64,000 bases of DNA. It comes from Erysipelotrichaceae bacterium (lineage in GTDB: Bacteria > Bacillota_I > Bacilli_A > Erysipelotrichales > Erysipelotrichaceae). The notes below the pieces were generated by a model, which ran no database searches, was not told the origin of the DNA, and was given only the letters and a program-made list of their open reading frames with translations. Both the position numbers and the translations under genes were made by a program. The stretch covers positions 1 to 64,000 of the forward strand of contig JAFWEP010000030.1 of assembly GCA_017512885.1 (NCBI GenBank), given 5' to 3'. This document shows positions 1 through 64,000 of the stretch, in pieces; the stretch's first letter is position 1; each line of letters opens with the position of its first letter.

Positions 1-140
1 AGACTCTTGATGACAAGAGTGATGAACTGATCCAGGAGATATTCGACAAGATCAATAAAAGGCCACGCAAATGCCTCGGCTACAGAACACCTTATGAAGT
101 CCATTATTCAACAGAGTTGCGATTGATTTGACAATTCAAG
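1..140 (+). mobile_element. Right end of an IS30-family insertion sequence (transposase C-terminus)
   Basis: An open frame enters from the left edge and stops at 129-131. Its last 42 residues contain NKRPRKCLGYRTPYEV followed by a short tail ending ELRLI, the characteristic C-terminus of IS30-family DDE transposases. In this family the gene ends within a few bases of the terminal inverted repeat, so the right IS end is probably near 131-145; the exact boundary cannot be fixed without the left end, which lies outside the window. The element abuts the coding sequence that follows. Confidence 0.8.
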
Positions 141-466
141 ACGAAAAAGGAGAAGGTGTTCTGGCAACGGCGCTCCTGCCGGTCTTCTTCGTCCTGCTGG
201 GAGCAGGACAGGAACTATTGGCATTACTGCTGCTCATCCTCGCATTGGTAATAGAATCGCTGTGGAAGAAAGGTCTGAAGGCGATCTGTCAGCCGGAAGG
301 CATCCTTCTGAAGGAAGAAGACAAGGAGCGTTTCCTGTACCGCGATGAGCTGCGGATCGAGTATCTCAATGACCGGGTGCTGCTGCACTGCGGGGAAGAG
401 AGCTGGTCCTTCCGCTGCAGCGGTTTCAAACAGACATTCCTGGAAGAGTGGGAAGCACAGGCATAA
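128..466 (+). pseudogene. 5'-truncated small membrane protein next to the IS30 end
   Basis: The frame is open from the IS end to 466. It encodes two closely spaced hydrophobic helices (roughly residues 13-45) and then a soluble tail of about 65 residues rich in charged and aromatic positions. The only usable start is the TTG at 128, which lies inside the IS end and would make the first residues IS-derived. I infer that the insertion removed the real N-terminus. The two-helix hairpin plus a C-terminal beta-rich tail resembles small PH-like or YcxB-like membrane proteins, but I cannot assign a family. It may still be expressed from the IS. Confidence 0.5.
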
Positions 467-470
467 GAAA

Positions 471-500
471 GGATGGTCAAGCGACCATCCTTATTTCTTT
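471..500. terminator. Bidirectional terminator
   Basis: An 8-bp perfect stem (GGATGGTC/GACCATCC, loop AAGC) is followed by a T-rich tract. It lies between two convergent genes and can serve both. Confidence 0.75.
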
Positions 501-1036
501 TCTTCTTTTCTTTTCCGCCACCAGGCAATGAGACACAGGACCGCAAAGCCGTAGCAGATCACGCTGAATACGACATTGAAGCCCAGTACGAGCGTCTCGT
601 ATCCGTTCACCCAGGCATTGAAGGTGATGATCGTTCCCAGCAGCAGGGCGACCAGTGCGGATTCAAAGAGCCGGTTGGTATCAAGATTCTCGCTCAGCCG
701 GTCCAGCAGGGAATGTTTCTCCGGTCTGACGAAGTGTTCATCGATCGGCAGTTCGGGCAGGAACTTCTTATAAAAGAAGAATGCGATGACCTGCCAGACC
801 AGCACCCCGACCGCGATCCCCAGCAGCGGCTTCTCCAGGAGCACCATCAGAAAGTATCCGACGATGAAGCCCAAGACGGGACGCATGGAATAGTAACTGA
901 AGGTACGGGCGATGTCCTTGGTGATGATGTATGTCTGCTTGTTCAGCGGGTTCCAGTATACGGTCTGTCCGCGCTTGTTCTGGTATACATGGATGCCGCT
1001 GGTCAGCATTTCCTGATCTTCGTGATGTGAAGCCAT
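491..1036 (-). CDS. Conserved membrane protein of unknown function
   Basis: The protein has 181 residues. The start is the ATG at 1034-1036, chosen because a GGAGGA ribosome-binding site lies just upstream; the frame stays open further 5' but that part is antisense to the Nudix gene. It has a soluble N-terminal 50 residues rich in aromatic and basic positions, then two pairs of hydrophobic helices separated by a charged loop, and ends in a lysine-rich tail, which suggests four transmembrane segments. I do not recognise the family. It is divergent from the Nudix gene and convergent with the IS-truncated gene. Confidence 0.75.
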   Translation of the reverse strand: MASHHEDQEMLTSGIHVYQNKRGQTVYWNPLNKQTYIITKDIARTFSYYSMRPVLGFIVGYFLMVLLEKPLLGIAVGVLVWQVIAFFFYKKFLPELPIDEHFVRPEKHSLLDRLSENLDTNRLFESALVALLLGTIITFNAWVNGYETLVLGFNVVFSVICYGFAVLCLIAWWRKRKEEKK

Positions 1037-1101
1037 AAGTCTTCCTCCGTTGTTTACTACTATACACCATGGAGGGGCTTTTTGGAAAACGAAGCAACAG
1101 G

Positions 1102-1107
1102 TATAAT
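1102..1107 (+). promoter_or_regulatory. -10 element for the Nudix gene
   Basis: A perfect TATAAT lies 20 bases before the chosen ATG. The -35 region is weak (TTTTTG at 17-base spacing). Confidence 0.5.
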
Positions 1108-1126
1108 GGAGGGCAGGAAGGTAACT

Positions 1127-1654
1127 ATGGAAAAGAAAGTAAACGGAAAAACGATATACGAAGGAAAGGTCGTGACCCTGACCGTCGATCAGATCCTGAC
1201 CGATGAAGGAAACGAAGGACTGCGGGAAGTCGTCCATCACCGCGGCGGCTGCTGCATCGCCCTGCAGGATCCGGATGACGGAAAGTATTTCTGCGTCCGG
1301 CAGTACCGCTATGCACAGGGTACGGAGATGCTGGAGTTCTGCGCCGGCAAGATCGAAGAAGGGGAAGATCCCGCTGTCACCGTCTGCCGCGAGAGCGAAG
1401 AGGAACTGGGATACACCGTAAAGGATCTGAAAAGCTATGGCTACATCGTTCCGACCTGCGGGTACAGCAGCGAGAAGATCTATCTCTACAGCGGCATCAA
1501 GGGCGAAAGGGTCGGTACCCACTTTGATGCAGACGAAGAGATCAGCGAGGAAAAATACTCTCTGCAGGAGCTTGCGGAGATGGTCACAAAGGGTGAGCTG
1601 GTCGATGCCAAGACGATCGCTCTGCTCTGGCATCTGCGGCGTTCTGATGTATAA
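1127..1654 (+). CDS. Nudix hydrolase, ADP-ribose pyrophosphatase type
   Basis: This 175-residue protein probably hydrolyses ADP-ribose or a related nucleoside diphosphate sugar in the cytoplasm. The Nudix box is complete at about residues 74-96: G, then E six residues later, then the R-E-x-x-E-E core and L-G-Y. Length and overall layout match the NudF/YqkG group. The ATG at 1127 follows an AGGAAGG ribosome-binding site; an in-frame ATG at 1106 is less likely because it overlaps the -10 box. The gene leads a run of closely spaced or overlapping genes continuing to rsmI. The exact substrate is an inference. Confidence 0.88.
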   Translation: MEKKVNGKTIYEGKVVTLTVDQILTDEGNEGLREVVHHRGGCCIALQDPDDGKYFCVRQYRYAQGTEMLEFCAGKIEEGEDPAVTVCRESEEELGYTVKDLKSYGYIVPTCGYSSEKIYLYSGIKGERVGTHFDADEEISEEKYSLQELAEMVTKGELVDAKTIALLWHLRRSDV

Positions 1655-1973
1655 TCATGATATGAAAAGGATCGATTGGAGAGATTTTTCGGCTCTGGAA
1701 GAGGAGCTTCCGCAGCTGCAGGGAGAGGATGCCCTGATCCTGGCGGAGGGGAAAGAGGACCGTTATGCCTTGATCCCCATCGCATACTATGAGCTGCTGA
1801 TGGATCTTTATGAAGAAGCCTATCAGAGGGAACCTCTGCGTTTTGCGGCGCCCAAGGAGATCCGCATCATCCCGCAGGGCGATATCCTGCTGAGCGAGGA
1901 AGAATACGAGGACATCAAAGAGAAACTGCTGGATGCCCTGGAAAAGACACTGAAACCGAAGAATCTGAACTGA
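1647..1973 (+). CDS. Small acidic protein of unknown function
   Basis: This protein has 108 residues if it starts at the ATG overlapping the Nudix stop region (1647), or 103 from the ATG at 1662. Neither has a convincing ribosome-binding site, so translation is probably coupled to the upstream gene. A central stretch, [19 protein letters not shown], resembles the strand-turn-strand of Phd/YefM-type antitoxins, but no toxin gene is adjacent and the rest is not diagnostic. The C-terminus is an acidic and basic helix. It is tightly packed before tmk. Confidence 0.7.
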
Positions 1974-1974
1974 T

Positions 1975-2607
1975 ATGGCAAAAGGACTGTTTATTACCCT
2001 GGAGGGACCGGACGGATCCGGCAAGACGAGCGTCGCTTCCCTCTTAAAAGAAAGACTGCTGGCGCAGGGCTATGATATCGTGCATACCCGGGAACCGGGA
2101 GGCGTAGCGATCGCGGAGCAGATCCGGGATGTGATCCTGGATCCGGCCAATACGGCGATGGACGCCCGGACCGAGGCTCTTTTGTATGCCGCGAGCCGCC
2201 GCCAGCACCTCACCGAAAAGGTGATCCCGGCTCTGGAAGCCGGCAAGATCGTGCTCTGTGAACGTTTCCTGGATTCCTCCCTGGCTTATCAGGGCTTCGG
2301 AAGGGAACTGGGGATGGAAGCTGTGCTCTCGATCAATGCCTTTGCGATCGGAGAGGCCATGCCGGACAGGACCCTCTATCTGGATATCGATGAAGAACTG
2401 GGACTTTCCCGGATCGCCCGGGGAAGAGCGAAGAAGGACCGTCTGGATGCGGAAAGCGTCGCTTTCCATCATCGGGTGCGGGAAGGCTATCAGGAGATCC
2501 TGAAGCGTTTCCCGGAACGGATCCGGGTGGTGGATGCCTCTTTGCCTCTGGAAGAAGTTACGGAGCACTGTCTGCAGCTGATCGAAGAGGCCCTGCATGA
2601 ACATTAG
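1975..2607 (+). CDS. tmk: Thymidylate kinase
   Basis: The 210-residue enzyme phosphorylates dTMP to dTDP with ATP, feeding dTTP to DNA synthesis. The P-loop is at residues 10-18 (GPDGSGKT), followed by the dTMP-binding REPGG motif and a basic LID segment GRAKKDR. Length is normal. The ATG begins one base after the stop of the small upstream gene, and the 3' end overlaps holB by 11 bases. This tmk-holB-ricT-rsmI order is common in Bacillota. A salvage thymidine kinase (tdk) appears later in the window. Confidence 0.96.
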
Positions 2608-3607
2608 TCAGCGGGAAAAGGTCGCTTACCGCCTGCTGGACAACGCTCTGCGCAGAGACCGTCTGGCCCAGTGCTATCTCTTTACCGGCAGACGTTCGCA
2701 GCTGAAAAAAGAGACCGCCCTGCAGTTTGCGGCAGCGATCTTAAAGGGAGAGAAAGGCTGGAACGAAGACGAAGAGTTCTATGAACGTCTGAAGTCCGGC
2801 AGCAACTACGACCTGCATCAGCTGAACGGCTATGCCGCTCCGCTGCGTACGGAAGAAGTGGAAGAACTGCTCTCTGAACTCACATTGACGGCGCTGGAAG
2901 AGGGAAGCGGCCGCAAGGTCTATCTCCTGGATGGGATCGAGAATGCCTCGCTGAAGGTCTACAATCAGATCCTGAAGTTCATCGAGGAGACGCCCGGTTC
3001 CACGACGTACGGAATTCTGCTCTGCGAAGATGCCGACAGCCTGCTGCCGACGATCGTCTCCCGCTGTGAGAAGATCCCCTTCGTCAGTGACGGAAGGGAA
3101 GAGAGCGAAGCTCATTACCGGGAAGACGGTTTTGATGAGGAAGAAGCCTATCTGCTTTCCGCCGTATTCCCGCTCTACCAGCATCTGGAACTGGATGATC
3201 CGGCTTATCTTTCCGCCAGAGATCTGCTGAACGTCACCCTGGAACATCTTTCCGAACGGGAGCATCTGCCTTACTGGCTGAGCACTTATTACTATCCGGC
3301 ACTTTCCGGCAAACGGAAGGCGGAAACGAAGGAGGACGAGGAAGAGAAACGTCCGGCTGTTTCGCAATTGAAGATGTCGGAGATGATCTATCTGGAGATG
3401 ATGCTGAAGATGCTGGAAGATGCCCTGAACGGAGGGGCTCTTCCCGAACGTTCCTATCAGCAGAAGCTCGCGCTCCTCAGAGCGAACAGACCGGAGGAAC
3501 TGCTGGCGGTCTACCGCCGGATCCGGGAGAGGAGCTATACCAATACCGACGGGCGTTTCCTCTTTGATGCGCTCGCCTATGAACTGATCAATACGGGAAA
3601 GGAGTAG
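2597..3607 (+). CDS. holB: DNA polymerase III delta-prime subunit
   Basis: This 336-residue protein is a clamp-loader subunit of the replicative polymerase. The diagnostic block near residues 105-155 includes ILKFIEETP and the SRC motif (VSRCEKIPF). The usual zinc-binding cysteine cluster between the first helix and the ATPase core is absent, and the N-terminal loop reads [10 protein letters not shown] rather than a Walker A, so it should not hydrolyse ATP. The C-terminal half contains a lysine- and glutamate-rich insertion at about residues 230-255. The ATG overlaps the tmk end. Confidence 0.88.
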
Positions 3608-3610
3608 AGT

Positions 3611-4471
3611 ATGGAAGAAACGAATGTACAGTATGTTGCAGTGCGCTTTCCCCGCATGAATAAATCCTATACGTTCTCGGTCAGCGGACTGACCCTGAAA
3701 GTCAAAGATAAAGTCGTCGTCGAGACGAAACGCGGTCTCGAACTGGGCGAGGTCGTTTCCGGTCCCAATCCGGAGAGCGGTCTCTCTGCCGACCAGGAAG
3801 TCAAACCGGTCATCCGGCTGGCTACGAAGGAAGATGAAGAAGCGAGCCGCCGCAATCTGGCCGAAGCCCGCGATGCCCGCCGGGAAGCGCAGGAGGAAGC
3901 AGACAAATTAGGTCTGAACATGAACTTCATCTCCGCCGACTATACCCTGGATCACGCCAAGATCACCCTGATCTATCTGGCAGACAGCCGGGTCGATTTC
4001 CGGGAACTGCTGAAGGTGCTGGCAGCGCATTTCCGCTGCCGGATCGATCTGCGTCAGGTCGGCGCCCGCGATAAGGCCAAGATGGTCGGCGGGATCGGTG
4101 TCTGCGGCCGGGAGCTCTGCTGCTCCAAGTTCATCAACGAATTCGAAAGAGTCTCCATCAACATGGCCAAGAACCAGCTGCTGGCGCTGAACATCGCCAA
4201 GCTGAGCGGTCACTGCGGCAGCCTCTTATGCTGTCTGCGCTTTGAGGATGAAGCCTACAAGGAACTGCGCAAGGGCCTGCCCAAGCTGAACAGCCGGGTC
4301 GAATACAACGGAGAGATGTACCACCTGACCTCCATGAACGTCCTGGAAGGCAACTGCAAGCTGGAGAACCGCGACAGCGCCCTGTTCATCACGCTGGAAG
4401 AACTGCAGAAGAACGGCAAGTTCAAGCGTGCCGGCGAACAGCCCAAAGAAGAAAAGAAAGCGGAGGCTTAA
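3611..4471 (+). CDS. ricT: PSP1-domain protein RicT (YaaT)
   Basis: The protein has 286 residues. The PSP1 C-terminal domain lies at about residues 60-145. It is followed by a conserved cysteine-rich region (GVCGRELCCSKF, then SGHCGSLLCCLRFE) that in the RicAFT complex of Bacillus takes part in iron-sulfur cluster binding. RicT is known as a specificity factor for RNase Y processing and as a sporulation/competence factor; the partners RicA and RicF are not in this window. An AAGGAG ribosome-binding site precedes the ATG. The C-terminal tail is lysine- and glutamate-rich. Confidence 0.92.
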   Translation: MEETNVQYVAVRFPRMNKSYTFSVSGLTLKVKDKVVVETKRGLELGEVVSGPNPESGLSADQEVKPVIRLATKEDEEASRRNLAEARDARREAQEEADKLGLNMNFISADYTLDHAKITLIYLADSRVDFRELLKVLAAHFRCRIDLRQVGARDKAKMVGGIGVCGRELCCSKFINEFERVSINMAKNQLLALNIAKLSGHCGSLLCCLRFEDEAYKELRKGLPKLNSRVEYNGEMYHLTSMNVLEGNCKLENRDSALFITLEELQKNGKFKRAGEQPKEEKKAEA

Positions 4472-4472
4472 G

Positions 4473-5300
4473 ATGGCAGGAACGCTCTATCTGGTAGCGA
4501 CCCCGATCGGGAACCTTTCGGAGTTCAGCCCCCGGGCGATAGAGACCCTGCAGAAGGTCGAGGTCATCGGATGTGAAGATACACGTACTTCCCGTCCGCT
4601 GCTCGACCGTTTTGACATTCATACACGTACTGTCAGCTATCACAATTTCAACGAAGAGGAGAGCTCCAAAGGGCTCCTGAAGCTGCTGGAGGAAGGAAAA
4701 GACGTCGCACTGATCTCCGATGCCGGCTATCCCCTGATCTCCGATCCGGGCTACCGGATGGTGCAGGAAGCGATCGCGGCCGGGATCACGGTCGTGCCGG
4801 TCAGCGGCCCCAATGCAGCCATCAATGCCCTGGTCGGAGCCGGTCTCGATACGGCACACTTCCTCTTCTATGGTTTCCTGTCCTCGAAGGACAGCGAAGC
4901 CCGCCGGGAACTGAAGAGCCTTTCGGCTTTTCCCTATACCCTGATCTTCTATGAAGCACCGCACCGCATCCTGCGCACCCTGCGTCTGGCCGAAGAAGTA
5001 CTGGGCGAGCGTAAAGCCGTCGTGGCCCGTGAACTCAGCAAGCTCCACGAAGAGTTCTGCCGGGGCACGCTGCACAGCCTGCAGCGTCCGGAAGGCTACC
5101 GGGGCGAGATCGTACTGCTGATCGAAGGGAAGAAGGAAGAGACAGCAGCGATGAGCCTTGAAGAGGCTCTGCAGCGGATGAAGGAAGAAGTTGCCGGCGG
5201 TCTGCCCGCCCGCAAGGCAGCCCAGAAAGCAGCTGAAGAGAGCGGCTATCACCGCAATGAGCTCTATCAGGCCTATATCCGGGAGAAAGAGAATGGCTGA
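4473..5300 (+). CDS. rsmI: 16S rRNA (cytidine-1402 2'-O) methyltransferase
   Basis: The 275-residue SAM-dependent enzyme methylates C1402 in the decoding centre of 16S rRNA. N-terminal motifs LYLVATPIGNL and GCEDTR, and the GYPLISDPG and PVSGPNA blocks, are typical of the RsmI family within the tetrapyrrole-methylase fold. The ATG at 4473 was chosen because a GGAGG site lies 6 bases upstream and it yields the family-typical N-terminus; the frame is also open 15 codons further upstream. It follows ricT directly and overlaps the next gene. Confidence 0.95.
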   Translation: MAGTLYLVATPIGNLSEFSPRAIETLQKVEVIGCEDTRTSRPLLDRFDIHTRTVSYHNFNEEESSKGLLKLLEEGKDVALISDAGYPLISDPGYRMVQEAIAAGITVVPVSGPNAAINALVGAGLDTAHFLFYGFLSSKDSEARRELKSLSAFPYTLIFYEAPHRILRTLRLAEEVLGERKAVVARELSKLHEEFCRGTLHSLQRPEGYRGEIVLLIEGKKEETAAMSLEEALQRMKEEVAGGLPARKAAQKAAEESGYHRNELYQAYIREKENG

Positions 5301-6213
5301 CCGTTTCTGGATGTACAAGGGAGAGGAACGCTACTTCTTCCCGGAGGATTATACGGTCCTGGATCTGGAGACGACCGGTCTTTCGGCAGAACGCAGCGAG
5401 ATCATCGAGATCGGTGCTCTGCGTGTCCGTAACGGACAGCCGGTCGCCGAATACTCCCGACTCGTCAAGGATAAATACGGTCTGCCGCCCTATATCCAGG
5501 AGCTGACCGGGATCCGGGAAGAGATGTTGGAAGGGGAAGAGGGGATCGAGACGGTCCTGCCGGACTTTCTGGACTGGCTGGGAGAAGATCTGATCGTCGG
5601 TCAGAACGTTTCCTTTGACCTGTCCTTCCTCTATGAGAACGTCAGTCGCTATACCGAGCGCGACCTCAGCGCCGATTATGTCGATACCCTGACCCTGTCC
5701 CGGGTGCTGCTGCCGGAGATGGCTCATCACAAACTGAGCGATCTCTGCGAGCGCTACGGCATCCGCAACGATCAGGCGCATCGCTCTCTGAGCGATGCCC
5801 GGGCGACCTATGAAGTGCTGGAAGCCATGCACCGGGAGGCCGCGGAGATCGACCCGGAGAAACTGGCGCTGGCCTGCTCCCGCAGCAATGCCCTCAATGT
5901 CTACAAAGGTCCGCGGGCCCGTACGAATCAGTTCGACCGGAGGAATCCGCTCTACGGAAAGCGTACGGTCTTCACCGGCACGCTGAGCCGCTTTCGCCGC
6001 AAGGATGCCGAACAGGCTGCCATCGACTGCGGAGCGATCGTGGTAAGGACATTGAATGTCTCGGTGGATTATCTGATCTACGGACAGTGTGACAGCGGGG
6101 ATCTCAAGATCAAAAAAGCTGCCGTCCTTCAGGAAGAAGGGGCAGCCTTGAAACTGATCCCGGAAGAAGAGTTCTACCGCTGGATCGATCCGGACAATGA
6201 TGAGAAAGAGTAA
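5293..6213 (+). CDS. DnaQ-like 3'-5' exonuclease with C-terminal BRCT domain
   Basis: The protein has 306 residues. The DEDDh exonuclease core has D24 and E26 (LDLETTG), D109 (NVSFDL), and H163/D168 (HRSLSDAR). It resembles the PolC/DnaQ epsilon exonuclease but is free-standing. After a linker, residues of about 223-295 (KRTVFTGTLSRFRRKDAEQ) match a BRCT fold like that of NAD-dependent DNA ligase, which suggests DNA-end or nick recognition. The ATG overlaps the rsmI stop. The likely role is DNA repair or proofreading; the substrate is inferred. Confidence 0.9.
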   Translation: MADRFWMYKGEERYFFPEDYTVLDLETTGLSAERSEIIEIGALRVRNGQPVAEYSRLVKDKYGLPPYIQELTGIREEMLEGEEGIETVLPDFLDWLGEDLIVGQNVSFDLSFLYENVSRYTERDLSADYVDTLTLSRVLLPEMAHHKLSDLCERYGIRNDQAHRSLSDARATYEVLEAMHREAAEIDPEKLALACSRSNALNVYKGPRARTNQFDRRNPLYGKRTVFTGTLSRFRRKDAEQAAIDCGAIVVRTLNVSVDYLIYGQCDSGDLKIKKAAVLQEEGAALKLIPEEEFYRWIDPDNDEKE

Positions 6214-6234
6214 ACAGACCCGGTCTGTTTTTCT
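6212..6234 (+). terminator. Terminator after the exonuclease gene
   Basis: A compact inverted repeat (ACAGACC/GGTCTGT) runs straight into T-rich sequence. The convergent ZIP gene stops at 6235. Confidence 0.7.
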
Positions 6235-7014
6235 TTATCCCAGAGCGACATCCAGGATCATCATCAGCACGAAGCCGAAGGCAACACCGATGGTGGCGAT
6301 ATTGGAGTGAGCGCCTTCCTGTGATTCGGGAATAAGTTCTTCAACGACGACATAGATCATGGCGCCGGCTGCAAAAGACAGGAAATAGGGCATCAGCGGC
6401 AGGATCTGACGGGTCAGCAGGATCGTCAGTACGGCGCCCAGAGGCTCGACAGCACCGGAGATGACACCTAAGAGAAAGGACTTGTGTCTGGAGAGACCTT
6501 CGCTCTTTAAAGGCATCGAGATGATCGCCCCTTCCGGAAAGTTCTGAATGGCGATGCCCAGGGCCAGAGCCCAAGCGGCGGCCATCGAGATCCCCGCCCC
6601 GGCGCTCAAGGCCGCAGCGAACGTCACGCCGACCGCCATGCCTTCCGGGATATTGTGCAGGGTGACCGCAAAGACCATCATCGTGGTCCGCTTCAGTTCG
6701 CTGTGCGGTCCTTCCGGTTCGTTCGTCTTTAAGAAATGCAGATGCGGGACGGCTTCGTCCAGTACCAGCAGGAAGCCCATGCCTAAGAGAAAACCGACAG
6801 CTGCCGGCAGCCAGCCGATCGTTCCCTGTGATTCCGCCATTTCGATCGAAGGGATCATCAGCGACCAGACTGCAGCAGCGACCATGACCCCGGAGGCAAA
6901 ACCGTTCAGAAGCTTTTCCAGCCGGCTGCTCAGCTGATCTTTTAAGAAATAGACCATTCCTGATCCCAGAGCCGTTCCTAAGAAGGGGATCAGCAGTCCT
7001 ATCGTCAATTCCAT
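6235..7014 (-). CDS. ZIP-family divalent metal transporter
   Basis: The 259-residue inner-membrane protein has eight hydrophobic segments and probably imports zinc or a similar divalent metal. The family metal-site motifs are visible: HNIPEGMAVG in helix 4 and QNFPEGA in helix 5. A short loop after helix 3 contains histidines (VPHLHFL). The ATG at 7012-7014 follows a strong AGGAGG site; a longer in-frame start upstream is not supported. Metal specificity cannot be read from sequence. Confidence 0.92.
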   Translation of the reverse strand: MELTIGLLIPFLGTALGSGMVYFLKDQLSSRLEKLLNGFASGVMVAAAVWSLMIPSIEMAESQGTIGWLPAAVGFLLGMGFLLVLDEAVPHLHFLKTNEPEGPHSELKRTTMMVFAVTLHNIPEGMAVGVTFAAALSAGAGISMAAAWALALGIAIQNFPEGAIISMPLKSEGLSRHKSFLLGVISGAVEPLGAVLTILLTRQILPLMPYFLSFAAGAMIYVVVEELIPESQEGAHSNIATIGVAFGFVLMMILDVALG

Positions 7015-7180
7015 ATCTTTACCTCCTGTCCTGCAGTATACCATAAAAAATAAAACAATGTTATTTTATGCATCTTGGACAGTTTTACAGTGAAGCAGAG
7101 TTTCCCGGCATTCCTTTTGGGACTTCATCCGTAGGCTTTTGAAAGAAGCCCCTTTATGATAAAGAACGGAGGAAGAGGAT

Positions 7181-7903
7181 ATGAACGAAAAAGAGTGTGC
7201 AGTGCAGAGCCTTGTCGATCTCTGCCTGCGTTTGAGCGAACTGCAGGGGAAAGAGGTAAAAGACGAGGAGAGCGCCATCACCTATCCCAGTCAGTATCCT
7301 TTCTGCTGGTACAGCCGCTCACTGGTCAGAAATGACAGTGATCCGGCAGCGGTCTGCCGGGAACTGGCCGAACACGGAAGTCCCCTGGTCTCCTTTACGG
7401 ACAGCGAACACAGCGAAGAACTGCGCCGGGCGCTGGAAGAGAAGGGATACCGGCAGATCTCGGAGCAGGTGCTGATGTGTGCCGATCTGAAAGACATCGA
7501 TGTCCGGGAGGATGCGCACATCCGCCGTTTCGGTGAAAAGGATGTCGAAGACTGGGCGGCCGCTGTCTGCAAAGGCTTCGGCAAGCCGGATGATCCTTCT
7601 TTCCGGGACTTCGCGAAAGATAAAGATAACTATCTCTACGGCTATATCCTGGACGGGGAGATCGTCGGCACCCTGCTGCTCTACAGCCGCAACGGCAATG
7701 CCGGCTTGCATGAAGTCTCCTGCCGGGAAGACCTGCGCCGCAAGGGCATCGCTTCCGCACTGGTGCGCCATGCGCTCAGCCGCTGCCGGGAAGCCGGAGA
7801 CAGCGTCACTTCCCTGCAGGCTTCACCTTTGGGAAAACTGACCTATGCAGCCCTGGGCTATCGGGAATACGGTACGCTCTACACGATGGCTCTGATGAAG
7901 TAA
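7181..7903 (+). CDS. GNAT-family N-acetyltransferase
   Basis: This protein has 240 residues. The C-terminal half carries the acetyl-CoA binding signature (EVSCREDLRRKGIASALVRHAL, where R-R-K-G-I-A is motif A) and ends with a typical LGYREYGTLY strand. The N-terminal half is divergent, giving a two-part GNAT. A GAGGAAGAGG ribosome-binding site precedes the ATG. It is a single-gene unit closed by a strong terminator. The acceptor substrate is unknown. Confidence 0.85.
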   Translation: MNEKECAVQSLVDLCLRLSELQGKEVKDEESAITYPSQYPFCWYSRSLVRNDSDPAAVCRELAEHGSPLVSFTDSEHSEELRRALEEKGYRQISEQVLMCADLKDIDVREDAHIRRFGEKDVEDWAAAVCKGFGKPDDPSFRDFAKDKDNYLYGYILDGEIVGTLLLYSRNGNAGLHEVSCREDLRRKGIASALVRHALSRCREAGDSVTSLQASPLGKLTYAALGYREYGTLYTMALMK

Positions 7904-7904
7904 G

Positions 7905-7940
7905 AAAGATCTTTCGGAAGTTCCGAAAGATCTTTTTCTT
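7905..7940 (+). terminator. Strong terminator
   Basis: A 15-bp perfect inverted repeat (AAAGATCTTTCGGAA and its complement) is followed by TTTTTCTTT. Confidence 0.85.
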
Positions 7941-7991
7941 TATCCGGGAGGCGACCGACAGTTGACGGTGACAGCGGTGAAGGACGCCTTA

Positions 7992-7997
7992 TATAAT
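7992..7997 (+). promoter_or_regulatory. -10 element of the two-gene unknown operon
   Basis: A TATAAT lies 36 bases before the ATG at 8034; GTGACA 18 bases upstream is a possible -35. Confidence 0.5.
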
Positions 7998-8033
7998 GAG
8001 GGTGGAATATCTTTCGGAAAGGAAGGATGCAGT

Positions 8034-9320
8034 ATGGTCGATAATACTACTTTTACCGTTGATCAGAACAATCTCACGATGCGCATCCAGCAGGCGGAGA
8101 TGTATCTCAAAGAGTTTGAGAACGAAGTGAAGAGGGCGAATGGTGCTACCGGGATCTTCCGTTCCCGGGAAGATGCCCTCTCCCGGATCATGATCCTCAA
8201 TGAGTTTGCCCCAAACGATCCGCGGGTCAAAGACCTTTTTGAACGGGCCCGGAACTGCGTCAAAGGTTCCGCCGGCAACTTCAAGGAGATCACGGAGGAG
8301 ATGCTGCAGTATCTGAAGAACGAAGAAGAGATCCGGCAGCTCTATGCACAGAAGAGCCTGGATGCCTGGAACCGTTTTGCGGAAGAACATCAGGGAAAGA
8401 TGCTGGAGAAGGTCTTCCCGGCTCCGGAGATCCGCAGCGAGCCGCAGGAGAACTATCTGGGGAAATATGTCGTGCTGGACGAAGTCCGCTATCCCCTGAA
8501 CCAGTTCATGGGCGTGACCGGCGAATACATCCATGTCGGCAAACGTTCCAGTGGCATGTATTTCGTAAAGATCGATACCCGCAAGTGGTTAGGTCCCTAT
8601 GAAGCGGTCAAACGCTACCGCCGGCAGGTTGATACCACCATGCTGCAGGTGGACAAATGGACGGTATTAGGCGAGATCACCGGAGTCACCATGGAGATCC
8701 CGGAAGCCGGCGAAGCCAAGGTCGGGGGAGCGGTCTATGCCCCGGTCGTAGAACCGGTCGCCCTCTATGTCCCGGGTCACGTGATCGGTTTCTATGATGC
8801 CGAGAAAGAGAACAGCGGTTATTTCGAAGGCGAAGAGGAAGTCGCCGCCATCAAGGAGAGCTGGTATACCGAGAAGAGCGTACCGGAGGATGTGACGCCG
8901 GAGAGACTGGTCGAGATCTTCCGGCAGGCCATCAAGGAGAAGAACTACGAGCTCTATAAGGCCTGCATCCAGCCGGAGAGGCAGCAGAACCCGATCCAGC
9001 AGGATCTCTTGCTGTACTACTGGGATCTGCATCAGGAACGCTTCCACGGCGAGTATGTCCATGCCGATGTACAGCTGGAGGCAACGAAGATCACGGTCGT
9101 CAAAGGCTATGATGATAAAGGCGGACTGGATTCCTACTTCCTGTCAGCCGAAGAACAGCAGGACATTGCCAAACGTTACGGCGAAAAGACCGAGTATGCT
9201 TCGGTACAGACGGTATCCTACGATGCCAACGGCAAGCAGCTCGGCAGTCCGGTAAGACGAAATCTGATCCGTACCGGCAACGGACGCTGGTATATCCGGG
9301 ATTATGAGATCCGCTTCTGA
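8034..9320 (+). CDS. Cytoplasmic protein of unknown function (428 aa)
   Basis: I do not recognise this protein. The ATG at 8034 follows GGAAGGA; no signal peptide or membrane segment is seen. Residues 1-125 look mainly helical and charged. Residues of about 140-300 are strand-rich (YVVLDEVRYPL, YIHVGKR, MYFVKID). From about 305 a helix pair followed by strands and a final GNGRWYIRDYEIRF resembles an NTF2-like fold, which is a guess from pattern only. It is co-directional with the next gene at a 14-base gap and probably co-transcribed from the -10 at 7992. Confidence 0.85.
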   Translation: MVDNTTFTVDQNNLTMRIQQAEMYLKEFENEVKRANGATGIFRSREDALSRIMILNEFAPNDPRVKDLFERARNCVKGSAGNFKEITEEMLQYLKNEEEIRQLYAQKSLDAWNRFAEEHQGKMLEKVFPAPEIRSEPQENYLGKYVVLDEVRYPLNQFMGVTGEYIHVGKRSSGMYFVKIDTRKWLGPYEAVKRYRRQVDTTMLQVDKWTVLGEITGVTMEIPEAGEAKVGGAVYAPVVEPVALYVPGHVIGFYDAEKENSGYFEGEEEVAAIKESWYTEKSVPEDVTPERLVEIFRQAIKEKNYELYKACIQPERQQNPIQQDLLLYYWDLHQERFHGEYVHADVQLEATKITVVKGYDDKGGLDSYFLSAEEQQDIAKRYGEKTEYASVQTVSYDANGKQLGSPVRRNLIRTGNGRWYIRDYEIRF

Positions 9321-9334
9321 GGAGGGAACAGAGT

Positions 9335-10507
9335 ATGACGAATCAAGCACTCGAATTTGATGATGTTTCGGCTGATGCTTCGTGGGCATATCTCGACGAA
9401 GGGGATCTTAAAAAACAGATCTCCGGACTGAGCAGCAGGGTCACCCAGACAGCCGCTCATCTGGAGAAAGTCATCTTCAACAATGACTACGAAGATACCG
9501 AAAAGATGTACAACGACCTGGCTCTGCGTGACCTCAGTCTCGAAGGCTGGGCAAATTCCTTTATCTCGTTCAATACCGAAGCTTTTGACAAATACCTGAA
9601 CGGCACATCAAAACCGGAATTCTATGCCGGTCTGTCGATGCAGGATCAGAAGGCTTACGATATCTGTCTGAAGTACTACAAAGATCTGAAGCAGATCGCT
9701 CCGATCCTGCACCAGCTCTGTCTGACGATGACGCTCCTGCCGCTCAAAGACGGTTTCAAGTTCCAGCGTCTGGTGCTCAATCTCATCGATGAGGGCTACG
9801 ACGAAGAGTTCTACGATCAGATCAACCGGGATGTCGAGGATATCTGCACCCTGATCAATACCAGCTGGGAAGGCATGGAGAGAGGCTATGCCAGCAGTGC
9901 AGAGCAGTACTATAACCAGAATGCCGGCGGCGTCTCCCGCAGCGAACTGATCCAGGGCTACCGCAGCAGGAGACTGCGTTCCTACCAGATCGCCGTAGAA
10001 AGTTTCAAATATCGTGACTTCCGGGCGAATTCCGACGGTACCTTCAGTCTGGACCTCAACATGTATATCCTGCTGGAGATCCTGGACAAGTACACCATGC
10101 AGCTGTCGATCCTGCCCAACATCAAGGATCCCTGCAAGAAGGTCATGGAAGAGTGCCACAACAACATGGCGGCCCTCAACAAGGTCTTCGCGGATATCCG
10201 GACGGAAAACTGTCAGACCCTGCTGAATGCGGTGGATGATCTGATGCATAAGATCTACAGCTATGCAGAGACCAGTCTGGCCGTCTATGAACAGCTGGAA
10301 AAGAGGGACGGGGATGCCCCGTACCGCTTCCTGAAGAAACTGCCGGCATACAGCCGGATGAGCGGGAAGTACTATTTCACGCCGATCACGGCCGATCCCT
10401 TCCATGACGGGACGCAGTACGTCAAGCTGTTCAAGTCTGCTGTGAGGACGCTGAATGAACACTGCAAGGAGTTCGTCTACGACCACGGACATCCGGAACT
10501 GAAGTAG
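9335..10507 (+). CDS. Helical protein of unknown function (390 aa)
   Basis: I do not recognise this protein. It starts at an ATG with a GAGGAGG site 14 bases after the previous stop. It is almost entirely helix-forming, soluble and acidic, rich in tyrosine, leucine and asparagine, with no membrane segment, no P-loop and no obvious catalytic motif. The organisation suggests a scaffold or helical repeat domain working with the 428-residue partner upstream. A strong terminator follows, so the two genes form a closed operon. Confidence 0.85.
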   Translation: MTNQALEFDDVSADASWAYLDEGDLKKQISGLSSRVTQTAAHLEKVIFNNDYEDTEKMYNDLALRDLSLEGWANSFISFNTEAFDKYLNGTSKPEFYAGLSMQDQKAYDICLKYYKDLKQIAPILHQLCLTMTLLPLKDGFKFQRLVLNLIDEGYDEEFYDQINRDVEDICTLINTSWEGMERGYASSAEQYYNQNAGGVSRSELIQGYRSRRLRSYQIAVESFKYRDFRANSDGTFSLDLNMYILLEILDKYTMQLSILPNIKDPCKKVMEECHNNMAALNKVFADIRTENCQTLLNAVDDLMHKIYSYAETSLAVYEQLEKRDGDAPYRFLKKLPAYSRMSGKYYFTPITADPFHDGTQYVKLFKSAVRTLNEHCKEFVYDHGHPELK

Positions 10508-10525
10508 TTCCCTGTCATAAGAAAG

Positions 10526-10552
10526 AACCTCCGGGATATCCCGGAGGTTTTA
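10526..10552 (+). terminator. Terminator of the two-gene unknown operon
   Basis: A 10-bp perfect stem AACCTCCGGG/CCCGGAGGTT with an ATAT loop, then TTTAAAAAAC. The reverse strand could also use it after the tRNA genes. Confidence 0.8.
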
Positions 10553-10583
10553 AAAAACTGCTTTTCAGCAGTCACTTTCTATT

Positions 10584-10659
10584 TGGTGGAGCATAGCGGA
10601 ATCGAACCGCTGACCCCCTGCTTGCAAAGCAGGTGCTCTCCCAGCTGAGCTAATACCCC
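10584..10659 (-). tRNA. tRNA-Ala (TGC)
   Basis: A 76-nt cloverleaf with encoded CCA. Acceptor GGGGTAT pairs with ATGCTCC; the anticodon loop TTTGCAA gives TGC. It lies 20 bases downstream of tRNA-Ile on the same strand and shares its promoter. Confidence 0.97.
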
Positions 10660-10679
10660 AAAATGTATAAACAATTCGA

Positions 10680-10756
<77 letters not shown>

Positions 10757-10808
10757 ATATCAACCATTCCGCTTGTCTTCAAGGAACGGTTCCATCGAAT
10801 GCTTATTT

Positions 10809-10837
10809 ATAATAGCCGAAGCACCGTCGACTGTCAA
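10809..10837 (-). promoter_or_regulatory. Promoter of the tRNA-Ile/tRNA-Ala unit
   Basis: Reading the minus strand, a perfect TTGACA (10832-10837) is separated by 17 bases from TATTAT (10809-10814), about 50 bases upstream of the tRNA-Ile 5' end. Confidence 0.8.
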
Positions 10838-10862
10838 TAACTTTTTGATAAAAATGCAGGAA

Positions 10863-11114
10863 TCAGTAAGGCTTCTGACATTCGATGAACCAACGATTCT
10901 TTTCGTAAAATAGTTTTCTCCTTTTTCCCAGGATCATACATTCATACAGCATGCCGCAGCCTCCCACCTGCGAAGAGGCTTTTCTTTTGTTTAAGACCTT
11001 ATCGACCTTATAGACCTTACGGTCCTGGTAATCCTCCCAGACGATGGAGAGGGGCGTCAGTTCGCCTTCCTTGCCGATCAGCGCTACGACCGGGATATAT
11101 CTCTTATACAGCAT
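10863..11114 (-). CDS. Small conserved-looking protein behind the Y-family polymerase
   Basis: The protein has 83 residues. The ATG is two bases after the polymerase stop codon, so it is translationally coupled. It opens with basic and hydrophobic residues (YIPVVALIGKEGELTPLSI), reads like a small beta-barrel, and ends in a strand pair with cysteine, glycine and aromatic residues (GGCGMLYECMILGKRRKLFY). I cannot name the family. The position suggests a co-regulated accessory factor for translesion synthesis or the damage response. Confidence 0.75.
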   Translation of the reverse strand: MLYKRYIPVVALIGKEGELTPLSIVWEDYQDRKVYKVDKVLNKRKASSQVGGCGMLYECMILGKRRKLFYEKNRWFIECQKPY

Positions 11115-11116
11115 CA

Positions 11117-12370
11117 CTAAAACCAGCTTTCCGGATGAATGGTATGTTCCCCAAGGGGATCGAAGGAAGTCAGGGCATCGTCCTGCAGAGCAGAACCGTA
11201 ACGCAGGGAGTAGGGACCGTAACGGCCCCGGATCTTCTCGATGGTGACTTCCAGCGAACGCTGCTTCTGCCGTGCGGCCTCTTCACCGAAAAGATCGTAT
11301 TCGCAATAGGTATGTTCGGACAGGCAGCCGGCGGTGATCGTTACACTGCGGTAGGGGACAGGAAAGACATCCTCTTCGGCCGGACAGCATTCATGGGCCA
11401 GGAAGAGAGCCAGCGAGAGGATCTCCTCAGAGAGATCGGTAGGACGGCTGAACTTGCGCTGATGGGAGAAACAGCGCAGATCCTTGTCCCGCAGATAGAG
11501 CGTGACCAGCGAACAGCGTTTCTTCTTCTGCCGCAGACGGGCGGCTACCGAATCAGAGAGCACCCGCAGCACCAGCTGCAGTTCGGTGAAGTCGTGCAGG
11601 TCATGGATCGCCGTCACGCCGTTGCCGACCGATTTCACTTCCCGCTGCCAGGAGACATCCTTCACCTCGCTGCCTTCCCAGCCGTTGGCGAAGTACCAGA
11701 TCATCTCTCCGTTCTTGCCCAACAGACGCTTCAGAAAACGGATATCGGCATCGGCCAGCTGGCCGATCGTTCTGATCCCGCAGGCATTGAGCTTATAGGC
11801 AGTCGCTCTGCCGACATAGAGCAGATCTTCGACCGGCAGATCCTTCAGCTGTTCCCGGAAGCTTTCCGGAGTGATGACCGTAAAGCCTCTCTTCTTGTCC
11901 ATATCACTGCCCAGCTTGGCGAAGATCTTGTTGAAGGAGACGCCCATCGAGACGCTCAATCCGGTCTCCCGAAAGACCCTCTCCTGGATGGTGCGGGCTG
12001 TTTCGACCGGATCGCCGAACAGAGAAACGGTCCTGCTGAGATCGAACCAGGCTTCATCCAGTCCGAAGCTTTCGACCTGATCGGTATACTCCCGGTAGAT
12101 GTCTTTGACCATCTCGGTATAGTAAACGTAATCCTCATAGTGAGGATGGATGATCAGGAGCTCCGGACACTTGCGCAGGGCATCGCGCAATGTCTCGGCC
12201 GTCTTGACTCCGGCTGCCTTGGCCAGGTCGTTCTTGGCCAGAATGATCCCATGACGGGATTCTTCTCTTCCTCCGACAGCCATCGGCACTTCCCTCAGGG
12301 AAGGAGCCATCATTTCTTCGATCTGGGCATAGCAGTGATTCAGATCGGCATGTACGATCACACGGTTCAT
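11117..12370 (-). CDS. dinB: Y-family DNA polymerase (Pol IV/UmuC-like)
   Basis: This 417-residue enzyme should perform translesion synthesis past DNA damage. The catalytic carboxylates are present in HADLNHCYAQIEE (near residue 8) and SFGLDEAWFDL (near 105). Helix-hairpin-helix segments (LYVGRATAYKLNACGIRTIGQL) follow, then the little-finger domain. Near the C-terminus, YDLFGEE resembles a beta-clamp-binding motif. It is transcribed divergently from a LexA-like repressor across a shared 95-base region with operator-like repeats, and is followed by a coupled small gene. Confidence 0.92.
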   Translation of the reverse strand: MNRVIVHADLNHCYAQIEEMMAPSLREVPMAVGGREESRHGIILAKNDLAKAAGVKTAETLRDALRKCPELLIIHPHYEDYVYYTEMVKDIYREYTDQVESFGLDEAWFDLSRTVSLFGDPVETARTIQERVFRETGLSVSMGVSFNKIFAKLGSDMDKKRGFTVITPESFREQLKDLPVEDLLYVGRATAYKLNACGIRTIGQLADADIRFLKRLLGKNGEMIWYFANGWEGSEVKDVSWQREVKSVGNGVTAIHDLHDFTELQLVLRVLSDSVAARLRQKKKRCSLVTLYLRDKDLRCFSHQRKFSRPTDLSEEILSLALFLAHECCPAEEDVFPVPYRSVTITAGCLSEHTYCEYDLFGEEAARQKQRSLEVTIEKIRGRYGPYSLRYGSALQDDALTSFDPLGEHTIHPESWF

Positions 12371-12381
12371 CTGGCTTTATC

Positions 12382-12408
12382 GTTGCATAAATAGCAGAAT
12401 TATGCAAC
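12382..12408. promoter_or_regulatory. Operator-like inverted repeat
   Basis: GTTGCATAA and its exact complement TTATGCAAC are separated by 9 bases. The element lies upstream of the polymerase gene and just outside the repressor promoter. Its half-site matches the two half-sites in front of the repressor gene. Confidence 0.7.
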
Positions 12409-12413
12409 AGGAA

Positions 12414-12442
12414 TTGGCAAATGGCTAAATATTTTCTATAAT
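12414..12442 (+). promoter_or_regulatory. Promoter of the LexA-like repressor
   Basis: TTGGCA (12414-12419) and TATAAT (12437-12442) with 17-base spacing, 24 bases before the ATG. Confidence 0.75.
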
Positions 12443-12444
12443 AA

Positions 12445-12463
12445 GAGGCATAAAGGGGCATAA
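12445..12463 (+). promoter_or_regulatory. Tandem operator half-sites before the repressor
   Basis: GAGGCATAA (12445-12453) and GGGGCATAA (12455-12463) repeat with a 10-base period between the -10 box and the ATG. They match the GNNGCATAA half-site of the nearby inverted repeat and overlap the ribosome-binding site, consistent with autorepression. Confidence 0.55.
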
Positions 12464-12465
12464 CT

Positions 12466-13062
12466 ATGGAACTGAAAGAACTGATCCAGGACATCAAGGA
12501 AAAAGAAGGCTTCAGCAACGAAGAGATCGCTGTCCGCTTAGGCGTCAACAAGACCACCGTCGGCCGCTGGCTGAGGGGAGAAGTGACCCGTTTACAGGAA
12601 GATACCACCCGCAGGCTGCAGGAATGGCTGGGTTTTGATGTCGATGCCCTGCTGAAAGGGAAAGCCGTGCTCTTTAAAAGACCGGTCGTCGGTTTCGTCA
12701 AAGCCGGCTATGACCTCTTTGCCGATCAGAACTATCTGGGAGAAGAGGAAGTCGATTATGAGGATTACCGCCGGGGAGATTTCTTCCTGAAGGTCCAGGG
12801 CAACTCGATGATCGGCTCCGGGATCATGGACGGCAGTACTGTCTATGTACAGAAGACCGAAGCGCTGCAGAGCGGCGATATCGGAGTCTTTCTGGTAGGG
12901 GAAGAAGTCACGGTAAAGAAAGTGATCTACAAGCCGGATATGCTGATCCTGGAGGCCAGCAATCCCGAAGTCCCCAACCGTTACTTCAGCAAGGAAGAAA
13001 TAAACGAGCTGCCGGTCAGAGCTCTGGGCAAAGTGCTCTATGTGAAGACACAGTTCGCATAG
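12466..13062 (+). CDS. LexA-like self-cleaving repressor (HTH-XRE + S24 peptidase)
   Basis: The protein has 198 residues. An N-terminal XRE helix-turn-helix (residues 4-56, NEEIAVRLGVNKTTVGRWL) is fused to an S24 peptidase domain. The cleavage pair is Ala80-Gly81 (FVKAGYD), the nucleophile Ser114 (GNSMIGSG) and the general base Lys151 (VTVKKV). This architecture matches HdiR-type repressors, which are inactivated after DNA damage, rather than classical winged-helix LexA. It sits divergently next to the Y-family polymerase. Regulation of the polymerase by it is an inference from the shared operators. Confidence 0.9.
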   Translation: MELKELIQDIKEKEGFSNEEIAVRLGVNKTTVGRWLRGEVTRLQEDTTRRLQEWLGFDVDALLKGKAVLFKRPVVGFVKAGYDLFADQNYLGEEEVDYEDYRRGDFFLKVQGNSMIGSGIMDGSTVYVQKTEALQSGDIGVFLVGEEVTVKKVIYKPDMLILEASNPEVPNRYFSKEEINELPVRALGKVLYVKTQFA

Positions 13063-13088
13063 GAGCTCTAAGCATACCGGAGACAGAA

Positions 13089-13604
13089 ATGAAAAATAGA
13101 GTAAAGATCGTCAGTATCGTCCTGATGATAACGGTTATGTTTTTGATCTATAAGATCGCATATCCAAGGGGTTTAAGATCGTTTGATTTCAAAGAGTTTG
13201 ACCAAAAACACCATACGACGTTAGAAGGTTCGGGATACAGGTACGATGGTCAGCCGGTTCCCGGAGTCTATCTTTTCCGCGGTGCGCAGAACGGTCTCGG
13301 CTATGCAACGGTCACTGTATACGATGTGGACTCCGCTGTCGTCGGAGAAGATCAGCCGGCTTCCGATATTTTAGAGAAGTCAGAAAAGACACTCCTTTTC
13401 TTACCCTCGACTGTGATCCTGTACAGAGGATTCGATAGCAAGGGAGAGACTTATTGTCCGTCTTTTAAGGCATATTTCAGCAGGGAAGGGTGCTTCTATG
13501 TTCTCTGGATCAATTACAATGACACGTATACCAAGAGCGACACAGTCATCAATGATAAGGATATCACCTACATCGAACAGTATCTGAAGGGCATCTTTCC
13601 GTGA
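13089..13604 (+). CDS. Membrane-anchored extracellular protein of unknown function
   Basis: The protein has 171 residues. A single N-terminal hydrophobic helix (about residues 6-25) after basic residues is followed by a mostly extracellular beta-rich domain with many tyrosines and aspartates. Spelling looks more AT-rich than neighbouring genes in its first third. A CGGAGA site precedes the ATG, 26 bases after the repressor stop, so co-transcription is possible. I do not recognise a family. Confidence 0.75.
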   Translation: MKNRVKIVSIVLMITVMFLIYKIAYPRGLRSFDFKEFDQKHHTTLEGSGYRYDGQPVPGVYLFRGAQNGLGYATVTVYDVDSAVVGEDQPASDILEKSEKTLLFLPSTVILYRGFDSKGETYCPSFKAYFSREGCFYVLWINYNDTYTKSDTVINDKDITYIEQYLKGIFP

Positions 13605-13632
13605 TAGCTGCGTTCCTTTAACCGGATAAGAA

Positions 13633-13669
13633 AAAAGATCCCGCGCAATGTGTGATGCGGGGATCTTTT
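13633..13669. terminator. Bidirectional terminator
   Basis: A long hairpin (AAAAGATCCCGC with a bulged GCGGGGATCTTTT) between two convergent genes. Confidence 0.75.
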
Positions 13670-13671
13670 CG

Positions 13672-14442
13672 TTAATGTCCGTTAGGACGCAGGAACTGCG
13701 GTGCCGATGCATTGTTGACGTATACGCCCTTGATCTGTGCGCTGCCCTGCCAGTTGCCGTGCAGTGCGGAATCGCCGCCCAGATAGATCGCATAGTGCTG
13801 TACGCCCAGACCGCCGTCCGCATAGTAGATGACGTCGCCGGGGCGTGCTTCCTCTGCCGAGACTGCATAGCAGTTGGAGTAGGTCGCATCTCCGTAGTAA
13901 GCCGCTAAGAAGGCGTTGGCGACAGTGGTACACTGTCCGCCCATGCCGACCAGGCTCAGAGCTATGGAATAAGCATCGTTTGCAGTAGTGGTACCGTTGG
14001 CAGCCAGGCTTCCCGGATCGGAATAGACAGCCGTATAGGTGTTCTCACCGTAGTATACGACCGGTTCCGGTTCTTCCACGACATTGATCAGCACTTCCTT
14101 GCTGGAAGTATTGCCGCTCTTGTCCATGGCGATCAGTTTGATCTTATAGGTACCGCTGTGTTTCGAATCGTACTCGCCGTAGCATACCAGGCGGTAGTCA
14201 TCGCTGTTGTCCGTGACAGTGATACGGTCTTTGATGTCGAAATCTTCGCCGACCGTTACGGTGATCGTAGGGATCACTTCTTTTTCGTTCTCTTCCGAGG
14301 ATTTCTCCGTTTCATCCGCCGCAATGGTGATGATCGGAGCTTTGCTGTCTTCTGCAGGAGCTTCCGCATATTCCAGTGAATACTGGATCCCTGTGGGAGA
14401 CAGCAGGTGCATCACGGCCAAGGAGCATAAGAATAATTTCAT
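13672..14442 (-). CDS. Secreted NlpC/P60-like cysteine peptidase with Ig-like domain
   Basis: The protein has 256 residues. A short hydrophobic leader is followed by an acidic linker, then an Ig-like domain (about residues 58-120; IKDRITVTD and GTYKIKLIAMDKSGN, DUF5011/HYR type). The C-terminal domain has the NlpC/P60 or CHAP pattern: a nucleophilic Cys in GQCTTVANAF, the PGDVIYY turn, and a His in VQHYAIYLG followed by ALHGNW. Family knowledge suggests cleavage of peptidoglycan stem peptides. A GGAGA site precedes the ATG. Confidence 0.82.
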   Translation of the reverse strand: MKLFLCSLAVMHLLSPTGIQYSLEYAEAPAEDSKAPIITIAADETEKSSEENEKEVIPTITVTVGEDFDIKDRITVTDNSDDYRLVCYGEYDSKHSGTYKIKLIAMDKSGNTSSKEVLINVVEEPEPVVYYGENTYTAVYSDPGSLAANGTTTANDAYSIALSLVGMGGQCTTVANAFLAAYYGDATYSNCYAVSAEEARPGDVIYYADGGLGVQHYAIYLGGDSALHGNWQGSAQIKGVYVNNASAPQFLRPNGH

Positions 14443-14530
14443 ATCTTCTCCTTTTCCAGATCCTATAAAAAAAGAATTTCAAGGAACACGTTCATTATAA
14501 TGCTTTTTTCGCAGAATGCAAATTTTGGGC

Positions 14531-14603
14531 ATGTTTCACGGTATTTTTCTGCATTCTTAAGGCTTTGGAAAGCCTTTTCGCCCCTTTTTTCACTGTGAAA
14601 CAT
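14531..14603. promoter_or_regulatory. Long-spaced inverted repeat with inner hairpin
   Basis: ATGTTTCAC (14531-14539) and its complement GTGAAACAT (14595-14603) flank a perfect 8-bp hairpin AAGGCTTT/AAAGCCTT (14559-14576). It lies in the 210-base divergent gap between two secreted-protein genes, just upstream of the promoter at 14615. It could be two copies of a regulator half-site. Confidence 0.4.
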
Positions 14604-14614
14604 CTATGACCGAT

Positions 14615-14643
14615 TTGCCAAAGATCCTCCAGCCGTTTATACT
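14615..14643 (+). promoter_or_regulatory. Promoter of the secreted protein at 14653
   Basis: TTGCCA and TATACT are separated by 17 bases. The -10 ends 9 bases before the ATG, predicting a very short or absent leader. Confidence 0.65.
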
Positions 14644-14652
14644 GAAAGGTGC

Positions 14653-15297
14653 ATGAAGAAAGTAAAAGCGATCCTGCTGGCCCTGGCTGTCCTGCTGTTA
14701 CTGGGCGGTTTCGGGGATGACGGTGAAAACCTCGATATGGCTTCCTTCGGAGATTACCAGAAGGAATATGAGAGCGTCGATGTCGGCGTCTGTTCCTACA
14801 GCAGCGTAAAGACCTATATGGATTACCGGGCCGTAACTTCTCCCAGTTCGACCCAGTACTGGTATATCCGCCGTTATATGTATGTAGATCCTACCGGCCT
14901 TCTGATCGATGAAGACGGCTTTATCGGTGTGGCTTTAGGTTCTTACTACGGGGTGATCGGCGACCGCTATTACTTTACATTGGACAACGGTACGGTCCTG
15001 CCGGTCGTCAAGATCGACGAGAAGGCCGATGAAGATACACTGGACGGCTGCAACCACGGGGAAGACGGCAGTGTCATCGAGTTCGTCATCGACAAGGATC
15101 TGGCCGGCAACTACTTCGGCGTCTGGGAGAACGGACTGATCCTCTCCGGCAACTTCAACAACACCGAAGTCTTCCGCGGCAGTATCGCCAAGGTCGAGAA
15201 AGTCACCGGCGAAAAGAACGAACACTACGTCACCTACGAAGAGAAGGAAGAAACTGCCTTCGACAACGAAGACATCTTCTCCTACGGTGGTTATTAA
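14653..15297 (+). CDS. Secreted protein of unknown function
   Basis: The protein has 214 residues. It starts with a classical signal peptide (MKKVKAILLALAVLLLLGG) and the mature part is acidic, rich in Tyr, Asp and Gly, and predicted beta-rich, with two cysteines (GVCSY, DGCNHG) that could form a disulfide. No lipobox is present. It has its own promoter and terminator and faces the NlpC/P60 gene across an intergenic region with an inverted repeat. I do not recognise the family. Confidence 0.8.
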   Translation: MKKVKAILLALAVLLLLGGFGDDGENLDMASFGDYQKEYESVDVGVCSYSSVKTYMDYRAVTSPSSTQYWYIRRYMYVDPTGLLIDEDGFIGVALGSYYGVIGDRYYFTLDNGTVLPVVKIDEKADEDTLDGCNHGEDGSVIEFVIDKDLAGNYFGVWENGLILSGNFNNTEVFRGSIAKVEKVTGEKNEHYVTYEEKEETAFDNEDIFSYGGY

Positions 15298-15315
15298 GAC
15301 CTGCGGGTCTTTTTC
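15296..15315 (+). terminator. Terminator
   Basis: AAGACC-TGCG-GGTCTT followed by TTTTCTTTT; the stem begins in the stop codon of the preceding gene. Confidence 0.75.
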
Positions 15316-15330
15316 TTTTATAATAGGACT

Positions 15331-16221
15331 ATGCAGAAAGTACTGGTCATCTCCGGTCCGACCGCGACCGGCAAGAGCGATCTGGCCCGTTATCTGGCCA
15401 AAGAACTGAACGGGGAGATCATCAGCGGCGACAGCATCCAGGTCTACCGCGGTCTGGATATCGGTTCCGCCAAGGAAACGGAAGCCGAACAGGCCGAAGT
15501 GCCGCACCATCTGATCGATATCCTCGATCCGCAGCAGCGCTACAGCGTGAAGGATTTTCAGCTGCAGAGCCGCCGGCTGATCGCAGAGATCTCAGCCCGG
15601 GGCAGACTGCCGATCATCGCCGGAGGGACCGGGCTCTATATCCGGGCCTGTCTCTATGACTATGTCTTCGAGGAAGAGGAGGGGGAGGACGATCCCTGCC
15701 CCGCTCTCAGCAACCAGGAACTCTATCAGCGCCTGCAGGAGCTCGATCCCAGGGCTCTGGAGAAGATCCACCCCAACAACCGCAAACGCCTCTTACGGGC
15801 CTATAATGTCTGTCAGAAGAGCGGCATGCCTTTCTCTGCCAACGATAAGGCTAAGGGAGAACCCCTTTATGATGCGCTGATCATCGGTCTGACGATGGAA
15901 CGGGAAGAGCTCTATGCCCGTATCGACCGCCGGGTCGAGGCCATGGCCGCTGCCGGTCTCAGGGAAGAGATCGCCGGCCTGCTGCAGCAGGGCGTGGATT
16001 TCTCCTGTCAGTCCATGCAGGGCATCGGCTACAAGGAATACAAAGAATACTTCTCCGGCGAAAAGAGCGAGGAAGAATGTCTGCAGCTGATCAAGAGCCA
16101 CACCCATCACTTCGTCAAACGCCAGTATACCTGGTTCCGTCACCAGCTGAACGTCAGCTGGCACGAACCGCAGGAAAGAGAAAAGATCCGGCAGGAGGTG
16201 GAGACATGGCTGAAGAACTGA
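15331..16221 (+). CDS. miaA: tRNA dimethylallyltransferase
   Basis: The 296-residue enzyme transfers a dimethylallyl group to A37 of tRNAs reading UNN codons. The P-loop GPTATGKSDLA is at residues 8-18, followed by SGDSIQVYRGLDIGSAK and the conserved GGTGLYIRA segment. The -10 TATAAT (15319-15324) ends six bases before the ATG and there is no ribosome-binding site, so the mRNA is probably leaderless. The 3' end overlaps tcdA, a second tRNA position-37 enzyme. Confidence 0.95.
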   Translation: MQKVLVISGPTATGKSDLARYLAKELNGEIISGDSIQVYRGLDIGSAKETEAEQAEVPHHLIDILDPQQRYSVKDFQLQSRRLIAEISARGRLPIIAGGTGLYIRACLYDYVFEEEEGEDDPCPALSNQELYQRLQELDPRALEKIHPNNRKRLLRAYNVCQKSGMPFSANDKAKGEPLYDALIIGLTMEREELYARIDRRVEAMAAAGLREEIAGLLQQGVDFSCQSMQGIGYKEYKEYFSGEKSEEECLQLIKSHTHHFVKRQYTWFRHQLNVSWHEPQEREKIRQEVETWLKN

Positions 16222-16910
16222 ACCGGATGCACATCCTGATCGGAGAAGAGGCATTAACGAAGATGAAAGAGAAGACGGTCATGGTCTGCGGCGTCGGCGG
16301 CGTCGGCTCCTTTACGGCGGAAGCGCTGGCGCGGAGCGGGATCGGGACCCTGATCCTGGTCGACCGGGACACCGTCGATATCACCAATCTGAACCGGCAG
16401 CTGATGACTGCCTATGACAATGTCGGACAGCTGAAGACGGAAGTGCTGAAGAAGCGGCTGGAGTCCGTATCGCCGGTGAAGGTGATCTCCTGTCCGCAGA
16501 ACGTGAACGAGGATTTCACGATCCCGGAGGGCGTCGACTATGTTGCCGACTGCATCGATGATCTGCGCGGCAAGATCGCGCTCTTCCGCAAATGCCGGGA
16601 AAGGGGCATCCCTTTGCTCTGTGCACTGGGCAGCGCCCGCCGTCTCTCTTCCGAAGGGATCACTGTGACCAGCCTGGCGAAGACCCGCAACGATCCTCTG
16701 GCCCGGCGCTACCGCAGTGAATGCCGCCGGGAAGGACTTCCTCCGGAAAAACTGGAAGTGGTCTTCTTGGACAGCGCTCCGATCGTCTCTGCCGAAGAGG
16801 GACTGGGATCGGCCATGTTTGCGGTAGGGGCAGTGGGACTGAAGATGGCAGAAGTGATCTATGGCCGTCTCCTGAGCGAAAGTCGCAACCCTGCAGAAAA
16901 AACGTTATAA
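16206..16910 (+). CDS. tcdA: tRNA threonylcarbamoyladenosine dehydratase (TcdA/CsdL-like)
   Basis: The 234-residue protein is an E1-like ATP-dependent enzyme of the ThiF/HesA superfamily. The nucleotide-binding loop GVGGVGSFTAEALARSGIG (residues 29-47) and VDRDTVDITNLNRQ motif match TcdA, which cyclises t6A37 in tRNA. The ATG at 16206 follows GGAGGTGGA and overlaps the miaA end; a longer upstream frame is the miaA shadow. The catalytic cysteines of ubiquitin-type E1 proteins are not obvious, which fits the TcdA group. Confidence 0.88.
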   Translation: MAEELNRMHILIGEEALTKMKEKTVMVCGVGGVGSFTAEALARSGIGTLILVDRDTVDITNLNRQLMTAYDNVGQLKTEVLKKRLESVSPVKVISCPQNVNEDFTIPEGVDYVADCIDDLRGKIALFRKCRERGIPLLCALGSARRLSSEGITVTSLAKTRNDPLARRYRSECRREGLPPEKLEVVFLDSAPIVSAEEGLGSAMFAVGAVGLKMAEVIYGRLLSESRNPAEKTL

Positions 16911-16935
16911 TAGGTGCCGTAAGGAGGTATGCATT

Positions 16936-17625
16936 ATGGAACCCTTTACTCATATCGTCCGTGATGAACAGAATACCTTCCCCCGTTATCTGACGAGGGT
17001 CTTTCTGATCGTCCTTCTGGGTCTTTTGATCTCATTCGGTGTAGCTTTCCTGATGCTGCAGAGCGGCAATGCGCTCTTCTATTATTTCCATCCCTATATC
17101 ATCCTGATCCTGCAGTTAGGCATCGCCTGGTTCTTCTCTTTCCGCCTGATGGCGATGGAAAGGGGAACAGCCTGGTTCTGCTATATCGCCTATTCCGCCA
17201 TCATGGGCCTGACCTTCTCGGTCCTGCCCCTGATCTATGACGGCAGAAGCATCCTCTTTGCGGTAGGCATGACGGCCGTGCTCTTCGGATGCATGGCGAT
17301 GATCGGTCACAACACCCACGTCGATCTGACCAAGTACAGTACCTATCTCTTCTTAGGACTCTTCATGATCATCCTGATCACCGTCGTTAATTTCTTCTTC
17401 ATCCATTCCGGCGGACTGGATCTGTTGTTGACCTATGTCGGAGTGCTGCTGTTCTTAGCGATCACTGCTTACGATATGCAGCGTCTGCGGGCACTGTATC
17501 TCGAAGGCTACGGAGACCGCAACCTCTATGAGAAGCTGACCATCTTCGGAGCTTTCCAGCTCTATCTTGACTTCATCAACCTGTTCATCCGGATCCTGCA
17601 GATCTTCGGGCGCCGCAGAGACTGA
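16936..17625 (+). CDS. BI-1/YccA-family membrane protein
   Basis: The 229-residue protein has seven hydrophobic helices. Late motifs AITAYDMQRLRALY and FGAFQLYLDFINLFIRILQIFG are diagnostic of the Bax inhibitor-1/YccA/YetJ family, some of which are pH-sensitive calcium leak channels; in E. coli YccA interacts with FtsH. A strong AAGGAGG site precedes the ATG. A TATAAT at 16906-16911 overlaps the tcdA stop and probably starts this gene's transcript. Confidence 0.92.
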   Translation: MEPFTHIVRDEQNTFPRYLTRVFLIVLLGLLISFGVAFLMLQSGNALFYYFHPYIILILQLGIAWFFSFRLMAMERGTAWFCYIAYSAIMGLTFSVLPLIYDGRSILFAVGMTAVLFGCMAMIGHNTHVDLTKYSTYLFLGLFMIILITVVNFFFIHSGGLDLLLTYVGVLLFLAITAYDMQRLRALYLEGYGDRNLYEKLTIFGAFQLYLDFINLFIRILQIFGRRRD

Positions 17626-17652
17626 AGAAAGAAAAATCATTATAATAGGGAC

Positions 17653-19263
17653 ATGCGCAAGCCTGTCCTTCTTTTATTCTCGGTGATCCTGCTCGATCTC
17701 TGGGTGCTCCTTCTGGCCCCCATCGAGCTTTCTTTTCCCTATGGAAAGGAAGAAGAGACAGCGATCCACGAGCCCTACGAAGAGAGCGGAGCTTCCCTGA
17801 AACTCTTAGGTATCGATATCTCCGATCTTTTAAGCGTCAGCGGCGAAGTGGATACAGAACACTTCGGAGATTACCCTCTGACCTATTCCTGGCAGTTCGG
17901 CTTCCGTCACGGACAGGAAGTGAAGACCGTTTCCGTAAAGGATCTGCGGGGACCGCGGATCACCTCGGAAGAAGAGATCGTCCTGCTTTATCAGAACTGG
18001 GACGAAGAAGTGAAGTTCCCGGCTTTTACAGCCGAAGATGCGATCGACGGCGATGTCTCCGATACGGTGACCATCGCTGACTATGATCATCATTATGCCG
18101 GAGTGCATCTCCTGGAAGTCAGCGCATCCGACAAAAGCGGCAACCTCTCCCGCCGGGTCCTTCCGCTCGTCGTCTATAACAGCGAAGATACCGCGCTTCC
18201 TTTGCCGGAAGAGCTGAAGGACGGTCTGAAGGACGGGATCTACGATATGCGGATCGAAGAGGGGAGATGGATCCTGCAGGGAAGACAGCAGTCCGCAGAG
18301 CTGCCGCAGTTATATCTGAAAGGGGAGGAGGACGTCCTCTTTGCGATGACTTCTCTCGATCAGGCCGATCCCTCCTATTACGAAGCTTCACTGGATCTGA
18401 ACGCTCTTCCGGAGGGAACGTATGTCCTGCAGATCCGGACGGAGAAAGAGTCGCTCGCTTCCCGGCTCTGTTATGTGCTGGAAGCGCAGCGGCTGGGGCG
18501 CAGGAAGATCGGGGAGAAACTGATCTCCTGGAACTACGGCGAAGAGATCCGCGTGAGTGCGGAGCCCTTTGCCTATGAATACGATATCGTGATCGATGCC
18601 GGCCACGGCGAAGACGACCGCGGAGCGACCGCCGTTGACGGTTCCTTCGAACGGGAGATCAACCTGATGGTCTCGCAGTATGAAAAGAAGCGCTATGAAG
18701 AACACGGTCTGAAGGTCTGGATCGATCGGGAAGATGCTGAATATGTCGAACTGCAGGGCGAAGAGGACTGGGAACGGCTGATGAAGGTTTCCCATACCCT
18801 GGGCTGGTACGGGACCGTCTCCCGCTATGCCTATTCCAACCATCACAACTCCGACCAGGCCGGTTACGGCCGGGGACCGGAGATACTGATCGCTCCTTCC
18901 GTGACCAGGGAAGAGATCCCGGAAGCCTTCCGCCTCTATGAAGAGTTCCCGAAGATCTATCCCCTGATCACGACCCGCTGGCGTCTGACAGCGAAGGATT
19001 ATTCCACGAATGCCTGGCTGGACCGCAGCGAGGGACAGATCTATCCCGGTGTGCGCAGCTGGTATGCGAATATCCGCTACCCCTGGGAACAGTACGGCAT
19101 CCATGTCGTGACCTATGAAGGCTGCTACCTCAACAACGAGGAAGACTTCGCCTGGTATATCACGGAAGGCAACTGGAAGAAGGTCTCGGAGCTGAAGGTC
19201 CGGGCTTATGTCGAGGCTCTGGGGCTGGAGTATATCCCGGTCAAAGGCATCTCGTTACCGTAA
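17653..19263 (+). CDS. Secreted N-acetylmuramoyl-L-alanine amidase with Ig-like domain
   Basis: The protein has 536 residues. A signal-anchor (residues 1-22) is followed by an Ig-like DUF5011/HYR domain at about 115-180 (EDAIDGDVSDTVTI, SASDKSGN). The C-terminal zinc amidase_3 domain starts near residue 308: IDAGHGEDDRGA (zinc His), EREINL (zinc Glu), SNHHNSD (zinc His), and VTYEGCYLNNEED with the catalytic Glu. It should cleave between MurNAc and the stem peptide. The -10 TATAAT (17641-17646) ends six bases before the ATG with no ribosome-binding site, so a leaderless mRNA is likely. Confidence 0.9.
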   Translation: MRKPVLLLFSVILLDLWVLLLAPIELSFPYGKEEETAIHEPYEESGASLKLLGIDISDLLSVSGEVDTEHFGDYPLTYSWQFGFRHGQEVKTVSVKDLRGPRITSEEEIVLLYQNWDEEVKFPAFTAEDAIDGDVSDTVTIADYDHHYAGVHLLEVSASDKSGNLSRRVLPLVVYNSEDTALPLPEELKDGLKDGIYDMRIEEGRWILQGRQQSAELPQLYLKGEEDVLFAMTSLDQADPSYYEASLDLNALPEGTYVLQIRTEKESLASRLCYVLEAQRLGRRKIGEKLISWNYGEEIRVSAEPFAYEYDIVIDAGHGEDDRGATAVDGSFEREINLMVSQYEKKRYEEHGLKVWIDREDAEYVELQGEEDWERLMKVSHTLGWYGTVSRYAYSNHHNSDQAGYGRGPEILIAPSVTREEIPEAFRLYEEFPKIYPLITTRWRLTAKDYSTNAWLDRSEGQIYPGVRSWYANIRYPWEQYGIHVVTYEGCYLNNEEDFAWYITEGNWKKVSELKVRAYVEALGLEYIPVKGISLP

Positions 19264-19264
19264 A

Positions 19265-19294
19265 AGAAAAAAAGGCTTCCGCAGGGAAGTCTTT
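19265..19294 (-). terminator. Terminator of tRNA-Arg(TCT), possibly shared
   Basis: On the minus strand a 9-bp stem AGACTTCCC/GGAAGCCT (one G-U) is followed by TTTTTTTCTTTT. It also lies directly behind the amidase gene on the plus strand. Confidence 0.75.
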
Positions 19295-19304
19295 GTGTTC
19301 ACAG

Positions 19305-19381
19305 TGGCGTCCACGGAGGGACTCGAACCCCCGACCTACCGCTTAGAAGGCGGTTGCTCTATCCGGCTGAGCTACGTAGAC
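19305..19381 (-). tRNA. tRNA-Arg (TCT)
   Basis: 77 nt with encoded CCA; acceptor GTCTACG/CGTGGAC, anticodon loop CTTCTAA (TCT). It is divergent from tRNA-Arg(ACG), 116 bases away. The gap holds AT-rich promoter-like sequence for both but no clear -35/-10 pair on the minus strand. Confidence 0.97.
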
Positions 19382-19497
19382 AGAATAAGTGCTAACTCAT
19401 ACTATCATCATCTTTCGAAAAACGCAAAACCTTTCCGCTTCCGGGATACGAAAAACCTTGCATTTGTCGAAGGGTTTTGTTAGTCTAATAATGCACT

Positions 19498-19574
<77 letters not shown>

Positions 19575-19576
19575 TC

Positions 19577-19627
19577 GTGTGATCACACCGAGTATTCGAG
19601 TGTTAGTGCTCGGGTATTCGATTTTTT
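19577..19627 (+). terminator. Palindrome plus terminator hairpin between tRNA-Arg and argS
   Basis: A perfect 12-base palindrome GTGTGATCACAC (19577-19588) is followed directly by a 12-bp stem with G-U pairs (19589-19600 with 19609-19620) and ATTTTTT. It fits a rho-independent terminator for the tRNA. Its placement 20 bases before the argS ribosome-binding site leaves open an attenuation role. Confidence 0.65.
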
Positions 19628-19647
19628 ATTTATAGGAGAACAGGTGT

Positions 19648-21294
19648 ATGAGTAAGATCGAAGAAAAACTGGTCCAGGCTCTCAGCGAGACGATCACCGA
19701 CCGTTTCGGCATTCCGGAACGGGAAGGCCTCGTCATGGTCGAGATCCCCAAGGACAACACCAACGGAGACTATGCGACCAACCTGGCGATGCGTCTGAAG
19801 AAGGAAGTCGGAAAGAATCCCCGCGAGATCGCGGAAACGATCAAAGAAGGGGTCTTACAGAGAGTTCCGGAAGTCGAGAAGATCGATATCGCCGGTCCCG
19901 GCTTTATCAACTTCTGGATCCGCAAGTCCTCTCTGGCTTCGGTCATCAACACCGTTCTGGAGCAGCAGGAACACTACGGTGAGAATACCACCGGCAAGGG
20001 CGAGAAGATCCTGGTCGAGTATGTCTCCGCCAATCCGACCGGTCCGCTGCATCTGGGTCATGCCCGGGGTGCAGTCTGGGGAGATGCGCTGACCAGACTG
20101 CTGAAGGCCAGCGGCTATGACTGCCTGCGCGAATACTACATCAACGATGCCGGCGCCCAGATCAACAACCTCGGTCATTCGGTACTGGCCCGTTATAAGC
20201 AGTACTTCGGTCAGGAAGAAGAACTGCCGGAAGACGGCTACTACGGACCGGATGTCGTCGAGATCGCGAAACAGATCGCCGAAAGAGACGGAGACAAGTG
20301 GCTCTCCGTCGATCCGGAAGAAGCCTATCAGTACTTCCGCTCCGAAGGCAAGAAGATCGAACTGGAACGCATCAAGGCCGACCTGGCCTATTTCCGCTGC
20401 GGCTTTGATTCCTGGATCTCCGAACAGTGGATCCGGGATACCGGCATGATCGAGAAGACCCTGCAGCGTCTGGCCGATATGGACCTCACGTATGAGAATG
20501 AGGGAGCGCTCTGGATGCGCACCACCAACTACGGGGATGACAAGGACCGGGTCTTACGCAAGACGGACGGCTCCTATACCTATTTCACACCGGATATCGC
20601 CAACCATATGTATAAATATGACCGCGGCTATACGACCCTGGTGAACCTCTGGGGCGCCGACCATCACGGCTATATCGCCCGGATGCAGGCGGCGATGGAA
20701 GCCTGCGGCTATCCGAAGGGATCCCTGCTGGTAGACATCATCCAGATGGTCCGTCTGGTCGACGAAGGTGTCGAAGTCAAGATGTCCAAGCGTACCGGCA
20801 ATGCGATCACCATCCGTGAGCTCTGCGACGACATCGGCGTCGACAGCGCCCGTTACTTCTTCCTGGCCAGAGCGCTGGATACCCATCTCGATTTCGATAT
20901 CGGTCTGGCCCGCAAGCGTACCAACGAGAACCCGGTCTACTATGCGCAGTATGCGCATGCCCGGATCTGTTCGATCCTGCGCAGGACCGGAGAGGTAAAA
21001 GGCTGCGAGAGCTATGAGAACCTGAACAGCGAAGCAGAATCCGATCTGCTGCGTCAGATCAGCGAATTCCCGAACGTGGTAGGGGATGCCGCCGCTTCCC
21101 GTTCTCCCAACAAGATCTGCAACTACGTTCAGAAGCTGGCCCAGTACATCCATGCCTTCTATACCCGTTCCCAGGTCCTCAATGCCGAGAACGAGACCCT
21201 GAAGGAAGAGAGACTGGCTCTGGCCAAAGCAGCCGGCATCACCCTGAAGAATGCGTTATACCTTTTAGGGGTCGAAGCACCGGAAAAGATGTAA
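19648..21294 (+). CDS. argS: Arginyl-tRNA synthetase
   Basis: The 548-residue class I synthetase charges tRNA-Arg. The HIGH motif is HLGH in SANPTGPLHLGHARGAVWGDAL (about residues 127-148) and the KMSKS motif is KMSKRTGN. The N-terminal Add1 domain (residues 1-100) and the C-terminal anticodon-binding DALR domain are present; length is normal. GGAGAACAGGTG precedes the ATG. It sits behind two tRNA-Arg genes and in front of the arginine deiminase pathway. Confidence 0.97.
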   Translation: MSKIEEKLVQALSETITDRFGIPEREGLVMVEIPKDNTNGDYATNLAMRLKKEVGKNPREIAETIKEGVLQRVPEVEKIDIAGPGFINFWIRKSSLASVINTVLEQQEHYGENTTGKGEKILVEYVSANPTGPLHLGHARGAVWGDALTRLLKASGYDCLREYYINDAGAQINNLGHSVLARYKQYFGQEEELPEDGYYGPDVVEIAKQIAERDGDKWLSVDPEEAYQYFRSEGKKIELERIKADLAYFRCGFDSWISEQWIRDTGMIEKTLQRLADMDLTYENEGALWMRTTNYGDDKDRVLRKTDGSYTYFTPDIANHMYKYDRGYTTLVNLWGADHHGYIARMQAAMEACGYPKGSLLVDIIQMVRLVDEGVEVKMSKRTGNAITIRELCDDIGVDSARYFFLARALDTHLDFDIGLARKRTNENPVYYAQYAHARICSILRRTGEVKGCESYENLNSEAESDLLRQISEFPNVVGDAAASRSPNKICNYVQKLAQYIHAFYTRSQVLNAENETLKEERLALAKAAGITLKNALYLLGVEAPEKM

Positions 21295-21300
21295 GTATAC

Positions 21301-21325
21301 AAAGGAGGGAAGATTTCCCTCCTTT
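21301..21325 (+). terminator. argS terminator
   Basis: An 11-bp perfect stem AAAGGAGGGAA/TTCCCTCCTTT with loop GAT. The following T-run is interrupted. Confidence 0.7.
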
Positions 21326-21405
21326 GACTTCTTTAAAATCTTTTCAATTTCCTTTCGAAATTCTCTTGATTTCAGGTGGGCAGTATGTTAGTATAACTAG
21401 GCAAC

Positions 21406-21481
21406 GCCTGAATAGCTCAGTCGGTAGAGCGCTCGGCTGTTAACCGAATGGTCACAGGTTCGAGTCCTGTTTCAGGCGCCA
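21406..21481 (+). tRNA. tRNA-Asn (GTT)
   Basis: 76 nt with encoded CCA; acceptor GCCTGAA/TTCAGGC, anticodon loop CTGTTAA. First of three tandem tRNA genes; TATAAC at 21392 is the probable -10. Confidence 0.97.
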
Positions 21482-21482
21482 T

Positions 21483-21558
21483 GGCGAGTTGGTGAAACGG
21501 TTAACACATCGCCCTTTCACGGCGACACTCACGGGTTCGAATCCCGTACTCGTCACCA
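21483..21558 (+). tRNA. tRNA-Glu (TTC)
   Basis: 76 nt with encoded CCA; acceptor GGCGAGT/ACTCGTC, anticodon loop CTTTCAC. It is one base after tRNA-Asn. Confidence 0.97.
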
Positions 21559-21562
21559 TCGT

Positions 21563-21638
21563 GACTCCCTAGCTCAGCTGGCAGAGCAACTGACTCTTAA
21601 TCAGTGGGTCGAGGGTTCGAATCCCTCGGGGGTCACCA
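21563..21638 (+). tRNA. tRNA-Lys (CTT)
   Basis: 76 nt with encoded CCA; acceptor GACTCCC/GGGGGTC, anticodon loop CTCTTAA. The CTT isoacceptor fits the strong preference for AAG lysine codons in the genes here. Confidence 0.96.
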
Positions 21639-21653
21639 TCTGACATCTGTGAG

Positions 21654-21675
21654 ACCGCGAAATGCGGTTTTTTCT
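21654..21675 (+). terminator. tRNA cluster terminator
   Basis: ACCGC-GAAAT-GCGGT followed by TTTTTCTTTTT. Confidence 0.8.
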
Positions 21676-21713
21676 TTTTCTCTTTTCCGTATAATAGGGG
21701 AAGGAGGGAATGT

Positions 21714-22934
21714 ATGAAGGGAATACATATCACCAGTGACATCCAGCCTTTGAAGAAAGTGATGCTGCACCGTCCCGGGAAAGAACTCCTGAATCTGACT
21801 CCGGACAATCTGCAGGAACTGCTTTTTGATGATATACCGTTCTTACGTGTTGCTCAGGAAGAACACGATGCCTTTGCGAAAGTACTGCGGGACAACGGCG
21901 CTGAAGTCGTCTATATCGAAGATCTGATGACCGAGGTCCTGCAGCTGCATCCGGAACTGCTGGAGCCGTTCCTCGACAAATGGATGCACGAAGGAGGTGT
22001 CCGTACCGAAAGGTGGCAGGGCAAGATCCGGGACTACCTGCTGTCTCATTATCAGGGCAAAGACCTGGTCGAGAAGACGATCGAAGGGATCGCCTTAAAA
22101 GAGATGGACGAAGGAGCCCGTACCTTCTCCCTGCAGGATATGGTCGCAGCGGAGGATGATCTCTGCATCGCACCGATGCCGAACTTCTACTTCCAGCGTG
22201 ATCCGACAGCCTGCGTCGGCGAAGGAGTGCTGATCAACCGCATGCGCTTTGCGACCCGCCGGAGGGAGACGATCTACTATGACTATGTCTACCGTTACCA
22301 TCCGGACTTTGCCGGCAGGGTAAGAAGATACTACGACCGGGAGCTCTTTGCGAATATCGAAGGGGGCGACGTCATCAACCTGACCGAGAAGGTCATCACC
22401 ATCGGCATCTCCCAGCGCACCTCAGCCGACGGCATCGAAGCTGCTGCCAGACGCATGTTTGCGGATGAACACTGCAAGGTGGAGACGATCCTGGCCTTCA
22501 AGATCCCTTCCACCCGGGCCTTCATGCATCTGGATACGGTCTTTACCCAGATCGACCACGACAAATATACGGTCCATCCGGCGATCCTGGGGCCTCTTGA
22601 GGTCTATGCCATCACTTCCGGAGAGGAAGGTCTGAATATCAAACGGATCGATGACAAGCTGGAGAATATCCTGGCCCGCTATACCGGGGAGAGCTCAGTA
22701 CAGCTGATCCCCTGCGGAGGCGGCGACCCGATCGCTGCTGCCAGAGAACAGTGGAACGACGGTTCCAACACCCTCTGCATCGCACCGGGTAAGATCATCG
22801 TCTACGAACGCAATACGGTCACCAATGACCTGTTAAGAAAGAACGGTCTGGAGGTCCTGGAGATCCCCAGCTGTGAATTATCCCGCGGCCGCGGCGGTCC
22901 CCGCTGCATGTCGATGCCGCTGATCAGAGAATAA
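21714..22934 (+). CDS. arcA: Arginine deiminase
   Basis: The 406-residue enzyme converts arginine to citrulline and ammonia, the first step of the arginine deiminase pathway. Family motifs: [27 protein letters not shown] with the catalytic His, and the nucleophile Cys398 in [10 protein letters not shown] at the C-terminus. TATAAT at 21690-21695 and an AAGGAGGGA site precede the ATG. The operon arcA-argF-arcC follows with short gaps. No arginine/ornithine antiporter (arcD) or ArgR-type regulator is present in the window. Confidence 0.97.
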
Positions 22935-22950
22935 AAAAAGGAGAAAAGAA

Positions 22951-23943
22951 ATGGGAGTCAACGTAAGAGGAAGAAGTTTTCTGACCCTGCTGGATTACAC
23001 CCCGGCAGAGATCAACTACCTGCTGAAGCTGTCGGCAGAATTCAAACGCATGAAAGCCAACGGAGAACCGCACAAGTACCTGGAAGGCAAGAATATCGTC
23101 CTGCTGTTCGAAAAGACCAGCACCCGTACCCGCTGTTCCTTCGAAGTCGCCGGCCGGGATCTCGGCATGGGCGTGACCTATCTCGATCCGGGTTCTTCCC
23201 AGATGGGCAAGAAGGAATCCTTACGGGATACTGCCTATGTCCTGGGACGTCTTTATGACGGTATCGAATACCGCGGCTACAAGCAGAGCGTCGTCGAAGA
23301 TCTGGCGAAATACTCCGGCGTACCGGTCTGGAACGGTCTGACCGATGATTTCCATCCGACCCAGATGCTGGCGGATGTGCTGACCATTCAGGAAGAATTC
23401 GGCGATGTCCGGGGCAAGAAGATGGTCTTCTTCGGGGATGCCCGCAACAATGTTGCCAACTCCCTGATGGTCGTATCGGCCAAGCTGGGCATGCATTTTG
23501 TGGCCTGTGCCCCGAAGGAACAGATGCCGGCAGCCGATCTGGCCGCGAAATGCCGCGAAGTCGCCAAAGAGACCGGTGCAGTCATCGAACTGAACGAGAG
23601 CGTCGAAGAGGCGGCAAAGGATGCCGATGTCCTCTACACTGATATCTGGGTCTCGATGGGCGAACCGGATGAGATCTGGGCCAAACGCATCGAACTCCTG
23701 CAGCCCTATCAGGTCAATGCGAAAGTGATGTCCTATGCCAAACCGAATGCGATCTTCCTGCACTGTCTGCCTTCCTATCATGACCGCAATACGATCGTCG
23801 GGGAAGAGATCTATGAGAAGTTCGGTCTGGAAGCCATGGAGGTCACCGATGAAGTGATCTACGGCACACAGAGCCGCTGCTTCGATGAAGCAGAGAACCG
23901 GATGCATACCATCAAGGCGGTCATGTACGCGACCCTGAAGTAG
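22951..23943 (+). CDS. argF: Ornithine carbamoyltransferase (catabolic)
   Basis: The 330-residue enzyme splits citrulline with phosphate into ornithine and carbamoyl phosphate in this context. Carbamoyl-phosphate binding S57-T-R-T-R61, the HPTQ-type segment DFHPTQMLAD, and the ornithine-binding HCLPSYHD motif are all seen. AAAGGAG precedes the ATG 16 bases after arcA. The operon position points to the catabolic form (ArcB), though sequence alone does not separate it from the biosynthetic enzyme. Confidence 0.96.
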   Translation: MGVNVRGRSFLTLLDYTPAEINYLLKLSAEFKRMKANGEPHKYLEGKNIVLLFEKTSTRTRCSFEVAGRDLGMGVTYLDPGSSQMGKKESLRDTAYVLGRLYDGIEYRGYKQSVVEDLAKYSGVPVWNGLTDDFHPTQMLADVLTIQEEFGDVRGKKMVFFGDARNNVANSLMVVSAKLGMHFVACAPKEQMPAADLAAKCREVAKETGAVIELNESVEEAAKDADVLYTDIWVSMGEPDEIWAKRIELLQPYQVNAKVMSYAKPNAIFLHCLPSYHDRNTIVGEEIYEKFGLEAMEVTDEVIYGTQSRCFDEAENRMHTIKAVMYATLK

Positions 23944-23944
23944 T

Positions 23945-24877
23945 ATGAGCAGACTGGTCATCGCCCTGGGCGGCAATGCCCTGGGCAAGACGCCGGAAGA
24001 ACAGCTGCAGATCGTACAGGATACCGCCAGTGCGATCGTCGATCTGGTGGAAGAAGGCCATGACGTCGTCCTGGGACACGGCAACGGCACTCAGGTCGGT
24101 CAGATCAATCTGGCCATGGAATTCACGCACAACCGCGGCGGCGGTACGCCGGCGATGCCTTTCCCGGAATGTGATGCCATGACGCAGGGCTATATCGGCT
24201 ATCATCTGCAGCAGGCCATTCAGAATGAACTGCGCCGGCGGAAGATGGCGGTGCCCTGTGCCAGCATCGTCACCCAGGTCGTCGTCGATCCCGCTGATCC
24301 GGCCTTCCGACGTCCTACCAAACCGGTCGGCATGGCCTACACCAAGGAAGAAGCCGTGACTCTGGCCCGGGAAAGAGGCTACCGTATGGTCGAAGACTCC
24401 GGCCGCGGCTACCGCCGGGTCGTGCCGTCTCCGATGCCTCTGAAGATCGTGGAACTGCCGGTCATCGAAGAACTGGTGAAGACCCACGCTGTCATCATCA
24501 CGGTCGGCGGGGGAGGGATCCCGGTCACCGAGGATGAGAACGGCTACCACGGCATTGCAGCCGTGATCGACAAGGACCGGGCCAGCGCCCGGCTGGCGCT
24601 GGATCTCAAGGCGGACCTGCTGGTGATCCTGACGGCAGTAGAAAAGGTATCGGTCAACTTCCGCAAGCCCGATCAGAAAGACCTCGATACGCTCAGCATC
24701 GAAGAGGCAAAGCGTTATATCGAAGAAGGGCAGTTCGCTCCCGGCAGCATGCTGCCGAAGATCGAAGCCTGCGTCTCCTTCGTACAGAACAGTGAACACG
24801 GCAGAGCCCTGATCACTTCCCTGGCCAAGGCCCGGGAAGCCCTGCAGGGAAAGACCGGAACAATGATCACGAAATAG
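23945..24877 (+). CDS. arcC: Carbamate kinase
   Basis: The 310-residue enzyme makes ATP from carbamoyl phosphate and ADP, the energy-yielding last step of the pathway. N-terminal ALGGNALG, the VLGHGNGTQVGQ loop, and the late GSMLPKIEA motif define the amino-acid-kinase family member ArcC. The ATG is one base after the argF stop, so translation is coupled. A terminator follows at once, closing the operon. Confidence 0.97.
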   Translation: MSRLVIALGGNALGKTPEEQLQIVQDTASAIVDLVEEGHDVVLGHGNGTQVGQINLAMEFTHNRGGGTPAMPFPECDAMTQGYIGYHLQQAIQNELRRRKMAVPCASIVTQVVVDPADPAFRRPTKPVGMAYTKEEAVTLARERGYRMVEDSGRGYRRVVPSPMPLKIVELPVIEELVKTHAVIITVGGGGIPVTEDENGYHGIAAVIDKDRASARLALDLKADLLVILTAVEKVSVNFRKPDQKDLDTLSIEEAKRYIEEGQFAPGSMLPKIEACVSFVQNSEHGRALITSLAKAREALQGKTGTMITK

Positions 24878-24900
24878 AAGACCCGCAAGGGTCTTCTTTC
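24877..24900 (+). terminator. Terminator of the arginine deiminase operon
   Basis: GAAGACCC-GCAA-GGGTCTTC followed by TTTC; the stem overlaps the arcC stop codon. Confidence 0.75.
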
Positions 24901-24944
24901 TATGGAACACCCAATACTGTGGTATAATGAAGCAGGTGATAATT

Positions 24945-25793
24945 ATGGATAAAAAACTGGTTCTGATCACCGGTGTCTCCGGTGCCGGCAAAACGACAGC
25001 GACCAATATCCTGGAGGATATGGGTTACTGCTGCATCGACCGCTATCCCAGTGAACTGCTGAGCAATCTGATCGATCTGATCCGGGACGATACTTCCTAC
25101 AAGTATCAGCATGTAGCCCTGACCATCCCGATCACGGAATACGAACGCTACCGTTCGCTCCTCAGCAATACCGGGATCGAAACGATCCTGATCCTGATGG
25201 ATGCCGATAAGGAAGAGATCATCAAGCGCTACAAGTTCACGCGAAGGGTGCATCCTTTGCTTATCTCCAACAAGGCCGAGACTCTGGAAGAAGCGATCTC
25301 CCTGGAGAAGAAGCTTCTGGCTGATTACGAAGGGGATACGCCGCATCTGATCGATACGACCCATCTCAATATGAAGCAGCATAAGGAGATGCTGGATGAG
25401 ATCCTGCACTATGACCGGCACGAGAACTTCTCGGTCTCTTTCGTGTCCTTCGGCTTCAAGAACGGGATCCCCCAGGACGCGGATTTCGTCTTCGACGTCA
25501 GGGTCCTGGACAATCCTTTCTACATTCCGGAACTGCGTTCTCTGACCGGCAATGATCCGGAAGTCTATGATTATGTCATGTCCAAGGAGAAGACGAAGGA
25601 TGTGGTCGGGAAGATGATCGCCTATCTCGATCAGTGCTTTGCCCTCTATGAACAGGAAGACAAGCGTCATATCACGGTCTGCATCGGCTGTACCGGCGGT
25701 CAGCACCGTTCGGTCTCCGTGGCCAATTACCTTTATGAACATTACAAGGAGCGGATCCTCTGCTTCTGCCGTCACCGGGAGATGAATGTATGA
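24945..25793 (+). CDS. rapZ: RapZ family nucleotide-binding protein
   Basis: The protein has 282 residues. The N-terminal kinase-like domain has a P-loop at residues 10-17 (GVSGAGKT); the C-terminal domain contains the conserved CIGCTGGQHRSV segment. Orthologues bind RNA or UDP-GlcNAc and regulate amino-sugar synthesis. The ATG at 24945 follows AGGTGA; an earlier ATG at 24927 overlaps the -10 TATAAT (24923-24928) and is rejected. It forms the usual rapZ-yvcK-whiA operon with 4- and 17-base overlaps. Confidence 0.94.
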   Translation: MDKKLVLITGVSGAGKTTATNILEDMGYCCIDRYPSELLSNLIDLIRDDTSYKYQHVALTIPITEYERYRSLLSNTGIETILILMDADKEEIIKRYKFTRRVHPLLISNKAETLEEAISLEKKLLADYEGDTPHLIDTTHLNMKQHKEMLDEILHYDRHENFSVSFVSFGFKNGIPQDADFVFDVRVLDNPFYIPELRSLTGNDPEVYDYVMSKEKTKDVVGKMIAYLDQCFALYEQEDKRHITVCIGCTGGQHRSVSVANYLYEHYKERILCFCRHREMNV

Positions 25794-26740
25794 AGAACAT
25801 TGTTGTATTCGGAGGAGGACACGGACAGTCCACCATCCTCAGCGGTATCAAATCAGTCGAAGATGTAGCTCTTTCTGCGGTCGTTACGGTCGCTGATGAC
25901 GGCGGTTCCACCGGCCGTCTGCGCACCCTCTATGAGATCCCGGCCATGGGCGATATCCGCAACGTCCTCTATGCCCTGCGCAGCGAGGACAGTCTGATGT
26001 CATCCCTGCTGAACTACCGTTTTGCCGGAGAAGAAGAACTGGATGTCGAAGGCCACAGTCTGGGCAATCTGATCCTGACTGCGCTGACCCAGATGTACGG
26101 CTCTTTCGACAAAGGCATCGAACTGCTTTCGGAAGAGTTGGGCGTCAAAGGGAAGGTCATCCCTTCCTCGCTGGAAGTGATCAGTCTCTATGCCCGGATG
26201 TCCGGCGGAACGATCGTCAAGGGCGAAGCCAACATCCCCAGTTTCAACCACCATATCGAAAAGGTCTTCTATGACCATGAAGTAGAAGCATACGCTCCGG
26301 CAGTCAAAGCCGTGGAGGAAGCTGATCTGATCATCTACGGGATCGGTTCCCTGTACACTTCGATCCTGCCCAACATCATCATCCCCGGGATCCGCAACGC
26401 TCTGGCTCAGAGCAAGGCCACCAAGATCTATTTCGCCAACTGCATGACCCAGAACAACGAGACCTTCGATTTCGATCTGCGCGATCATATCGACGCCCTG
26501 GAGGCTCACGGCGCACCGGTCGACCTGGTCGTCAAACACAGGGATGAGATCCCGCCGGAGATCTTAAAGAGATATGCGGCCGAGCATTCCACGGAAGTCG
26601 TTATCCGCAAGGAAGTGAGGCAGCCGGTCCTGAGCTTCGATCTGCTGGACTTCTCCAAAGGACTGGTCCGTCATGATCCGCAGAAGATCGCCAACGTCCT
26701 GCGTGATCTCTTAAGGAGAGAAGATGTCCTTCACCGCTGA
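25790..26740 (+). CDS. yvcK: YvcK/GlmR family protein (gluconeogenesis factor)
   Basis: The 316-residue Rossmann-like protein begins VFGGGHGQSTILSGIK, the glycine-rich UDP-sugar binding loop, and contains VTVADDGGSTGRLR and the GIGSLYTSILPNIIIPGI segment typical of the family. In Bacillus the protein binds UDP-GlcNAc and stimulates GlmS, linking carbon status to cell-wall precursors. The start overlaps rapZ by 4 bases. Confidence 0.95.
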   Translation: MKNIVVFGGGHGQSTILSGIKSVEDVALSAVVTVADDGGSTGRLRTLYEIPAMGDIRNVLYALRSEDSLMSSLLNYRFAGEEELDVEGHSLGNLILTALTQMYGSFDKGIELLSEELGVKGKVIPSSLEVISLYARMSGGTIVKGEANIPSFNHHIEKVFYDHEVEAYAPAVKAVEEADLIIYGIGSLYTSILPNIIIPGIRNALAQSKATKIYFANCMTQNNETFDFDLRDHIDALEAHGAPVDLVVKHRDEIPPEILKRYAAEHSTEVVIRKEVRQPVLSFDLLDFSKGLVRHDPQKIANVLRDLLRREDVLHR

Positions 26741-27677
26741 TATCAAGCGCGAGATCTCTTATAACGAACTGAAAGAATGCTGCTGCCGGGCCGAATTATC
26801 GGCCCTCTTACAGCTGACCTCCTCCCTGAGCTTCTCGTCGCAGGGCATGCAGCTGGTGGTCAAGACCGAGAATCCGACGACCGCCAAACGCATCAAGCTG
26901 CTGACCGAAAGGCTCTATCCGGTGGAGACCAGCCTCAGCGTCTACCAGAAGAGCAATCTCCGCAAGAACAACATCTATCGCCTGAACATCAGTGAACAGG
27001 TCCTGCCGATCCTGGAAGATCTCGGGATCTACGGCGAGAAGGGCCTGACCCCTTATCCCCGCTACGAGATCGTCCGCAAGGAGTGCTGCGCCCGGGCCTA
27101 TATCGCCGGCGCTTTCATTGCCTACGGTTCCTGCAACGCTCCGGGGAAAGCCAACTACCATCTGGAGATCGCCATGCAGGATGCCTCTTCGGCTGCCTTC
27201 GTGATCCGTCAGCTGAAACGTTTCGGCATCGAAGCGAAGAGCACCCAGCGCCGCAGCCGGCATATCGTCTACATCAAGAAAGCCGACAGCATCTCCGACT
27301 TCTTACGCTGCATCGGCGCTCAGGAATCGCTGATGGACTTCGAGAACAGCCGCATCTCGCGGGACTTCGTCAACAGCCGTATCCGTCTGGACAACTGCGA
27401 CATCGCCAATATGCAGAAAAGCATGAAAACGGCTGCTGAGCAGCTGAAGGCGATCCGCAAACTGGAAGCCCACGGCCGCTATCACGATCTGGACCGCCGT
27501 CTGCAGGATGCCGCAGAACTGCGCAAAGCCTTCCCGGAAGAGAGCCTTTCCGCACTGTGTACCGAATATGACCGCCTGCACCATGAACGGATCTCCCGTT
27601 CCGGTCTGAAGCACCGTTTCGACAAGATCCTCTCGCTGGCTGAGAATCTCGAGGATCCGGCAGGAGAAGAAGGATGA
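26724..27677 (+). CDS. whiA: DNA-binding protein WhiA
   Basis: The 317-residue protein has a LAGLIDADG-like N-terminal domain (CCARAYIAGAFIAYGSCNAPGKANYHLE) and a C-terminal helix-turn-helix region (LRKAFPEESLSALC, with RISRSGLKHRFDKI). It is known as a sporulation regulator in actinomycetes and affects division and chromosome segregation in Bacillus. GGAGAGAAG precedes the ATG, which overlaps yvcK by 17 bases. Confidence 0.95.
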   Translation: MSFTADIKREISYNELKECCCRAELSALLQLTSSLSFSSQGMQLVVKTENPTTAKRIKLLTERLYPVETSLSVYQKSNLRKNNIYRLNISEQVLPILEDLGIYGEKGLTPYPRYEIVRKECCARAYIAGAFIAYGSCNAPGKANYHLEIAMQDASSAAFVIRQLKRFGIEAKSTQRRSRHIVYIKKADSISDFLRCIGAQESLMDFENSRISRDFVNSRIRLDNCDIANMQKSMKTAAEQLKAIRKLEAHGRYHDLDRRLQDAAELRKAFPEESLSALCTEYDRLHHERISRSGLKHRFDKILSLAENLEDPAGEEG

Positions 27678-28525
27678 TCCGCCGGGCCGAAAAAGAAGAA
27701 CGAACGCTCCTGCAGGAGCTCTGGACCGGACAGGAAAAAGAAAAGAAGAAAGAGATCGCAAAGCTCTTCACGGAGCGAAGGGATGAATTCTCTTTCGTAC
27801 GGGAAGAGGAGGGGAAGATCGTCTCCTTCCTGACCGTTGAGAAGAGGGTGGTGATGCTTCGTCCTTACAAGGTCTCAGCCTCCTTCCTCTATCTGCCGCT
27901 GCAGCCGGATAAAGAGCTCTGTGAGACGGCTCTGGAGATCCTTTCCCATCAGGATCTGCTGAGCTATATGCGCACCTGCGAGATCCCGGAAGGCATCGCC
28001 TTCGAAGACCTCTATGCCCGTAAGGACTTCAGCGTCCGCCGCGGGGATCTGGAACTGCGGCAGGAGCGTCCTTACCGGGAAGAGCTTACGCCGGAAGAGA
28101 TGCTGAAGGAGTATATCCGCTACTGCGGCAGTTTCAACGGCTTTATCCCGCGCAACAGGAAAGACAGCGAAGAGATCCTGAACAGCCACCCCGGAAAAGT
28201 CCTCTATGTCCCCTATAAGGCCTATGCCCTGTATGAGGAAGAAGGGGAGGAAGTCAAGATCCGGGAGATCGTCTACCGCGATCTGGACGGGCTCAGTTTC
28301 GTTCTTTCGGAACTGCTGAAGAAGTATTATCTGGTCCGCTTTACGCTCTCTGCCGGCGAACATCCCGAACGCTGGCTGAAAGGCCTGCAGAGCGAGACTG
28401 TTTCGCCTTTCCGGGTGCGCTGCAATGATCCGGAGATGATGAGCGAACTGCTGAAAAGAGATGTGCATGACGTCAAAGAAGCCTTTGCCCCTTTGAACGT
28501 CATGATGAAGGAGGAGTTTTTATGA
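27674..28525 (+). CDS. Divergent GNAT-like protein
   Basis: The protein has 283 residues. The opening MIRRAEKEERTLLQELW resembles the first helix of GNAT acetyltransferases, followed by strands with EEGKIVSFLTVEKR. The acetyl-CoA loop is degenerate, and the rest resembles a second, inactive GNAT half, similar in size to Eis/FemX-type tandem folds. The ATG overlaps the whiA stop by four bases and the 3' end overlaps the FRG gene, so it is part of the rapZ operon. Catalytic activity is doubtful. Confidence 0.7.
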   Translation: MIRRAEKEERTLLQELWTGQEKEKKKEIAKLFTERRDEFSFVREEEGKIVSFLTVEKRVVMLRPYKVSASFLYLPLQPDKELCETALEILSHQDLLSYMRTCEIPEGIAFEDLYARKDFSVRRGDLELRQERPYREELTPEEMLKEYIRYCGSFNGFIPRNRKDSEEILNSHPGKVLYVPYKAYALYEEEGEEVKIREIVYRDLDGLSFVLSELLKKYYLVRFTLSAGEHPERWLKGLQSETVSPFRVRCNDPEMMSELLKRDVHDVKEAFAPLNVMMKEEFL

Positions 28526-29331
28526 GAGAAGTCGTGATCCACAGTTTCGAGGAACTGCAGGATGTGATCTTCCGGGACTGTTATGACGAAAAGACGATGC
28601 GTTACCGCAACAACTATGTCTACCGTGGGGTCGTCGACAAGGATTATAAGCTCATCAGCAAGCTGAACCGGGTCTGCAGTCACAACCTGCACCTGGAGGA
28701 AGCGATCATGCGCTCCTTCCGCAAATACGGCTATGCCGACGTCAAGGATATCGGCTCCTTCTGGCAGATCGCGGCCATGGGCCAGCATTACAGTCTGCCG
28801 ACCAGACTGCTGGACTGGACCTATTCCCCGCTGGTGGCTGCTCACTTCGCTACGGAAGACTACGAAGGCTATGACCGCGACGGCGTCATCTACTGTTTCG
28901 ATCTGAACGAAGTGCAGAAGCAGCTGCCGGCAGTGCTGCGGCAGGAACTGATCGAAAAGGAGACCGAAGTCTTTACCATCAATATGCTGGACAGGCATAT
29001 GAAGGATTACCATGAGATGCAGGCTCTCTCGGAAAAGCCGTACTTCCTCTTCTATGAACCGGCCAGCGGCAGCGACCGGATGGCCAATCAGTACGCCCTG
29101 TTCGCAGTCTGTTCCGATACCCGCTATACCCTGCAGGATCTGATCGATGTCGAAGAGCACAAGTCCCTCTACCGCATCATCCTGCCGAAGGAAGTCAAGC
29201 TGGAGATCCGCGACAAACTGGACTACATCAATATTTCCGAACGTCTGATCTACCCCGGTCTCGACGGTATCTGCCGCTGGATCACCCGCCGCTATGCCGA
29301 TCTGGGGCCGGTATATGGCAGGAAAAAGTAG
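28522..29331 (+). CDS. FRG-domain protein
   Basis: The protein has 269 residues. The FRG domain is marked by YRGVVDKDYKL (residues 34-44), then IAAMGQHYSLPTRLLDWTYSP (about 83-103) and AAHFA. The domain is found in many bacteria and phages but has no settled biochemical role; some members occur in defence islands. A GGAGG site precedes the ATG, which overlaps the previous gene by four bases. It is the last gene of the rapZ-yvcK-whiA transcript, next to a GNAT-like partner. Confidence 0.85.
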   Translation: MREVVIHSFEELQDVIFRDCYDEKTMRYRNNYVYRGVVDKDYKLISKLNRVCSHNLHLEEAIMRSFRKYGYADVKDIGSFWQIAAMGQHYSLPTRLLDWTYSPLVAAHFATEDYEGYDRDGVIYCFDLNEVQKQLPAVLRQELIEKETEVFTINMLDRHMKDYHEMQALSEKPYFLFYEPASGSDRMANQYALFAVCSDTRYTLQDLIDVEEHKSLYRIILPKEVKLEIRDKLDYINISERLIYPGLDGICRWITRRYADLGPVYGRKK

Positions 29332-29360
29332 TTTTTATCGCTTTTTAAATAGGTTTTGAT

Positions 29361-29388
29361 TATAATGTTTATGTCCTTTGAAAAGGAC
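29361..29388 (+). promoter_or_regulatory. -10 element and leader hairpin of the ABC importer
   Basis: A perfect TATAAT (29361-29366) is followed seven bases later by a 7-bp hairpin GTCCTTT/AAAGGAC (29373-29388), which would form at the very 5' end of the mRNA just before the GGAG site. Confidence 0.55.
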
Positions 29389-29401
29389 GAAGGAGAATAG
29401 A

Positions 29402-30649
29402 ATGAAGAAAATTATTACAACCCTTCTCGCTCTGTTCGTCGTACTGTCTCTGGCAGCCTGCTCCGGCAGCGGTTCCAGTGCAGTTCCGTCCGGAGACGCT
29501 CCGGCCGAAAAGACGACAGTAACGATCTGGCACACCTACACGGATGCTCAGCAGGAATACCTGGAAAAGGCTATCGCTGATTTCAATGCTTCTCAGGATG
29601 AGGTTGAAGTCGTTGCAGAATCCCAGCCGTATGACGGATTCACCGATAAGGTCTACCAGGCTGTCATGGCCGGCAATGGTCCGGATATGATCATCCACTA
29701 TGCTTCCGAGGCTGCCAAGTATGTCGCAGACAACAAGGTCGTCGACCTCAGCAAGTATCTTGCTCCGGAGACTGTCGCTCTGATGTCCGCATCCACCAAG
29801 GAAGAAGCTACTTCTTTCGCTGACGGTCAGATGCACATCCTGCCGATCGTTTCCTCCGGCCCGATCTTCTTCTACAACAAGGCTCTCTACGAAGAACTGG
29901 GACTGTCCGCTCCGGCTACCTGGGCTGATCTGATCGCCAACTGCGAAGCCGTCAAGGCGAAGTACCCGGATATGTTCGGTTTCGCATTCGACTCCGAGAC
30001 GGACGGTGCTCAGACTCTGATCATGCAGACCGGCAACAAGCTCTTCAATGCTGCTACCAACGAGATCCTCTTCAACACTCCGGAAGTCGCTGCTCAGATG
30101 CAGATGTACCAGGATGCGATCGCCAAGGGTCTCTTCACCAACGCCAAGTCCGGCAACTACTTCTCTGAAGACTTCAACTCCGGCCGTATCGCTGCTTACA
30201 TCGGTTCTGCAGCAGGTGCTCCGTATCTGGAGACCGAATACGGTATGGGCGCTCTCCCGCAGGGCGGCGCTGTGGAATGGGTCCCGGCCTGGAACCGTGG
30301 CATGATCGTCTTCAACTATGATGATGAAGCACGTGCTGCCGGCGCTGCGAAGTTCATCGATTACTTCGCTCAGCCGGAGATCAATGCCGGCTGGTGTGTC
30401 GCCTGCAACTACCCGGCTACTTTCGCTGCCACCATGGAAACGGAGACCTACAAGAACTTCGTTGCCGGCAACGAATCCTTCAGCTACCTGAACGCTGAAC
30501 ATGCTGGTGCTTTCCCGGCTGTTACCGCTCAGGCTTACATCCGTACCGCTCTGCAGACCCTGATGTCCTCGGTCGCCGGCGGACAGGATGTCCAGACTGC
30601 TCTGGATGAAGCTGTCGCTTACATCCAGGAAGAACTGGCTAACGAGTAA
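29402..30649 (+). CDS. Carbohydrate ABC transporter substrate-binding lipoprotein
   Basis: The protein has 415 residues. A signal peptide ends in a lipobox LAAC at residues 17-20 (LSLAACSGSG), so the mature protein is lipid-anchored. The fold is the family 1 extracellular binding protein (TVTIWHTYTDAQQEYLEKAIADFN; PIFFYNKALYEELGL), closest in feel to UgpB/ThuE-type sugar or glycerophosphodiester binders. It is very Ala-rich with optimal-looking codons, suggesting high expression. AGGAG precedes the ATG. A terminator separates it from the rest of the transporter. Confidence 0.92.
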   Translation: MKKIITTLLALFVVLSLAACSGSGSSAVPSGDAPAEKTTVTIWHTYTDAQQEYLEKAIADFNASQDEVEVVAESQPYDGFTDKVYQAVMAGNGPDMIIHYASEAAKYVADNKVVDLSKYLAPETVALMSASTKEEATSFADGQMHILPIVSSGPIFFYNKALYEELGLSAPATWADLIANCEAVKAKYPDMFGFAFDSETDGAQTLIMQTGNKLFNAATNEILFNTPEVAAQMQMYQDAIAKGLFTNAKSGNYFSEDFNSGRIAAYIGSAAGAPYLETEYGMGALPQGGAVEWVPAWNRGMIVFNYDDEARAAGAAKFIDYFAQPEINAGWCVACNYPATFAATMETETYKNFVAGNESFSYLNAEHAGAFPAVTAQAYIRTALQTLMSSVAGGQDVQTALDEAVAYIQEELANE

Positions 30650-30667
30650 GGAACTCAGCAAACAAGG

Positions 30668-30696
30668 AAAGGCACTCTGCGGAGTGCCTTTTTTTC
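30668..30696 (+). terminator. Terminator between binding protein and ATPase
   Basis: AAAGGCACTC/GAGTGCCTTT stem then TTTTTT. Probably partial, giving excess binding-protein mRNA; a TATAAT at 30700-30705 may restart transcription. Confidence 0.8.
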
Positions 30697-30728
30697 GTAT
30701 ATAATATGGGCAGAGAGGTACTTTTATT

Positions 30729-31787
30729 ATGCAAGTTAGAATTGAGCACTTGACGAAGAAGTTCGGTGATGCGGTTGCCGTCAGCGACTTCAGCATGAAC
30801 TTCGACGATGGGAAACTGGTAGCTTTACTGGGTCCCTCCGGCTGCGGCAAATCCACGACCCTGAATATGCTGTCGGGGATCCTTCCGGTCACCAGCGGCA
30901 AGATCTACTTTGATGACGATGATGTCACGAATACGCCCCCGCAGGATCGCGGTGTCGGCATCTGCTTCCAGAACTATGCTCTCTACCCGCATATGTCTGT
31001 ACTCGAGAATATCGCTTTCCCGCTGGAGATCAAGAAGGTCCCGAAGGAAGAACGCTTAGCCAAAGCCAGAGAGATGGCCAAACTGGTCCATGTCGATATG
31101 CTTCTGGACCGTAAACCGAAGGAACTTTCCGGTGGTCAGCAGCAGCGTGTGGCGATCGCCCGCGCTCTGATCAAGACTCCGCGTCTTCTGCTGCTGGACG
31201 AGCCGCTCTCTAACCTGGATGCCCGTCTGCGTCTGGAGATGCGCGAAGAGATCCGCCGTATCCAGCAGGAGACCGGCGTTACCACCATCTTCGTCACCCA
31301 TGACCAGGAAGAAGCGATGTCGATCTGCGACAAGATCGTCCTGATGAAGGACGGCTATCTGCAGCAGGAAGACAAACCGCAGACCCTCTACGATGATCCG
31401 CATAACCTCTTCGTAGCGAACTTCCTGGGCAACCCGCCGATCAATAACCTTTACGGTACGATCCAGAACGGACGCTTCGTGCTGGAAGACGGCAGTGCTT
31501 CGATCAAGATCGATAATCCCAATGCCAAGGAAGGGGAGAAGGTCGTCATGGGCATCCGTGCCGAAAGCGTCACCATCAGCAAGTCCGGTGACCATGACTT
31601 CGAAGCCGTCATCAAACAGCGTTATACGATGGGTAAGGAAGAACTGGCTTTCCTGAACATCGGCAATCAGGTCATCCGGGTCTATCTCTCCAGTGACTAT
31701 ACCTATGATGTCGGAGAGAAGGTCTTCCTCAATCTGCGTCAGAAGGGCGTCTTCCTCTTCGATCAGGAGACAGGAGAACGTATCTGA
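30729..31787 (+). CDS. Sugar ABC transporter ATPase (MsmK/UgpC type)
   Basis: The 352-residue ATPase powers the importer. Walker A GPSGCGKS at residues 35-42, signature LSGGQQQRVAIARAL, Walker B LLLLDEPLSNLDARLR, and the switch His in FVTHDQEEA are intact. The C-terminal 110 residues are a regulatory TOBE/OB-fold domain, typical of the CUT1 subfamily. It begins downstream of an internal promoter and overlaps the permease start at ATGA. Confidence 0.95.
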   Translation: MQVRIEHLTKKFGDAVAVSDFSMNFDDGKLVALLGPSGCGKSTTLNMLSGILPVTSGKIYFDDDDVTNTPPQDRGVGICFQNYALYPHMSVLENIAFPLEIKKVPKEERLAKAREMAKLVHVDMLLDRKPKELSGGQQQRVAIARALIKTPRLLLLDEPLSNLDARLRLEMREEIRRIQQETGVTTIFVTHDQEEAMSICDKIVLMKDGYLQQEDKPQTLYDDPHNLFVANFLGNPPINNLYGTIQNGRFVLEDGSASIKIDNPNAKEGEKVVMGIRAESVTISKSGDHDFEAVIKQRYTMGKEELAFLNIGNQVIRVYLSSDYTYDVGEKVFLNLRQKGVFLFDQETGERI

Positions 31788-32707
31788 TGACAGCGAAAAA
31801 GAAAAAGAAAAGGGAGGGCGGAGAGTTCAATAACGGTCTTGAACCCGTGATCTATCTTCTGCCTTTCGTGATCGGCTTACTGATCTTTACGGTCTATCCG
31901 ATCATCAATGTCGTCCTGATGTCCTTCAAGGAAGGCTACCGCTTATCCGGCAGCTTTACCGGCATCGGTCTCAAGAACTATACCCAGGTCCTGGGAGACA
32001 AGAACTTTGCGAACGCGGTCCGCAATACCTTCATCTACGTATTCAGCGTGGTACCGATCGCAACGGTACTGGCGGTCATCATCGCCAACCTGCTGAACCA
32101 GAAGATCAAGGCCATGGCGCTCTTCCAGACCGCTTACTTCCTGCCGATGGTCACCTCTTCGATCGCGGTCGGTCTTTCCTGGCGCTATATGTTCAACACC
32201 CAGTTCGGTGTCATCAACTGGCTGTTAGGTGTTTTCGGAGCCGGTCCGATCGACTGGCTGGGTGCGACCGGCGGTCAGGCTCCCTACAATATCTTCGTCA
32301 TCATCATCTTCGGCATCTGGAACATGCTGCCGTTCACCATCATCCTGCTGCTCTCCGGTCTGCAGAACATCGACCCGATGTACTACACCGCAGCCAAGGT
32401 CGACGGTGCCGATTCCGGCATGATCTTCCGCCGCATCACCGTACCGCTTTTGCTGCCGACGATCTTCTTGACGATGATCATCAACATGATCTCTTCCTTC
32501 AAGGTCTACAACGAGGTCATCCCGTTCTGGAGCGGCAAGGCCGGTGCTCTTTCCAATAACCTCTATACCATGGTCTACTACATCAAGGAGACCTTCTATT
32601 CCAAACTGCGTTTGGGCAATGCAGCAGCGGCTTCGATCGTCCTCTTCCTGATCATCTTTGTCTTCACGATGCTTCAGAAGTGGGTCCAGAAGAAGTTTGA
32701 CTACTAG
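31787..32707 (+). CDS. Sugar ABC transporter permease 1
   Basis: The 306-residue MalF/UgpA-type permease has a lysine-rich cytoplasmic N-terminus and six hydrophobic helices. The EAA loop that docks on the ATPase is AAKVDGADSGMIFRRITVPLL. The start overlaps the ATPase stop; the second permease follows after 11 bases. Confidence 0.94.
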   Translation: MTAKKKKKREGGEFNNGLEPVIYLLPFVIGLLIFTVYPIINVVLMSFKEGYRLSGSFTGIGLKNYTQVLGDKNFANAVRNTFIYVFSVVPIATVLAVIIANLLNQKIKAMALFQTAYFLPMVTSSIAVGLSWRYMFNTQFGVINWLLGVFGAGPIDWLGATGGQAPYNIFVIIIFGIWNMLPFTIILLLSGLQNIDPMYYTAAKVDGADSGMIFRRITVPLLLPTIFLTMIINMISSFKVYNEVIPFWSGKAGALSNNLYTMVYYIKETFYSKLRLGNAAAASIVLFLIIFVFTMLQKWVQKKFDY

Positions 32708-32718
32708 GAGGAAACGAT

Positions 32719-33546
32719 ATGAAAGGCGATAATATCAAGAAATTCTTCATTTATTTCTTCCTGGCTCTGGGTGCGATCGTGATGGTCTTCCCGTTCTACT
32801 GGATGATCTCCGGCGCCTTAAAGACCGCTGCGGAATACAACTCCTATCCCCCGGTCTGGGTCCCGAGCAACTGGCTCAACTTTGACAACTTCGTCCGGGC
32901 TTTCCAGAAAGCACCGTTCCAGACCTACTTCCTGAACTCTCTGCTGGTCACGCTCTGCAGCGTTACCCTGACCGGCATCGTCACCATCCTCGGTGCCTTT
33001 GCCTTCTCCCGTCTGCGCTTCCCGGGAAGAGAACTGATCTTCTCCTTCCTCTTGGCCTTCATGATGGTGCCCTTTGAAATGATGGTCATCACCAACTATC
33101 AGACGGTCACCAAGATGGGCATCATCAATACCATCCCGGTACTGATCGTACCCTTCACGACCTCGATCTTCTACACCTACATCCTGAAGAACTTTTTCGA
33201 TACGATCCCGGACAGCCTGTACTACTCCGCCCGTATCGACGGTGCCAGCAACTGGAAATACCTCTGGCGCATCATGGTCCCGATCGCGAAACCAAGTCTG
33301 GTCACGATCATGCTGCTGAATGCGATCTCCAGCTGGAACTCCTTCCTCTGGACATCGATGGTCATCAACTCCGATAAATACCGTACGATCCCGTTAGGAC
33401 TCTTCGCCTTCATGACCGAAGGCGGATCCGATCCGAAGCTGCAGTTAGCCGCCTCCACGGTCTCCGTCCTGCCGATGATCATCCTCTTCCTCTTTGCCCG
33501 GAAATACATCGTCAACGGTGTTGCCCGCGGCGGTCTGAAGGGTTAG
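32719..33546 (+). CDS. Sugar ABC transporter permease 2
   Basis: The 275-residue MalG/UgpE-type permease has six helices and the EAA loop SARIDGASNWKYLWRIMVPIA. AGGAGGAAACG precedes the ATG. Together with the binding protein and ATPase this completes a CUT1 importer. No sugar-processing enzyme or regulator lies in the same unit, so the substrate is open. Confidence 0.94.
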   Translation: MKGDNIKKFFIYFFLALGAIVMVFPFYWMISGALKTAAEYNSYPPVWVPSNWLNFDNFVRAFQKAPFQTYFLNSLLVTLCSVTLTGIVTILGAFAFSRLRFPGRELIFSFLLAFMMVPFEMMVITNYQTVTKMGIINTIPVLIVPFTTSIFYTYILKNFFDTIPDSLYYSARIDGASNWKYLWRIMVPIAKPSLVTIMLLNAISSWNSFLWTSMVINSDKYRTIPLGLFAFMTEGGSDPKLQLAASTVSVLPMIILFLFARKYIVNGVARGGLKG

Positions 33547-33563
33547 GAAAAACTGTTTTCCAG

Positions 33564-33597
33564 GAGGTTCCGGAGCATTCCGGGACCTCTTCTTTTT
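33564..33597 (+). terminator. Terminator of the ABC importer operon
   Basis: An 11-bp stem GAGGTTCCGGA/TCCGGGACCTC (one G-U) with loop GCAT, then TTCTTTTTTCT. Confidence 0.85.
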
Positions 33598-33633
33598 TCT
33601 GCTTCTGATAGCCCTTACAAGCCGGCTTGTCCA

Positions 33634-34711
<1,078 letters not shown>

Positions 34712-34729
34712 GTCTCTTATGAATGAGCA

Positions 34730-34760
34730 GGATCACCGGAGACGGTGATCCTTTTCTTTT
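34730..34760 (+). terminator. gap terminator
   Basis: GGATCACC-GGAGAC-GGTGATCC followed by TTTTCTTTT. Confidence 0.85.
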
Positions 34761-34778
34761 GTAAATACAGGTAGTTTT

Positions 34779-35906
34779 ATGAATAAATGGAAGATCACCG
34801 CGATCATCTCACTGATCGCACTTGTCATCGTCAGCGGTCTCTATGCCTCCGGTTTCGGCTATAAGGATGCTCCGCAGGAAACGGCGCTCCCGGAAGAGAG
34901 CGAAGCCCCGGCTGAGGAGACGGCTGCTGCAGAGCCCGTAAAGGAAGACTGGCTGACGTTCTGGAACGATGATGCGCCTGCCAAGCAGAAGCTGACTGCG
35001 TTTGTTGAAGCGGCCGTCGATGAAAACAGTCCCTCCTATATCCTGGAAGAGGACCGTATCGCCGTCTTTGATCTGGACGGTACGCTCTTCTGCGAAACGG
35101 ACCCGGTCTACTTTGACTATCAGCTGTTCCTGCATCGGGTAGAGGAGGATCCTGACTATGAGCCCAGTGAGACCGAGCTGCAGACCGCGGCCATGATCCA
35201 CGAACAGATCGAGACCGGTTCTTCTCCGAAAGGTCTCGAAGTCGCTCACGGACAGGGCATCGCTTCTGCCTTTGCCGGGATGACCCTGAAGGAGTTCTCG
35301 GCTTATGTGCATGACTTTGCACAGCAGGACGCTCCCGGCTACAACAACATCAAGCGCGGAGACGCCTTCTATCTGCCAATGGTGGAGGTCGTCGATTATC
35401 TGCAGAATCATGGTTTCACCGTCTATATCGTCAGCGGTACGGACCGCCTGATCGTCCGCGGGATCGTGGAGGGCATCTCCTATCTGGATATCCCTCCCAA
35501 CAATATCATCGGTTCCGATGAACTGATCACGACCCGCAAGCAGGGAGATACGGACGGTCTGAACTATCTCTATACCCCGGATGATGAACTGATCATGGCC
35601 GGAGAATTCCTGATCAAGAACCTCAAGATGAACAAGGTCGCCGTGATCGCCCAGGAGATCGGCATCCGGCCGGTGCTCTCCTTCGGCAACTCGACCGGTG
35701 ACTCCAGCATGGCGAACTATACCGTCTCCAATGACCGTTACCCCGCGTTGGCCTTCATGCTGTGCTGTGATGATACAGTAAGAGAGAACGGCAATGAAGA
35801 AAAAGCCGCCAAAATGGCAGCTCTCTGTGAGGAGAACGGCTGGGTCGCCGTCTCCATGAAAAACGACTGGAAGACCATCTACGGGGAAGAAGTCACCCGG
35901 AAATAA
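34779..35906 (+). CDS. Membrane-anchored extracellular HAD-family phosphatase
   Basis: The protein has 375 residues. A hydrophobic helix at 8-24 is followed by a Glu/Ala/Pro-rich linker (30-55) and then a HAD domain: motif I VFDLDGTLF with D98 and D100, motif II VSGTDR, and a late GNSTGDSSM acidic motif. The placement outside the membrane is inferred from the leader and linker. It may dephosphorylate an external metabolite. AGGTAG precedes the ATG; the gene has its own terminator. Confidence 0.82.
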   Translation: MNKWKITAIISLIALVIVSGLYASGFGYKDAPQETALPEESEAPAEETAAAEPVKEDWLTFWNDDAPAKQKLTAFVEAAVDENSPSYILEEDRIAVFDLDGTLFCETDPVYFDYQLFLHRVEEDPDYEPSETELQTAAMIHEQIETGSSPKGLEVAHGQGIASAFAGMTLKEFSAYVHDFAQQDAPGYNNIKRGDAFYLPMVEVVDYLQNHGFTVYIVSGTDRLIVRGIVEGISYLDIPPNNIIGSDELITTRKQGDTDGLNYLYTPDDELIMAGEFLIKNLKMNKVAVIAQEIGIRPVLSFGNSTGDSSMANYTVSNDRYPALAFMLCCDDTVRENGNEEKAAKMAALCEENGWVAVSMKNDWKTIYGEEVTRK

Positions 35907-35920
35907 ATCGCAGCAGCCAG

Positions 35921-35949
35921 AAAGAGGCGGATCGACCGCCTCTTTTTTT
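35921..35949. terminator. Bidirectional terminator
   Basis: AAAGAGGCGG/CCGCCTCTTT stem with T-tract, between convergent genes. Confidence 0.85.
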
Positions 35950-35955
35950 ACTTTC

Positions 35956-37185
35956 TCAGAATCCGTCAGACTCGGTATAGAAGGGATCTCCGGCCCGGGA
36001 GCCGCAGAGATCTGTCTCCAGTTCGATGCTGCCCATATGGATGTAGGAGAAGACGATCTTCTTGACATCCGTTCCGGCAAAACCGGATACCGAACAGTTT
36101 CTGACATACAGGGTCAGTCCGCTGTCATCTTCGATATAGGTACCGGTATATTCACCCATCGCCGCCAGGAAGTTCTCGACCAGAGTGAAGGTACCGTCGG
36201 TATGGATGGTCAGACTGGGTTTGAACTGCTGATCTACCGTGGAGAAGTAGTCGGAATTGCTGCGGTAGACGCGGGTCAGGTAGGGGAGATCTCTGCTCAG
36301 GAAGTGGTCGGCTTCTTCCGAGAGATAGAGGTTTCTCTGCAGGACGATCGAGCCGCCGACCTGTTTCATGAAATGGAATTCCTTGATGTCTTCGCCGACC
36401 CCGCCTCGGAGGTCATAGCCTTCCACCGTAAATTTCATATCCCTGCCGCTCTCGCTAAAGCTGCCCCAGTACTTTCCGACGACGTTGTACTGCGCCATCT
36501 TTAAGGACATGCTTTCGAGCAGTACGAAACTTCCATCCTCATAGGTGATCAGAGCCGGAGTCGTAAGTTCTTCGAAGCGGTCGGCATGACTGCGGTAGAC
36601 GGCAGAGGGGACTTTCCCGCCTTCGCAGACGAAGACATCGTCTCTCATCGATCCGCGGACATTCGTCTGCAGCAGGAAAGAATCTTCATCGATCTCCGCC
36701 AGGGTGATCAGAGTCAGTCCGTCGTTGAGATCGGATTCCTTGACATAGAGCGAAAGAAGGCCGTCCTCGTAGCTGAAAGTGCCTTTATAGCTGCACATAC
36801 CGGACAGATAGTTTTCGGTCATCTCAAAGGTCCCGTCGCTGTTGAAAACGATCTTCGGCTTATAGGGATCGACGAACCTCGTTTCCGTACTGACATATGC
36901 GATCTCTGCCGCAGCCGGCTCTGTGCTCGCCGAAGGTTCCGGGGCAGTGTGGATCCCCGGCGCCGGTGTCGTTTCCGGCGACGCGCTGGGCGTTGCCGGT
37001 GTGGAAGTAACGGCCGGTGTTTCGCTCGGCGCCGGCGGCGTTTCCGTGACGGAAGGCGTCTCCGTCTGCGGAGGTGAGACCGTGATCACTTCTCCGGAAG
37101 AGGATCCGGTGCAGGAGTTCAGGGAACAGGCGCTGAGCAGGAAGAGACAGCCTGTCAGCAGGATCTTCAGGATCGTTTTCATCAT
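35956..37185 (-). CDS. Surface lipoprotein with three tandem copies of one domain
   Basis: The protein has 409 residues. The leader ends in lipobox LSAC (Cys20). A Pro/Thr/Ser-rich linker (about 34-92) projects it from the surface. Three homologous units follow, starting near residues 108, 210 and 312: each has a strand with DGTF or DGSF, then ENYL/ENFL or ESMS, M-x-x-Y, and G-T-F/Y or G-K-Y. I do not recognise the unit. GAGAGGTG precedes tandem ATG codons. It is divergent from pepT. Confidence 0.85.
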   Translation of the reverse strand: MMKTILKILLTGCLFLLSACSLNSCTGSSSGEVITVSPPQTETPSVTETPPAPSETPAVTSTPATPSASPETTPAPGIHTAPEPSASTEPAAAEIAYVSTETRFVDPYKPKIVFNSDGTFEMTENYLSGMCSYKGTFSYEDGLLSLYVKESDLNDGLTLITLAEIDEDSFLLQTNVRGSMRDDVFVCEGGKVPSAVYRSHADRFEELTTPALITYEDGSFVLLESMSLKMAQYNVVGKYWGSFSESGRDMKFTVEGYDLRGGVGEDIKEFHFMKQVGGSIVLQRNLYLSEEADHFLSRDLPYLTRVYRSNSDYFSTVDQQFKPSLTIHTDGTFTLVENFLAAMGEYTGTYIEDDSGLTLYVRNCSVSGFAGTDVKKIVFSYIHMGSIELETDLCGSRAGDPFYTESDGF

Positions 37186-37322
37186 AAAACGGCACCTCTC
37201 TTACTCTCATCATAGTGTTTCTGATGCTTCCTGAATACCGACAAAAGAAGGGAAGTTTTGTTTCAGAAATGTTTCAGTCAGCAGGGTTTAAAACCTGTTA
37301 TGATGAAGGACAGGAGGATGGA

Positions 37323-38540
37323 ATGATGGATCTGTTGGAAAGATTTGTGAATTACGTCCGGATCGATACGAAATCGGACGAGTACTCGGAAACGGCTCCG
37401 AGCACGATGAAGCAGTTTGATCTGGCCAGAGTACTGGTCAAAGAGCTGGAAGAGCTGGGTCTCAGCGATGTGGTGTTATCGGATACCTGCGTTGTTTACG
37501 GTAAGCTTCCGGCCAATACGGATGCGGAGGCCGATAAGATCGGTTTCGTCTCCCACATGGATACTTCTCCCGCTTTCAGCGGCAAGGATGTCAAACCGAA
37601 ACTGGTGCGTAACTACAAGGGCGGAGTGATCCTCCTCAACAAGGAACTGAATATCGTACTGGATCCCGAACAGTTCCCCAGCCTGAAGAAGGATATCGGG
37701 GATGATCTGATCGTGACTGACGGTACGACCCTGCTGGGTGCTGACGACAAGGCCGGTGTTGCCGAGATCATGGACATGCTGCAGTATCTGCAGCAGCATC
37801 CGGAGATCCCGCACGGACAGATCTCGGTCGCCTTTACTCCGGATGAGGAAGTCGGACGCGGGGTCGAGAACTTCGATCTGGAACAATTCGGTGCGGATTA
37901 TGCCTATACCGTAGACGGCGGGGATGCCGATGAGCTCTGCTACGAATGCTTCAATGCAGCTTCGGCTGATGTCACGGTCAACGGTCTCTCCGTGCATCCC
38001 GGCAGTGCGAAGGGGAAGATGCTGAACTCGCTCTTGGTAGCGATGGAATTCCAGTCCCTGCTGCCGACCTTCGCCAATCCGATGTATACCGAGGGCAGGG
38101 AAGGCTTCAACCATCTCAATGAGATGGACGGCGGCTGTGAGACGAGCCATATGCACTACATCATCCGCAACCATGACAGCGATCTGCTGGAGAAGCAGAA
38201 GGCGGACTTCCGCAATGCAGCGGAGTTCCTGAACCGGAAATACGGCGAAGGCACGATCGAGCTGGTCATCAAGGATACCTACCGCAACATGCGTGAGAAG
38301 ATCGAGCAGCATCCTCAGATCCTGGACAAAGTCCGCGAGAAGATGCAGAAGCTGGGCCTGGAACCGAAGTCCAGTGCCGCCCGCGGCGGCACCGACGGCG
38401 CTTCGCTGACGGTCATGGGACTGCCCTGTCCGAATCTCGGCACCGGCGGAAGGAACTGCCACGGCAAGTATGAATACGCCGCGATCGGTCAGATGCGTAC
38501 GGTCGTCAAGCTGCTGATCGAGATCGCCCGGATCGATTAA
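37323..38540 (+). CDS. pepT: Peptidase T (tripeptidase)
   Basis: The 405-residue M20-family zinc aminopeptidase releases N-terminal residues from tripeptides. Metal and catalytic motifs: SHMDTSP, LGADDKAGVAEIM, TPDEEVGRGVENFD and the late GGTDGASLTVMGLPCPNLGTGG. The start is one of two adjacent ATG codons at 37323/37326 behind CAGGAGG; the frame extends upstream without a site. TATGAT at 37299 is a possible -10. Confidence 0.95.
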   Translation: MMDLLERFVNYVRIDTKSDEYSETAPSTMKQFDLARVLVKELEELGLSDVVLSDTCVVYGKLPANTDAEADKIGFVSHMDTSPAFSGKDVKPKLVRNYKGGVILLNKELNIVLDPEQFPSLKKDIGDDLIVTDGTTLLGADDKAGVAEIMDMLQYLQQHPEIPHGQISVAFTPDEEVGRGVENFDLEQFGADYAYTVDGGDADELCYECFNAASADVTVNGLSVHPGSAKGKMLNSLLVAMEFQSLLPTFANPMYTEGREGFNHLNEMDGGCETSHMHYIIRNHDSDLLEKQKADFRNAAEFLNRKYGEGTIELVIKDTYRNMREKIEQHPQILDKVREKMQKLGLEPKSSAARGGTDGASLTVMGLPCPNLGTGGRNCHGKYEYAAIGQMRTVVKLLIEIARID

Positions 38541-38545
38541 GGTAG

Positions 38546-38577
38546 ACAAAAAGCAGGAGATCCTGCTTTTTGTTTTC
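38546..38577. terminator. Bidirectional terminator
   Basis: ACAAAAAGCAGGA with its complement; A-rich and T-rich arms serve both pepT and the convergent gene. Confidence 0.8.
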
Positions 38578-39559
38578 AGTCGATAAAATCCATGATGACC
38601 CTGTACTGCGGAGAGACGGCGCTGATCAGCGGCTGGAAGATCTCCCAGGTCTTTAAGAGGGCGAACTCGTCCGCCTGGGCGAAACGTTCCGGCTGGGTCA
38701 GTTCTTCGCGCATGGAGTTCTCTACGGAGAGGGCCAGTTCGTTCTGCTGTTCCGTTGTGAGCGAGAGATCGCCGAAGGCCAGCAGGCCTTTTTCGGTATC
38801 TTCGAACTCTGTCTTGTCGAGGTCGGAATTGATGTACTGCAGGACAGTATGGGGGATCGAGATGGTGACGAACTTGTTTTCGTTGTCGACCTTGATGTGA
38901 GCAGGATCCATATCCTTCAGATCGACGGTGTAGACCCCGGTACCGTAGTAGGTGATGGTCTTGGTCTTGGAGAAGATCTGCAGGTTGGCCAGTCCGGCTT
39001 TGGTCAGAGTGGTGGTGATCTCCAGGGGCTGTTCCATGACGATCAGTTCCTGATGTTCGGATGCAGCGCCTAAGACCGCATTCTGGAAGTCAGCGGCGGT
39101 GTAGCCGAGGAATCCTTCATCCAGCATCTCGTCGACGTCTTCCTTGACGCTCTCGACTTTCTCGCCAAGGTTGATCAGACCGCTGCCGGTCAGATAGGAA
39201 CCGGCCAGGAAACCGATCAGCAGACCGACCAGGATGCCCTTCAGGAAACGGAAGCTTCCCTTGGTGGCTTTTCCGAGGGCAACGGCTCCGGCTGCGACCG
39301 ATCCGACGGCTGCCGCAGCTTTCTTCCGCTTCTCGGCTGCTTCTTTTTCTTCGGCCTCCTTACGGGCCGCTTCGGCTTTCTTTTCTTCTTCGCGCTTCTT
39401 CTTTTCTGCTTCCGCCTGCTGCTGAGCAGCCTTGGCTTCGGCAGCCGCTTTAGCCTGCCTTTCCTTGATGGCGGCAGCATCTGCGTCCTGTTTCTTTGTC
39501 TTTTCGTTATTGACGGCCTTTGCCTGGGCACTGACGTTCAGTTCTTTTTCTTCGGGCAT
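38576..39559 (-). CDS. Membrane protein with coiled-coil arm and DUF4230-like domain
   Basis: The protein has 327 residues. Residues 15-80 are almost all Ala, Lys, Glu and Gln, a long charged cytoplasmic coiled coil. One transmembrane helix follows at about 106-124. The outer domain (from about 155) has TTLTKAGLANLQIFSKTKTITYYGTGVYTVDLK and KFVTISIPHT, the pattern I associate with DUF4230. The function is unknown. It faces pepT, sharing a terminator. Confidence 0.8.
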   Translation of the reverse strand: MPEEKELNVSAQAKAVNNEKTKKQDADAAAIKERQAKAAAEAKAAQQQAEAEKKKREEEKKAEAARKEAEEKEAAEKRKKAAAAVGSVAAGAVALGKATKGSFRFLKGILVGLLIGFLAGSYLTGSGLINLGEKVESVKEDVDEMLDEGFLGYTAADFQNAVLGAASEHQELIVMEQPLEITTTLTKAGLANLQIFSKTKTITYYGTGVYTVDLKDMDPAHIKVDNENKFVTISIPHTVLQYINSDLDKTEFEDTEKGLLAFGDLSLTTEQQNELALSVENSMREELTQPERFAQADEFALLKTWEIFQPLISAVSPQYRVIMDFID

Positions 39560-39606
39560 ATCGTTACCCCTGTGCTCATGGTAACGGGAAAAGCAGGATC
39601 CTGCAA

Positions 39607-39633
39607 TAAAAAAACATCTCCGCAGGGAGATGT
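39607..39633 (-). terminator. tRNA-Thr terminator
   Basis: On the minus strand ACATCTCC-CTGC-GGAGATGT then TTTTTTT. Confidence 0.85.
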
Positions 39634-39643
39634 CATTTGTATC

Positions 39644-39719
39644 TGGTGCCGATTGCCGGACTCGAACCAGCCACCTACGCGTTACGAGTGCGTTGCTCTA
39701 CCGGATGAGCTAAATCGGC
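39644..39719 (-). tRNA. tRNA-Thr (CGT)
   Basis: 76 nt with encoded CCA; acceptor GCCGATT/AATCGGC, anticodon loop CTCGTAA (CGT). Single tRNA gene between the two FemABX genes and the DUF4230-like gene. Confidence 0.97.
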
Positions 39720-39771
39720 GCAGCAGAATTATTCTACCGTATTTTTCTTCTGCCGTCCAGTAGGGGAGGGA

Positions 39772-41046
39772 CTAATGTCTGACTTTTTTCAGGAATTTGT
39801 AGACTTTGAGGCCCATTTCGTAGATGACCTTGATGAAAGGATCCAGTGTCAGTTCGAACTGACCGATCAGTTCCACCACTTCTCCGCCGTACTGTTTCTT
39901 GTAGGAATAGAGACCGTAGTGTTCGTTATTGGGATCGAAATCCCCGGAGATGCCGTAGAAGTTGTAGTAGCGGTAACCCTGCTCCAGAGAGATACGGATC
40001 AGTTCCCCGACGATAATGTTGGAAGTGTTGAAGTCCTGCAGATACTCCTCGTCATTCCCTGCCAGCAGCATGATCGCTTCCTGACCGTAGGTCAGCAGGC
40101 ACACATCGGAAAGCACAGCCTTGCCGTTATCGCTCTTGACGTTGCGGATCCTTTCCAGCAGTTCCTCATCCTTGTGCAGGACGATCTCTTCTTCATGGAT
40201 GCGGTTCTGGGTCTTGACCGATTCCGGATTCTTCTGCGCCAGTTTCGCGATGCGCTTCTGAATGGCATCGATGTCATTCAGGACATTGGCTTCCGCTTTC
40301 TGCAGATCGATCTCGGCGGCATAGTAGTGCAGGATGCCCTGCGGATGCAGGCATTCGTACATCTCTTTGTAGTAGGAAAGGGGACGGTCGATGAAGCCTC
40401 TTCTTTCCGCCGTCAAAGCCATCAGACGCTTGTATTCAGGGATCTCTTCCTCACTCATCTCACGGACGGTGATGGCCAGGAAATCCTTCTTGCCGATCCT
40501 TCGGCGGGCTTCATAGCGGAAGTCTTTCTGCAGTTCCGAATAGGTCTTCCCCTGCATATCCAGACGGAAGAGGAAACGGGGCTGCAGGTTCTCGAAATGG
40601 GTATTGAAACCGGAATGGACGAAACCCAGCGCACAGAGCTGATCGACGACAGACTGATGGTTATAGCCGCCTTCGACGACCTTTCCGTCGATATCCCGCT
40701 GCTGATAGGGGAAGTAGGGATCAATGATCAGTTCGAAGCCTTTCTCCCTGATCAGAGCAGCGGAAAGATCTTTCTGGAAGGAAGCCAGCAGTTCTTTGTT
40801 TTCCAGATCGATCAGATAGCCGTGCGGGCAGTAGTAGAGATACTTGTTGAAGAGGGGCATGCGTCTGCCCAGAAAGAGACCGGCTGCCTGCAGCTGGCCC
40901 TGTTCATCCTCATAGCCGAGATAGAGCTCCCGCCAGCCGACCAGGCTCTTCAGCTTTCCCCAGCCGGAAGTCTGCTGAAAAGAGGTGCAGGGGTGAGCGG
41001 CACTGTAGGCATCGAAACGTTCCTTGCTGAGGGTGACGATCTTCAT
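39772..41046 (-). CDS. FemABX-family peptidoglycan bridge aminoacyltransferase
   Basis: The 424-residue enzyme should add an amino acid from aminoacyl-tRNA to the peptidoglycan stem peptide. It has the family N-terminus (SFQQTSGWGKLKSLVGW), tandem GNAT folds, and a helical coiled-coil arm at about residues 250-305 like FemA. The late NFYGISGDFDPNNEHYGLYSYKKQYGGEVVELIGQFEL block is diagnostic. It overlaps the second FemABX gene by four bases. The amino acid and the position in the bridge are unknown. Confidence 0.92.
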   Translation of the reverse strand: MKIVTLSKERFDAYSAAHPCTSFQQTSGWGKLKSLVGWRELYLGYEDEQGQLQAAGLFLGRRMPLFNKYLYYCPHGYLIDLENKELLASFQKDLSAALIREKGFELIIDPYFPYQQRDIDGKVVEGGYNHQSVVDQLCALGFVHSGFNTHFENLQPRFLFRLDMQGKTYSELQKDFRYEARRRIGKKDFLAITVREMSEEEIPEYKRLMALTAERRGFIDRPLSYYKEMYECLHPQGILHYYAAEIDLQKAEANVLNDIDAIQKRIAKLAQKNPESVKTQNRIHEEEIVLHKDEELLERIRNVKSDNGKAVLSDVCLLTYGQEAIMLLAGNDEEYLQDFNTSNIIVGELIRISLEQGYRYYNFYGISGDFDPNNEHYGLYSYKKQYGGEVVELIGQFELTLDPFIKVIYEMGLKVYKFLKKVRH

Positions 41047-42305
41047 TTCTGATTCTCCTTTACCGAACGCCTGATGAGCAGTCTCCGGCGCCAGTGCAGC
41101 AGTCTGTTGATGAGGTGAGAAGTCAGCGGACGGGTCTCGAAGTCGAATTCGCCGATGAATTCGTCAAAGTCTCCGCCGAAACGGAACTTGAAGAGGAAGA
41201 TCCCGTAGACGTCGCTGTTCTTGTCGACCTTGCCTTCGGTACCGAAGAGATCGCCCCAGGAGAGACCGTTCGCTTTAGCGTCTTCCAGGACCCGGTAGTA
41301 CAGTTCGTAGTTGCCCTGCAGGGAACGCAGACGGTCACTGTTGCCGCCGTGGACGATCCAGACCTTGTCCTGAAAACGGGCATTGATCACGGAAGAAAGT
41401 ACCACTTTGTCCTCGTGGATGTCTTCCAGTTCTTTCTTTTCCTTTTCGATCTTCTTTAACTGATCGAGGAGATCGTTGCGCTTGCTGCGCTGTTTCTTCG
41501 TTGCTTCCGGGCTTTCGGCAATGGTCAGTTCTGCCTGCAGCGTTTCTTCTTTATTGGCGTAGTAAGCCTTTAACTGCGGGATATCGATCTCTGCGACCCA
41601 GATATCAGCCTTGTCTTCCTTTGCCAGGATCGTATAGAAATCCGCAAAGAAGGAACGGGGCTCCAGATAGATGGACTTGTTGCGGGCCGTCTCGCTCATG
41701 ACCCCGTAGAACTTGTCGATATCGTTCGCATCTCCCTTGTAGACATGGATGCCGTAAGGGTTGTGCTTGTTGATGATGTTGCGGGTCGTGGGGTGGCACT
41801 GAGCCAGGAGGTCATTCTGCAGAGGGACCCGGAAGGTGAAACGGGGATTGCTCATCTCCTGGAAACGGATGGTCTTTCCTTTCCAGACCGCTCCCTGCTC
41901 CTGCAGGAAGGAGATGATCTCTTCGTTCTCCGGGAAGCTCTCTACCGGCTCTGCTTTCTCATCCAGCTTGTGCCAGATCAGATCGGGATCGATCCGGAAA
42001 TAGAGTCCGCGGTGTTTCTTTACGTAGTTCTTTACTTCGCGGATCATCTCTTTCAGGACTTCCCGTTCAGAATAATCGAGAATAAAACCGCGGGGGCAGT
42101 AGAAGCTGCTGTAATAGAGGATCTTCTTCTCCAGCAGCAGGGCAGTGGCTTTTAAGGTCTCGCCGTCATAGAGCCCCAGCTGATGGACTTTCTGTCCCCG
42201 GGAAGCAGCGACCTTCCCCCAGGCGGATGTCTGCATAAAATGGCTTTTATCACTCGCTGCAACAAAACTGTCCAGCGTCTGATCATCTATGTTCACTAAT
42301 CGCAT
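41043..42305 (-). CDS. FemABX-family peptidoglycan bridge aminoacyltransferase, second copy
   Basis: The 420-residue paralogue has HFMQTSAWGKVAASRG at the N-terminus, the helical arm at about 255-300, and the LFGTEGKVDKNSDVYGIFLFKFRFGGDFDEFIGEFDF block. It is the promoter-proximal gene of the pair. The two proteins probably act in sequence, adding successive residues of an interpeptide bridge, as FemA and FemB do in staphylococci. Confidence 0.92.
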   Translation of the reverse strand: MRLVNIDDQTLDSFVAASDKSHFMQTSAWGKVAASRGQKVHQLGLYDGETLKATALLLEKKILYYSSFYCPRGFILDYSEREVLKEMIREVKNYVKKHRGLYFRIDPDLIWHKLDEKAEPVESFPENEEIISFLQEQGAVWKGKTIRFQEMSNPRFTFRVPLQNDLLAQCHPTTRNIINKHNPYGIHVYKGDANDIDKFYGVMSETARNKSIYLEPRSFFADFYTILAKEDKADIWVAEIDIPQLKAYYANKEETLQAELTIAESPEATKKQRSKRNDLLDQLKKIEKEKKELEDIHEDKVVLSSVINARFQDKVWIVHGGNSDRLRSLQGNYELYYRVLEDAKANGLSWGDLFGTEGKVDKNSDVYGIFLFKFRFGGDFDEFIGEFDFETRPLTSHLINRLLHWRRRLLIRRSVKENQK

Positions 42306-42341
42306 GGCAACAGTATAGCACGATTCAGAAGCCTTTCCGGG

Positions 42342-42370
42342 AAAAGAAAAAGGACAGCAGCTGTCCTTTT
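42342..42370 (-). terminator. Cold-shock gene terminator
   Basis: AAAAGGACAG/CTGTCCTTTT with loop CTG; the minus strand continues TTCTTTTCC. Confidence 0.8.
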
Positions 42371-42389
42371 CACGTTTACGTTCTTACTT

Positions 42390-42587
42390 TCAGAGCTTGG
42401 TCACGTTGACGGCCTGCGGGCCTTTAGCGCCTTCGTTGACGTCGTATTCAACAGCCTGTCCGTCATCCAGAGACTTGTAGCCTTCCTGGTTGATCGCGGA
42501 GAAATGTACGAATACTTCCTTGCCATCATCGCCGGTAATGAATCCGTAGCCTTTATCAGCATTGAACCACTTTACTTTTCCGGTCAT
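42390..42587 (-). CDS. Cold-shock protein
   Basis: The 65-residue OB-fold RNA chaperone has [13 protein letters not shown] (RNP1) and EVFVHFSAI (RNP2), normal CspA length, and an acidic second half. It melts mRNA structures. An unusually A/T-rich promoter region and about 60 bases of untranslated leader precede it. Confidence 0.97.
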
Positions 42588-42651
42588 AGAATCCCCCTAT
42601 ACTAGTACTACTTCGCTTCCGTATTCCCGGAAAACGTTTCCATACGAAATT

Positions 42652-42680
42652 ATGATAGGTTTTTTGAAATTAAATGTCAA
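42652..42680 (-). promoter_or_regulatory. Cold-shock gene promoter
   Basis: On the minus strand TTGACA (42675-42680) and TATCAT (42652-42657) with 17-base spacing. The leader between about 42645 and 42588 includes a GGAAACGTTTTCC partial palindrome and may carry temperature-dependent structure, which is typical for csp genes. Confidence 0.8.
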
Positions 42681-42708
42681 TAAATGTAAGAAACTTTCAT
42701 GAAATTAT

Positions 42709-43173
42709 TTACAGTATCTTTTCCATCCCGATCTTCTGAATATCCAGTCCCAGTTTCTGATAGAAACGCAGGGCATCCTGATTGCAGTACCAGACATTCA
42801 GGGTCACGTTGTAGAAACCGTTCTCCTTCGCATAGGCGCAGACAGCTTCATAGAGCGCCTTGCCGATGCCGTGAGAGCGGATCTCTTTATCAACGCAGAG
42901 ATCATCGATATAGAGCGTCTTCACATCGGTGCGGATGTTGTCGTTGAGGATCTGCTGAACGATGCAGAAGGCGTAGCCCAGTACCTTGTCTTCCGGATCG
43001 GTATAGACGAGGATCGGACGGTCCTTGTCTTTCAGGATCTCCGAGAGTTCTTCGTTGGTATATTTGGTGCCGATGTTGAAGAGATCGGGACGGCCGATAT
43101 GGTGGACCAGGTTGACCTGGGAGAGCAGTTTATGAAGTTCCGGGATATCGGTATCTGCCGCAAAACGGATCAT
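42709..43173 (-). CDS. GNAT-family N-acetyltransferase
   Basis: The 154-residue protein has the complete GNAT layout: MIRFAADTDIPEL opening, LYIDDLCVDKEIRSHGIGKAL acetyl-CoA loop, and NQDALRFYQKLG. It is close to RimI or aminoglycoside-like acetyltransferases, but the substrate is unknown. It sits between the csp and dehydrogenase genes on the same strand. Confidence 0.9.
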   Translation of the reverse strand: MIRFAADTDIPELHKLLSQVNLVHHIGRPDLFNIGTKYTNEELSEILKDKDRPILVYTDPEDKVLGYAFCIVQQILNDNIRTDVKTLYIDDLCVDKEIRSHGIGKALYEAVCAYAKENGFYNVTLNVWYCNQDALRFYQKLGLDIQKIGMEKIL

Positions 43174-43208
43174 GGGAAAGTCCTCCTGCCGTCATTATAT
43201 ACCAAAAC

Positions 43209-43230
43209 AAAAAAGCCCGAAGGCTTTTTT
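43209..43230 (-). terminator. Terminator
   Basis: AAAAAAGCC-CGAA-GGCTTTTTT, symmetrical, behind the dehydrogenase gene. Confidence 0.85.
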
Positions 43231-44695
43231 AGTCTCTGCGGAAGAGGTCGCGGGTGTAGACCTTGTCCTGTACATCATCGAGGACATTGTCGTAGCGGTT
43301 GGCGATGATGCACTGGCTCTGCTTCTTGAACTTCTTCATGTCGTTGACGACTTCACTGCCGAAGAAGGTGGACCCGTTCTCCAGAGTGGGTTCGTAGATG
43401 ATGACCCTGGCGCCCTTGGCTTTGATACGCTTCATGATGCCCTGGATGGAGGACTGACGGAAGTTGTCGGAGTTCGACTTCATCGTCAGACGGTAGACAC
43501 CGATGACGGTCTCCTTTTCCTTGGAGGCATCGAAGCTGTCGTTGGCCTCATAAGCGCCGGCGATCTCCAGTACCCGATCGGCGATAAAGTCCTTGCGGGT
43601 ACGGTTGCTTTCGACGATGGCCTGGATCAGGTTCTCCGGAACGTTCTCGAAGTTGGCCAGCAGCTGCTTGGTGTCTTTCGGCAGGCAGTAACCGCCGTAG
43701 CCGAAGGAGGGGTTGTTGTAGTGGGTGCCGATGCGCGGATCGAGGCAGACCCCGTTGATGATCTGCTGGGTATTCAGGCCCTTGGTCTCGGCATAGGTAT
43801 CCAGTTCGTTGAAGTAGCTGACGCGCAGCGCCAGATAGGTGTTGGCGAAGAGCTTGACGGCTTCCGCTTCGGTCGGTCCCATGAAGAGGGTCGGGATGTC
43901 CGTCTTCTCGGCGCCTTCCTGCAGCAGAGCAGCGAAGGTATGGGCCTGTTCCTCGCTCTTTTCATCGCAGGAGACGATGATGCGGCTGGGATAAAGGTTG
44001 TCGTAGAGAGCCTTGGATTCACGCAGGAATTCCGGAGAGAAGAGGATGCGGTCGGTATGGTATTTCTCCCGGACGGAAGCAGTATAGCCGACCGGGATGG
44101 TGGACTTGATGATCATCGGGCAGTGGTCGTTGACGCTCATGACCAGTTCGATGACGGCTTCGACGGCGGAAGTATCGAAGAAGTTCTTCTTGCTGTCATA
44201 GTTGGTCGGAGCAGCGATGACGACGAAGTCAGCATCCTTATAGGCAACTGCGCCGTCCAGGGTAGCAGTCAGATCCAGTTCTTTCTCCTTCAGATATTTC
44301 TCGATGTAGTCATCCTGGATCGGCGAGATGCGCTGATTGATCAGATCGACTTTCTCTTTCAGGATATCCACGGCAGTGACCGTATGATGCTGGGAGAGCA
44401 GGACGGCGATCGAGAGACCGACGTAGCCGGTACCGGCGATGGCGATATGGTAGTGTTTATCGACGCTGACCTTCTTCGCGCTTTCTTCCGTATAGAAGGA
44501 AGTGACATCGAGATCGAGCGCAGCGCAGAGCGCATCCAGCTGTTCCAGGGAAGGGGAGACGGCACTGCGTTCCATCCGGCTCAGGACAGCCCGGTTGATG
44601 CCGCTGACTTCAGCCAGCTGGACCTGGGTCATCTTCTTTTCTTTGCGGGACTGCTGCAGGACGGCTGTGAACTTCGTCAGATCAAAGTGTTTCAT
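43229..44695 (-). CDS. HTH-XRE / UDP-glucose (nucleotide-sugar) dehydrogenase fusion
   Basis: The protein has 488 residues in one uninterrupted frame. Residues 6-68 are an XRE helix-turn-helix ([21 protein letters not shown]). From residue 82 a complete nucleotide-sugar dehydrogenase follows: Rossmann GTGYVG (88-93), [26 protein letters not shown], and catalytic Cys337 in [12 protein letters not shown]. The enzyme part should oxidise UDP-glucose or a related sugar to the uronic acid with NAD. GGAGG precedes the ATG. Repeated TGTTACARAT elements lie upstream, suggesting autoregulation. No capsule genes are adjacent. Confidence 0.92.
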
Positions 44696-44706
44696 GTTTC
44701 CTCCAA

Positions 44707-44825
44707 TGTTACAAATAATAACACAAAATTGAAAGTATAAACGATTTAGGACAATAGTATGTTACAGATTATTACATAGGTCTGTCAAGCATTCCGACTG
44801 TTTTTGTGTGTTACAGATAGGTTGA
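44707..44825. promoter_or_regulatory. Repeated TGTTACARAT operator-like elements
   Basis: Three copies: 44707-44723 (TGTTACAAATAATAACA), 44760-44776 (TGTTACAGATTATTACA) and a half copy at 44809-44818. The first two are near-palindromic. The second lies within a minus-strand TTGACA (44783-44788)/TAACAT (44759-44764) promoter; the first is 12 bases before the dehydrogenase ATG. Spacing is 53 and 49 bases. Confidence 0.65.
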
Positions 44826-44846
44826 AGTGTAAGACTCTGAGAAAAA

Positions 44847-44861
44847 TGGAAGCGTTTTCCA
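44847..44861. promoter_or_regulatory. cre-like palindrome
   Basis: TGGAAGCGTTTTCCA is close to the CcpA catabolite-responsive element consensus, with five perfectly symmetric bases on each side. It lies in the divergent gap between the dehydrogenase and the DUF1934-like gene. Confidence 0.45.
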
Positions 44862-44900
44862 GTTTTTCCTACAGAATTGTGTCAAATGGGATCTTCTGTA

Positions 44901-44928
44901 TTGACAAGTTATTATTTCTTTGTAGAAT
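44901..44928 (+). promoter_or_regulatory. Promoter of the DUF1934-like/rpoE unit
   Basis: TTGACA-16-TAGAAT. The -10 ends ten bases before the ATG at 44939, so the leader is only a few bases long. Confidence 0.7.
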
Positions 44929-44938
44929 AACATGGTGA

Positions 44939-45283
44939 ATGAAAGTAGACCTGCGTGTACTGAGCGAAGTTTCCGGAATTCAGACGCTTCTTTACGAAGG
45001 TGAGAGCGAATTGCTTGACGGAAGATTCTCGTATCGGGAAAATGGCAGTGGAGCCCTTACCCGGATCTCGATCCATGAAGACGGTCTGGAGATCCTGCGG
45101 GAAACCGAAGGTTTCCGCAGTGAACTCTCCCTGCGATCATCGAACGTTTATGCGAAGATCGACAGCCCGGAAGGTTCTTTCACTCTTGAAGATATGGAAT
45201 TCCTGTCATATGATTACAGTCCACACAGGATACTGCTGACATACAGGGTCGCGGAGACCCGCAACATCTTGATCGAACTATAG
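44939..45283 (+). CDS. DUF1934/YwiB-like small protein
   Basis: The 114-residue protein is predicted all-beta, with GRFSYRENGSGALTRISIHEDGLEILRE and HRILLTYRVA typical of the calycin-like DUF1934 family, which in Bacillus lies near argS and rpoE. Its function is unknown. There is no ribosome-binding site. rpoE follows after 8 bases. Confidence 0.75.
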   Translation: MKVDLRVLSEVSGIQTLLYEGESELLDGRFSYRENGSGALTRISIHEDGLEILRETEGFRSELSLRSSNVYAKIDSPEGSFTLEDMEFLSYDYSPHRILLTYRVAETRNILIEL

Positions 45284-45291
45284 GAGAAAAC

Positions 45292-45615
45292 ATGTCAAAC
45301 AAACGAGCACTCACCGACATCGCTTACGAAGTCCTCTCGGAAGGCAAGACTGCTGTTGCGTTCGGCGAATTGTGGAAGTCTGTCATCGCCCGCAACGAAG
45401 GAAAGGGCGGGGATATCTCCCAGTTCTATGCTGATCTGCTGCTGGACGGACGTTTCATCAATCTGAAGGGCAATCTCTGGGATCTGCGCAGCAACCACAC
45501 CTTTGCGGAAAGCTACATCAATCTCGAAGAGCTCGACATCGAAGATGAAGAAGAAGAGAGCCGCTACGACGAAGAAGAAGACGAGAACGAGAGCGCAAAC
45601 GAAGAAGAAGAGTAA
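45292..45615 (+). CDS. rpoE: RNA polymerase delta subunit
   Basis: The protein has 107 residues. The N-terminal HARE-HTH domain (ALTDIAYEVL, FGELWKSV, FYADLLLDGRFINLKGNLWDLR) is followed by a very acidic tail from about residue 80 that in Bacillus displaces nucleic acid and speeds polymerase recycling. Restricted to Bacillota, it supports the phylum assignment. TAGGAGAA precedes the ATG. Confidence 0.95.
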   Translation: MSNKRALTDIAYEVLSEGKTAVAFGELWKSVIARNEGKGGDISQFYADLLLDGRFINLKGNLWDLRSNHTFAESYINLEELDIEDEEEESRYDEEEDENESANEEEE

Positions 45616-45644
45616 GGACCTCCCCAAGGGAGGCCCTTTTTCTG
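45616..45644 (+). terminator. rpoE terminator
   Basis: A 9-bp stem with one mismatch (GGACCTCCC/GGGAGGCCC), loop CAA, then TTTTTC. Confidence 0.75.
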
Positions 45645-45660
45645 CTAAAATAGATAAAGT

Positions 45661-46281
45661 ATGAGAACAGTGATCTTTGATTTTAACGGAACGATCCTGG
45701 ATGATGTCGAACTGTGCCGGGAATGTCTGAATGCGATGGTCGACAGATATCTGGACCGGGGAGAAGTCTCCCGGGAGGAATACCTGCATGCATTCACCTT
45801 TCCGGTCAAAGATTACTACGCAAAGATCGGTTTCGATTTTGACCGTCTGAACTTTGAGAAGATCGGACGGGAATGGTACGAGCTCTATCATCAGAACCGG
45901 GAGAAGGCCCTGATCCAGAGCGGAGCGCTGGAGACTGTCGACTACTGCCGACAGCAGGGCTGGCGCACGGTCCTGCTTTCCGCGACCCGTCAGGAGACAC
46001 TGGACAGCCAGTGTGATGAACTTTCGATCGGCTCTTACTTTGAATCTGTCGTCGGGATCCGGGACATCTATGCCTCCAGCAAGACCTCGGTCGCCCGCTC
46101 TTTCCTGCAGGGACAGGATCCCAGAGAGGTCCTCTTCATCGGGGATACCCTGCATGACAAGGACACGGCAGAGGCCTGCGGAGCGGACTATGTCCTGGTC
46201 GCGAAGGGACATCAGGCGATCGATGTCCTGGCCAAAGAAACAAAGAAGATCGTAACGGATATTCGGGAGGTAACATTTTGA
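45661..46281 (+). CDS. HAD-family hydrolase (phosphoglycolate phosphatase-like)
   Basis: The protein has 206 residues. Motif I is FDFNGTI (the second Asp of DxD replaced by Asn, a known variant in the DxN group), motif II LLSATRQE, motif III Lys in SSKTSVARS, and motif IV FIGDTLHDKDTAEACGADY. The helical cap fits subfamily IA. An extended TGCTAAAAT -10 ends nine bases before the ATG with no ribosome-binding site. The gene overlaps ispF. Confidence 0.85.
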   Translation: MRTVIFDFNGTILDDVELCRECLNAMVDRYLDRGEVSREEYLHAFTFPVKDYYAKIGFDFDRLNFEKIGREWYELYHQNREKALIQSGALETVDYCRQQGWRTVLLSATRQETLDSQCDELSIGSYFESVVGIRDIYASSKTSVARSFLQGQDPREVLFIGDTLHDKDTAEACGADYVLVAKGHQAIDVLAKETKKIVTDIREVTF

Positions 46282-46760
46282 TCCGTATCGGACATTCCAG
46301 AGATATCCATCGTTTTGCCCCGGAGCGGAAACTGATCCTGGGAGGCGTAGAGATCCCTTATGAAAAGGGTCTTCTGGGTCACTCGGATGCGGATGCCCTG
46401 ACGCATGCGGTCATCGAGGCGATCCTGGGAGCATTGGGCTTAAAGGATATCGGCACGCACTTTCCGGACACTGATCCGAAGTACGAAGGGATCTGTTCCC
46501 TGGAGATGCTGAAGGAGACGGTCCGGATGATGGAAGAGAGGGGTTTTGCGATCGGCAATGTCGATGCCCTGATCATGATCGAAAAGCCGAAGATGGCTCC
46601 TCATATCGATAAGATGCGTGAGACCCTGGCAGAAGTGCTGCACTGCAGCGTGGAACAGGTCAATGTGAAGGCGACCCGCGGCGAAGGTCTCGGCTTCGTC
46701 GGAGAAGGACTGGGCGTGGAAGCCGACTGCGTCGTCCTGCTGGAGAAAGACCATGGATAA
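46278..46760 (+). CDS. ispF: 2-C-methyl-D-erythritol 2,4-cyclodiphosphate synthase
   Basis: The 160-residue enzyme makes MEcPP in the non-mevalonate isoprenoid pathway. RIGHSRDIHRFA carries the metal-binding Asp and His, then LLGHSDADALTHAVIEAILGA and HFPDTDPKY; the late VKATRGEGLGFVGEGLG is typical. The start is a TTG behind GGGAGG, chosen because no ATG gives a complete N-terminus. It overlaps the HAD gene by four bases. No other MEP-pathway gene is in the window. Confidence 0.94.
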   Translation: MIRIGHSRDIHRFAPERKLILGGVEIPYEKGLLGHSDADALTHAVIEAILGALGLKDIGTHFPDTDPKYEGICSLEMLKETVRMMEERGFAIGNVDALIMIEKPKMAPHIDKMRETLAEVLHCSVEQVNVKATRGEGLGFVGEGLGVEADCVVLLEKDHG

Positions 46761-47433
46761 GCGGACGGAAGCTCTGCTGTGCCTGTCGCATATCGATAAG
46801 GACAGCAGCCCGCAGACGGTGCGGGCCCTGGCTGCTCAGGCTCTGCGGATCGATGAAGACTGTGCGGAAGCTCTGATCATCCTGAGCCGTACGGCTTCGC
46901 AGCCGGAACAGGAAAGGCTGCTCACGGAAGAAAGAAAGAAACGGGAAGAGCGGATCAAAGCCGGAAAAGAGAATGATCCGGCAGCCCTGGGCAAGGTCCT
47001 GCAGGAACTCTCGGCTGTCTATCAGCAGCGCGGCGCTTACCGGCGGGCGGAAGAAGCCCTGCAGAAGCTGCTCCTGCTCGATCCGGCCGATAAGAAGAAG
47101 GTCCATCAGCGCCTGCTGAGCCTCTACGCTCTGCGGGAAGACGAGGAAGCTTTTGCCGGACTGGTCAGCGCCTATCCGGCGGAAGACGCCCGGGCCCTTT
47201 TGCCGACAGCCGTGCTGGCCTATAAGAAGGGACGCTATACCACCCTGCAGAAGATCCTGTCCTCTCTGAAGAAGAGCGATCCGCAGCTGATCTCGCTCCT
47301 GCTGGGAAGGGAAGAGATCGGTGACGATCTGCAGCGGCAGGAAGCCCGGGATATCCTGCGCGGCAATAAGGCTCTGCTGGATTCAGCGCCCGGCTTTATT
47401 CCCTATGTGAAGCAGCAGGAAGATCTGCTATAA
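46753..47433 (+). CDS. TPR-like protein of unknown function
   Basis: The protein has 226 residues. It is mostly helical, with at least one clear tetratricopeptide pair at residues 77-115 (LGKVLQELSAVYQQRGAYRRAEEALQKLLLLDP) and a weaker one before it. It probably works as a small protein-binding adaptor. The start overlaps ispF by eight bases, and its stop overlaps the -10 box of murA. Confidence 0.78.
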   Translation: MDKRTEALLCLSHIDKDSSPQTVRALAAQALRIDEDCAEALIILSRTASQPEQERLLTEERKKREERIKAGKENDPAALGKVLQELSAVYQQRGAYRRAEEALQKLLLLDPADKKKVHQRLLSLYALREDEEAFAGLVSAYPAEDARALLPTAVLAYKKGRYTTLQKILSSLKKSDPQLISLLLGREEIGDDLQRQEARDILRGNKALLDSAPGFIPYVKQQEDLL

Positions 47434-47458
47434 TAGATTGACGTCTCAGTCTGAGACG
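47429..47458 (+). promoter_or_regulatory. murA -10 element and start-site palindrome
   Basis: TATAAT (47429-47434) is followed by a perfect palindrome CGTCTCAGTCTGAGACG (47442-47458) beginning at the predicted +1, directly before the ribosome-binding site GAAGGAG. Confidence 0.6.
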
Positions 47459-47471
47459 AAGGAGAAGAACT

Positions 47472-48719
47472 ATGAGCGAAGACAGCATCATCATTCGCGG
47501 CCGGCGGGAACTGAACGGCGAGGTCCGGATCTCTTCCTCCAAGAATGCAGCGGTCGCCCTGATCCCGGCGACGGTCCTGGCCAGCGATATCGTTACGCTC
47601 TATGATGTTCCGCGCATCAGTGACATCATTGCCCTGCGGGAGCTGCTGGGCGAGCTGAATATCCATCTGACCCGTGACGGAGATTCCCTGATCGTGGATC
47701 CCCGTGATATACAGAACACCGTCCTGGAGAGCGATGCGGTCGGCAGACTGCGTGCTTCCTATTACTTTATGGGAGCGCTCTTAGGCCGTTATAAGAAAGT
47801 CAAGATGAAGATGCCGGGAGGCTGCGATCTGGGCCCCCGTCCCATCAACCTGCATCTGAAAGGTTTCCGGGCCTTAGGTGCCGAGATCACCTATGAAGAA
47901 GGTTTCTATACGCTGGAAGCGCCGGAACTGAAGGGAACGGACATCTATCTGGATTTCGCTTCCGTCGGTGCCACCATCAACATCATGATGGCCGCCGTCT
48001 TTGCGAAAGGGCGCACGATCATCGAGAATGCCGCCAAGGAACCGGAGATCATCGACCTCTCGACCATGCTGAACAAGATGGGCGCACAGATCCGCGGCGC
48101 CGGTACCAGCGTCATCACCATCGACGGGGTGGAACGCCTGGGCGGCTGCCACCACGAGATCATTCCGGACCGTATCGAAGCCGGTACCTACATCATCATC
48201 GGCGCTGCCTGCGCCGGACATATCAAGGTCACCAACGTCATCCCCAAGCATCTGGAAGCACTGCTGATGAAGCTGGAAGAGATGGGCGTGAAGATGGAAG
48301 TCGGTGTCGACTGCGTCGATATCTACAAGAGCGACGAATTGAAGGCAGTCGATGCCAAGACGCTGACTTTCCCGGGTCTGGCGACCGATCTGCAGCAGCC
48401 GCTGACGGCGCTGATGACCAAGGCCGTCGGTGTCTCCCACATCCGGGATACGATCTATCCGGAACGCTTCAAGCACTGTGATCAGCTCAACCGGATGGGT
48501 GCGGCCATCGAAGTCTACAACGGTTCCAGCACCATCAACGGGCCGACTCCGCTCTTCGGCGAGAAGGTCCGGGCGACCGATCTGCGCGGCGGCGCTTCGC
48601 TCGTCGTAGCGGCACTGATGGCCAAAGGGGAGACCGTGATCAGCGATGCCTATCACATTTTCCGGGGCTATGATTCGATCCGTGAAAAACTGCGCGGTTT
48701 AGGTGCAGATATCGACTGA
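47472..48719 (+). CDS. murA: UDP-N-acetylglucosamine 1-carboxyvinyltransferase
   Basis: The 415-residue enzyme transfers enolpyruvate to UDP-GlcNAc, the first committed step of peptidoglycan synthesis. SSSKNAAVALIPATVL at the N-terminus and the catalytic loop MPGGCDLGPRPINLHL with the reactive Cys (fosfomycin target) are intact. The EPEI and RGYDSIREKL segments are also present. Precursor control by yvcK and rapZ elsewhere in the window connects to this pathway. Confidence 0.96.
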   Translation: MSEDSIIIRGRRELNGEVRISSSKNAAVALIPATVLASDIVTLYDVPRISDIIALRELLGELNIHLTRDGDSLIVDPRDIQNTVLESDAVGRLRASYYFMGALLGRYKKVKMKMPGGCDLGPRPINLHLKGFRALGAEITYEEGFYTLEAPELKGTDIYLDFASVGATINIMMAAVFAKGRTIIENAAKEPEIIDLSTMLNKMGAQIRGAGTSVITIDGVERLGGCHHEIIPDRIEAGTYIIIGAACAGHIKVTNVIPKHLEALLMKLEEMGVKMEVGVDCVDIYKSDELKAVDAKTLTFPGLATDLQQPLTALMTKAVGVSHIRDTIYPERFKHCDQLNRMGAAIEVYNGSSTINGPTPLFGEKVRATDLRGGASLVVAALMAKGETVISDAYHIFRGYDSIREKLRGLGADID

Positions 48720-48747
48720 AAACCCTTGCCTTGAAAAAGGGTTTATG
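48720..48747 (+). terminator. Weak terminator after murA
   Basis: AAACCCTT/AAGGGTTT stem with a poor T-run; the sequence also contains the probable promoter of rpmE (TTGAAA 48731, TATATT 48752). Confidence 0.5.
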
Positions 48748-48816
48748 CTAGTATATTAAAGCGTTTGACCTTACTTTAGGTTGACAAGATACTTAAGGCG
48801 GAAGGAGAAATTTCAA

Positions 48817-49026
48817 ATGAAAAAAGGTATTCATCCTGCATACAAGAAAGTCACGGTAACCTGCACCAGCTGCGGTTCGACATTCGAGACAGGTTCCACG
48901 GCCGGAGATATCCGCGTCGATACTTGCTCGAACTGCCATCCGTTCTACACCGGCAGGCAGAGATTCGCTGCGGCTCAGGGTCGAATCGAAAAGTTCAATA
49001 AGAAATACGGACTGGATAAGAAATAA
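48817..49026 (+). CDS. rpmE: 50S ribosomal protein L31, zinc-binding form
   Basis: The 69-residue protein has [27 protein letters not shown] and [16 protein letters not shown], giving two CxxC pairs, the zinc-containing type that is replaced under zinc starvation in some bacteria. AAGGAG precedes the ATG. The leader (48758-48816) contains a GACCTTA/TAGGTT repeat that might form a small autoregulatory hairpin. Confidence 0.96.
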
Positions 49027-49049
49027 GGGCCTAGCGCTCTTATTTTTTT
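49025..49049 (+). terminator. rpmE terminator
   Basis: AAGGGC-CTAGC-GCTCTT stem followed by ATTTTTTT. Confidence 0.7.
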
Positions 49050-49056
49050 AAGTACT

Positions 49057-49656
49057 ATGGAAATGTACCGTACCTACCGGGATGGCTGGCTGGAAGCCAT
49101 CACCGGCTGCATGTTTGCCGGCAAGACCGAAGAACTGATCCGCCGCATCAAGGTCTTTGAATTTGCCCGCAAGGAAGTCGTCGTCTTCAAACCGAAGATC
49201 GATGACCGCTATTCCGCCACCAAAGTCGTATCCCATGCCGGTTCTTCCGTAGAGAGCTATGCAGTCGCTTCCTCGGCGGAGATCCTGCCGCATGTCAAAG
49301 AGAGCACGCAGGTCGTGGCGATCGATGAAGTGCAGTTCTTCGATGAAGGGATCTGCGCTGTCTGCGAACAGCTGGCCGATCAGGGCAAGCGGGTCGTGGT
49401 CGCCGGCCTCGATATGGATTTCCGGGGCGAGCCCTTCGGTCCGATGCCGACGCTGATCACCCAGGCGGAATTCGTTACGAAGCTTACGGCAGTCTGCACG
49501 AAGTGCGGAGCCCCGGCCACCCGTACCCAGCGTCTGGTCAACGGCCTTCCGGCCCGTTATCAGGAACCCATCATTCTGGTAGGCGCTTCCGAATCCTATG
49601 AAGCGCGCTGCCGGCACTGTCACGAAGTACCGGGGAAATATGCCCCAGAGGAGTAA
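49057..49656 (+). CDS. tdk: Thymidine kinase
   Basis: The 199-residue type II thymidine kinase salvages thymidine. P-loop [16 protein letters not shown], the AIDEVQFFD Walker B region, and four zinc cysteines (VCTKCG and CRHCH) are present. The ATG lies right behind the rpmE terminator without a clear ribosome-binding site; a second ATG two codons later is possible. prfA and prmC follow. Confidence 0.95.
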
Positions 49657-49661
49657 AGTTC

Positions 49662-50738
49662 ATGGATGCCCGTATCACCAAACTGCAGGAGATCGAAAAG
49701 CGTTACAACGAGATCTCTGACGAAATGATGAAGGAGGAGGTCGTCAGCGACCCCCGCCGTTTTACCAAGCTCTCCAAGGAACAGGCTTCCCTGAAAGGGG
49801 CCTATGAAGCCTATCAGACCTATAAGGAACTCACCACCGCCGTCGAAGAAGCGGAAGTGATGCTGAAGGATGAAGATCCCGAGATCCGGGAGATGGCTGC
49901 TCTGGAAAAGAGCGAAGCCGAAGAGAAACTGGCAGTTCTGGATGACAAGATCCAGGAACTGCTGCTGCCGAAGGATCCCGAAGATGACAACGACTGCATG
50001 GTCGAGATCCGCGGCGCGGTCGGAGGCGATGAAGCCAATATCTTCGCCGGCGACCTTTACCGGATGTATGCCTACTATGCCGAATCCCTGGGCTACCGCT
50101 GCGAAGTGATGGAAGAATCTCCGTCCGAAGCCGGCGGTTTCGCCCTGATCTCTTTCCGGGTAAAAGGCAACGGTGCTTACCGGCACTTCAAGTTCGAAAG
50201 CGGCGGACACCGCGTTCAGCGCGTTCCTAAGACGGAAGCGCAGGGCCGCATCCAGACCTCGATCGCTACCGTATATGTCCTGCCGGTCATCGAGGAAGAT
50301 GATTTCGAGATCCCGGATTCCGACCTGCTGATCGAGACCCACCGGGCTTCCGGCGCCGGCGGTCAGCACATCAACAAGACCGATTCCGCGGTCCGGGTCG
50401 TTCACGTCCCGACCGGCATCACCGTCAACTGTCAGGACGGCCGCAGCCAGATCGCCAACCGCGAGACGGCGCTTTCGATCGTCCGAGCCCGCGTCTATGA
50501 AGAGATGAAACGGGAGAAGGAAGAGAAGGAAGGCGCTCTGCGCCGCTCCAAGATCGGCACCGGTGAACGTTCCGAAAAGATCCGTACCTACAACTATCCG
50601 CAGAACCGGGTCACCGATCACCGTATCGGTCTTTCCATCAACCAGCTCGACCGTATCATCGACGGCAGGCTCGACGATATCGTGGATGCGCTGCTGAAGA
50701 ACGACGAAAAAGAGAAACTGCTGAATGAAAACGTATAA
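49662..50738 (+). CDS. prfA: Peptide chain release factor 1
   Basis: The 358-residue factor terminates translation at UAA and UAG. The GGQ loop is HRASGAGGQHINKTDSAVRV, and RVPKTEAQGRIQTSIATVYVLP matches RF1 rather than RF2. GAGGAG precedes the ATG. The 3' end overlaps prmC, whose product methylates the GGQ glutamine. Confidence 0.97.
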   Translation: MDARITKLQEIEKRYNEISDEMMKEEVVSDPRRFTKLSKEQASLKGAYEAYQTYKELTTAVEEAEVMLKDEDPEIREMAALEKSEAEEKLAVLDDKIQELLLPKDPEDDNDCMVEIRGAVGGDEANIFAGDLYRMYAYYAESLGYRCEVMEESPSEAGGFALISFRVKGNGAYRHFKFESGGHRVQRVPKTEAQGRIQTSIATVYVLPVIEEDDFEIPDSDLLIETHRASGAGGQHINKTDSAVRVVHVPTGITVNCQDGRSQIANRETALSIVRARVYEEMKREKEEKEGALRRSKIGTGERSEKIRTYNYPQNRVTDHRIGLSINQLDRIIDGRLDDIVDALLKNDEKEKLLNENV

Positions 50739-51570
50739 CGATCTCCTGCATTCCTACCATAAGGAACTGGAAGAGAAAGATATCCCGGCAGCTACCCTGC
50801 GTCTCTTCCTCTTTGAACTGTGTCAGGAAAGAGGGATCGACCTCTACCGCGACATTGACCGGGAAGTCTCGAAAGAGTTCCTGGAGCGTTTTGAGAGCGG
50901 TATGCAGAGGATCCTGCAGGAAGAGCCCCTGGCCTATGTGCTGGGCTACCGCTGGTTCTACGGCTACCGTTTCAAGGTCAACGGAGATGTCCTGATCCCC
51001 CGTGATGAGACGGAGGAACTGGCTGCCCTGATCCTTTCGGTGATCGACCGCGAATATGCCGGTAAGGAGATCGCAGCTGCCGATGTCGGCTGCGGTTCGG
51101 GTGCGATCGGTCTGACCCTGAAGAAAGAGATTCCGTCCCTGAAGATCACCCTGACCGATATCTCGGCTGAGGCTCTGGAAGTGGCGAAAGAGAATGCAAA
51201 AGCTCTGGACTGCGAAGCAGACTTCCTGTGCGGAGATATGCTGGAGCCGCTGAAGGAGAAGGATGCTAAGCTCGATATCCTCGTCAGCAATCCGCCCTAT
51301 ATCCCCCAGGAAGAGGTGCTGGAGACTTCGGTCGTCGATTTTGAGCCGCATGTAGCGCTCTTCGGCGGAGAGGACGGACTTCGTTTCTACCGCATCCTCT
51401 TAAGCGGAGCCCGGGAGATCATGAAGGAACACGGATATATCTTCTTTGAGATCGGCTGGAACCAGAGAAAGAACCTGCTGGCCCTTGCGGAACAGTATTT
51501 TCCGGAGGGAAGAGCCGAAGTTTTCAAGGATATCAACGGCAAGGACCGGATGTTTCAGTTAAAGTTCTGA
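50725..51570 (+). CDS. prmC: Release-factor glutamine methyltransferase
   Basis: The 281-residue SAM-dependent enzyme methylates the GGQ glutamine of release factors. SAM-binding VGCGSGAIGLTL and catalytic NPPYIPQEEV motifs are present, with the helical N-terminal domain that binds the factor. The overlap of 14 bases with prfA ties production of enzyme and substrate. Confidence 0.96.
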   Translation: MKTYNDLLHSYHKELEEKDIPAATLRLFLFELCQERGIDLYRDIDREVSKEFLERFESGMQRILQEEPLAYVLGYRWFYGYRFKVNGDVLIPRDETEELAALILSVIDREYAGKEIAAADVGCGSGAIGLTLKKEIPSLKITLTDISAEALEVAKENAKALDCEADFLCGDMLEPLKEKDAKLDILVSNPPYIPQEEVLETSVVDFEPHVALFGGEDGLRFYRILLSGAREIMKEHGYIFFEIGWNQRKNLLALAEQYFPEGRAEVFKDINGKDRMFQLKF

Positions 51571-51642
51571 GCTTTCACAAAACCCTCACAGAGTTTTGTT
51601 ATAAAGATACTGTAATAATTTTTTCATTTACATATATCCTGA

Positions 51643-51676
51643 ACAAAAAGATCTCTCGGCGGGGAGGTCTTTTTGT
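51643..51676 (+). terminator. Terminator of the prfA-prmC unit
   Basis: A 15-bp stem with G-U pairs (ACAAAAAGATCTCTC and partner) with T-run inside the 3' arm. Another small inverted repeat, CAAAAC...GTTTTG, sits at 51578-51598. Confidence 0.8.
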
Positions 51677-51706
51677 ATGTTAGAATAGGTGCGAGGTGAA
51701 AATATT

Positions 51707-52810
51707 ATGAGTCTTACCGCTGGGATCGTGGGCCTGCCGAACGTCGGCAAATCCACACTCTTCAATGCGATTACCAACAGCCGCGTAGAAGCGGCCAACT
51801 ATCCTTTTGCCACCATTCAGCCCAATGTGGGCGTCGTTGAAGTCAAGGATGAACGCTTAACGAAACTGAGCGAGATCTTTGAACCGGAAAGAACGATCTA
51901 TACCACCTTCGAATTCACCGACATCGCCGGCCTCGTCAAAGGCGCCAGCAACGGCGAAGGTCTGGGCAACCAGTTCCTGGCCAATATCCGCGACGTCGAT
52001 GCGATCTGTCATGTGGTGCGCTGTTTCGAAGATCCGGATATCGCCCATGTCTATGAACGGATCGATCCGCTGGAAGATATCTCCATCATCAACATGGAAC
52101 TGATCCTGGCCGATCTCTCTTCCTGCGAGAACCGTATCGGCAAACTGGAGAAGAAAGCCAAGGCCGGCAAGGACAAGGAAGCCGAAAAGGAACTGAAACT
52201 GCTGGCCAGAGTCAAGGAATGCCTGGAACAGGGGAAACTGATCCGTTCGCTGGGTCTTGATGCCGAGGAAGAGCTGATGCTGAAGAGCTTTGCCTTCCTG
52301 ACCGCCAAGCCGGTCATCTACATCGCCAACCTGAAGGAAGACGAGATCAATGATCCGGAAGCCAACCCGCACTACCGTGCCGTCAGGGAATATGCGGAAG
52401 CCGAACACAGTGAAGTCGTAGCCATCGCCGCCCGCATCGAGGAAGAGCTCTCCGATCTCTCCAAGGAAGAGAAGAACGCCTTCCTGGAAGAGCTGGGCAT
52501 CGCTCATTCCGGTCTCGATGAACTGATCCTGAAAGCCTACCGGGCGCTGGGTCTATTGACTTTCTTTACGGTCGGAAAAGACGAATGCCGGGGCTGGACT
52601 TTCCGCGAAGGCATGAAGGCACCGCAGTGTGCCGGCGTCATCCATACCGATTTCGAAAAAGGATTCATCCGGGCAGAAGTCTATTCCTATGAGGACTTCA
52701 TGGAATACGGCTCGGAGGCAAAACTGAAAGAAGCGGGAAAACTGCGTCTGGAAGGCAAGGATTATCTGCCCAAGGACGGAGATATCATGCATTTCCGCTT
52801 CCACGTGTGA
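51707..52810 (+). CDS. ychF: Ribosome-binding ATPase YchF
   Basis: The 367-residue Obg-family ATPase has [14 protein letters not shown] (P-loop), [24 protein letters not shown] (switch), a coiled-coil arm and a C-terminal TGS domain. The ATG at 51707 follows GAGGTGA; an upstream GAT-rich extension is not supported. TAGAAT lies 32 bases upstream of the start. The stop overlaps tilS. Confidence 0.96.
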
Positions 52811-53988
52811 GCGAGCAGGTCTTGCTGGCCTGCAGCGGAGGGCCGGATTCTCTGGCCCTTTTTGACATGCTGCAGAAAGAGGGGAAAGAGTTCCTCTGTG
52901 CACATGTCAACTATCACCTGCGTCCGGAAGCTGAAGAAGAGAGCCGCAGACTGGAAACCTTCTGCCGCAGCCGGAAGGTTCCTTTCTTCCGCCGGGATGT
53001 CTTTTATGAAAAGGGGAACCTTGAAGCCTGGGCCAGAGAGGAACGCTACCGTTTCTTCCGGGAACTGGCGAAAGAGACCGGAGCCCTCACACTCTATGTC
53101 GGCCATCAGCAGGATGACCTGCTGGAGACCTATCTGATGCAGAAAGAGAAGGGGATCACCCCAAATGTCTGGGGTCTTGCCGCCGAGAGCTCTTTCCACG
53201 AACTGAAGGTCTGCCGTCCTCTGCTGGGGATGCGCAGATCGGAGATCCTGGCTTACTGCCGCGAGCACGCTCTGCCGTACTCCCTGGACTCTTCCAATGA
53301 CAGCGATGTCTTCACCCGCAACCGCTGGCGGAAGAAGGTGAGCGCCCTGAGTGAGGAAGAACGGACAGCCCTGCTGCAGGAGATCAGTCTGCGCAACGAA
53401 GAGCTGCAGCAGATCCGCGCAGCGGCAAGAGCCTTCCTGCAGGGAAAGCAGGAGATCGCCCTCGAAGAGCTCCTGAACTATCCGCAGCCGGAAGAGCTGC
53501 TGCGTCAGCTGCTCTATCCTGATCTCTCGGGAAAACAGCTGCAGGAGCTGCTCAAAGCCTTGCAGAGTGTAAGGAACTTCACTATCCCGGTCCGGGAGAA
53601 AGTGCTCGCCAAGCAGTACGGAACGGTCTCGGTGAGCTCTGCGGAAGAAGGCTACGCTTATACTTTGGAAAGAATGGAAGACCTGCATACGGAGCATTTC
53701 TTCCTCTCTGCGGAAGGGAAGAAGATCGAAGGCGTGACCTGTCAGGAAGACGACTGGCCTCTGACCGTGCGCAATGCCCGGAAAGGCGACAGGATCGCCC
53801 TGCGGCAGGGGCACAAGAGCGTCTCCCGTTTCTTCATCGACCGCAAGATCCCTTACCGTCTGCGACAGCGCTGGCCGCTCATCGTCAATGCGCGGGGAGA
53901 GGTCATATTTGTTGCAGGGATCGGCTGTGATGTATATCATTTTTCCGAAAAGCCTTCCTTCTATATGCACAGTCTGCTGAAAGACTGA
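52807..53988 (+). CDS. tilS: tRNA(Ile)-lysidine synthetase
   Basis: The 393-residue enzyme adds lysine to C34 of tRNA-Ile(CAU). The PP-loop is CSGGPDSLAL (residues 9-18), followed by HVNYHLRPEAEEE and HQQDDLLETYLMQ. The start is a GTG overlapping the ychF stop, giving the PP-loop at the expected position. tilS-hpt-ftsH is a conserved Bacillota order. Confidence 0.94.
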   Translation: MSEQVLLACSGGPDSLALFDMLQKEGKEFLCAHVNYHLRPEAEEESRRLETFCRSRKVPFFRRDVFYEKGNLEAWAREERYRFFRELAKETGALTLYVGHQQDDLLETYLMQKEKGITPNVWGLAAESSFHELKVCRPLLGMRRSEILAYCREHALPYSLDSSNDSDVFTRNRWRKKVSALSEEERTALLQEISLRNEELQQIRAAARAFLQGKQEIALEELLNYPQPEELLRQLLYPDLSGKQLQELLKALQSVRNFTIPVREKVLAKQYGTVSVSSAEEGYAYTLERMEDLHTEHFFLSAEGKKIEGVTCQEDDWPLTVRNARKGDRIALRQGHKSVSRFFIDRKIPYRLRQRWPLIVNARGEVIFVAGIGCDVYHFSEKPSFYMHSLLKD

Positions 53989-54018
53989 CAGACAGTAGGA
54001 ATGCCTTTCCCTTTGTGC

Positions 54019-54024
54019 TAAAAT
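54019..54024 (+). promoter_or_regulatory. Extended -10 element of hpt
   Basis: TGCTAAAAT, an extended -10 without an evident -35, about 25 bases before the hpt ATG. Confidence 0.5.
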
Positions 54025-54049
54025 ACAGAAATACGGAGGTTTTTGTATT

Positions 54050-54583
54050 ATGCCACAGGATATCAAAGAAGTACTCCTCTCCGAAGAACAGATCGAGGCC
54101 CGCTGTGAAGAACTCGGACAGCAGATCGATCAGGATTATGCCGGGAATGCACCGCTGCTGGTAGGGCTCTTAAAGGGCTCGGTACCGTTCATGGCGGAAC
54201 TGATGAAACACATCCACCTGCCGATCACGATCGACTTCATGGATGTCAGTTCCTATGTGGGAACGCAGTCTTCCGGTGATGTCCGTATCAATAAAGATCT
54301 GGACTACAGTATCGTCGGGATGGACATCCTGCTCGTAGAAGATATCATCGATACCGGCCATACCCTGTCCAAAGTCCGCACCCTCCTCTACAACAAGGGC
54401 GCGAAAAGCGTGAAGATCGTTTCTCTGCTGGACAAACCGGAAAGAAGAGTCGTCGATATCCAGGGCGATTATGTCGGGTTTACGATCCCGAATGCCTTCG
54501 TAGTCGGTTACGGTCTGGACTATGAACAGAAGTACCGTAATCTGCCGTTCATCGGCATTCTGAAAGAAGAAGTATACCAGTAG
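54050..54583 (+). CDS. hpt: Hypoxanthine phosphoribosyltransferase
   Basis: The 177-residue purine salvage enzyme converts hypoxanthine and guanine to IMP and GMP. The PRPP-binding loop LLVEDIIDTGHTL, LLKGSVPFMAEL and the VVGYGLDYEQKYRNLP segment are typical. ACGGAGG precedes the ATG. It stands between tilS and ftsH. Confidence 0.96.
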   Translation: MPQDIKEVLLSEEQIEARCEELGQQIDQDYAGNAPLLVGLLKGSVPFMAELMKHIHLPITIDFMDVSSYVGTQSSGDVRINKDLDYSIVGMDILLVEDIIDTGHTLSKVRTLLYNKGAKSVKIVSLLDKPERRVVDIQGDYVGFTIPNAFVVGYGLDYEQKYRNLPFIGILKEEVYQ

Positions 54584-54601
54584 ACCCGAAAGGAGCTGAC
54601 T

Positions 54602-56572
54602 ATGCCCAATAACCGCAATCGCTTTTTAAATCTGCTGCCCTATCTGATCGTGACAGCTTTCATCATCCTGATGATGTTCCAGAATCCGTTCTCGGCCGAT
54701 GTCCATCATCTGGGATACAACGAATTCGTTACGGCAGTAGAAGAAGACCGCATCGAAAAGGCGGCTGTAAGCGTCGACTACAACACGATCGCTGTCAGCG
54801 GCGTCTATAAGGACAGCGCCGGTGCCAGCCATGAATTCGCGACGGTACTGCCGAATACGGATCAGGCTACCGACGATCTGCTTTCTTCGCTGAGGAAAGT
54901 GGAAGGCGTAGAGATCCGCGATGCCAACGCTTCCAATATCTTCATTCAGCTGTTAGGTTCCGTCGTACCGCTGATCATCTTCCTGTTCTTCGGTTTCTAT
55001 GTGATCAACCGGATGGGTGGTGCCGCCGGCGGCAATCAGCGTGCCTTTGACTTCTCCAAGTCCCGGGCTCAGCTGGAAACAGACGTCAAGACCCGCTTTA
55101 CGGATGTTGCCGGCTGTGATGAGGAAAAGGAAGAGATGTCCGAACTGATCGAATATCTCAAGATGCCCCGCAAGTTTGCCAAGATGGGCGCCCGTATCCC
55201 GAAGGGCATCATCCTGGTCGGTCCTCCGGGCACCGGTAAGACCCTGCTGGCCAAAGCGGTCGCCGGAGAAGCGAACGTTCCGTTCTACTCCATCTCCGGT
55301 TCCGACTTCGTCGAAATGTTCGTCGGTGTCGGTGCTTCCCGTGTCCGTGACATGTTCAAGCAGGCCAAACAGACTGCTCCCTGCATGATCTTCATCGATG
55401 AGATCGATGCGGTCGGCCGTCAGCGCGGCGCCGGTATGGGCGGCGGCAACGACGAACGTGAACAGACCCTGAACCAGCTGCTGGTCGAACTGGACGGTAT
55501 GTCCGACAACAGCGGCATCATCGTGATCGCGGCAACGAACCGTCCGGATGTCCTGGATCCGGCTCTGTTGCGTCCGGGCCGTTTTGACCGTCAGATCACT
55601 GTTTCCCTGCCGGATGTGAAGGGCCGGGAAGCGATCCTGAAGGTCCATGCCCGCAACAAGAAGATCGCCGACGATGTCGATCTGGCGGCGTTGGCCCGCC
55701 GTACACCGGGCTTCTCCGGTGCCGATCTGGAGAACGTACTGAACGAAGCGGCGATCCTCACCGTCCGTGAAAACAAGGAGATCATCACCGTTGATCAGAT
55801 CGATGAAGCGATCGACAGGGTCATGATGGGTCCGGCCAAGAAGTCCCGTACCTATGATGAACGCACCAAGAAGCTGGTCGCTTACCACGAAGCCGGCCAT
55901 GCGGTGGTCGGTCTCAATCAGCCGGATGGAGCGATCGTTCAGAAGGTCACCATCATCCCCCGCGGCCAGGCCGGCGGCTACAACCTGCTGACCCCGCGCA
56001 ACGAACGTATCCTGAACACCAAGGGTGAGCTCTTGCAGATGATCACCTCCTATATGGGCGGACGCTGTGCCGAAGAGATCTTCTTCGGAGATATCTCGAC
56101 CGGTGCTTCCGATGACATCAAGCGTGCTACGCAGTTAGCCAGAGACATGGTCACAACTTACGGCATGAGCGAACTGGGACCGATCCAGTACGATCAGGGT
56201 TCCTCTTCGGTCTTCCTGGGAAGAGACTACAACTCTCCGCTGAACGTCTCCAGTCAGATCGCCTACGATATCGATGTGGAAGTCCGCAAGATCGTAGACG
56301 GCTGTCATGACAAGGCGACAGAGATCATCAATGAACACAAGGATGATCTGATCGCGATCGCCGAAGCCCTGATGGTCAATGAGACCCTGACGGCTGAAGA
56401 GATCGAACAGGTCCTTTCCGGAGACCTCAAGATCATCGACGGTGTCCTGCGTTCGCCGGCCACCAAGGAAACGATCATCGCGCAGAATGAAAAAGAATCC
56501 GATGAAGCGGCGCTGGAAGGAGAGACGGTCACGGATCTCCGTCCGGAAGAAAACGATAACGAGGGAGAATGA
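54602..56572 (+). CDS. ftsH: ATP-dependent zinc metalloprotease FtsH
   Basis: The 656-residue membrane protease has two N-terminal transmembrane helices (about 10-27 and 119-140), the AAA module with Walker A GPPGTGKT and second region of homology [18 protein letters not shown], and the zinc site HEAGH. The last 60 residues are acidic and variable. AAAGGAG precedes the ATG. It degrades misassembled membrane proteins. Confidence 0.97.
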
Positions 56573-56600
56573 TCTCCCTCTTTTCACGGAAGGAAGTACT

Positions 56601-57485
56601 ATGCGGAAAAACAGTCAATGTCTGATCGCTTTGGATGAAGCACACAATATCCGGATCTATCTGGCCGATACGACGGCTATGGTCGAGGAAGCCAGAAGGG
56701 TCCACGGTCTCTATCCGACCTCGCTGGCAGCCCTGGGCCGGCTTTTGTCCATGACCGGGGTCATGGGACTGATGATGAAAGGGGAAAGAGAGAGCGTCAA
56801 CGTGACGGTCAACGGCGGAGGACCCGCCGGCACCCTGATGGCTGTGGCCAAGAACAACGGCTGCGTCAAGGGCTTGATCGGCGATCCCCAGCTCTATGAG
56901 ATCGATCCCCTGACCGGCAAGCATGCGGTCGGGAAGATCGTCGGCACCGACGGTACTCTGACAGTCACCAAGGATCTGGAGATGAAGGAGCGTTTCTCTT
57001 CGCAGACCGCTCTGCGCAGCGGAGAGATCGGAGAGGATTTCGCTTATTATTTCATGCTGTCGGAGCAGCGTCCGACGGTCGTATCCTTAGGCGTCCTGAC
57101 CGGTACTGATGCAAAGACGCAGGCGGCCGGGGTCTTCTTCATGGAACTGCTGCCCGGTCACAGCGAAGAGGATATCGCCTATCTCGAAAAGATCGCTGCC
57201 GACATGAAGCCGGTCTCTTCACTGATCGATTCCGGAAGGGATCTTGCGGAGATCCTCAAGAGCTACTTCCCGGAAGCGGAGATCCTGGAGACCCGCTACC
57301 TCTGGTATCAGTGCGACTGTTCGCGGGAACGTTTTGCGGAAGGTCTGCTGACCCTGCCGAAGAAAGACCTGCTGGAACTGGCAGAGGAAGGCGATACGGA
57401 AGTACGCTGCGATTTCTGTGAGAAAGTCTATACCTTCACCCCGGAAGAGATCCGGGAAATGGCGGAACATGCTGAAGATCGCTGA
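56601..57485 (+). CDS. hslO: Redox-activated chaperone Hsp33
   Basis: The 294-residue protein has the Hsp33 core and the C-terminal redox zinc switch formed by CDC (in YQCDCSRERF) and CDFC (in VRCDFCEKVY). It binds unfolding proteins under oxidative stress. The ATG at 56601 follows GGAAGGAAG; the frame extends upstream into ftsH without a start. It overlaps dusB. Confidence 0.95.
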   Translation: MRKNSQCLIALDEAHNIRIYLADTTAMVEEARRVHGLYPTSLAALGRLLSMTGVMGLMMKGERESVNVTVNGGGPAGTLMAVAKNNGCVKGLIGDPQLYEIDPLTGKHAVGKIVGTDGTLTVTKDLEMKERFSSQTALRSGEIGEDFAYYFMLSEQRPTVVSLGVLTGTDAKTQAAGVFFMELLPGHSEEDIAYLEKIAADMKPVSSLIDSGRDLAEILKSYFPEAEILETRYLWYQCDCSRERFAEGLLTLPKKDLLELAEEGDTEVRCDFCEKVYTFTPEEIREMAEHAEDR

Positions 57486-58440
57486 TCTGCAGCTGAAGAA
57501 TCCGGTCATCTGTGCTCCGCTGGCAGGCATCTCCAACAGCGCCTATTACTCGCTCTGTCTGCAGCAGGGAGCCGGTCTCGTCTATACCGAGATGACTTCT
57601 TCGGAAGCGATCCATTACGGCAATAAGAAGACCTTTGCGATGTGCGAGATCCCGGAGGATACCCATCCGATCGCTTTGCAGCTCTTTGGGGCGAAAGTCT
57701 CCTCGATGGTGGAAGCGGCCGTCTATCTCGACGAGCATTCCTCCTGCGATCTGATCGATATCAATATGGGCTGTCCGGCTCCCAAGGTCGTCAAGACCGG
57801 CGCCGGTTCCGCACTGATGCATGAGCCGGAACTGGCTTTTGCGATCGTCCGGGAGATCGTCCGTCACGTGAAGAAGCCGGTCAGCGTCAAGATGCGTCTG
57901 GGCTATGCTCAGAACGAAAGGAACTATCTTCCCTTTGCCCTCGGTCTGCAGGAAGCGGGAGCTTCTCTGATCGCGGTGCACGGCCGCACCCGGACACAGA
58001 TGTATCAGGGGGAAGCGGACTGGGAGGCCATCAAAGAGATCAAGGAGGCCTTATCGATCCCGGTCTTCGGCAACGGCGACGTCCGCAGTGTCGAAGATTA
58101 CTTCCGCCGCAAGGAAGAGAGCGGCGTGGACGGGATCATGATCGGCCGGGCGCTGGTCGGCAATCCCTTCCTGATCCGGGAGATCGTTCTGGCTATCGAG
58201 GGGAAGGATTACCGCAAGGTGGCAGTGGAAGAGAGACTGGAAGCCTTACGCTTGCATGCACAGCGTTTATGCGCCTTATACGGCGAAGATGCCGCCATGC
58301 GGCAGCTGCGCGGGATCGCTCCCAGTTACTTCAAAGGCTTGCGCGGTGCGGCTGTTTTCCGGGCCCGCTGCAGTTCGCTCCTGAAGTACGAAGAACTGGA
58401 AAAGATCCTGGAAGAGTATATCGTTTCTGTTTCTGAATGA
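57469..58440 (+). CDS. dusB: tRNA-dihydrouridine synthase
   Basis: The 323-residue FMN enzyme reduces uridines in tRNA. VICAPLAGISNSAYYSLC at the start, DINMGCPAPKVVKTGAGSALM with the catalytic Cys, and HGRTRTQMYQG follow the DusB pattern. The ATG overlaps the hslO end by 17 bases; dusB after hslO is common in Bacillota. Confidence 0.94.
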   Translation: MLKIADLQLKNPVICAPLAGISNSAYYSLCLQQGAGLVYTEMTSSEAIHYGNKKTFAMCEIPEDTHPIALQLFGAKVSSMVEAAVYLDEHSSCDLIDINMGCPAPKVVKTGAGSALMHEPELAFAIVREIVRHVKKPVSVKMRLGYAQNERNYLPFALGLQEAGASLIAVHGRTRTQMYQGEADWEAIKEIKEALSIPVFGNGDVRSVEDYFRRKEESGVDGIMIGRALVGNPFLIREIVLAIEGKDYRKVAVEERLEALRLHAQRLCALYGEDAAMRQLRGIAPSYFKGLRGAAVFRARCSSLLKYEELEKILEEYIVSVSE

Positions 58441-58446
58441 TTTCTC

Positions 58447-58475
58447 TTGCGGAAGAGGGACGATCCAAGTATTAT
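58447..58475 (+). promoter_or_regulatory. Promoter of the metK riboswitch unit
   Basis: TTGCGG-17-TATTAT, placing +1 close to 58482, about ten bases before the riboswitch. Confidence 0.6.
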
Positions 58476-58490
58476 ATATTCAGCAAAAAC

Positions 58491-58584
58491 CTTATCAAGA
58501 GCGGCGGAGGGAATAGGCCCTGTGAAGCCCGGCAACCTTGAGCGCAAGGTGCCAAATCCTACAGAGCGATCTGAAAGATGAGGG
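58491..58584 (+). ncRNA. SAM-I (S-box) riboswitch
   Basis: The aptamer has the hallmark AGAGCGGCGGAGGGA..., GAAGCCCGGCAACC, and GGTGCCAAATCC segments, with P1 formed by CTTATC (58491-58496) and GATGAG (58578-58583). When SAM is bound, the downstream terminator should form and switch metK off. Confidence 0.95.
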
Positions 58585-58607
58585 AAAAAGAATCTGACTT
58601 TCTTTTG

Positions 58608-58630
58608 ACCTCTTGATAAGAGGTTTTTTA
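58608..58630 (+). terminator. Riboswitch expression-platform terminator
   Basis: ACCTCTT-GAT-AAGAGGT followed by TTTTT. The sequence TCTTGATAAG is complementary to the P1 strand CTTATCAAGA, giving the expected antiterminator alternative. Confidence 0.9.
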
Positions 58631-58644
58631 TCAAGGAGGAAACT

Positions 58645-59778
58645 ATGAGAACTGTACTGACATCGGAATCTGTCTGCAAAGGCCATCCTGACAAGGTCTG
58701 TGACCGCATCAGCGATGCGATCCTGGACGCCTACATGGCGCAGGATCCGGGATCCCATGTAGCTGTCGAAAGTGTTGCAGCTTACGATACCCTGTTCCTG
58801 ACCGGCGAAGTCAAGAGCCGGGGCGTGGTCGATGCGGAGCAGATCGCCCGCGATACGATCAGGGAGATCGGCTATACCCGTGAGGAATTCGGTTTCGTTT
58901 ACGATAAGATCCAGGTCATCTGCCGGATCCATGAACAGTCGCCCGATATCGACCGCGGCGTCTCGCAGGAAGAGACCGGCGCCGGCGATCAGGGCATCAT
59001 GTTCGGGTACGCCAGCAAGGAATCTCCGGAGTATCTGGATCTGCCTTACTATCTGTCCAATAAGATGATCCGGAAACTGGATGAGATCAAAAAGGAACTG
59101 ACGTATCTGGGACCGGACGGAAAGGGCCAGGTCTCTGTCGAATACGAAGACGGCAGACCGGTCCGGATCCCTTATGTCGTCCTCTCCAACCAGCATCTCG
59201 CTTCCGTGGATATCGAGACCGTCCGCAAGGATCTCGAAGAGAAAGTCATCCGTCAGGTACTTCCGGAAGAACTGCTCGATGAGCAGACGGTATTCCTGAT
59301 CAATCCGACCGGCAGTTTCGTGGTCGGCGGACCGGAAGGAGACAGCGGTCTGACCGGCAGAAAGATCATCGTCGATACCTACGGCGGCAGTGCTCCGCAC
59401 GGCGGCGGCGCTTTCTCCGGCAAGGATCCGACCAAGGTCGACCGTACGGCGGCCTACTATCTGCGCTATGCAGCCAAGAACCTGGTCGCTGCCGGACTCT
59501 GCGAGAGAGTCACCCTGCAGGTCGGCTATGCCATCGGCTATCCCCGTCCGGTATCCCTGCATATCGATGCCCACGGTACAGAGAAAGTCCCGATGGAAGT
59601 CCTGTACAAGGCGCTGGAGAACGAATTCGACTTCCGCGTCGAACCGATGATCGAGACGCTCGGTCTGCGTCATATGCAGTTTAAGGAACTGTCTTCCTAC
59701 GGACACTTCGGACGTCCGGAGTCCTCTTTCGAGAAGACTGACAAAGTCGAAGCACTGAAAAAGTATCTGGAGGCATAA
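58645..59778 (+). CDS. metK: S-adenosylmethionine synthetase
   Basis: The 377-residue enzyme makes SAM from methionine and ATP. SVCKGHPDKVCDRISDAILDAY, GAGDQGIMFGYA and GGGAFSGKDPTKVDRTAAY are all present; it is slightly shorter than the common 385-400. AAGGAGG precedes the ATG. Regulation by the SAM-I riboswitch directly upstream is a clear feedback loop. Confidence 0.98.
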   Translation: MRTVLTSESVCKGHPDKVCDRISDAILDAYMAQDPGSHVAVESVAAYDTLFLTGEVKSRGVVDAEQIARDTIREIGYTREEFGFVYDKIQVICRIHEQSPDIDRGVSQEETGAGDQGIMFGYASKESPEYLDLPYYLSNKMIRKLDEIKKELTYLGPDGKGQVSVEYEDGRPVRIPYVVLSNQHLASVDIETVRKDLEEKVIRQVLPEELLDEQTVFLINPTGSFVVGGPEGDSGLTGRKIIVDTYGGSAPHGGGAFSGKDPTKVDRTAAYYLRYAAKNLVAAGLCERVTLQVGYAIGYPRPVSLHIDAHGTEKVPMEVLYKALENEFDFRVEPMIETLGLRHMQFKELSSYGHFGRPESSFEKTDKVEALKKYLEA

Positions 59779-59779
59779 A

Positions 59780-61585
59780 GTGGCAGAGATCAGAGAAAGA
59801 AAAGAGATCGATCCCAAAGACACCTGGGATCTCAGCACCCTCTTCGCATCGGATGAAGATTGGGAGAAAGCCCTGCGCTCCATCGAAGAGGAATACCCGA
59901 AATTGGCGGAATATCAGGGAAAGCTGAAGGATGCCCGGACCATCCGCGAATATTATGATCTTTCCATGAAGGTCTCCCTCGATCTGGATGATCTCTTCAA
60001 CTACAGCTCCCTGCGCCGCAGTGAAGATCTGCGGGCAGCTGATGCCCAGTCCATGTATGCCCGGGCTTACCGTCTTTATGTGGCGGTCAGCACTCTGACT
60101 TCCTTTGCGGAACCGGAGATCCTCTCTCTGAGTGAAGAAGAGCTGCAGGCCCTTGCGGAGAGCGAGGAACTGCGTCCTTACCGGGTCACACTGAAGCGCA
60201 TGCTGGAGAAGAAGAGCCATACGCTCTCCGAGAAGGAAGAAGCTCTGCTGGCTTCCTTCGGGGAAGTGACGGCAGCTCCCGGCGAGATCGCCGACAACCT
60301 GCTGGATGCCGATCTGACTTTCGAGGATGCGGCAGACAGCGAGGGAAAGCTGCATCCCGTCAGCAATGCCTCCTACATCTCCTTACAGAGCAGCACGGAC
60401 CGGGAACTGCGTAAGAACGCCTTCAAGAGCCTCTATAAAGGCTATGCCTCCCACAACAACACCCTGGCCGCCACCTTTGCCGGAAACGTCAAGGCGGCAG
60501 CCGTGGAAGCGAATGCCCGTCACTATGCCTCAAGCCGGCAGATGTCGCTGGCGAACGCGGAGATCCCGGAAAGCGTCTATGACAACCTGATCGATACGGT
60601 CAGTGCGCATATGCCGGATATGTACCGCTATGAACGTCTGCGCAAGCGTTTGCTGGGGATCGAAGATCTGCATTACTATGATCTCTACGCTCCGCTCACT
60701 TCCGGAGATCCGAAGAAGTATTCCTTCGAGGAAGCGAAACAGCTGGTCCTGGAGACCCTGGAGATCTTCGGTGAAGAATATCTGAATACGGTAAAGCGGG
60801 CATTTGACGAACGCTGGATCGATATCTACCCCAACAAGGGCAAGAGCGGCGGAGCCTACTCCTCCGGTACCTACCGTTCCGCTCCCTATATCCTGCTGAA
60901 CTACAATGATTCGCTGGAGAACGTCTCGACCCTGATCCATGAGATGGGACACTCCCTGCATACCTGGCATTCCAATACCCACCAGCCGCCGCAGGATGCG
61001 AACTATACCTTATTCGTGGCGGAAGTCGCCTCGACCGTCAACGAGAACCTGCTGATCGAACGCCTGCTCTCCCGGACAGAAGATCCGAAGGAGAGACTGG
61101 CGCTGCTGAACCAGTACCTGGAGAGCTTCAAGGGCACGATCTACCGTCAGACCATGTTTGCGGAATTCGAGAAGGAAGCGCACGCCCGCTTCCAGCAGGG
61201 CGAAGCGCTCTCGGCAACGATGCTGAATGAACTCTACCTGTCTCTGATCCGCAAGTACTTCGGAGAGGAACTGGTCATCGATGAAGAAGTCCAGTATGAA
61301 TGGTCGCGGATCCCGCACTTCTATTCTCCGTTCTACGTCTATGTCTATGCGACCGGTTATTCGACCGCCGTGGCCCTTTCCGAAGGCATCCTGCAGGAAG
61401 GGGAGAGCGCGGTAAAACGTTACCGGGAATTCCTCTCGATGGGCAGCAGCCTCGATCCGCTCTCCGAACTGCGTCATGCCGGTGTGGATCTGACGACTCC
61501 GGCGCCGATCGATACCGCCCTGAAGAAATTTGCCAGTGTGCTGGACGAAGCCGAAAAACTGGCAGATCTGCTGGAGAACGCATGA
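59780..61585 (+). CDS. pepF: Oligoendopeptidase F
   Basis: The 601-residue M3-family zinc peptidase hydrolyses cytoplasmic oligopeptides. The active site is LIHEMGHSLHTW with the third ligand Glu in FVAEVASTVNE. The start is a GTG one base after the metK stop, behind TGGAGG. Read-through from metK would place it under the riboswitch. Confidence 0.95.
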   Translation: MAEIRERKEIDPKDTWDLSTLFASDEDWEKALRSIEEEYPKLAEYQGKLKDARTIREYYDLSMKVSLDLDDLFNYSSLRRSEDLRAADAQSMYARAYRLYVAVSTLTSFAEPEILSLSEEELQALAESEELRPYRVTLKRMLEKKSHTLSEKEEALLASFGEVTAAPGEIADNLLDADLTFEDAADSEGKLHPVSNASYISLQSSTDRELRKNAFKSLYKGYASHNNTLAATFAGNVKAAAVEANARHYASSRQMSLANAEIPESVYDNLIDTVSAHMPDMYRYERLRKRLLGIEDLHYYDLYAPLTSGDPKKYSFEEAKQLVLETLEIFGEEYLNTVKRAFDERWIDIYPNKGKSGGAYSSGTYRSAPYILLNYNDSLENVSTLIHEMGHSLHTWHSNTHQPPQDANYTLFVAEVASTVNENLLIERLLSRTEDPKERLALLNQYLESFKGTIYRQTMFAEFEKEAHARFQQGEALSATMLNELYLSLIRKYFGEELVIDEEVQYEWSRIPHFYSPFYVYVYATGYSTAVALSEGILQEGESAVKRYREFLSMGSSLDPLSELRHAGVDLTTPAPIDTALKKFASVLDEAEKLADLLENA

Positions 61586-62043
61586 TCCTGCCGGAGACTG
61601 AACAGCTCGTCCTGCGTCCCTGGTTCGATGATGACGGGGAAGCCGTCTACAAACTGCTGAAGGACGTCCATATCCTGCCGGTATTCGGCAGGGAAGTCCT
61701 GAAAGAGAAGTCGGAAGGTACTGTATTCCTCAAAGAACTGCAGCAGGAAGACAGCTTTGCGCTCGTGCAGAAAGCGACTGCCAAGGTCATCGGCGGCGCT
61801 TCCCTGAAGAGCGAAAACGGAGAAGGGGAGATCGTCCTCTGGATCGGTTTCCCGTACTGGCGCAAAGGCTGCGGCAAAGAAGCGCTGCAGGCTCTGCTGA
61901 ACTACGGCTTTGCCGAAAAGGGCCTGCAGAAGATCACCGCTTCCTGTGCCACGGACAATAAGGCTGCGCTGCGTCTCTTAAAAGGGCAGATGCAGCAGGT
62001 CCGGGAGGAAGACGGAGCAGTCTTCTTCGAAAGGAACAAGTAA
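61582..62043 (+). CDS. GNAT-family N-acetyltransferase (RimJ/RimL-like)
   Basis: The 153-residue protein opens with ETEQLVLRPWFDDDGEAVYKLL, typical of RimJ/RimL-type acetyltransferases, and has the acetyl-CoA loop GFPYWRKGCGKEALQALLNYGF and NKAALRLL. The ATG overlaps the pepF stop by four bases. The substrate is unknown. Confidence 0.9.
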   Translation: MILPETEQLVLRPWFDDDGEAVYKLLKDVHILPVFGREVLKEKSEGTVFLKELQQEDSFALVQKATAKVIGGASLKSENGEGEIVLWIGFPYWRKGCGKEALQALLNYGFAEKGLQKITASCATDNKAALRLLKGQMQQVREEDGAVFFERNK

Positions 62044-62072
62044 ACATCTGTGCTCAGGCACAGATGTTTTTT
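62042..62072 (+). terminator. Terminator of the metK-pepF unit
   Basis: A 12-bp perfect stem AAACATCTGTGC/GCACAGATGTTT, loop TCAG, then TTT. Confidence 0.85.
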
Positions 62073-62102
62073 CATAGATAAGTTCATGGTATACTTTGCA
62101 GT

Positions 62103-63482
62103 ATGAGCTTGCTGATGATAAAGGAAAAGTATTTCGGAGACAGAGAATTCTACCGTTCCACGGCCAGGATCGCCGTACCTTTCGCCCTGCAGAATATGCT
62201 GATGAGCTGTCAGTCGATGATCGATACCCTGATGGTCACCCGCATCGGGATGGTCTCAGCCGTCGGTACGGCTGCCCAGATCGATACCCTGAGCGGGATG
62301 ATCTCCTACGGCTGTATCGGCGGCATCGGCATGTTTGCGGCGCAGTTCTACGGAGCCGGAGACAAGCGGAACCTGAAGCGCTGTACCGGTTTCAGCCTGC
62401 TGATGGTCCTGGGCAATGCACTGCTCTGGTTTCTGGTCGCAACGTTCTTCGGTCCGCAGATCCTGCGCTTCTATATGAACGACAGTGCGGTCGTAGAGGC
62501 CGGCCTGCAGTATCTCTCGATCTCCCGTTTCTCCTTCATCCTGGGAGCCTTCGGTTTCTCCTTCAGCAACATGTTCCGTTCGACCCAGCAGCCGAAAGTG
62601 GCGCTCTTCGTCTCAATTACCGCTTCCTGCGTCAATGTGCTCTTTAACTGGCTGCTGATCTTCGGCGTCGGACCCTTCCCGCAGATGGGCGTCCGCGGCG
62701 CTGCTTTGGGCACGGTCATCGCCCAGTGCGTATCAGCTGTGCTGATGGTCGGCTACGCATTATATTCCCGTCAGGATTTCGTCGGCAGTCCGAAGGAGAT
62801 GTTCGATCTGGACGTCGCTTTCGTAAAGCCGATCTTAGAGCGGGTATGGCCGCTGATCGTCAATGAATCGACCTTCGGTCTGGGACAGACCCTCTTCATC
62901 AAGGCCTTCGGCCAGCTGGGCAAGGTCCAGATGGATGCCTACTATGTCGGCAACCAGATCTTCAACCTGCTGACCTTCATCATCTACGGTTACGGCAGCG
63001 CCGTACAGATCCTCCTGGGAGCCCGCCTGGGAGAAGGGAAGATCGCCGAAGCCCGCAGGGAATGCGATTACCATATCGGTCTGGCCGGGATCCTTTCGGC
63101 AGTACTGGTGCTCTTCCTGCTGGTCTTTGCCCGGCCGTTAGTAGCTGTCTTCGGTCTGAGCGATCCCTCTTCGGAAGCTCTGGCCGTCTCGATCGTCTAT
63201 GTCTTTGCGGTCAAGGCTTCGATGCGTTTGTATAACTTCATGATCTTCTGTGTGCTGCGTTCCGGCGGCGATGCGAAGATCATCCAGTTTCTCGACAGCG
63301 GTCTGGAATGGCTGGTAGGACTTCCCTGTGCCTTCCTCTGCGTCGATCTGCTGCATATGCAAAGCATTGCTCTGGTGTTGTTAGTCACGCAGCTGGAACA
63401 GCTGGTACGCCTCTATTTCGGCATGCGCCGGGTCAAAAAGTACTACTGGGCAAGAGACCTTACCAAGACGGTAGGCGCATAA
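62103..63482 (+). CDS. MATE-family efflux transporter
   Basis: The 459-residue membrane protein has twelve hydrophobic helices in two halves, with RIAVPFALQNMLMSCQSMIDTLMV at the start of helix 1 and WPLIVNESTFGLGQTLFIKAFG opening the second half, as in DinF/NorM-type exporters. It should expel a drug or metabolite using an ion gradient. TGGTATACT, an extended -10, ends seven bases before the ATG and no ribosome-binding site is seen, so the mRNA may be leaderless. Confidence 0.93.
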   Translation: MSLLMIKEKYFGDREFYRSTARIAVPFALQNMLMSCQSMIDTLMVTRIGMVSAVGTAAQIDTLSGMISYGCIGGIGMFAAQFYGAGDKRNLKRCTGFSLLMVLGNALLWFLVATFFGPQILRFYMNDSAVVEAGLQYLSISRFSFILGAFGFSFSNMFRSTQQPKVALFVSITASCVNVLFNWLLIFGVGPFPQMGVRGAALGTVIAQCVSAVLMVGYALYSRQDFVGSPKEMFDLDVAFVKPILERVWPLIVNESTFGLGQTLFIKAFGQLGKVQMDAYYVGNQIFNLLTFIIYGYGSAVQILLGARLGEGKIAEARRECDYHIGLAGILSAVLVLFLLVFARPLVAVFGLSDPSSEALAVSIVYVFAVKASMRLYNFMIFCVLRSGGDAKIIQFLDSGLEWLVGLPCAFLCVDLLHMQSIALVLLVTQLEQLVRLYFGMRRVKKYYWARDLTKTVGA

Positions 63483-63513
63483 ATCACTTTCTGGGTAAGA
63501 AATTATACATAAC

Positions 63514-63545
63514 CTATTAAATTATATTAGATAGTATAGTATAAT
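63514..63545 (+). promoter_or_regulatory. Promoter and imperfect operator before the Rrf2 gene
   Basis: An imperfect palindrome (63514-63534, CTAT...ATAG, 7 of 10 base pairs) covers the -35 position of a promoter whose -10 is TATAAT (63540-63545). The gap from the MATE gene is strikingly AT-rich. Placement suits autorepression. Confidence 0.5.
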
Positions 63546-63568
63546 ATCTTTACACAGGGGGGACACTT

Positions 63569-63967
63569 ATGCAGCTGAATCTGACGACAGACTATGCGTT
63601 GCGGATCCTGCTATATCTGGGAGCCAAAAAAGAAATGGCCTCGGCAGCGGAGATCGCCGAAAAATGTGATGTACCACGTACCTACCTTTATTCCGTAGAA
63701 GGGAAACTGCGCAGCGGAGGACTGATCAAAACCGTCCGCGGTTCCGGAGGAGGGATCCTGCTGGCAAAAGCGCCTTCCAGGATCCGGCTCTATGATGTCT
63801 ATGTACTGACGGAGAAGAAGGCTCTGGCCGCTCCGTATCTGGAAGCGCCGACCGAACCCCGCAACCCCGGAGAGAAGAATCTTTTCGCTGCATACCGGGA
63901 ACTGCAGCGCATCAACGAACGCTATCTGAAGGAAGTAACGATCTCCTCGCTGCTGAAAGAAGAGTAA
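63569..63967 (+). CDS. Rrf2-family transcriptional regulator
   Basis: The 132-residue protein has the family winged helix: LTTDYALRILLYLGAKKE, SAAEIAEKCDVPRTYLYSVEGKLRSGGLIKTVRGSGGG. The three clustered cysteines that hold the iron-sulfur cluster in IscR and NsrR are missing (the only Cys is in EKCDV), so it probably senses something else, like CymR. GGGGGG precedes the ATG. The MATE gene upstream is a possible target. From 63968 to the window end nothing is seen. Confidence 0.92.
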   Translation: MQLNLTTDYALRILLYLGAKKEMASAAEIAEKCDVPRTYLYSVEGKLRSGGLIKTVRGSGGGILLAKAPSRIRLYDVYVLTEKKALAAPYLEAPTEPRNPGEKNLFAAYRELQRINERYLKEVTISSLLKEE

Positions 63968-64000
63968 GCTATCGACTTGCAAGATTGGTATTCTCTGGTA

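Follow-up and report, generated by a model that had tools for sequence, protein, structure and literature searches.

A predicted LexA-independent mutagenesis cassette with variable operators in the Erysipelotrichales

In a 64,000-nucleotide stretch of Erysipelotrichaceae DNA (the window, taken at its full length), a gene for a LexA-like repressor and a gene for a Y-family DNA polymerase point away from each other across a 95-base intergenic gap that contains several short repeats. The arrangement raises the question of whether the pair forms a DNA damage switch and, if so, whether that switch governs a wider SOS regulon or its own genes. The elements of the locus are as follows.

10863..11114, minus strand: small all-beta protein (confident model), encoded immediately after the polymerase as the cassette's third gene; 49 of 92 loci have a relative
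11117..12370, minus strand: Y-family DNA polymerase, 417 aa, with IMS and IMS_C domains
12382..12408, no strand: candidate main operator, perfect inverted repeat GTTGCATAA-N9-TTATGCAAC between the divergent genes; unique in the genome, with palindromes at the equivalent spot in relatives
12399..12427, minus strand: weak candidate polymerase promoter TAGCCA-17-CATAAT (9/12 consensus bases), with its -10 box within the operator; unlike the architecture of most relatives
12414..12442, plus strand: repressor promoter TTGGCA-17-TATAAT (11/12 consensus bases)
12445..12453, plus strand: direct half-site GAGGCATAA, 3' of the repressor -10 box; candidate second (autoregulatory) operator, with TGCATAA similarly placed in genus members
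12455..12463, plus strand: direct half-site GGGGCATAA, overlapping the repressor Shine-Dalgarno sequence; GCATAA or GCACAA just before this sequence in several relatives
12466..13062, plus strand: repressor, 198 aa, with an XRE-type helix-turn-helix and an S24 autoprotease domain (Ala80-Gly81, Ser114, Lys151)

Genes for tRNA-Ala(TGC) and tRNA-Ile(GAT) adjoin the cassette (window 10584-10756, minus strand), and frames resembling MiaA and arginyl-tRNA synthetase, as judged by eye, lie nearby.

The repeat array and its flanking genes

Direct reading of the sequence placed GTTGCATAA at 12382-12390 and TTATGCAAC at 12400-12408, forming a perfect 9-bp inverted repeat with a 9-base spacer. The direct pair GAGGCATAA and GGGGCATAA starts at 12445 and 12455 (period 10), between the repressor -10 box and its start codon, and the second copy overlaps the Shine-Dalgarno stretch AAAGGGG ahead of the ATG at 12466. 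The repeat array described in the original prediction is therefore real, with GCATAA half-sites at the two direct positions; this core, plus the first G, is all that the palindrome arms and the direct pair have in common. The window contains 13 copies of the pattern GNNGCATAA where 5.1 would be expected (0 of 100 shuffles reached 13), and the four copies of this pattern in the intergenic region were equaled in 0 of 20,000 dinucleotide shuffles, for a pattern picked post hoc. Any perfect 9-bp inverted repeat with a spacer of 0-25 arose in 351 of 20,000 shuffles (1.8%) of the same 95 bases. Conservation in relatives, described below, is the strongest support for the palindrome as an operator. 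The direct half-sites are plausible as a second, autoregulatory operator, a prediction less firm than the palindrome; in the window, the repressor's own half-site between operator and start is reduced to the GCATAA core. In the window's genus, the polymerase ATG lies 11 bases from the palindrome, and the sole candidate polymerase promoter is weak (9/12). A near-palindrome at window 10245-10267 sits inside the 9335-10507 reading frame and was taken as chance.

The repressor matched HTH_31 (XRE) and Peptidase_S24 in Pfam. A LexA-like cleavable repressor with an Ala-Gly site and a Ser/Lys dyad had been predicted, and inspection of the sequence confirmed A80-G81, S114, and K151; G81, S114, and K151 are invariant across 60 homologues. 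The S24 autoprotease domain, Ala-Gly site, and Ser-Lys dyad are shared with the canonical LexA proteins of E. coli and B. subtilis, and the predicted model (pLDDT 92) gives the protease half a LexA-like fold (1jhe; 126 alignment columns, rmsd 1.9). The DNA-binding half differs from LexA: an XRE helix-turn-helix replaces the winged domain (PF01726), which was absent among the Pfam hits of the repressor, and sequence matches to LexA did not extend across this half. The NCBIfam lexA model scored 69 bits (cut-off 111) in an alignment confined to the protease part. The other S24 hit in the genome was an open frame with a hydrophobic N-terminus that resembles a signal peptidase, and the repressor was the only repressor-like S24 protein found there. 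A search of 195 family genomes turned up no convincing LexA DNA-binding domain; the PF01726 hits were weak (best 31 bits, in a 133-aa frame) and were rejected as LexA. Judged from these searches, the sampled family seems to have no canonical LexA.

The polymerase was assigned to the Y family by matches to PF00817 (IMS; E 1.4e-37) and PF11799 (IMS_C; E 4.1e-18), and its nearest NCBIfam model is PRK03103 "DNA polymerase IV," with a score below cut-off. The genome encodes two Y-family polymerases, and an open frame that by eye looks YolD-like follows the second. The small protein has about 80 residues and the consensus YKxYVDVI...PL...W...ID+VL...AS.VGGCG..Y.C.I.G..R.LF.E..RWFIES. It had no match in Pfam above cut-off, in PHROGs, or in PDB sequences, and Foldseek and VIA-align returned weak hits only (best Z 3.5), with no clear fold match. 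Where its relatives occur among the 92 cassette loci, they are often the direct divergent partner of the repressor.

Pairing and operators among relatives

Of 195 genomes of the family, 155 encode a repressor homologue at E≤1e-10; at E≤1e-20, the count for the order is 169 of 244, with Candidatus Stoquefichus and Massilimicrobiota among the named relatives. A Y-family polymerase is divergent from the repressor in 63 of the 92 loci examined, mostly 76-162 bp apart; 39 of these polymerases are of the window's kind and 24 of a UvrX-like kind. About 15 further loci have the small gene divergent from the repressor instead. The pairing of two polymerase subfamilies with one repressor family represents strong guilt by association, and the predicted arrangement of a LexA-like repressor divergent from a Y-family polymerase was borne out in relatives, where the position of the operator is conserved as well.

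Palindromes of the class GTTGCRT-N12-14-AYGCAAC were located at about 34 places in the 195 genomes, 14 of them directly upstream of a repressor homologue; most of the places away from repressors were in reading frames or near unrelated genes. In a sequence-blind scan, 30 of the 92 upstream regions contained a palindrome with p≤0.05, compared to 4.6 expected; about two thirds had no significant palindrome. Palindromes of 25-29 bp recur between the repressor and its partner gene, at a similar position and span and with a range of half-site types (GTTGCAT, GTTGCGT, GTTTCTT, TATACAT, GTCCGAT, GTTCCA, TTATCAT, TTACGT, TTCCCAT, and GTCTCAT). The best polymerase-side promoter has its -35 box within the operator in 35 of 45 selected sites, a proportion inflated to an unknown degree because sites were picked by palindromy plus a central-CAA bonus (ten were added by hand) and the bonus tilts the choice toward TTG at the operator center as read on the polymerase strand. 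Whether a suitably spaced -10 box was present had no influence on which sites were chosen. In the usual form, the operator center supplies TTGA(A/T) on the polymerase strand as the -35 box, and the -10 box follows 16-17 bp on; the genus of the window did not show this geometry. In the stretch from the main operator to the repressor start, own half-sites were enriched over foreign ones (28 of 45 versus 17 expected; Wilcoxon p 1.7e-4), which supports a second, autoregulatory site in the cassettes. In four genomes of one genus, the polymerase and repressor genes lie apart, and there the polymerase promoter bears GTTGCATAATATATTGAATTATGAAAC, GTTGCGTTAAATATTGATATATGCAAC, or a degenerate form, for which regulation in trans would be the simplest reading.

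Other motifs were encountered in these surveys. Distant homologues at L124-L133 carry ACTTGAA...TTCAAGT close to their start, a shorter motif and a different operator class; most of these homologues have the recognition helix SFTT(I/V)QKW. At L050, L052, L053, and G108:C3:335421, all in one genus, a regulator gene resembling a transcription antiterminator is preceded by the conserved sequence GTTGCGTATCTT(T/A)ACGATAACGCAAC, probably the site of another regulator. The intergenic sequence GTTGCATAATATACATTATGCGCATTA at L171 (G000:C27:16704) is a shorter palindrome with the same core, with no frame of at least 60 aa starting within 200 bases.

The variety of half-sites was compared with divergence of the repressor domains in 36 non-redundant pairs. 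Half-site distance tracked the N-terminal domain when the C-terminal domain was controlled (partial Mantel r 0.46, p 0.0002), and the C-terminal (protease) domain gave r -0.005 when the N-terminal domain was controlled. These values come from one revised analysis; the first Mantel test used a rigid half-site register and gave a weak result (p 0.10 for the helix with the C-terminal domain controlled), and because the register was visibly wrong for several sites, half-site distance was redefined to tolerate shifts. Similar recognition helices accompany the same half-site across families, as judged by eye (HITVGRW and HNTVCRW with TATACAT; KSTVSRW with GTTGCAT). Genomes with two cassettes mostly have unlike half-sites: TATACAT and GTTCCA in G006, TTCCCAT and TTACGT in G127, GTTGCAT and TATACAT in G202, and GTTGCAT and the TTTGGGAAT type in G228. 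Both cassettes of G022 have half-sites that look like GTTGC. G234 also carries two cassettes with unlike operator half-sites (example loci L159 and L160). On balance, we lean slightly toward the view that the order holds mutually insulated damage switches, in which the repressor-polymerase chassis and the placement of the operator across the polymerase -35 box stay fixed and half-site and recognition domain have been paired anew on many occasions; two or more cassettes in one cell would then each have their own address.

Extent of the regulon

The perfect palindrome is present in one copy in the 2.09-Mb genome. Across the whole genome, no other place matched GTTGCAT-N13-ATGCAAC when at most one of the 14 specified bases was allowed to differ, the sole 2-mismatch copy lies within a reading frame, and copies with up to 3 mismatches number 36, compared to 27 for a reversed-pattern control. 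GTTGCATAA has 7 genome copies, two of them at this locus, and none of the five other exact half-sites is next to a recognizable repair gene. The palindrome is absent from the promoters of recA and of the second Y-family polymerase, and operators at recA and other SOS genes, a hallmark of canonical LexA, were not found. The original prediction had envisaged a damage regulon reaching recA, uvr, and ruv genes, and the genome scan for the palindrome and half-sites at repair genes yielded nothing convincing; uvr and ruv were covered by the genome-wide pattern searches. Its description of an SOS-like operator unlike known LexA boxes is supported: the operator is unlike the LexA boxes tabulated in PMC9578287, and half-sites track the DNA-binding domain. 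The wider regulon is not supported. Since both its domain composition and its regulon depart from those of canonical LexA, the repressor is not a canonical LexA. The regulon is predicted to consist of the repressor and polymerase genes, with the small gene that follows the polymerase a probable third member.

Proposed mechanism, alternatives, and known systems

The locus is most probably a self-contained, LexA-independent, SOS-like mutagenesis cassette (probability roughly 0.85). In the proposed mechanism, a dimer of the XRE-S24 repressor would bind the 27-bp palindrome and shut off the divergent polymerase gene along with the small gene that follows it, and the repressor would limit its own expression via the half-sites at its own promoter. 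When DNA is damaged, RecA filaments formed on single-stranded DNA would set off self-cleavage at Ala80-Gly81, with Ser114/Lys151 as the catalytic residues; the cut would separate the DNA-binding domain from the dimerization domain and release the polymerase for translesion synthesis. Sequence comparison shows the gene pair, the motif, the conserved catalytic residues, an operator over the polymerase -35 box in relatives, a half-site that follows the DNA-binding domain, and a palindrome at unlinked polymerases. Less easily fitted to this reading are the promoter arrangement in the window's genus, the relatives with no significant palindrome in the blind scan, and the different, shorter motif of the most distant group. 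Binding, RecA-triggered cleavage, damage induction, and mutagenesis would be expected from the known biology of these protein families.

As the sole cleavable repressor found in a genome whose sampled family apparently lacks canonical LexA, the protein might instead be a master SOS regulator in place of LexA, acting on recA, uvr, ruv, and others via half-sites or degenerate palindromes; phage-like S24 repressors of Bacteroidetes do run a full SOS regulon (PMC8565304). The searches described above make this unlikely: they returned no second palindrome with 0-1 mismatch, a lone 2-mismatch copy in a reading frame, and copies with up to 3 mismatches at a level hardly above the control, neither recA nor the second Y-family polymerase has the palindrome, and the other exact half-sites lie away from recognizable repair genes. 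The architecture of the repressor is also typical of phage repressors, and relatives occur in phage records at 23-32% identity. It is nevertheless very improbable that the module was left by an integrated prophage or mobile element, with the palindrome as a phage operator and no cellular damage switch, given that the neighbors (the tRNA genes and the frames resembling MiaA and arginyl-tRNA synthetase) look like housekeeping genes and the repressor-polymerase pairing is kept across an order. An ancient phage origin of the repressor is compatible with the mutagenesis cassette too. The connection of repressor to palindrome is drawn from sequence, and the palindrome could in principle belong to another regulator, with the nearby repressor a coincidence. 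We consider this the least credible of the alternatives, as the half-site changes with the DNA-binding domain of the repressor rather than its protease domain and paralogous repressors in one genome mostly adjoin different half-sites.

Read as a mutagenesis cassette, the locus would work like HdiR-umuC, UmuDAb, and FddR, in which a non-LexA cleavable repressor holds down an error-prone polymerase. HdiR of Lactococcus and Streptococcus is an S24 repressor in LexA-less hosts that controls itself and a UmuC-type polymerase and is triggered by RecA (PMC8565304); its operator consensus, tttATCAGtTtttCTGATaaa, has short arms close together (PMC1592510). What the cassette has in common with HdiR is its setting, a genome in which no LexA was found, and an XRE-S24 repressor gene that adjoins the gene for a UmuC-type polymerase. 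The arms here are GTTGCAT with a 13-base gap, whereas the HdiR pattern ATCAG-N6-CTGAT was not found in the intergenic sequence. Clp processing is required for full derepression by HdiR, which is reported from Streptococcaceae, and the cassette here spans another order. FddR of Francisella is an S24 repressor that acts on the palindrome GTG-N11-CAC at its own promoter, with divergent genes that include dinB in some species (PMC13148647). The likeness lies in the S24 repressor, the palindrome at its own promoter (predicted here), and the divergently transcribed target. The palindrome GTTGCATAA-N9-TTATGCAAC does not conform to GTG-N11-CAC, diverged FddR paralogues keep one shared motif whereas paralogues here mostly have different half-sites within a genome, and the hosts are unrelated groups. 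Acinetobacter, which lacks LexA, represses its error-prone polymerases through the cleavable UmuDAb together with the small corepressor DdrR, and there too a small gene is divergent (PMC11332147). The UmuD protein in this case has an unusual N-terminal domain, and the UmuDAb operator needs a central GTnAC core; the N-terminus here is XRE-type, the variable specificity lies in the arms, and the small gene matches no family. The non-canonical LexA of Bacteroidetes places a phage-like N-terminal domain on an S24 protease, in the absence of canonical LexA and with lineage-specific motifs (PMC8565304). It commands a full SOS regulon via GGA-N5-TCC or CTAA-N5-TTAG, and here a local cassette was all that was seen. 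Literature searches on Erysipelotrichia and SOS found nothing relevant. The cassette is apparently spread through an order, with re-matched operator specificities.

With this cassette, the S24 repressors that have taken control of an error-prone polymerase gain a case that apparently spans an order. The proposal suggests how widespread gut bacteria seemingly without LexA could keep mutagenesis damage-inducible, and bears on how such bacteria acquire mutations under antibiotics. The many natural repressor-operator pairs, with one architecture and varied half-sites, make specificity evolution and the insulation of paralogues directly testable, and if the switches are indeed insulated, these pairs would amount to a natural recognition code.
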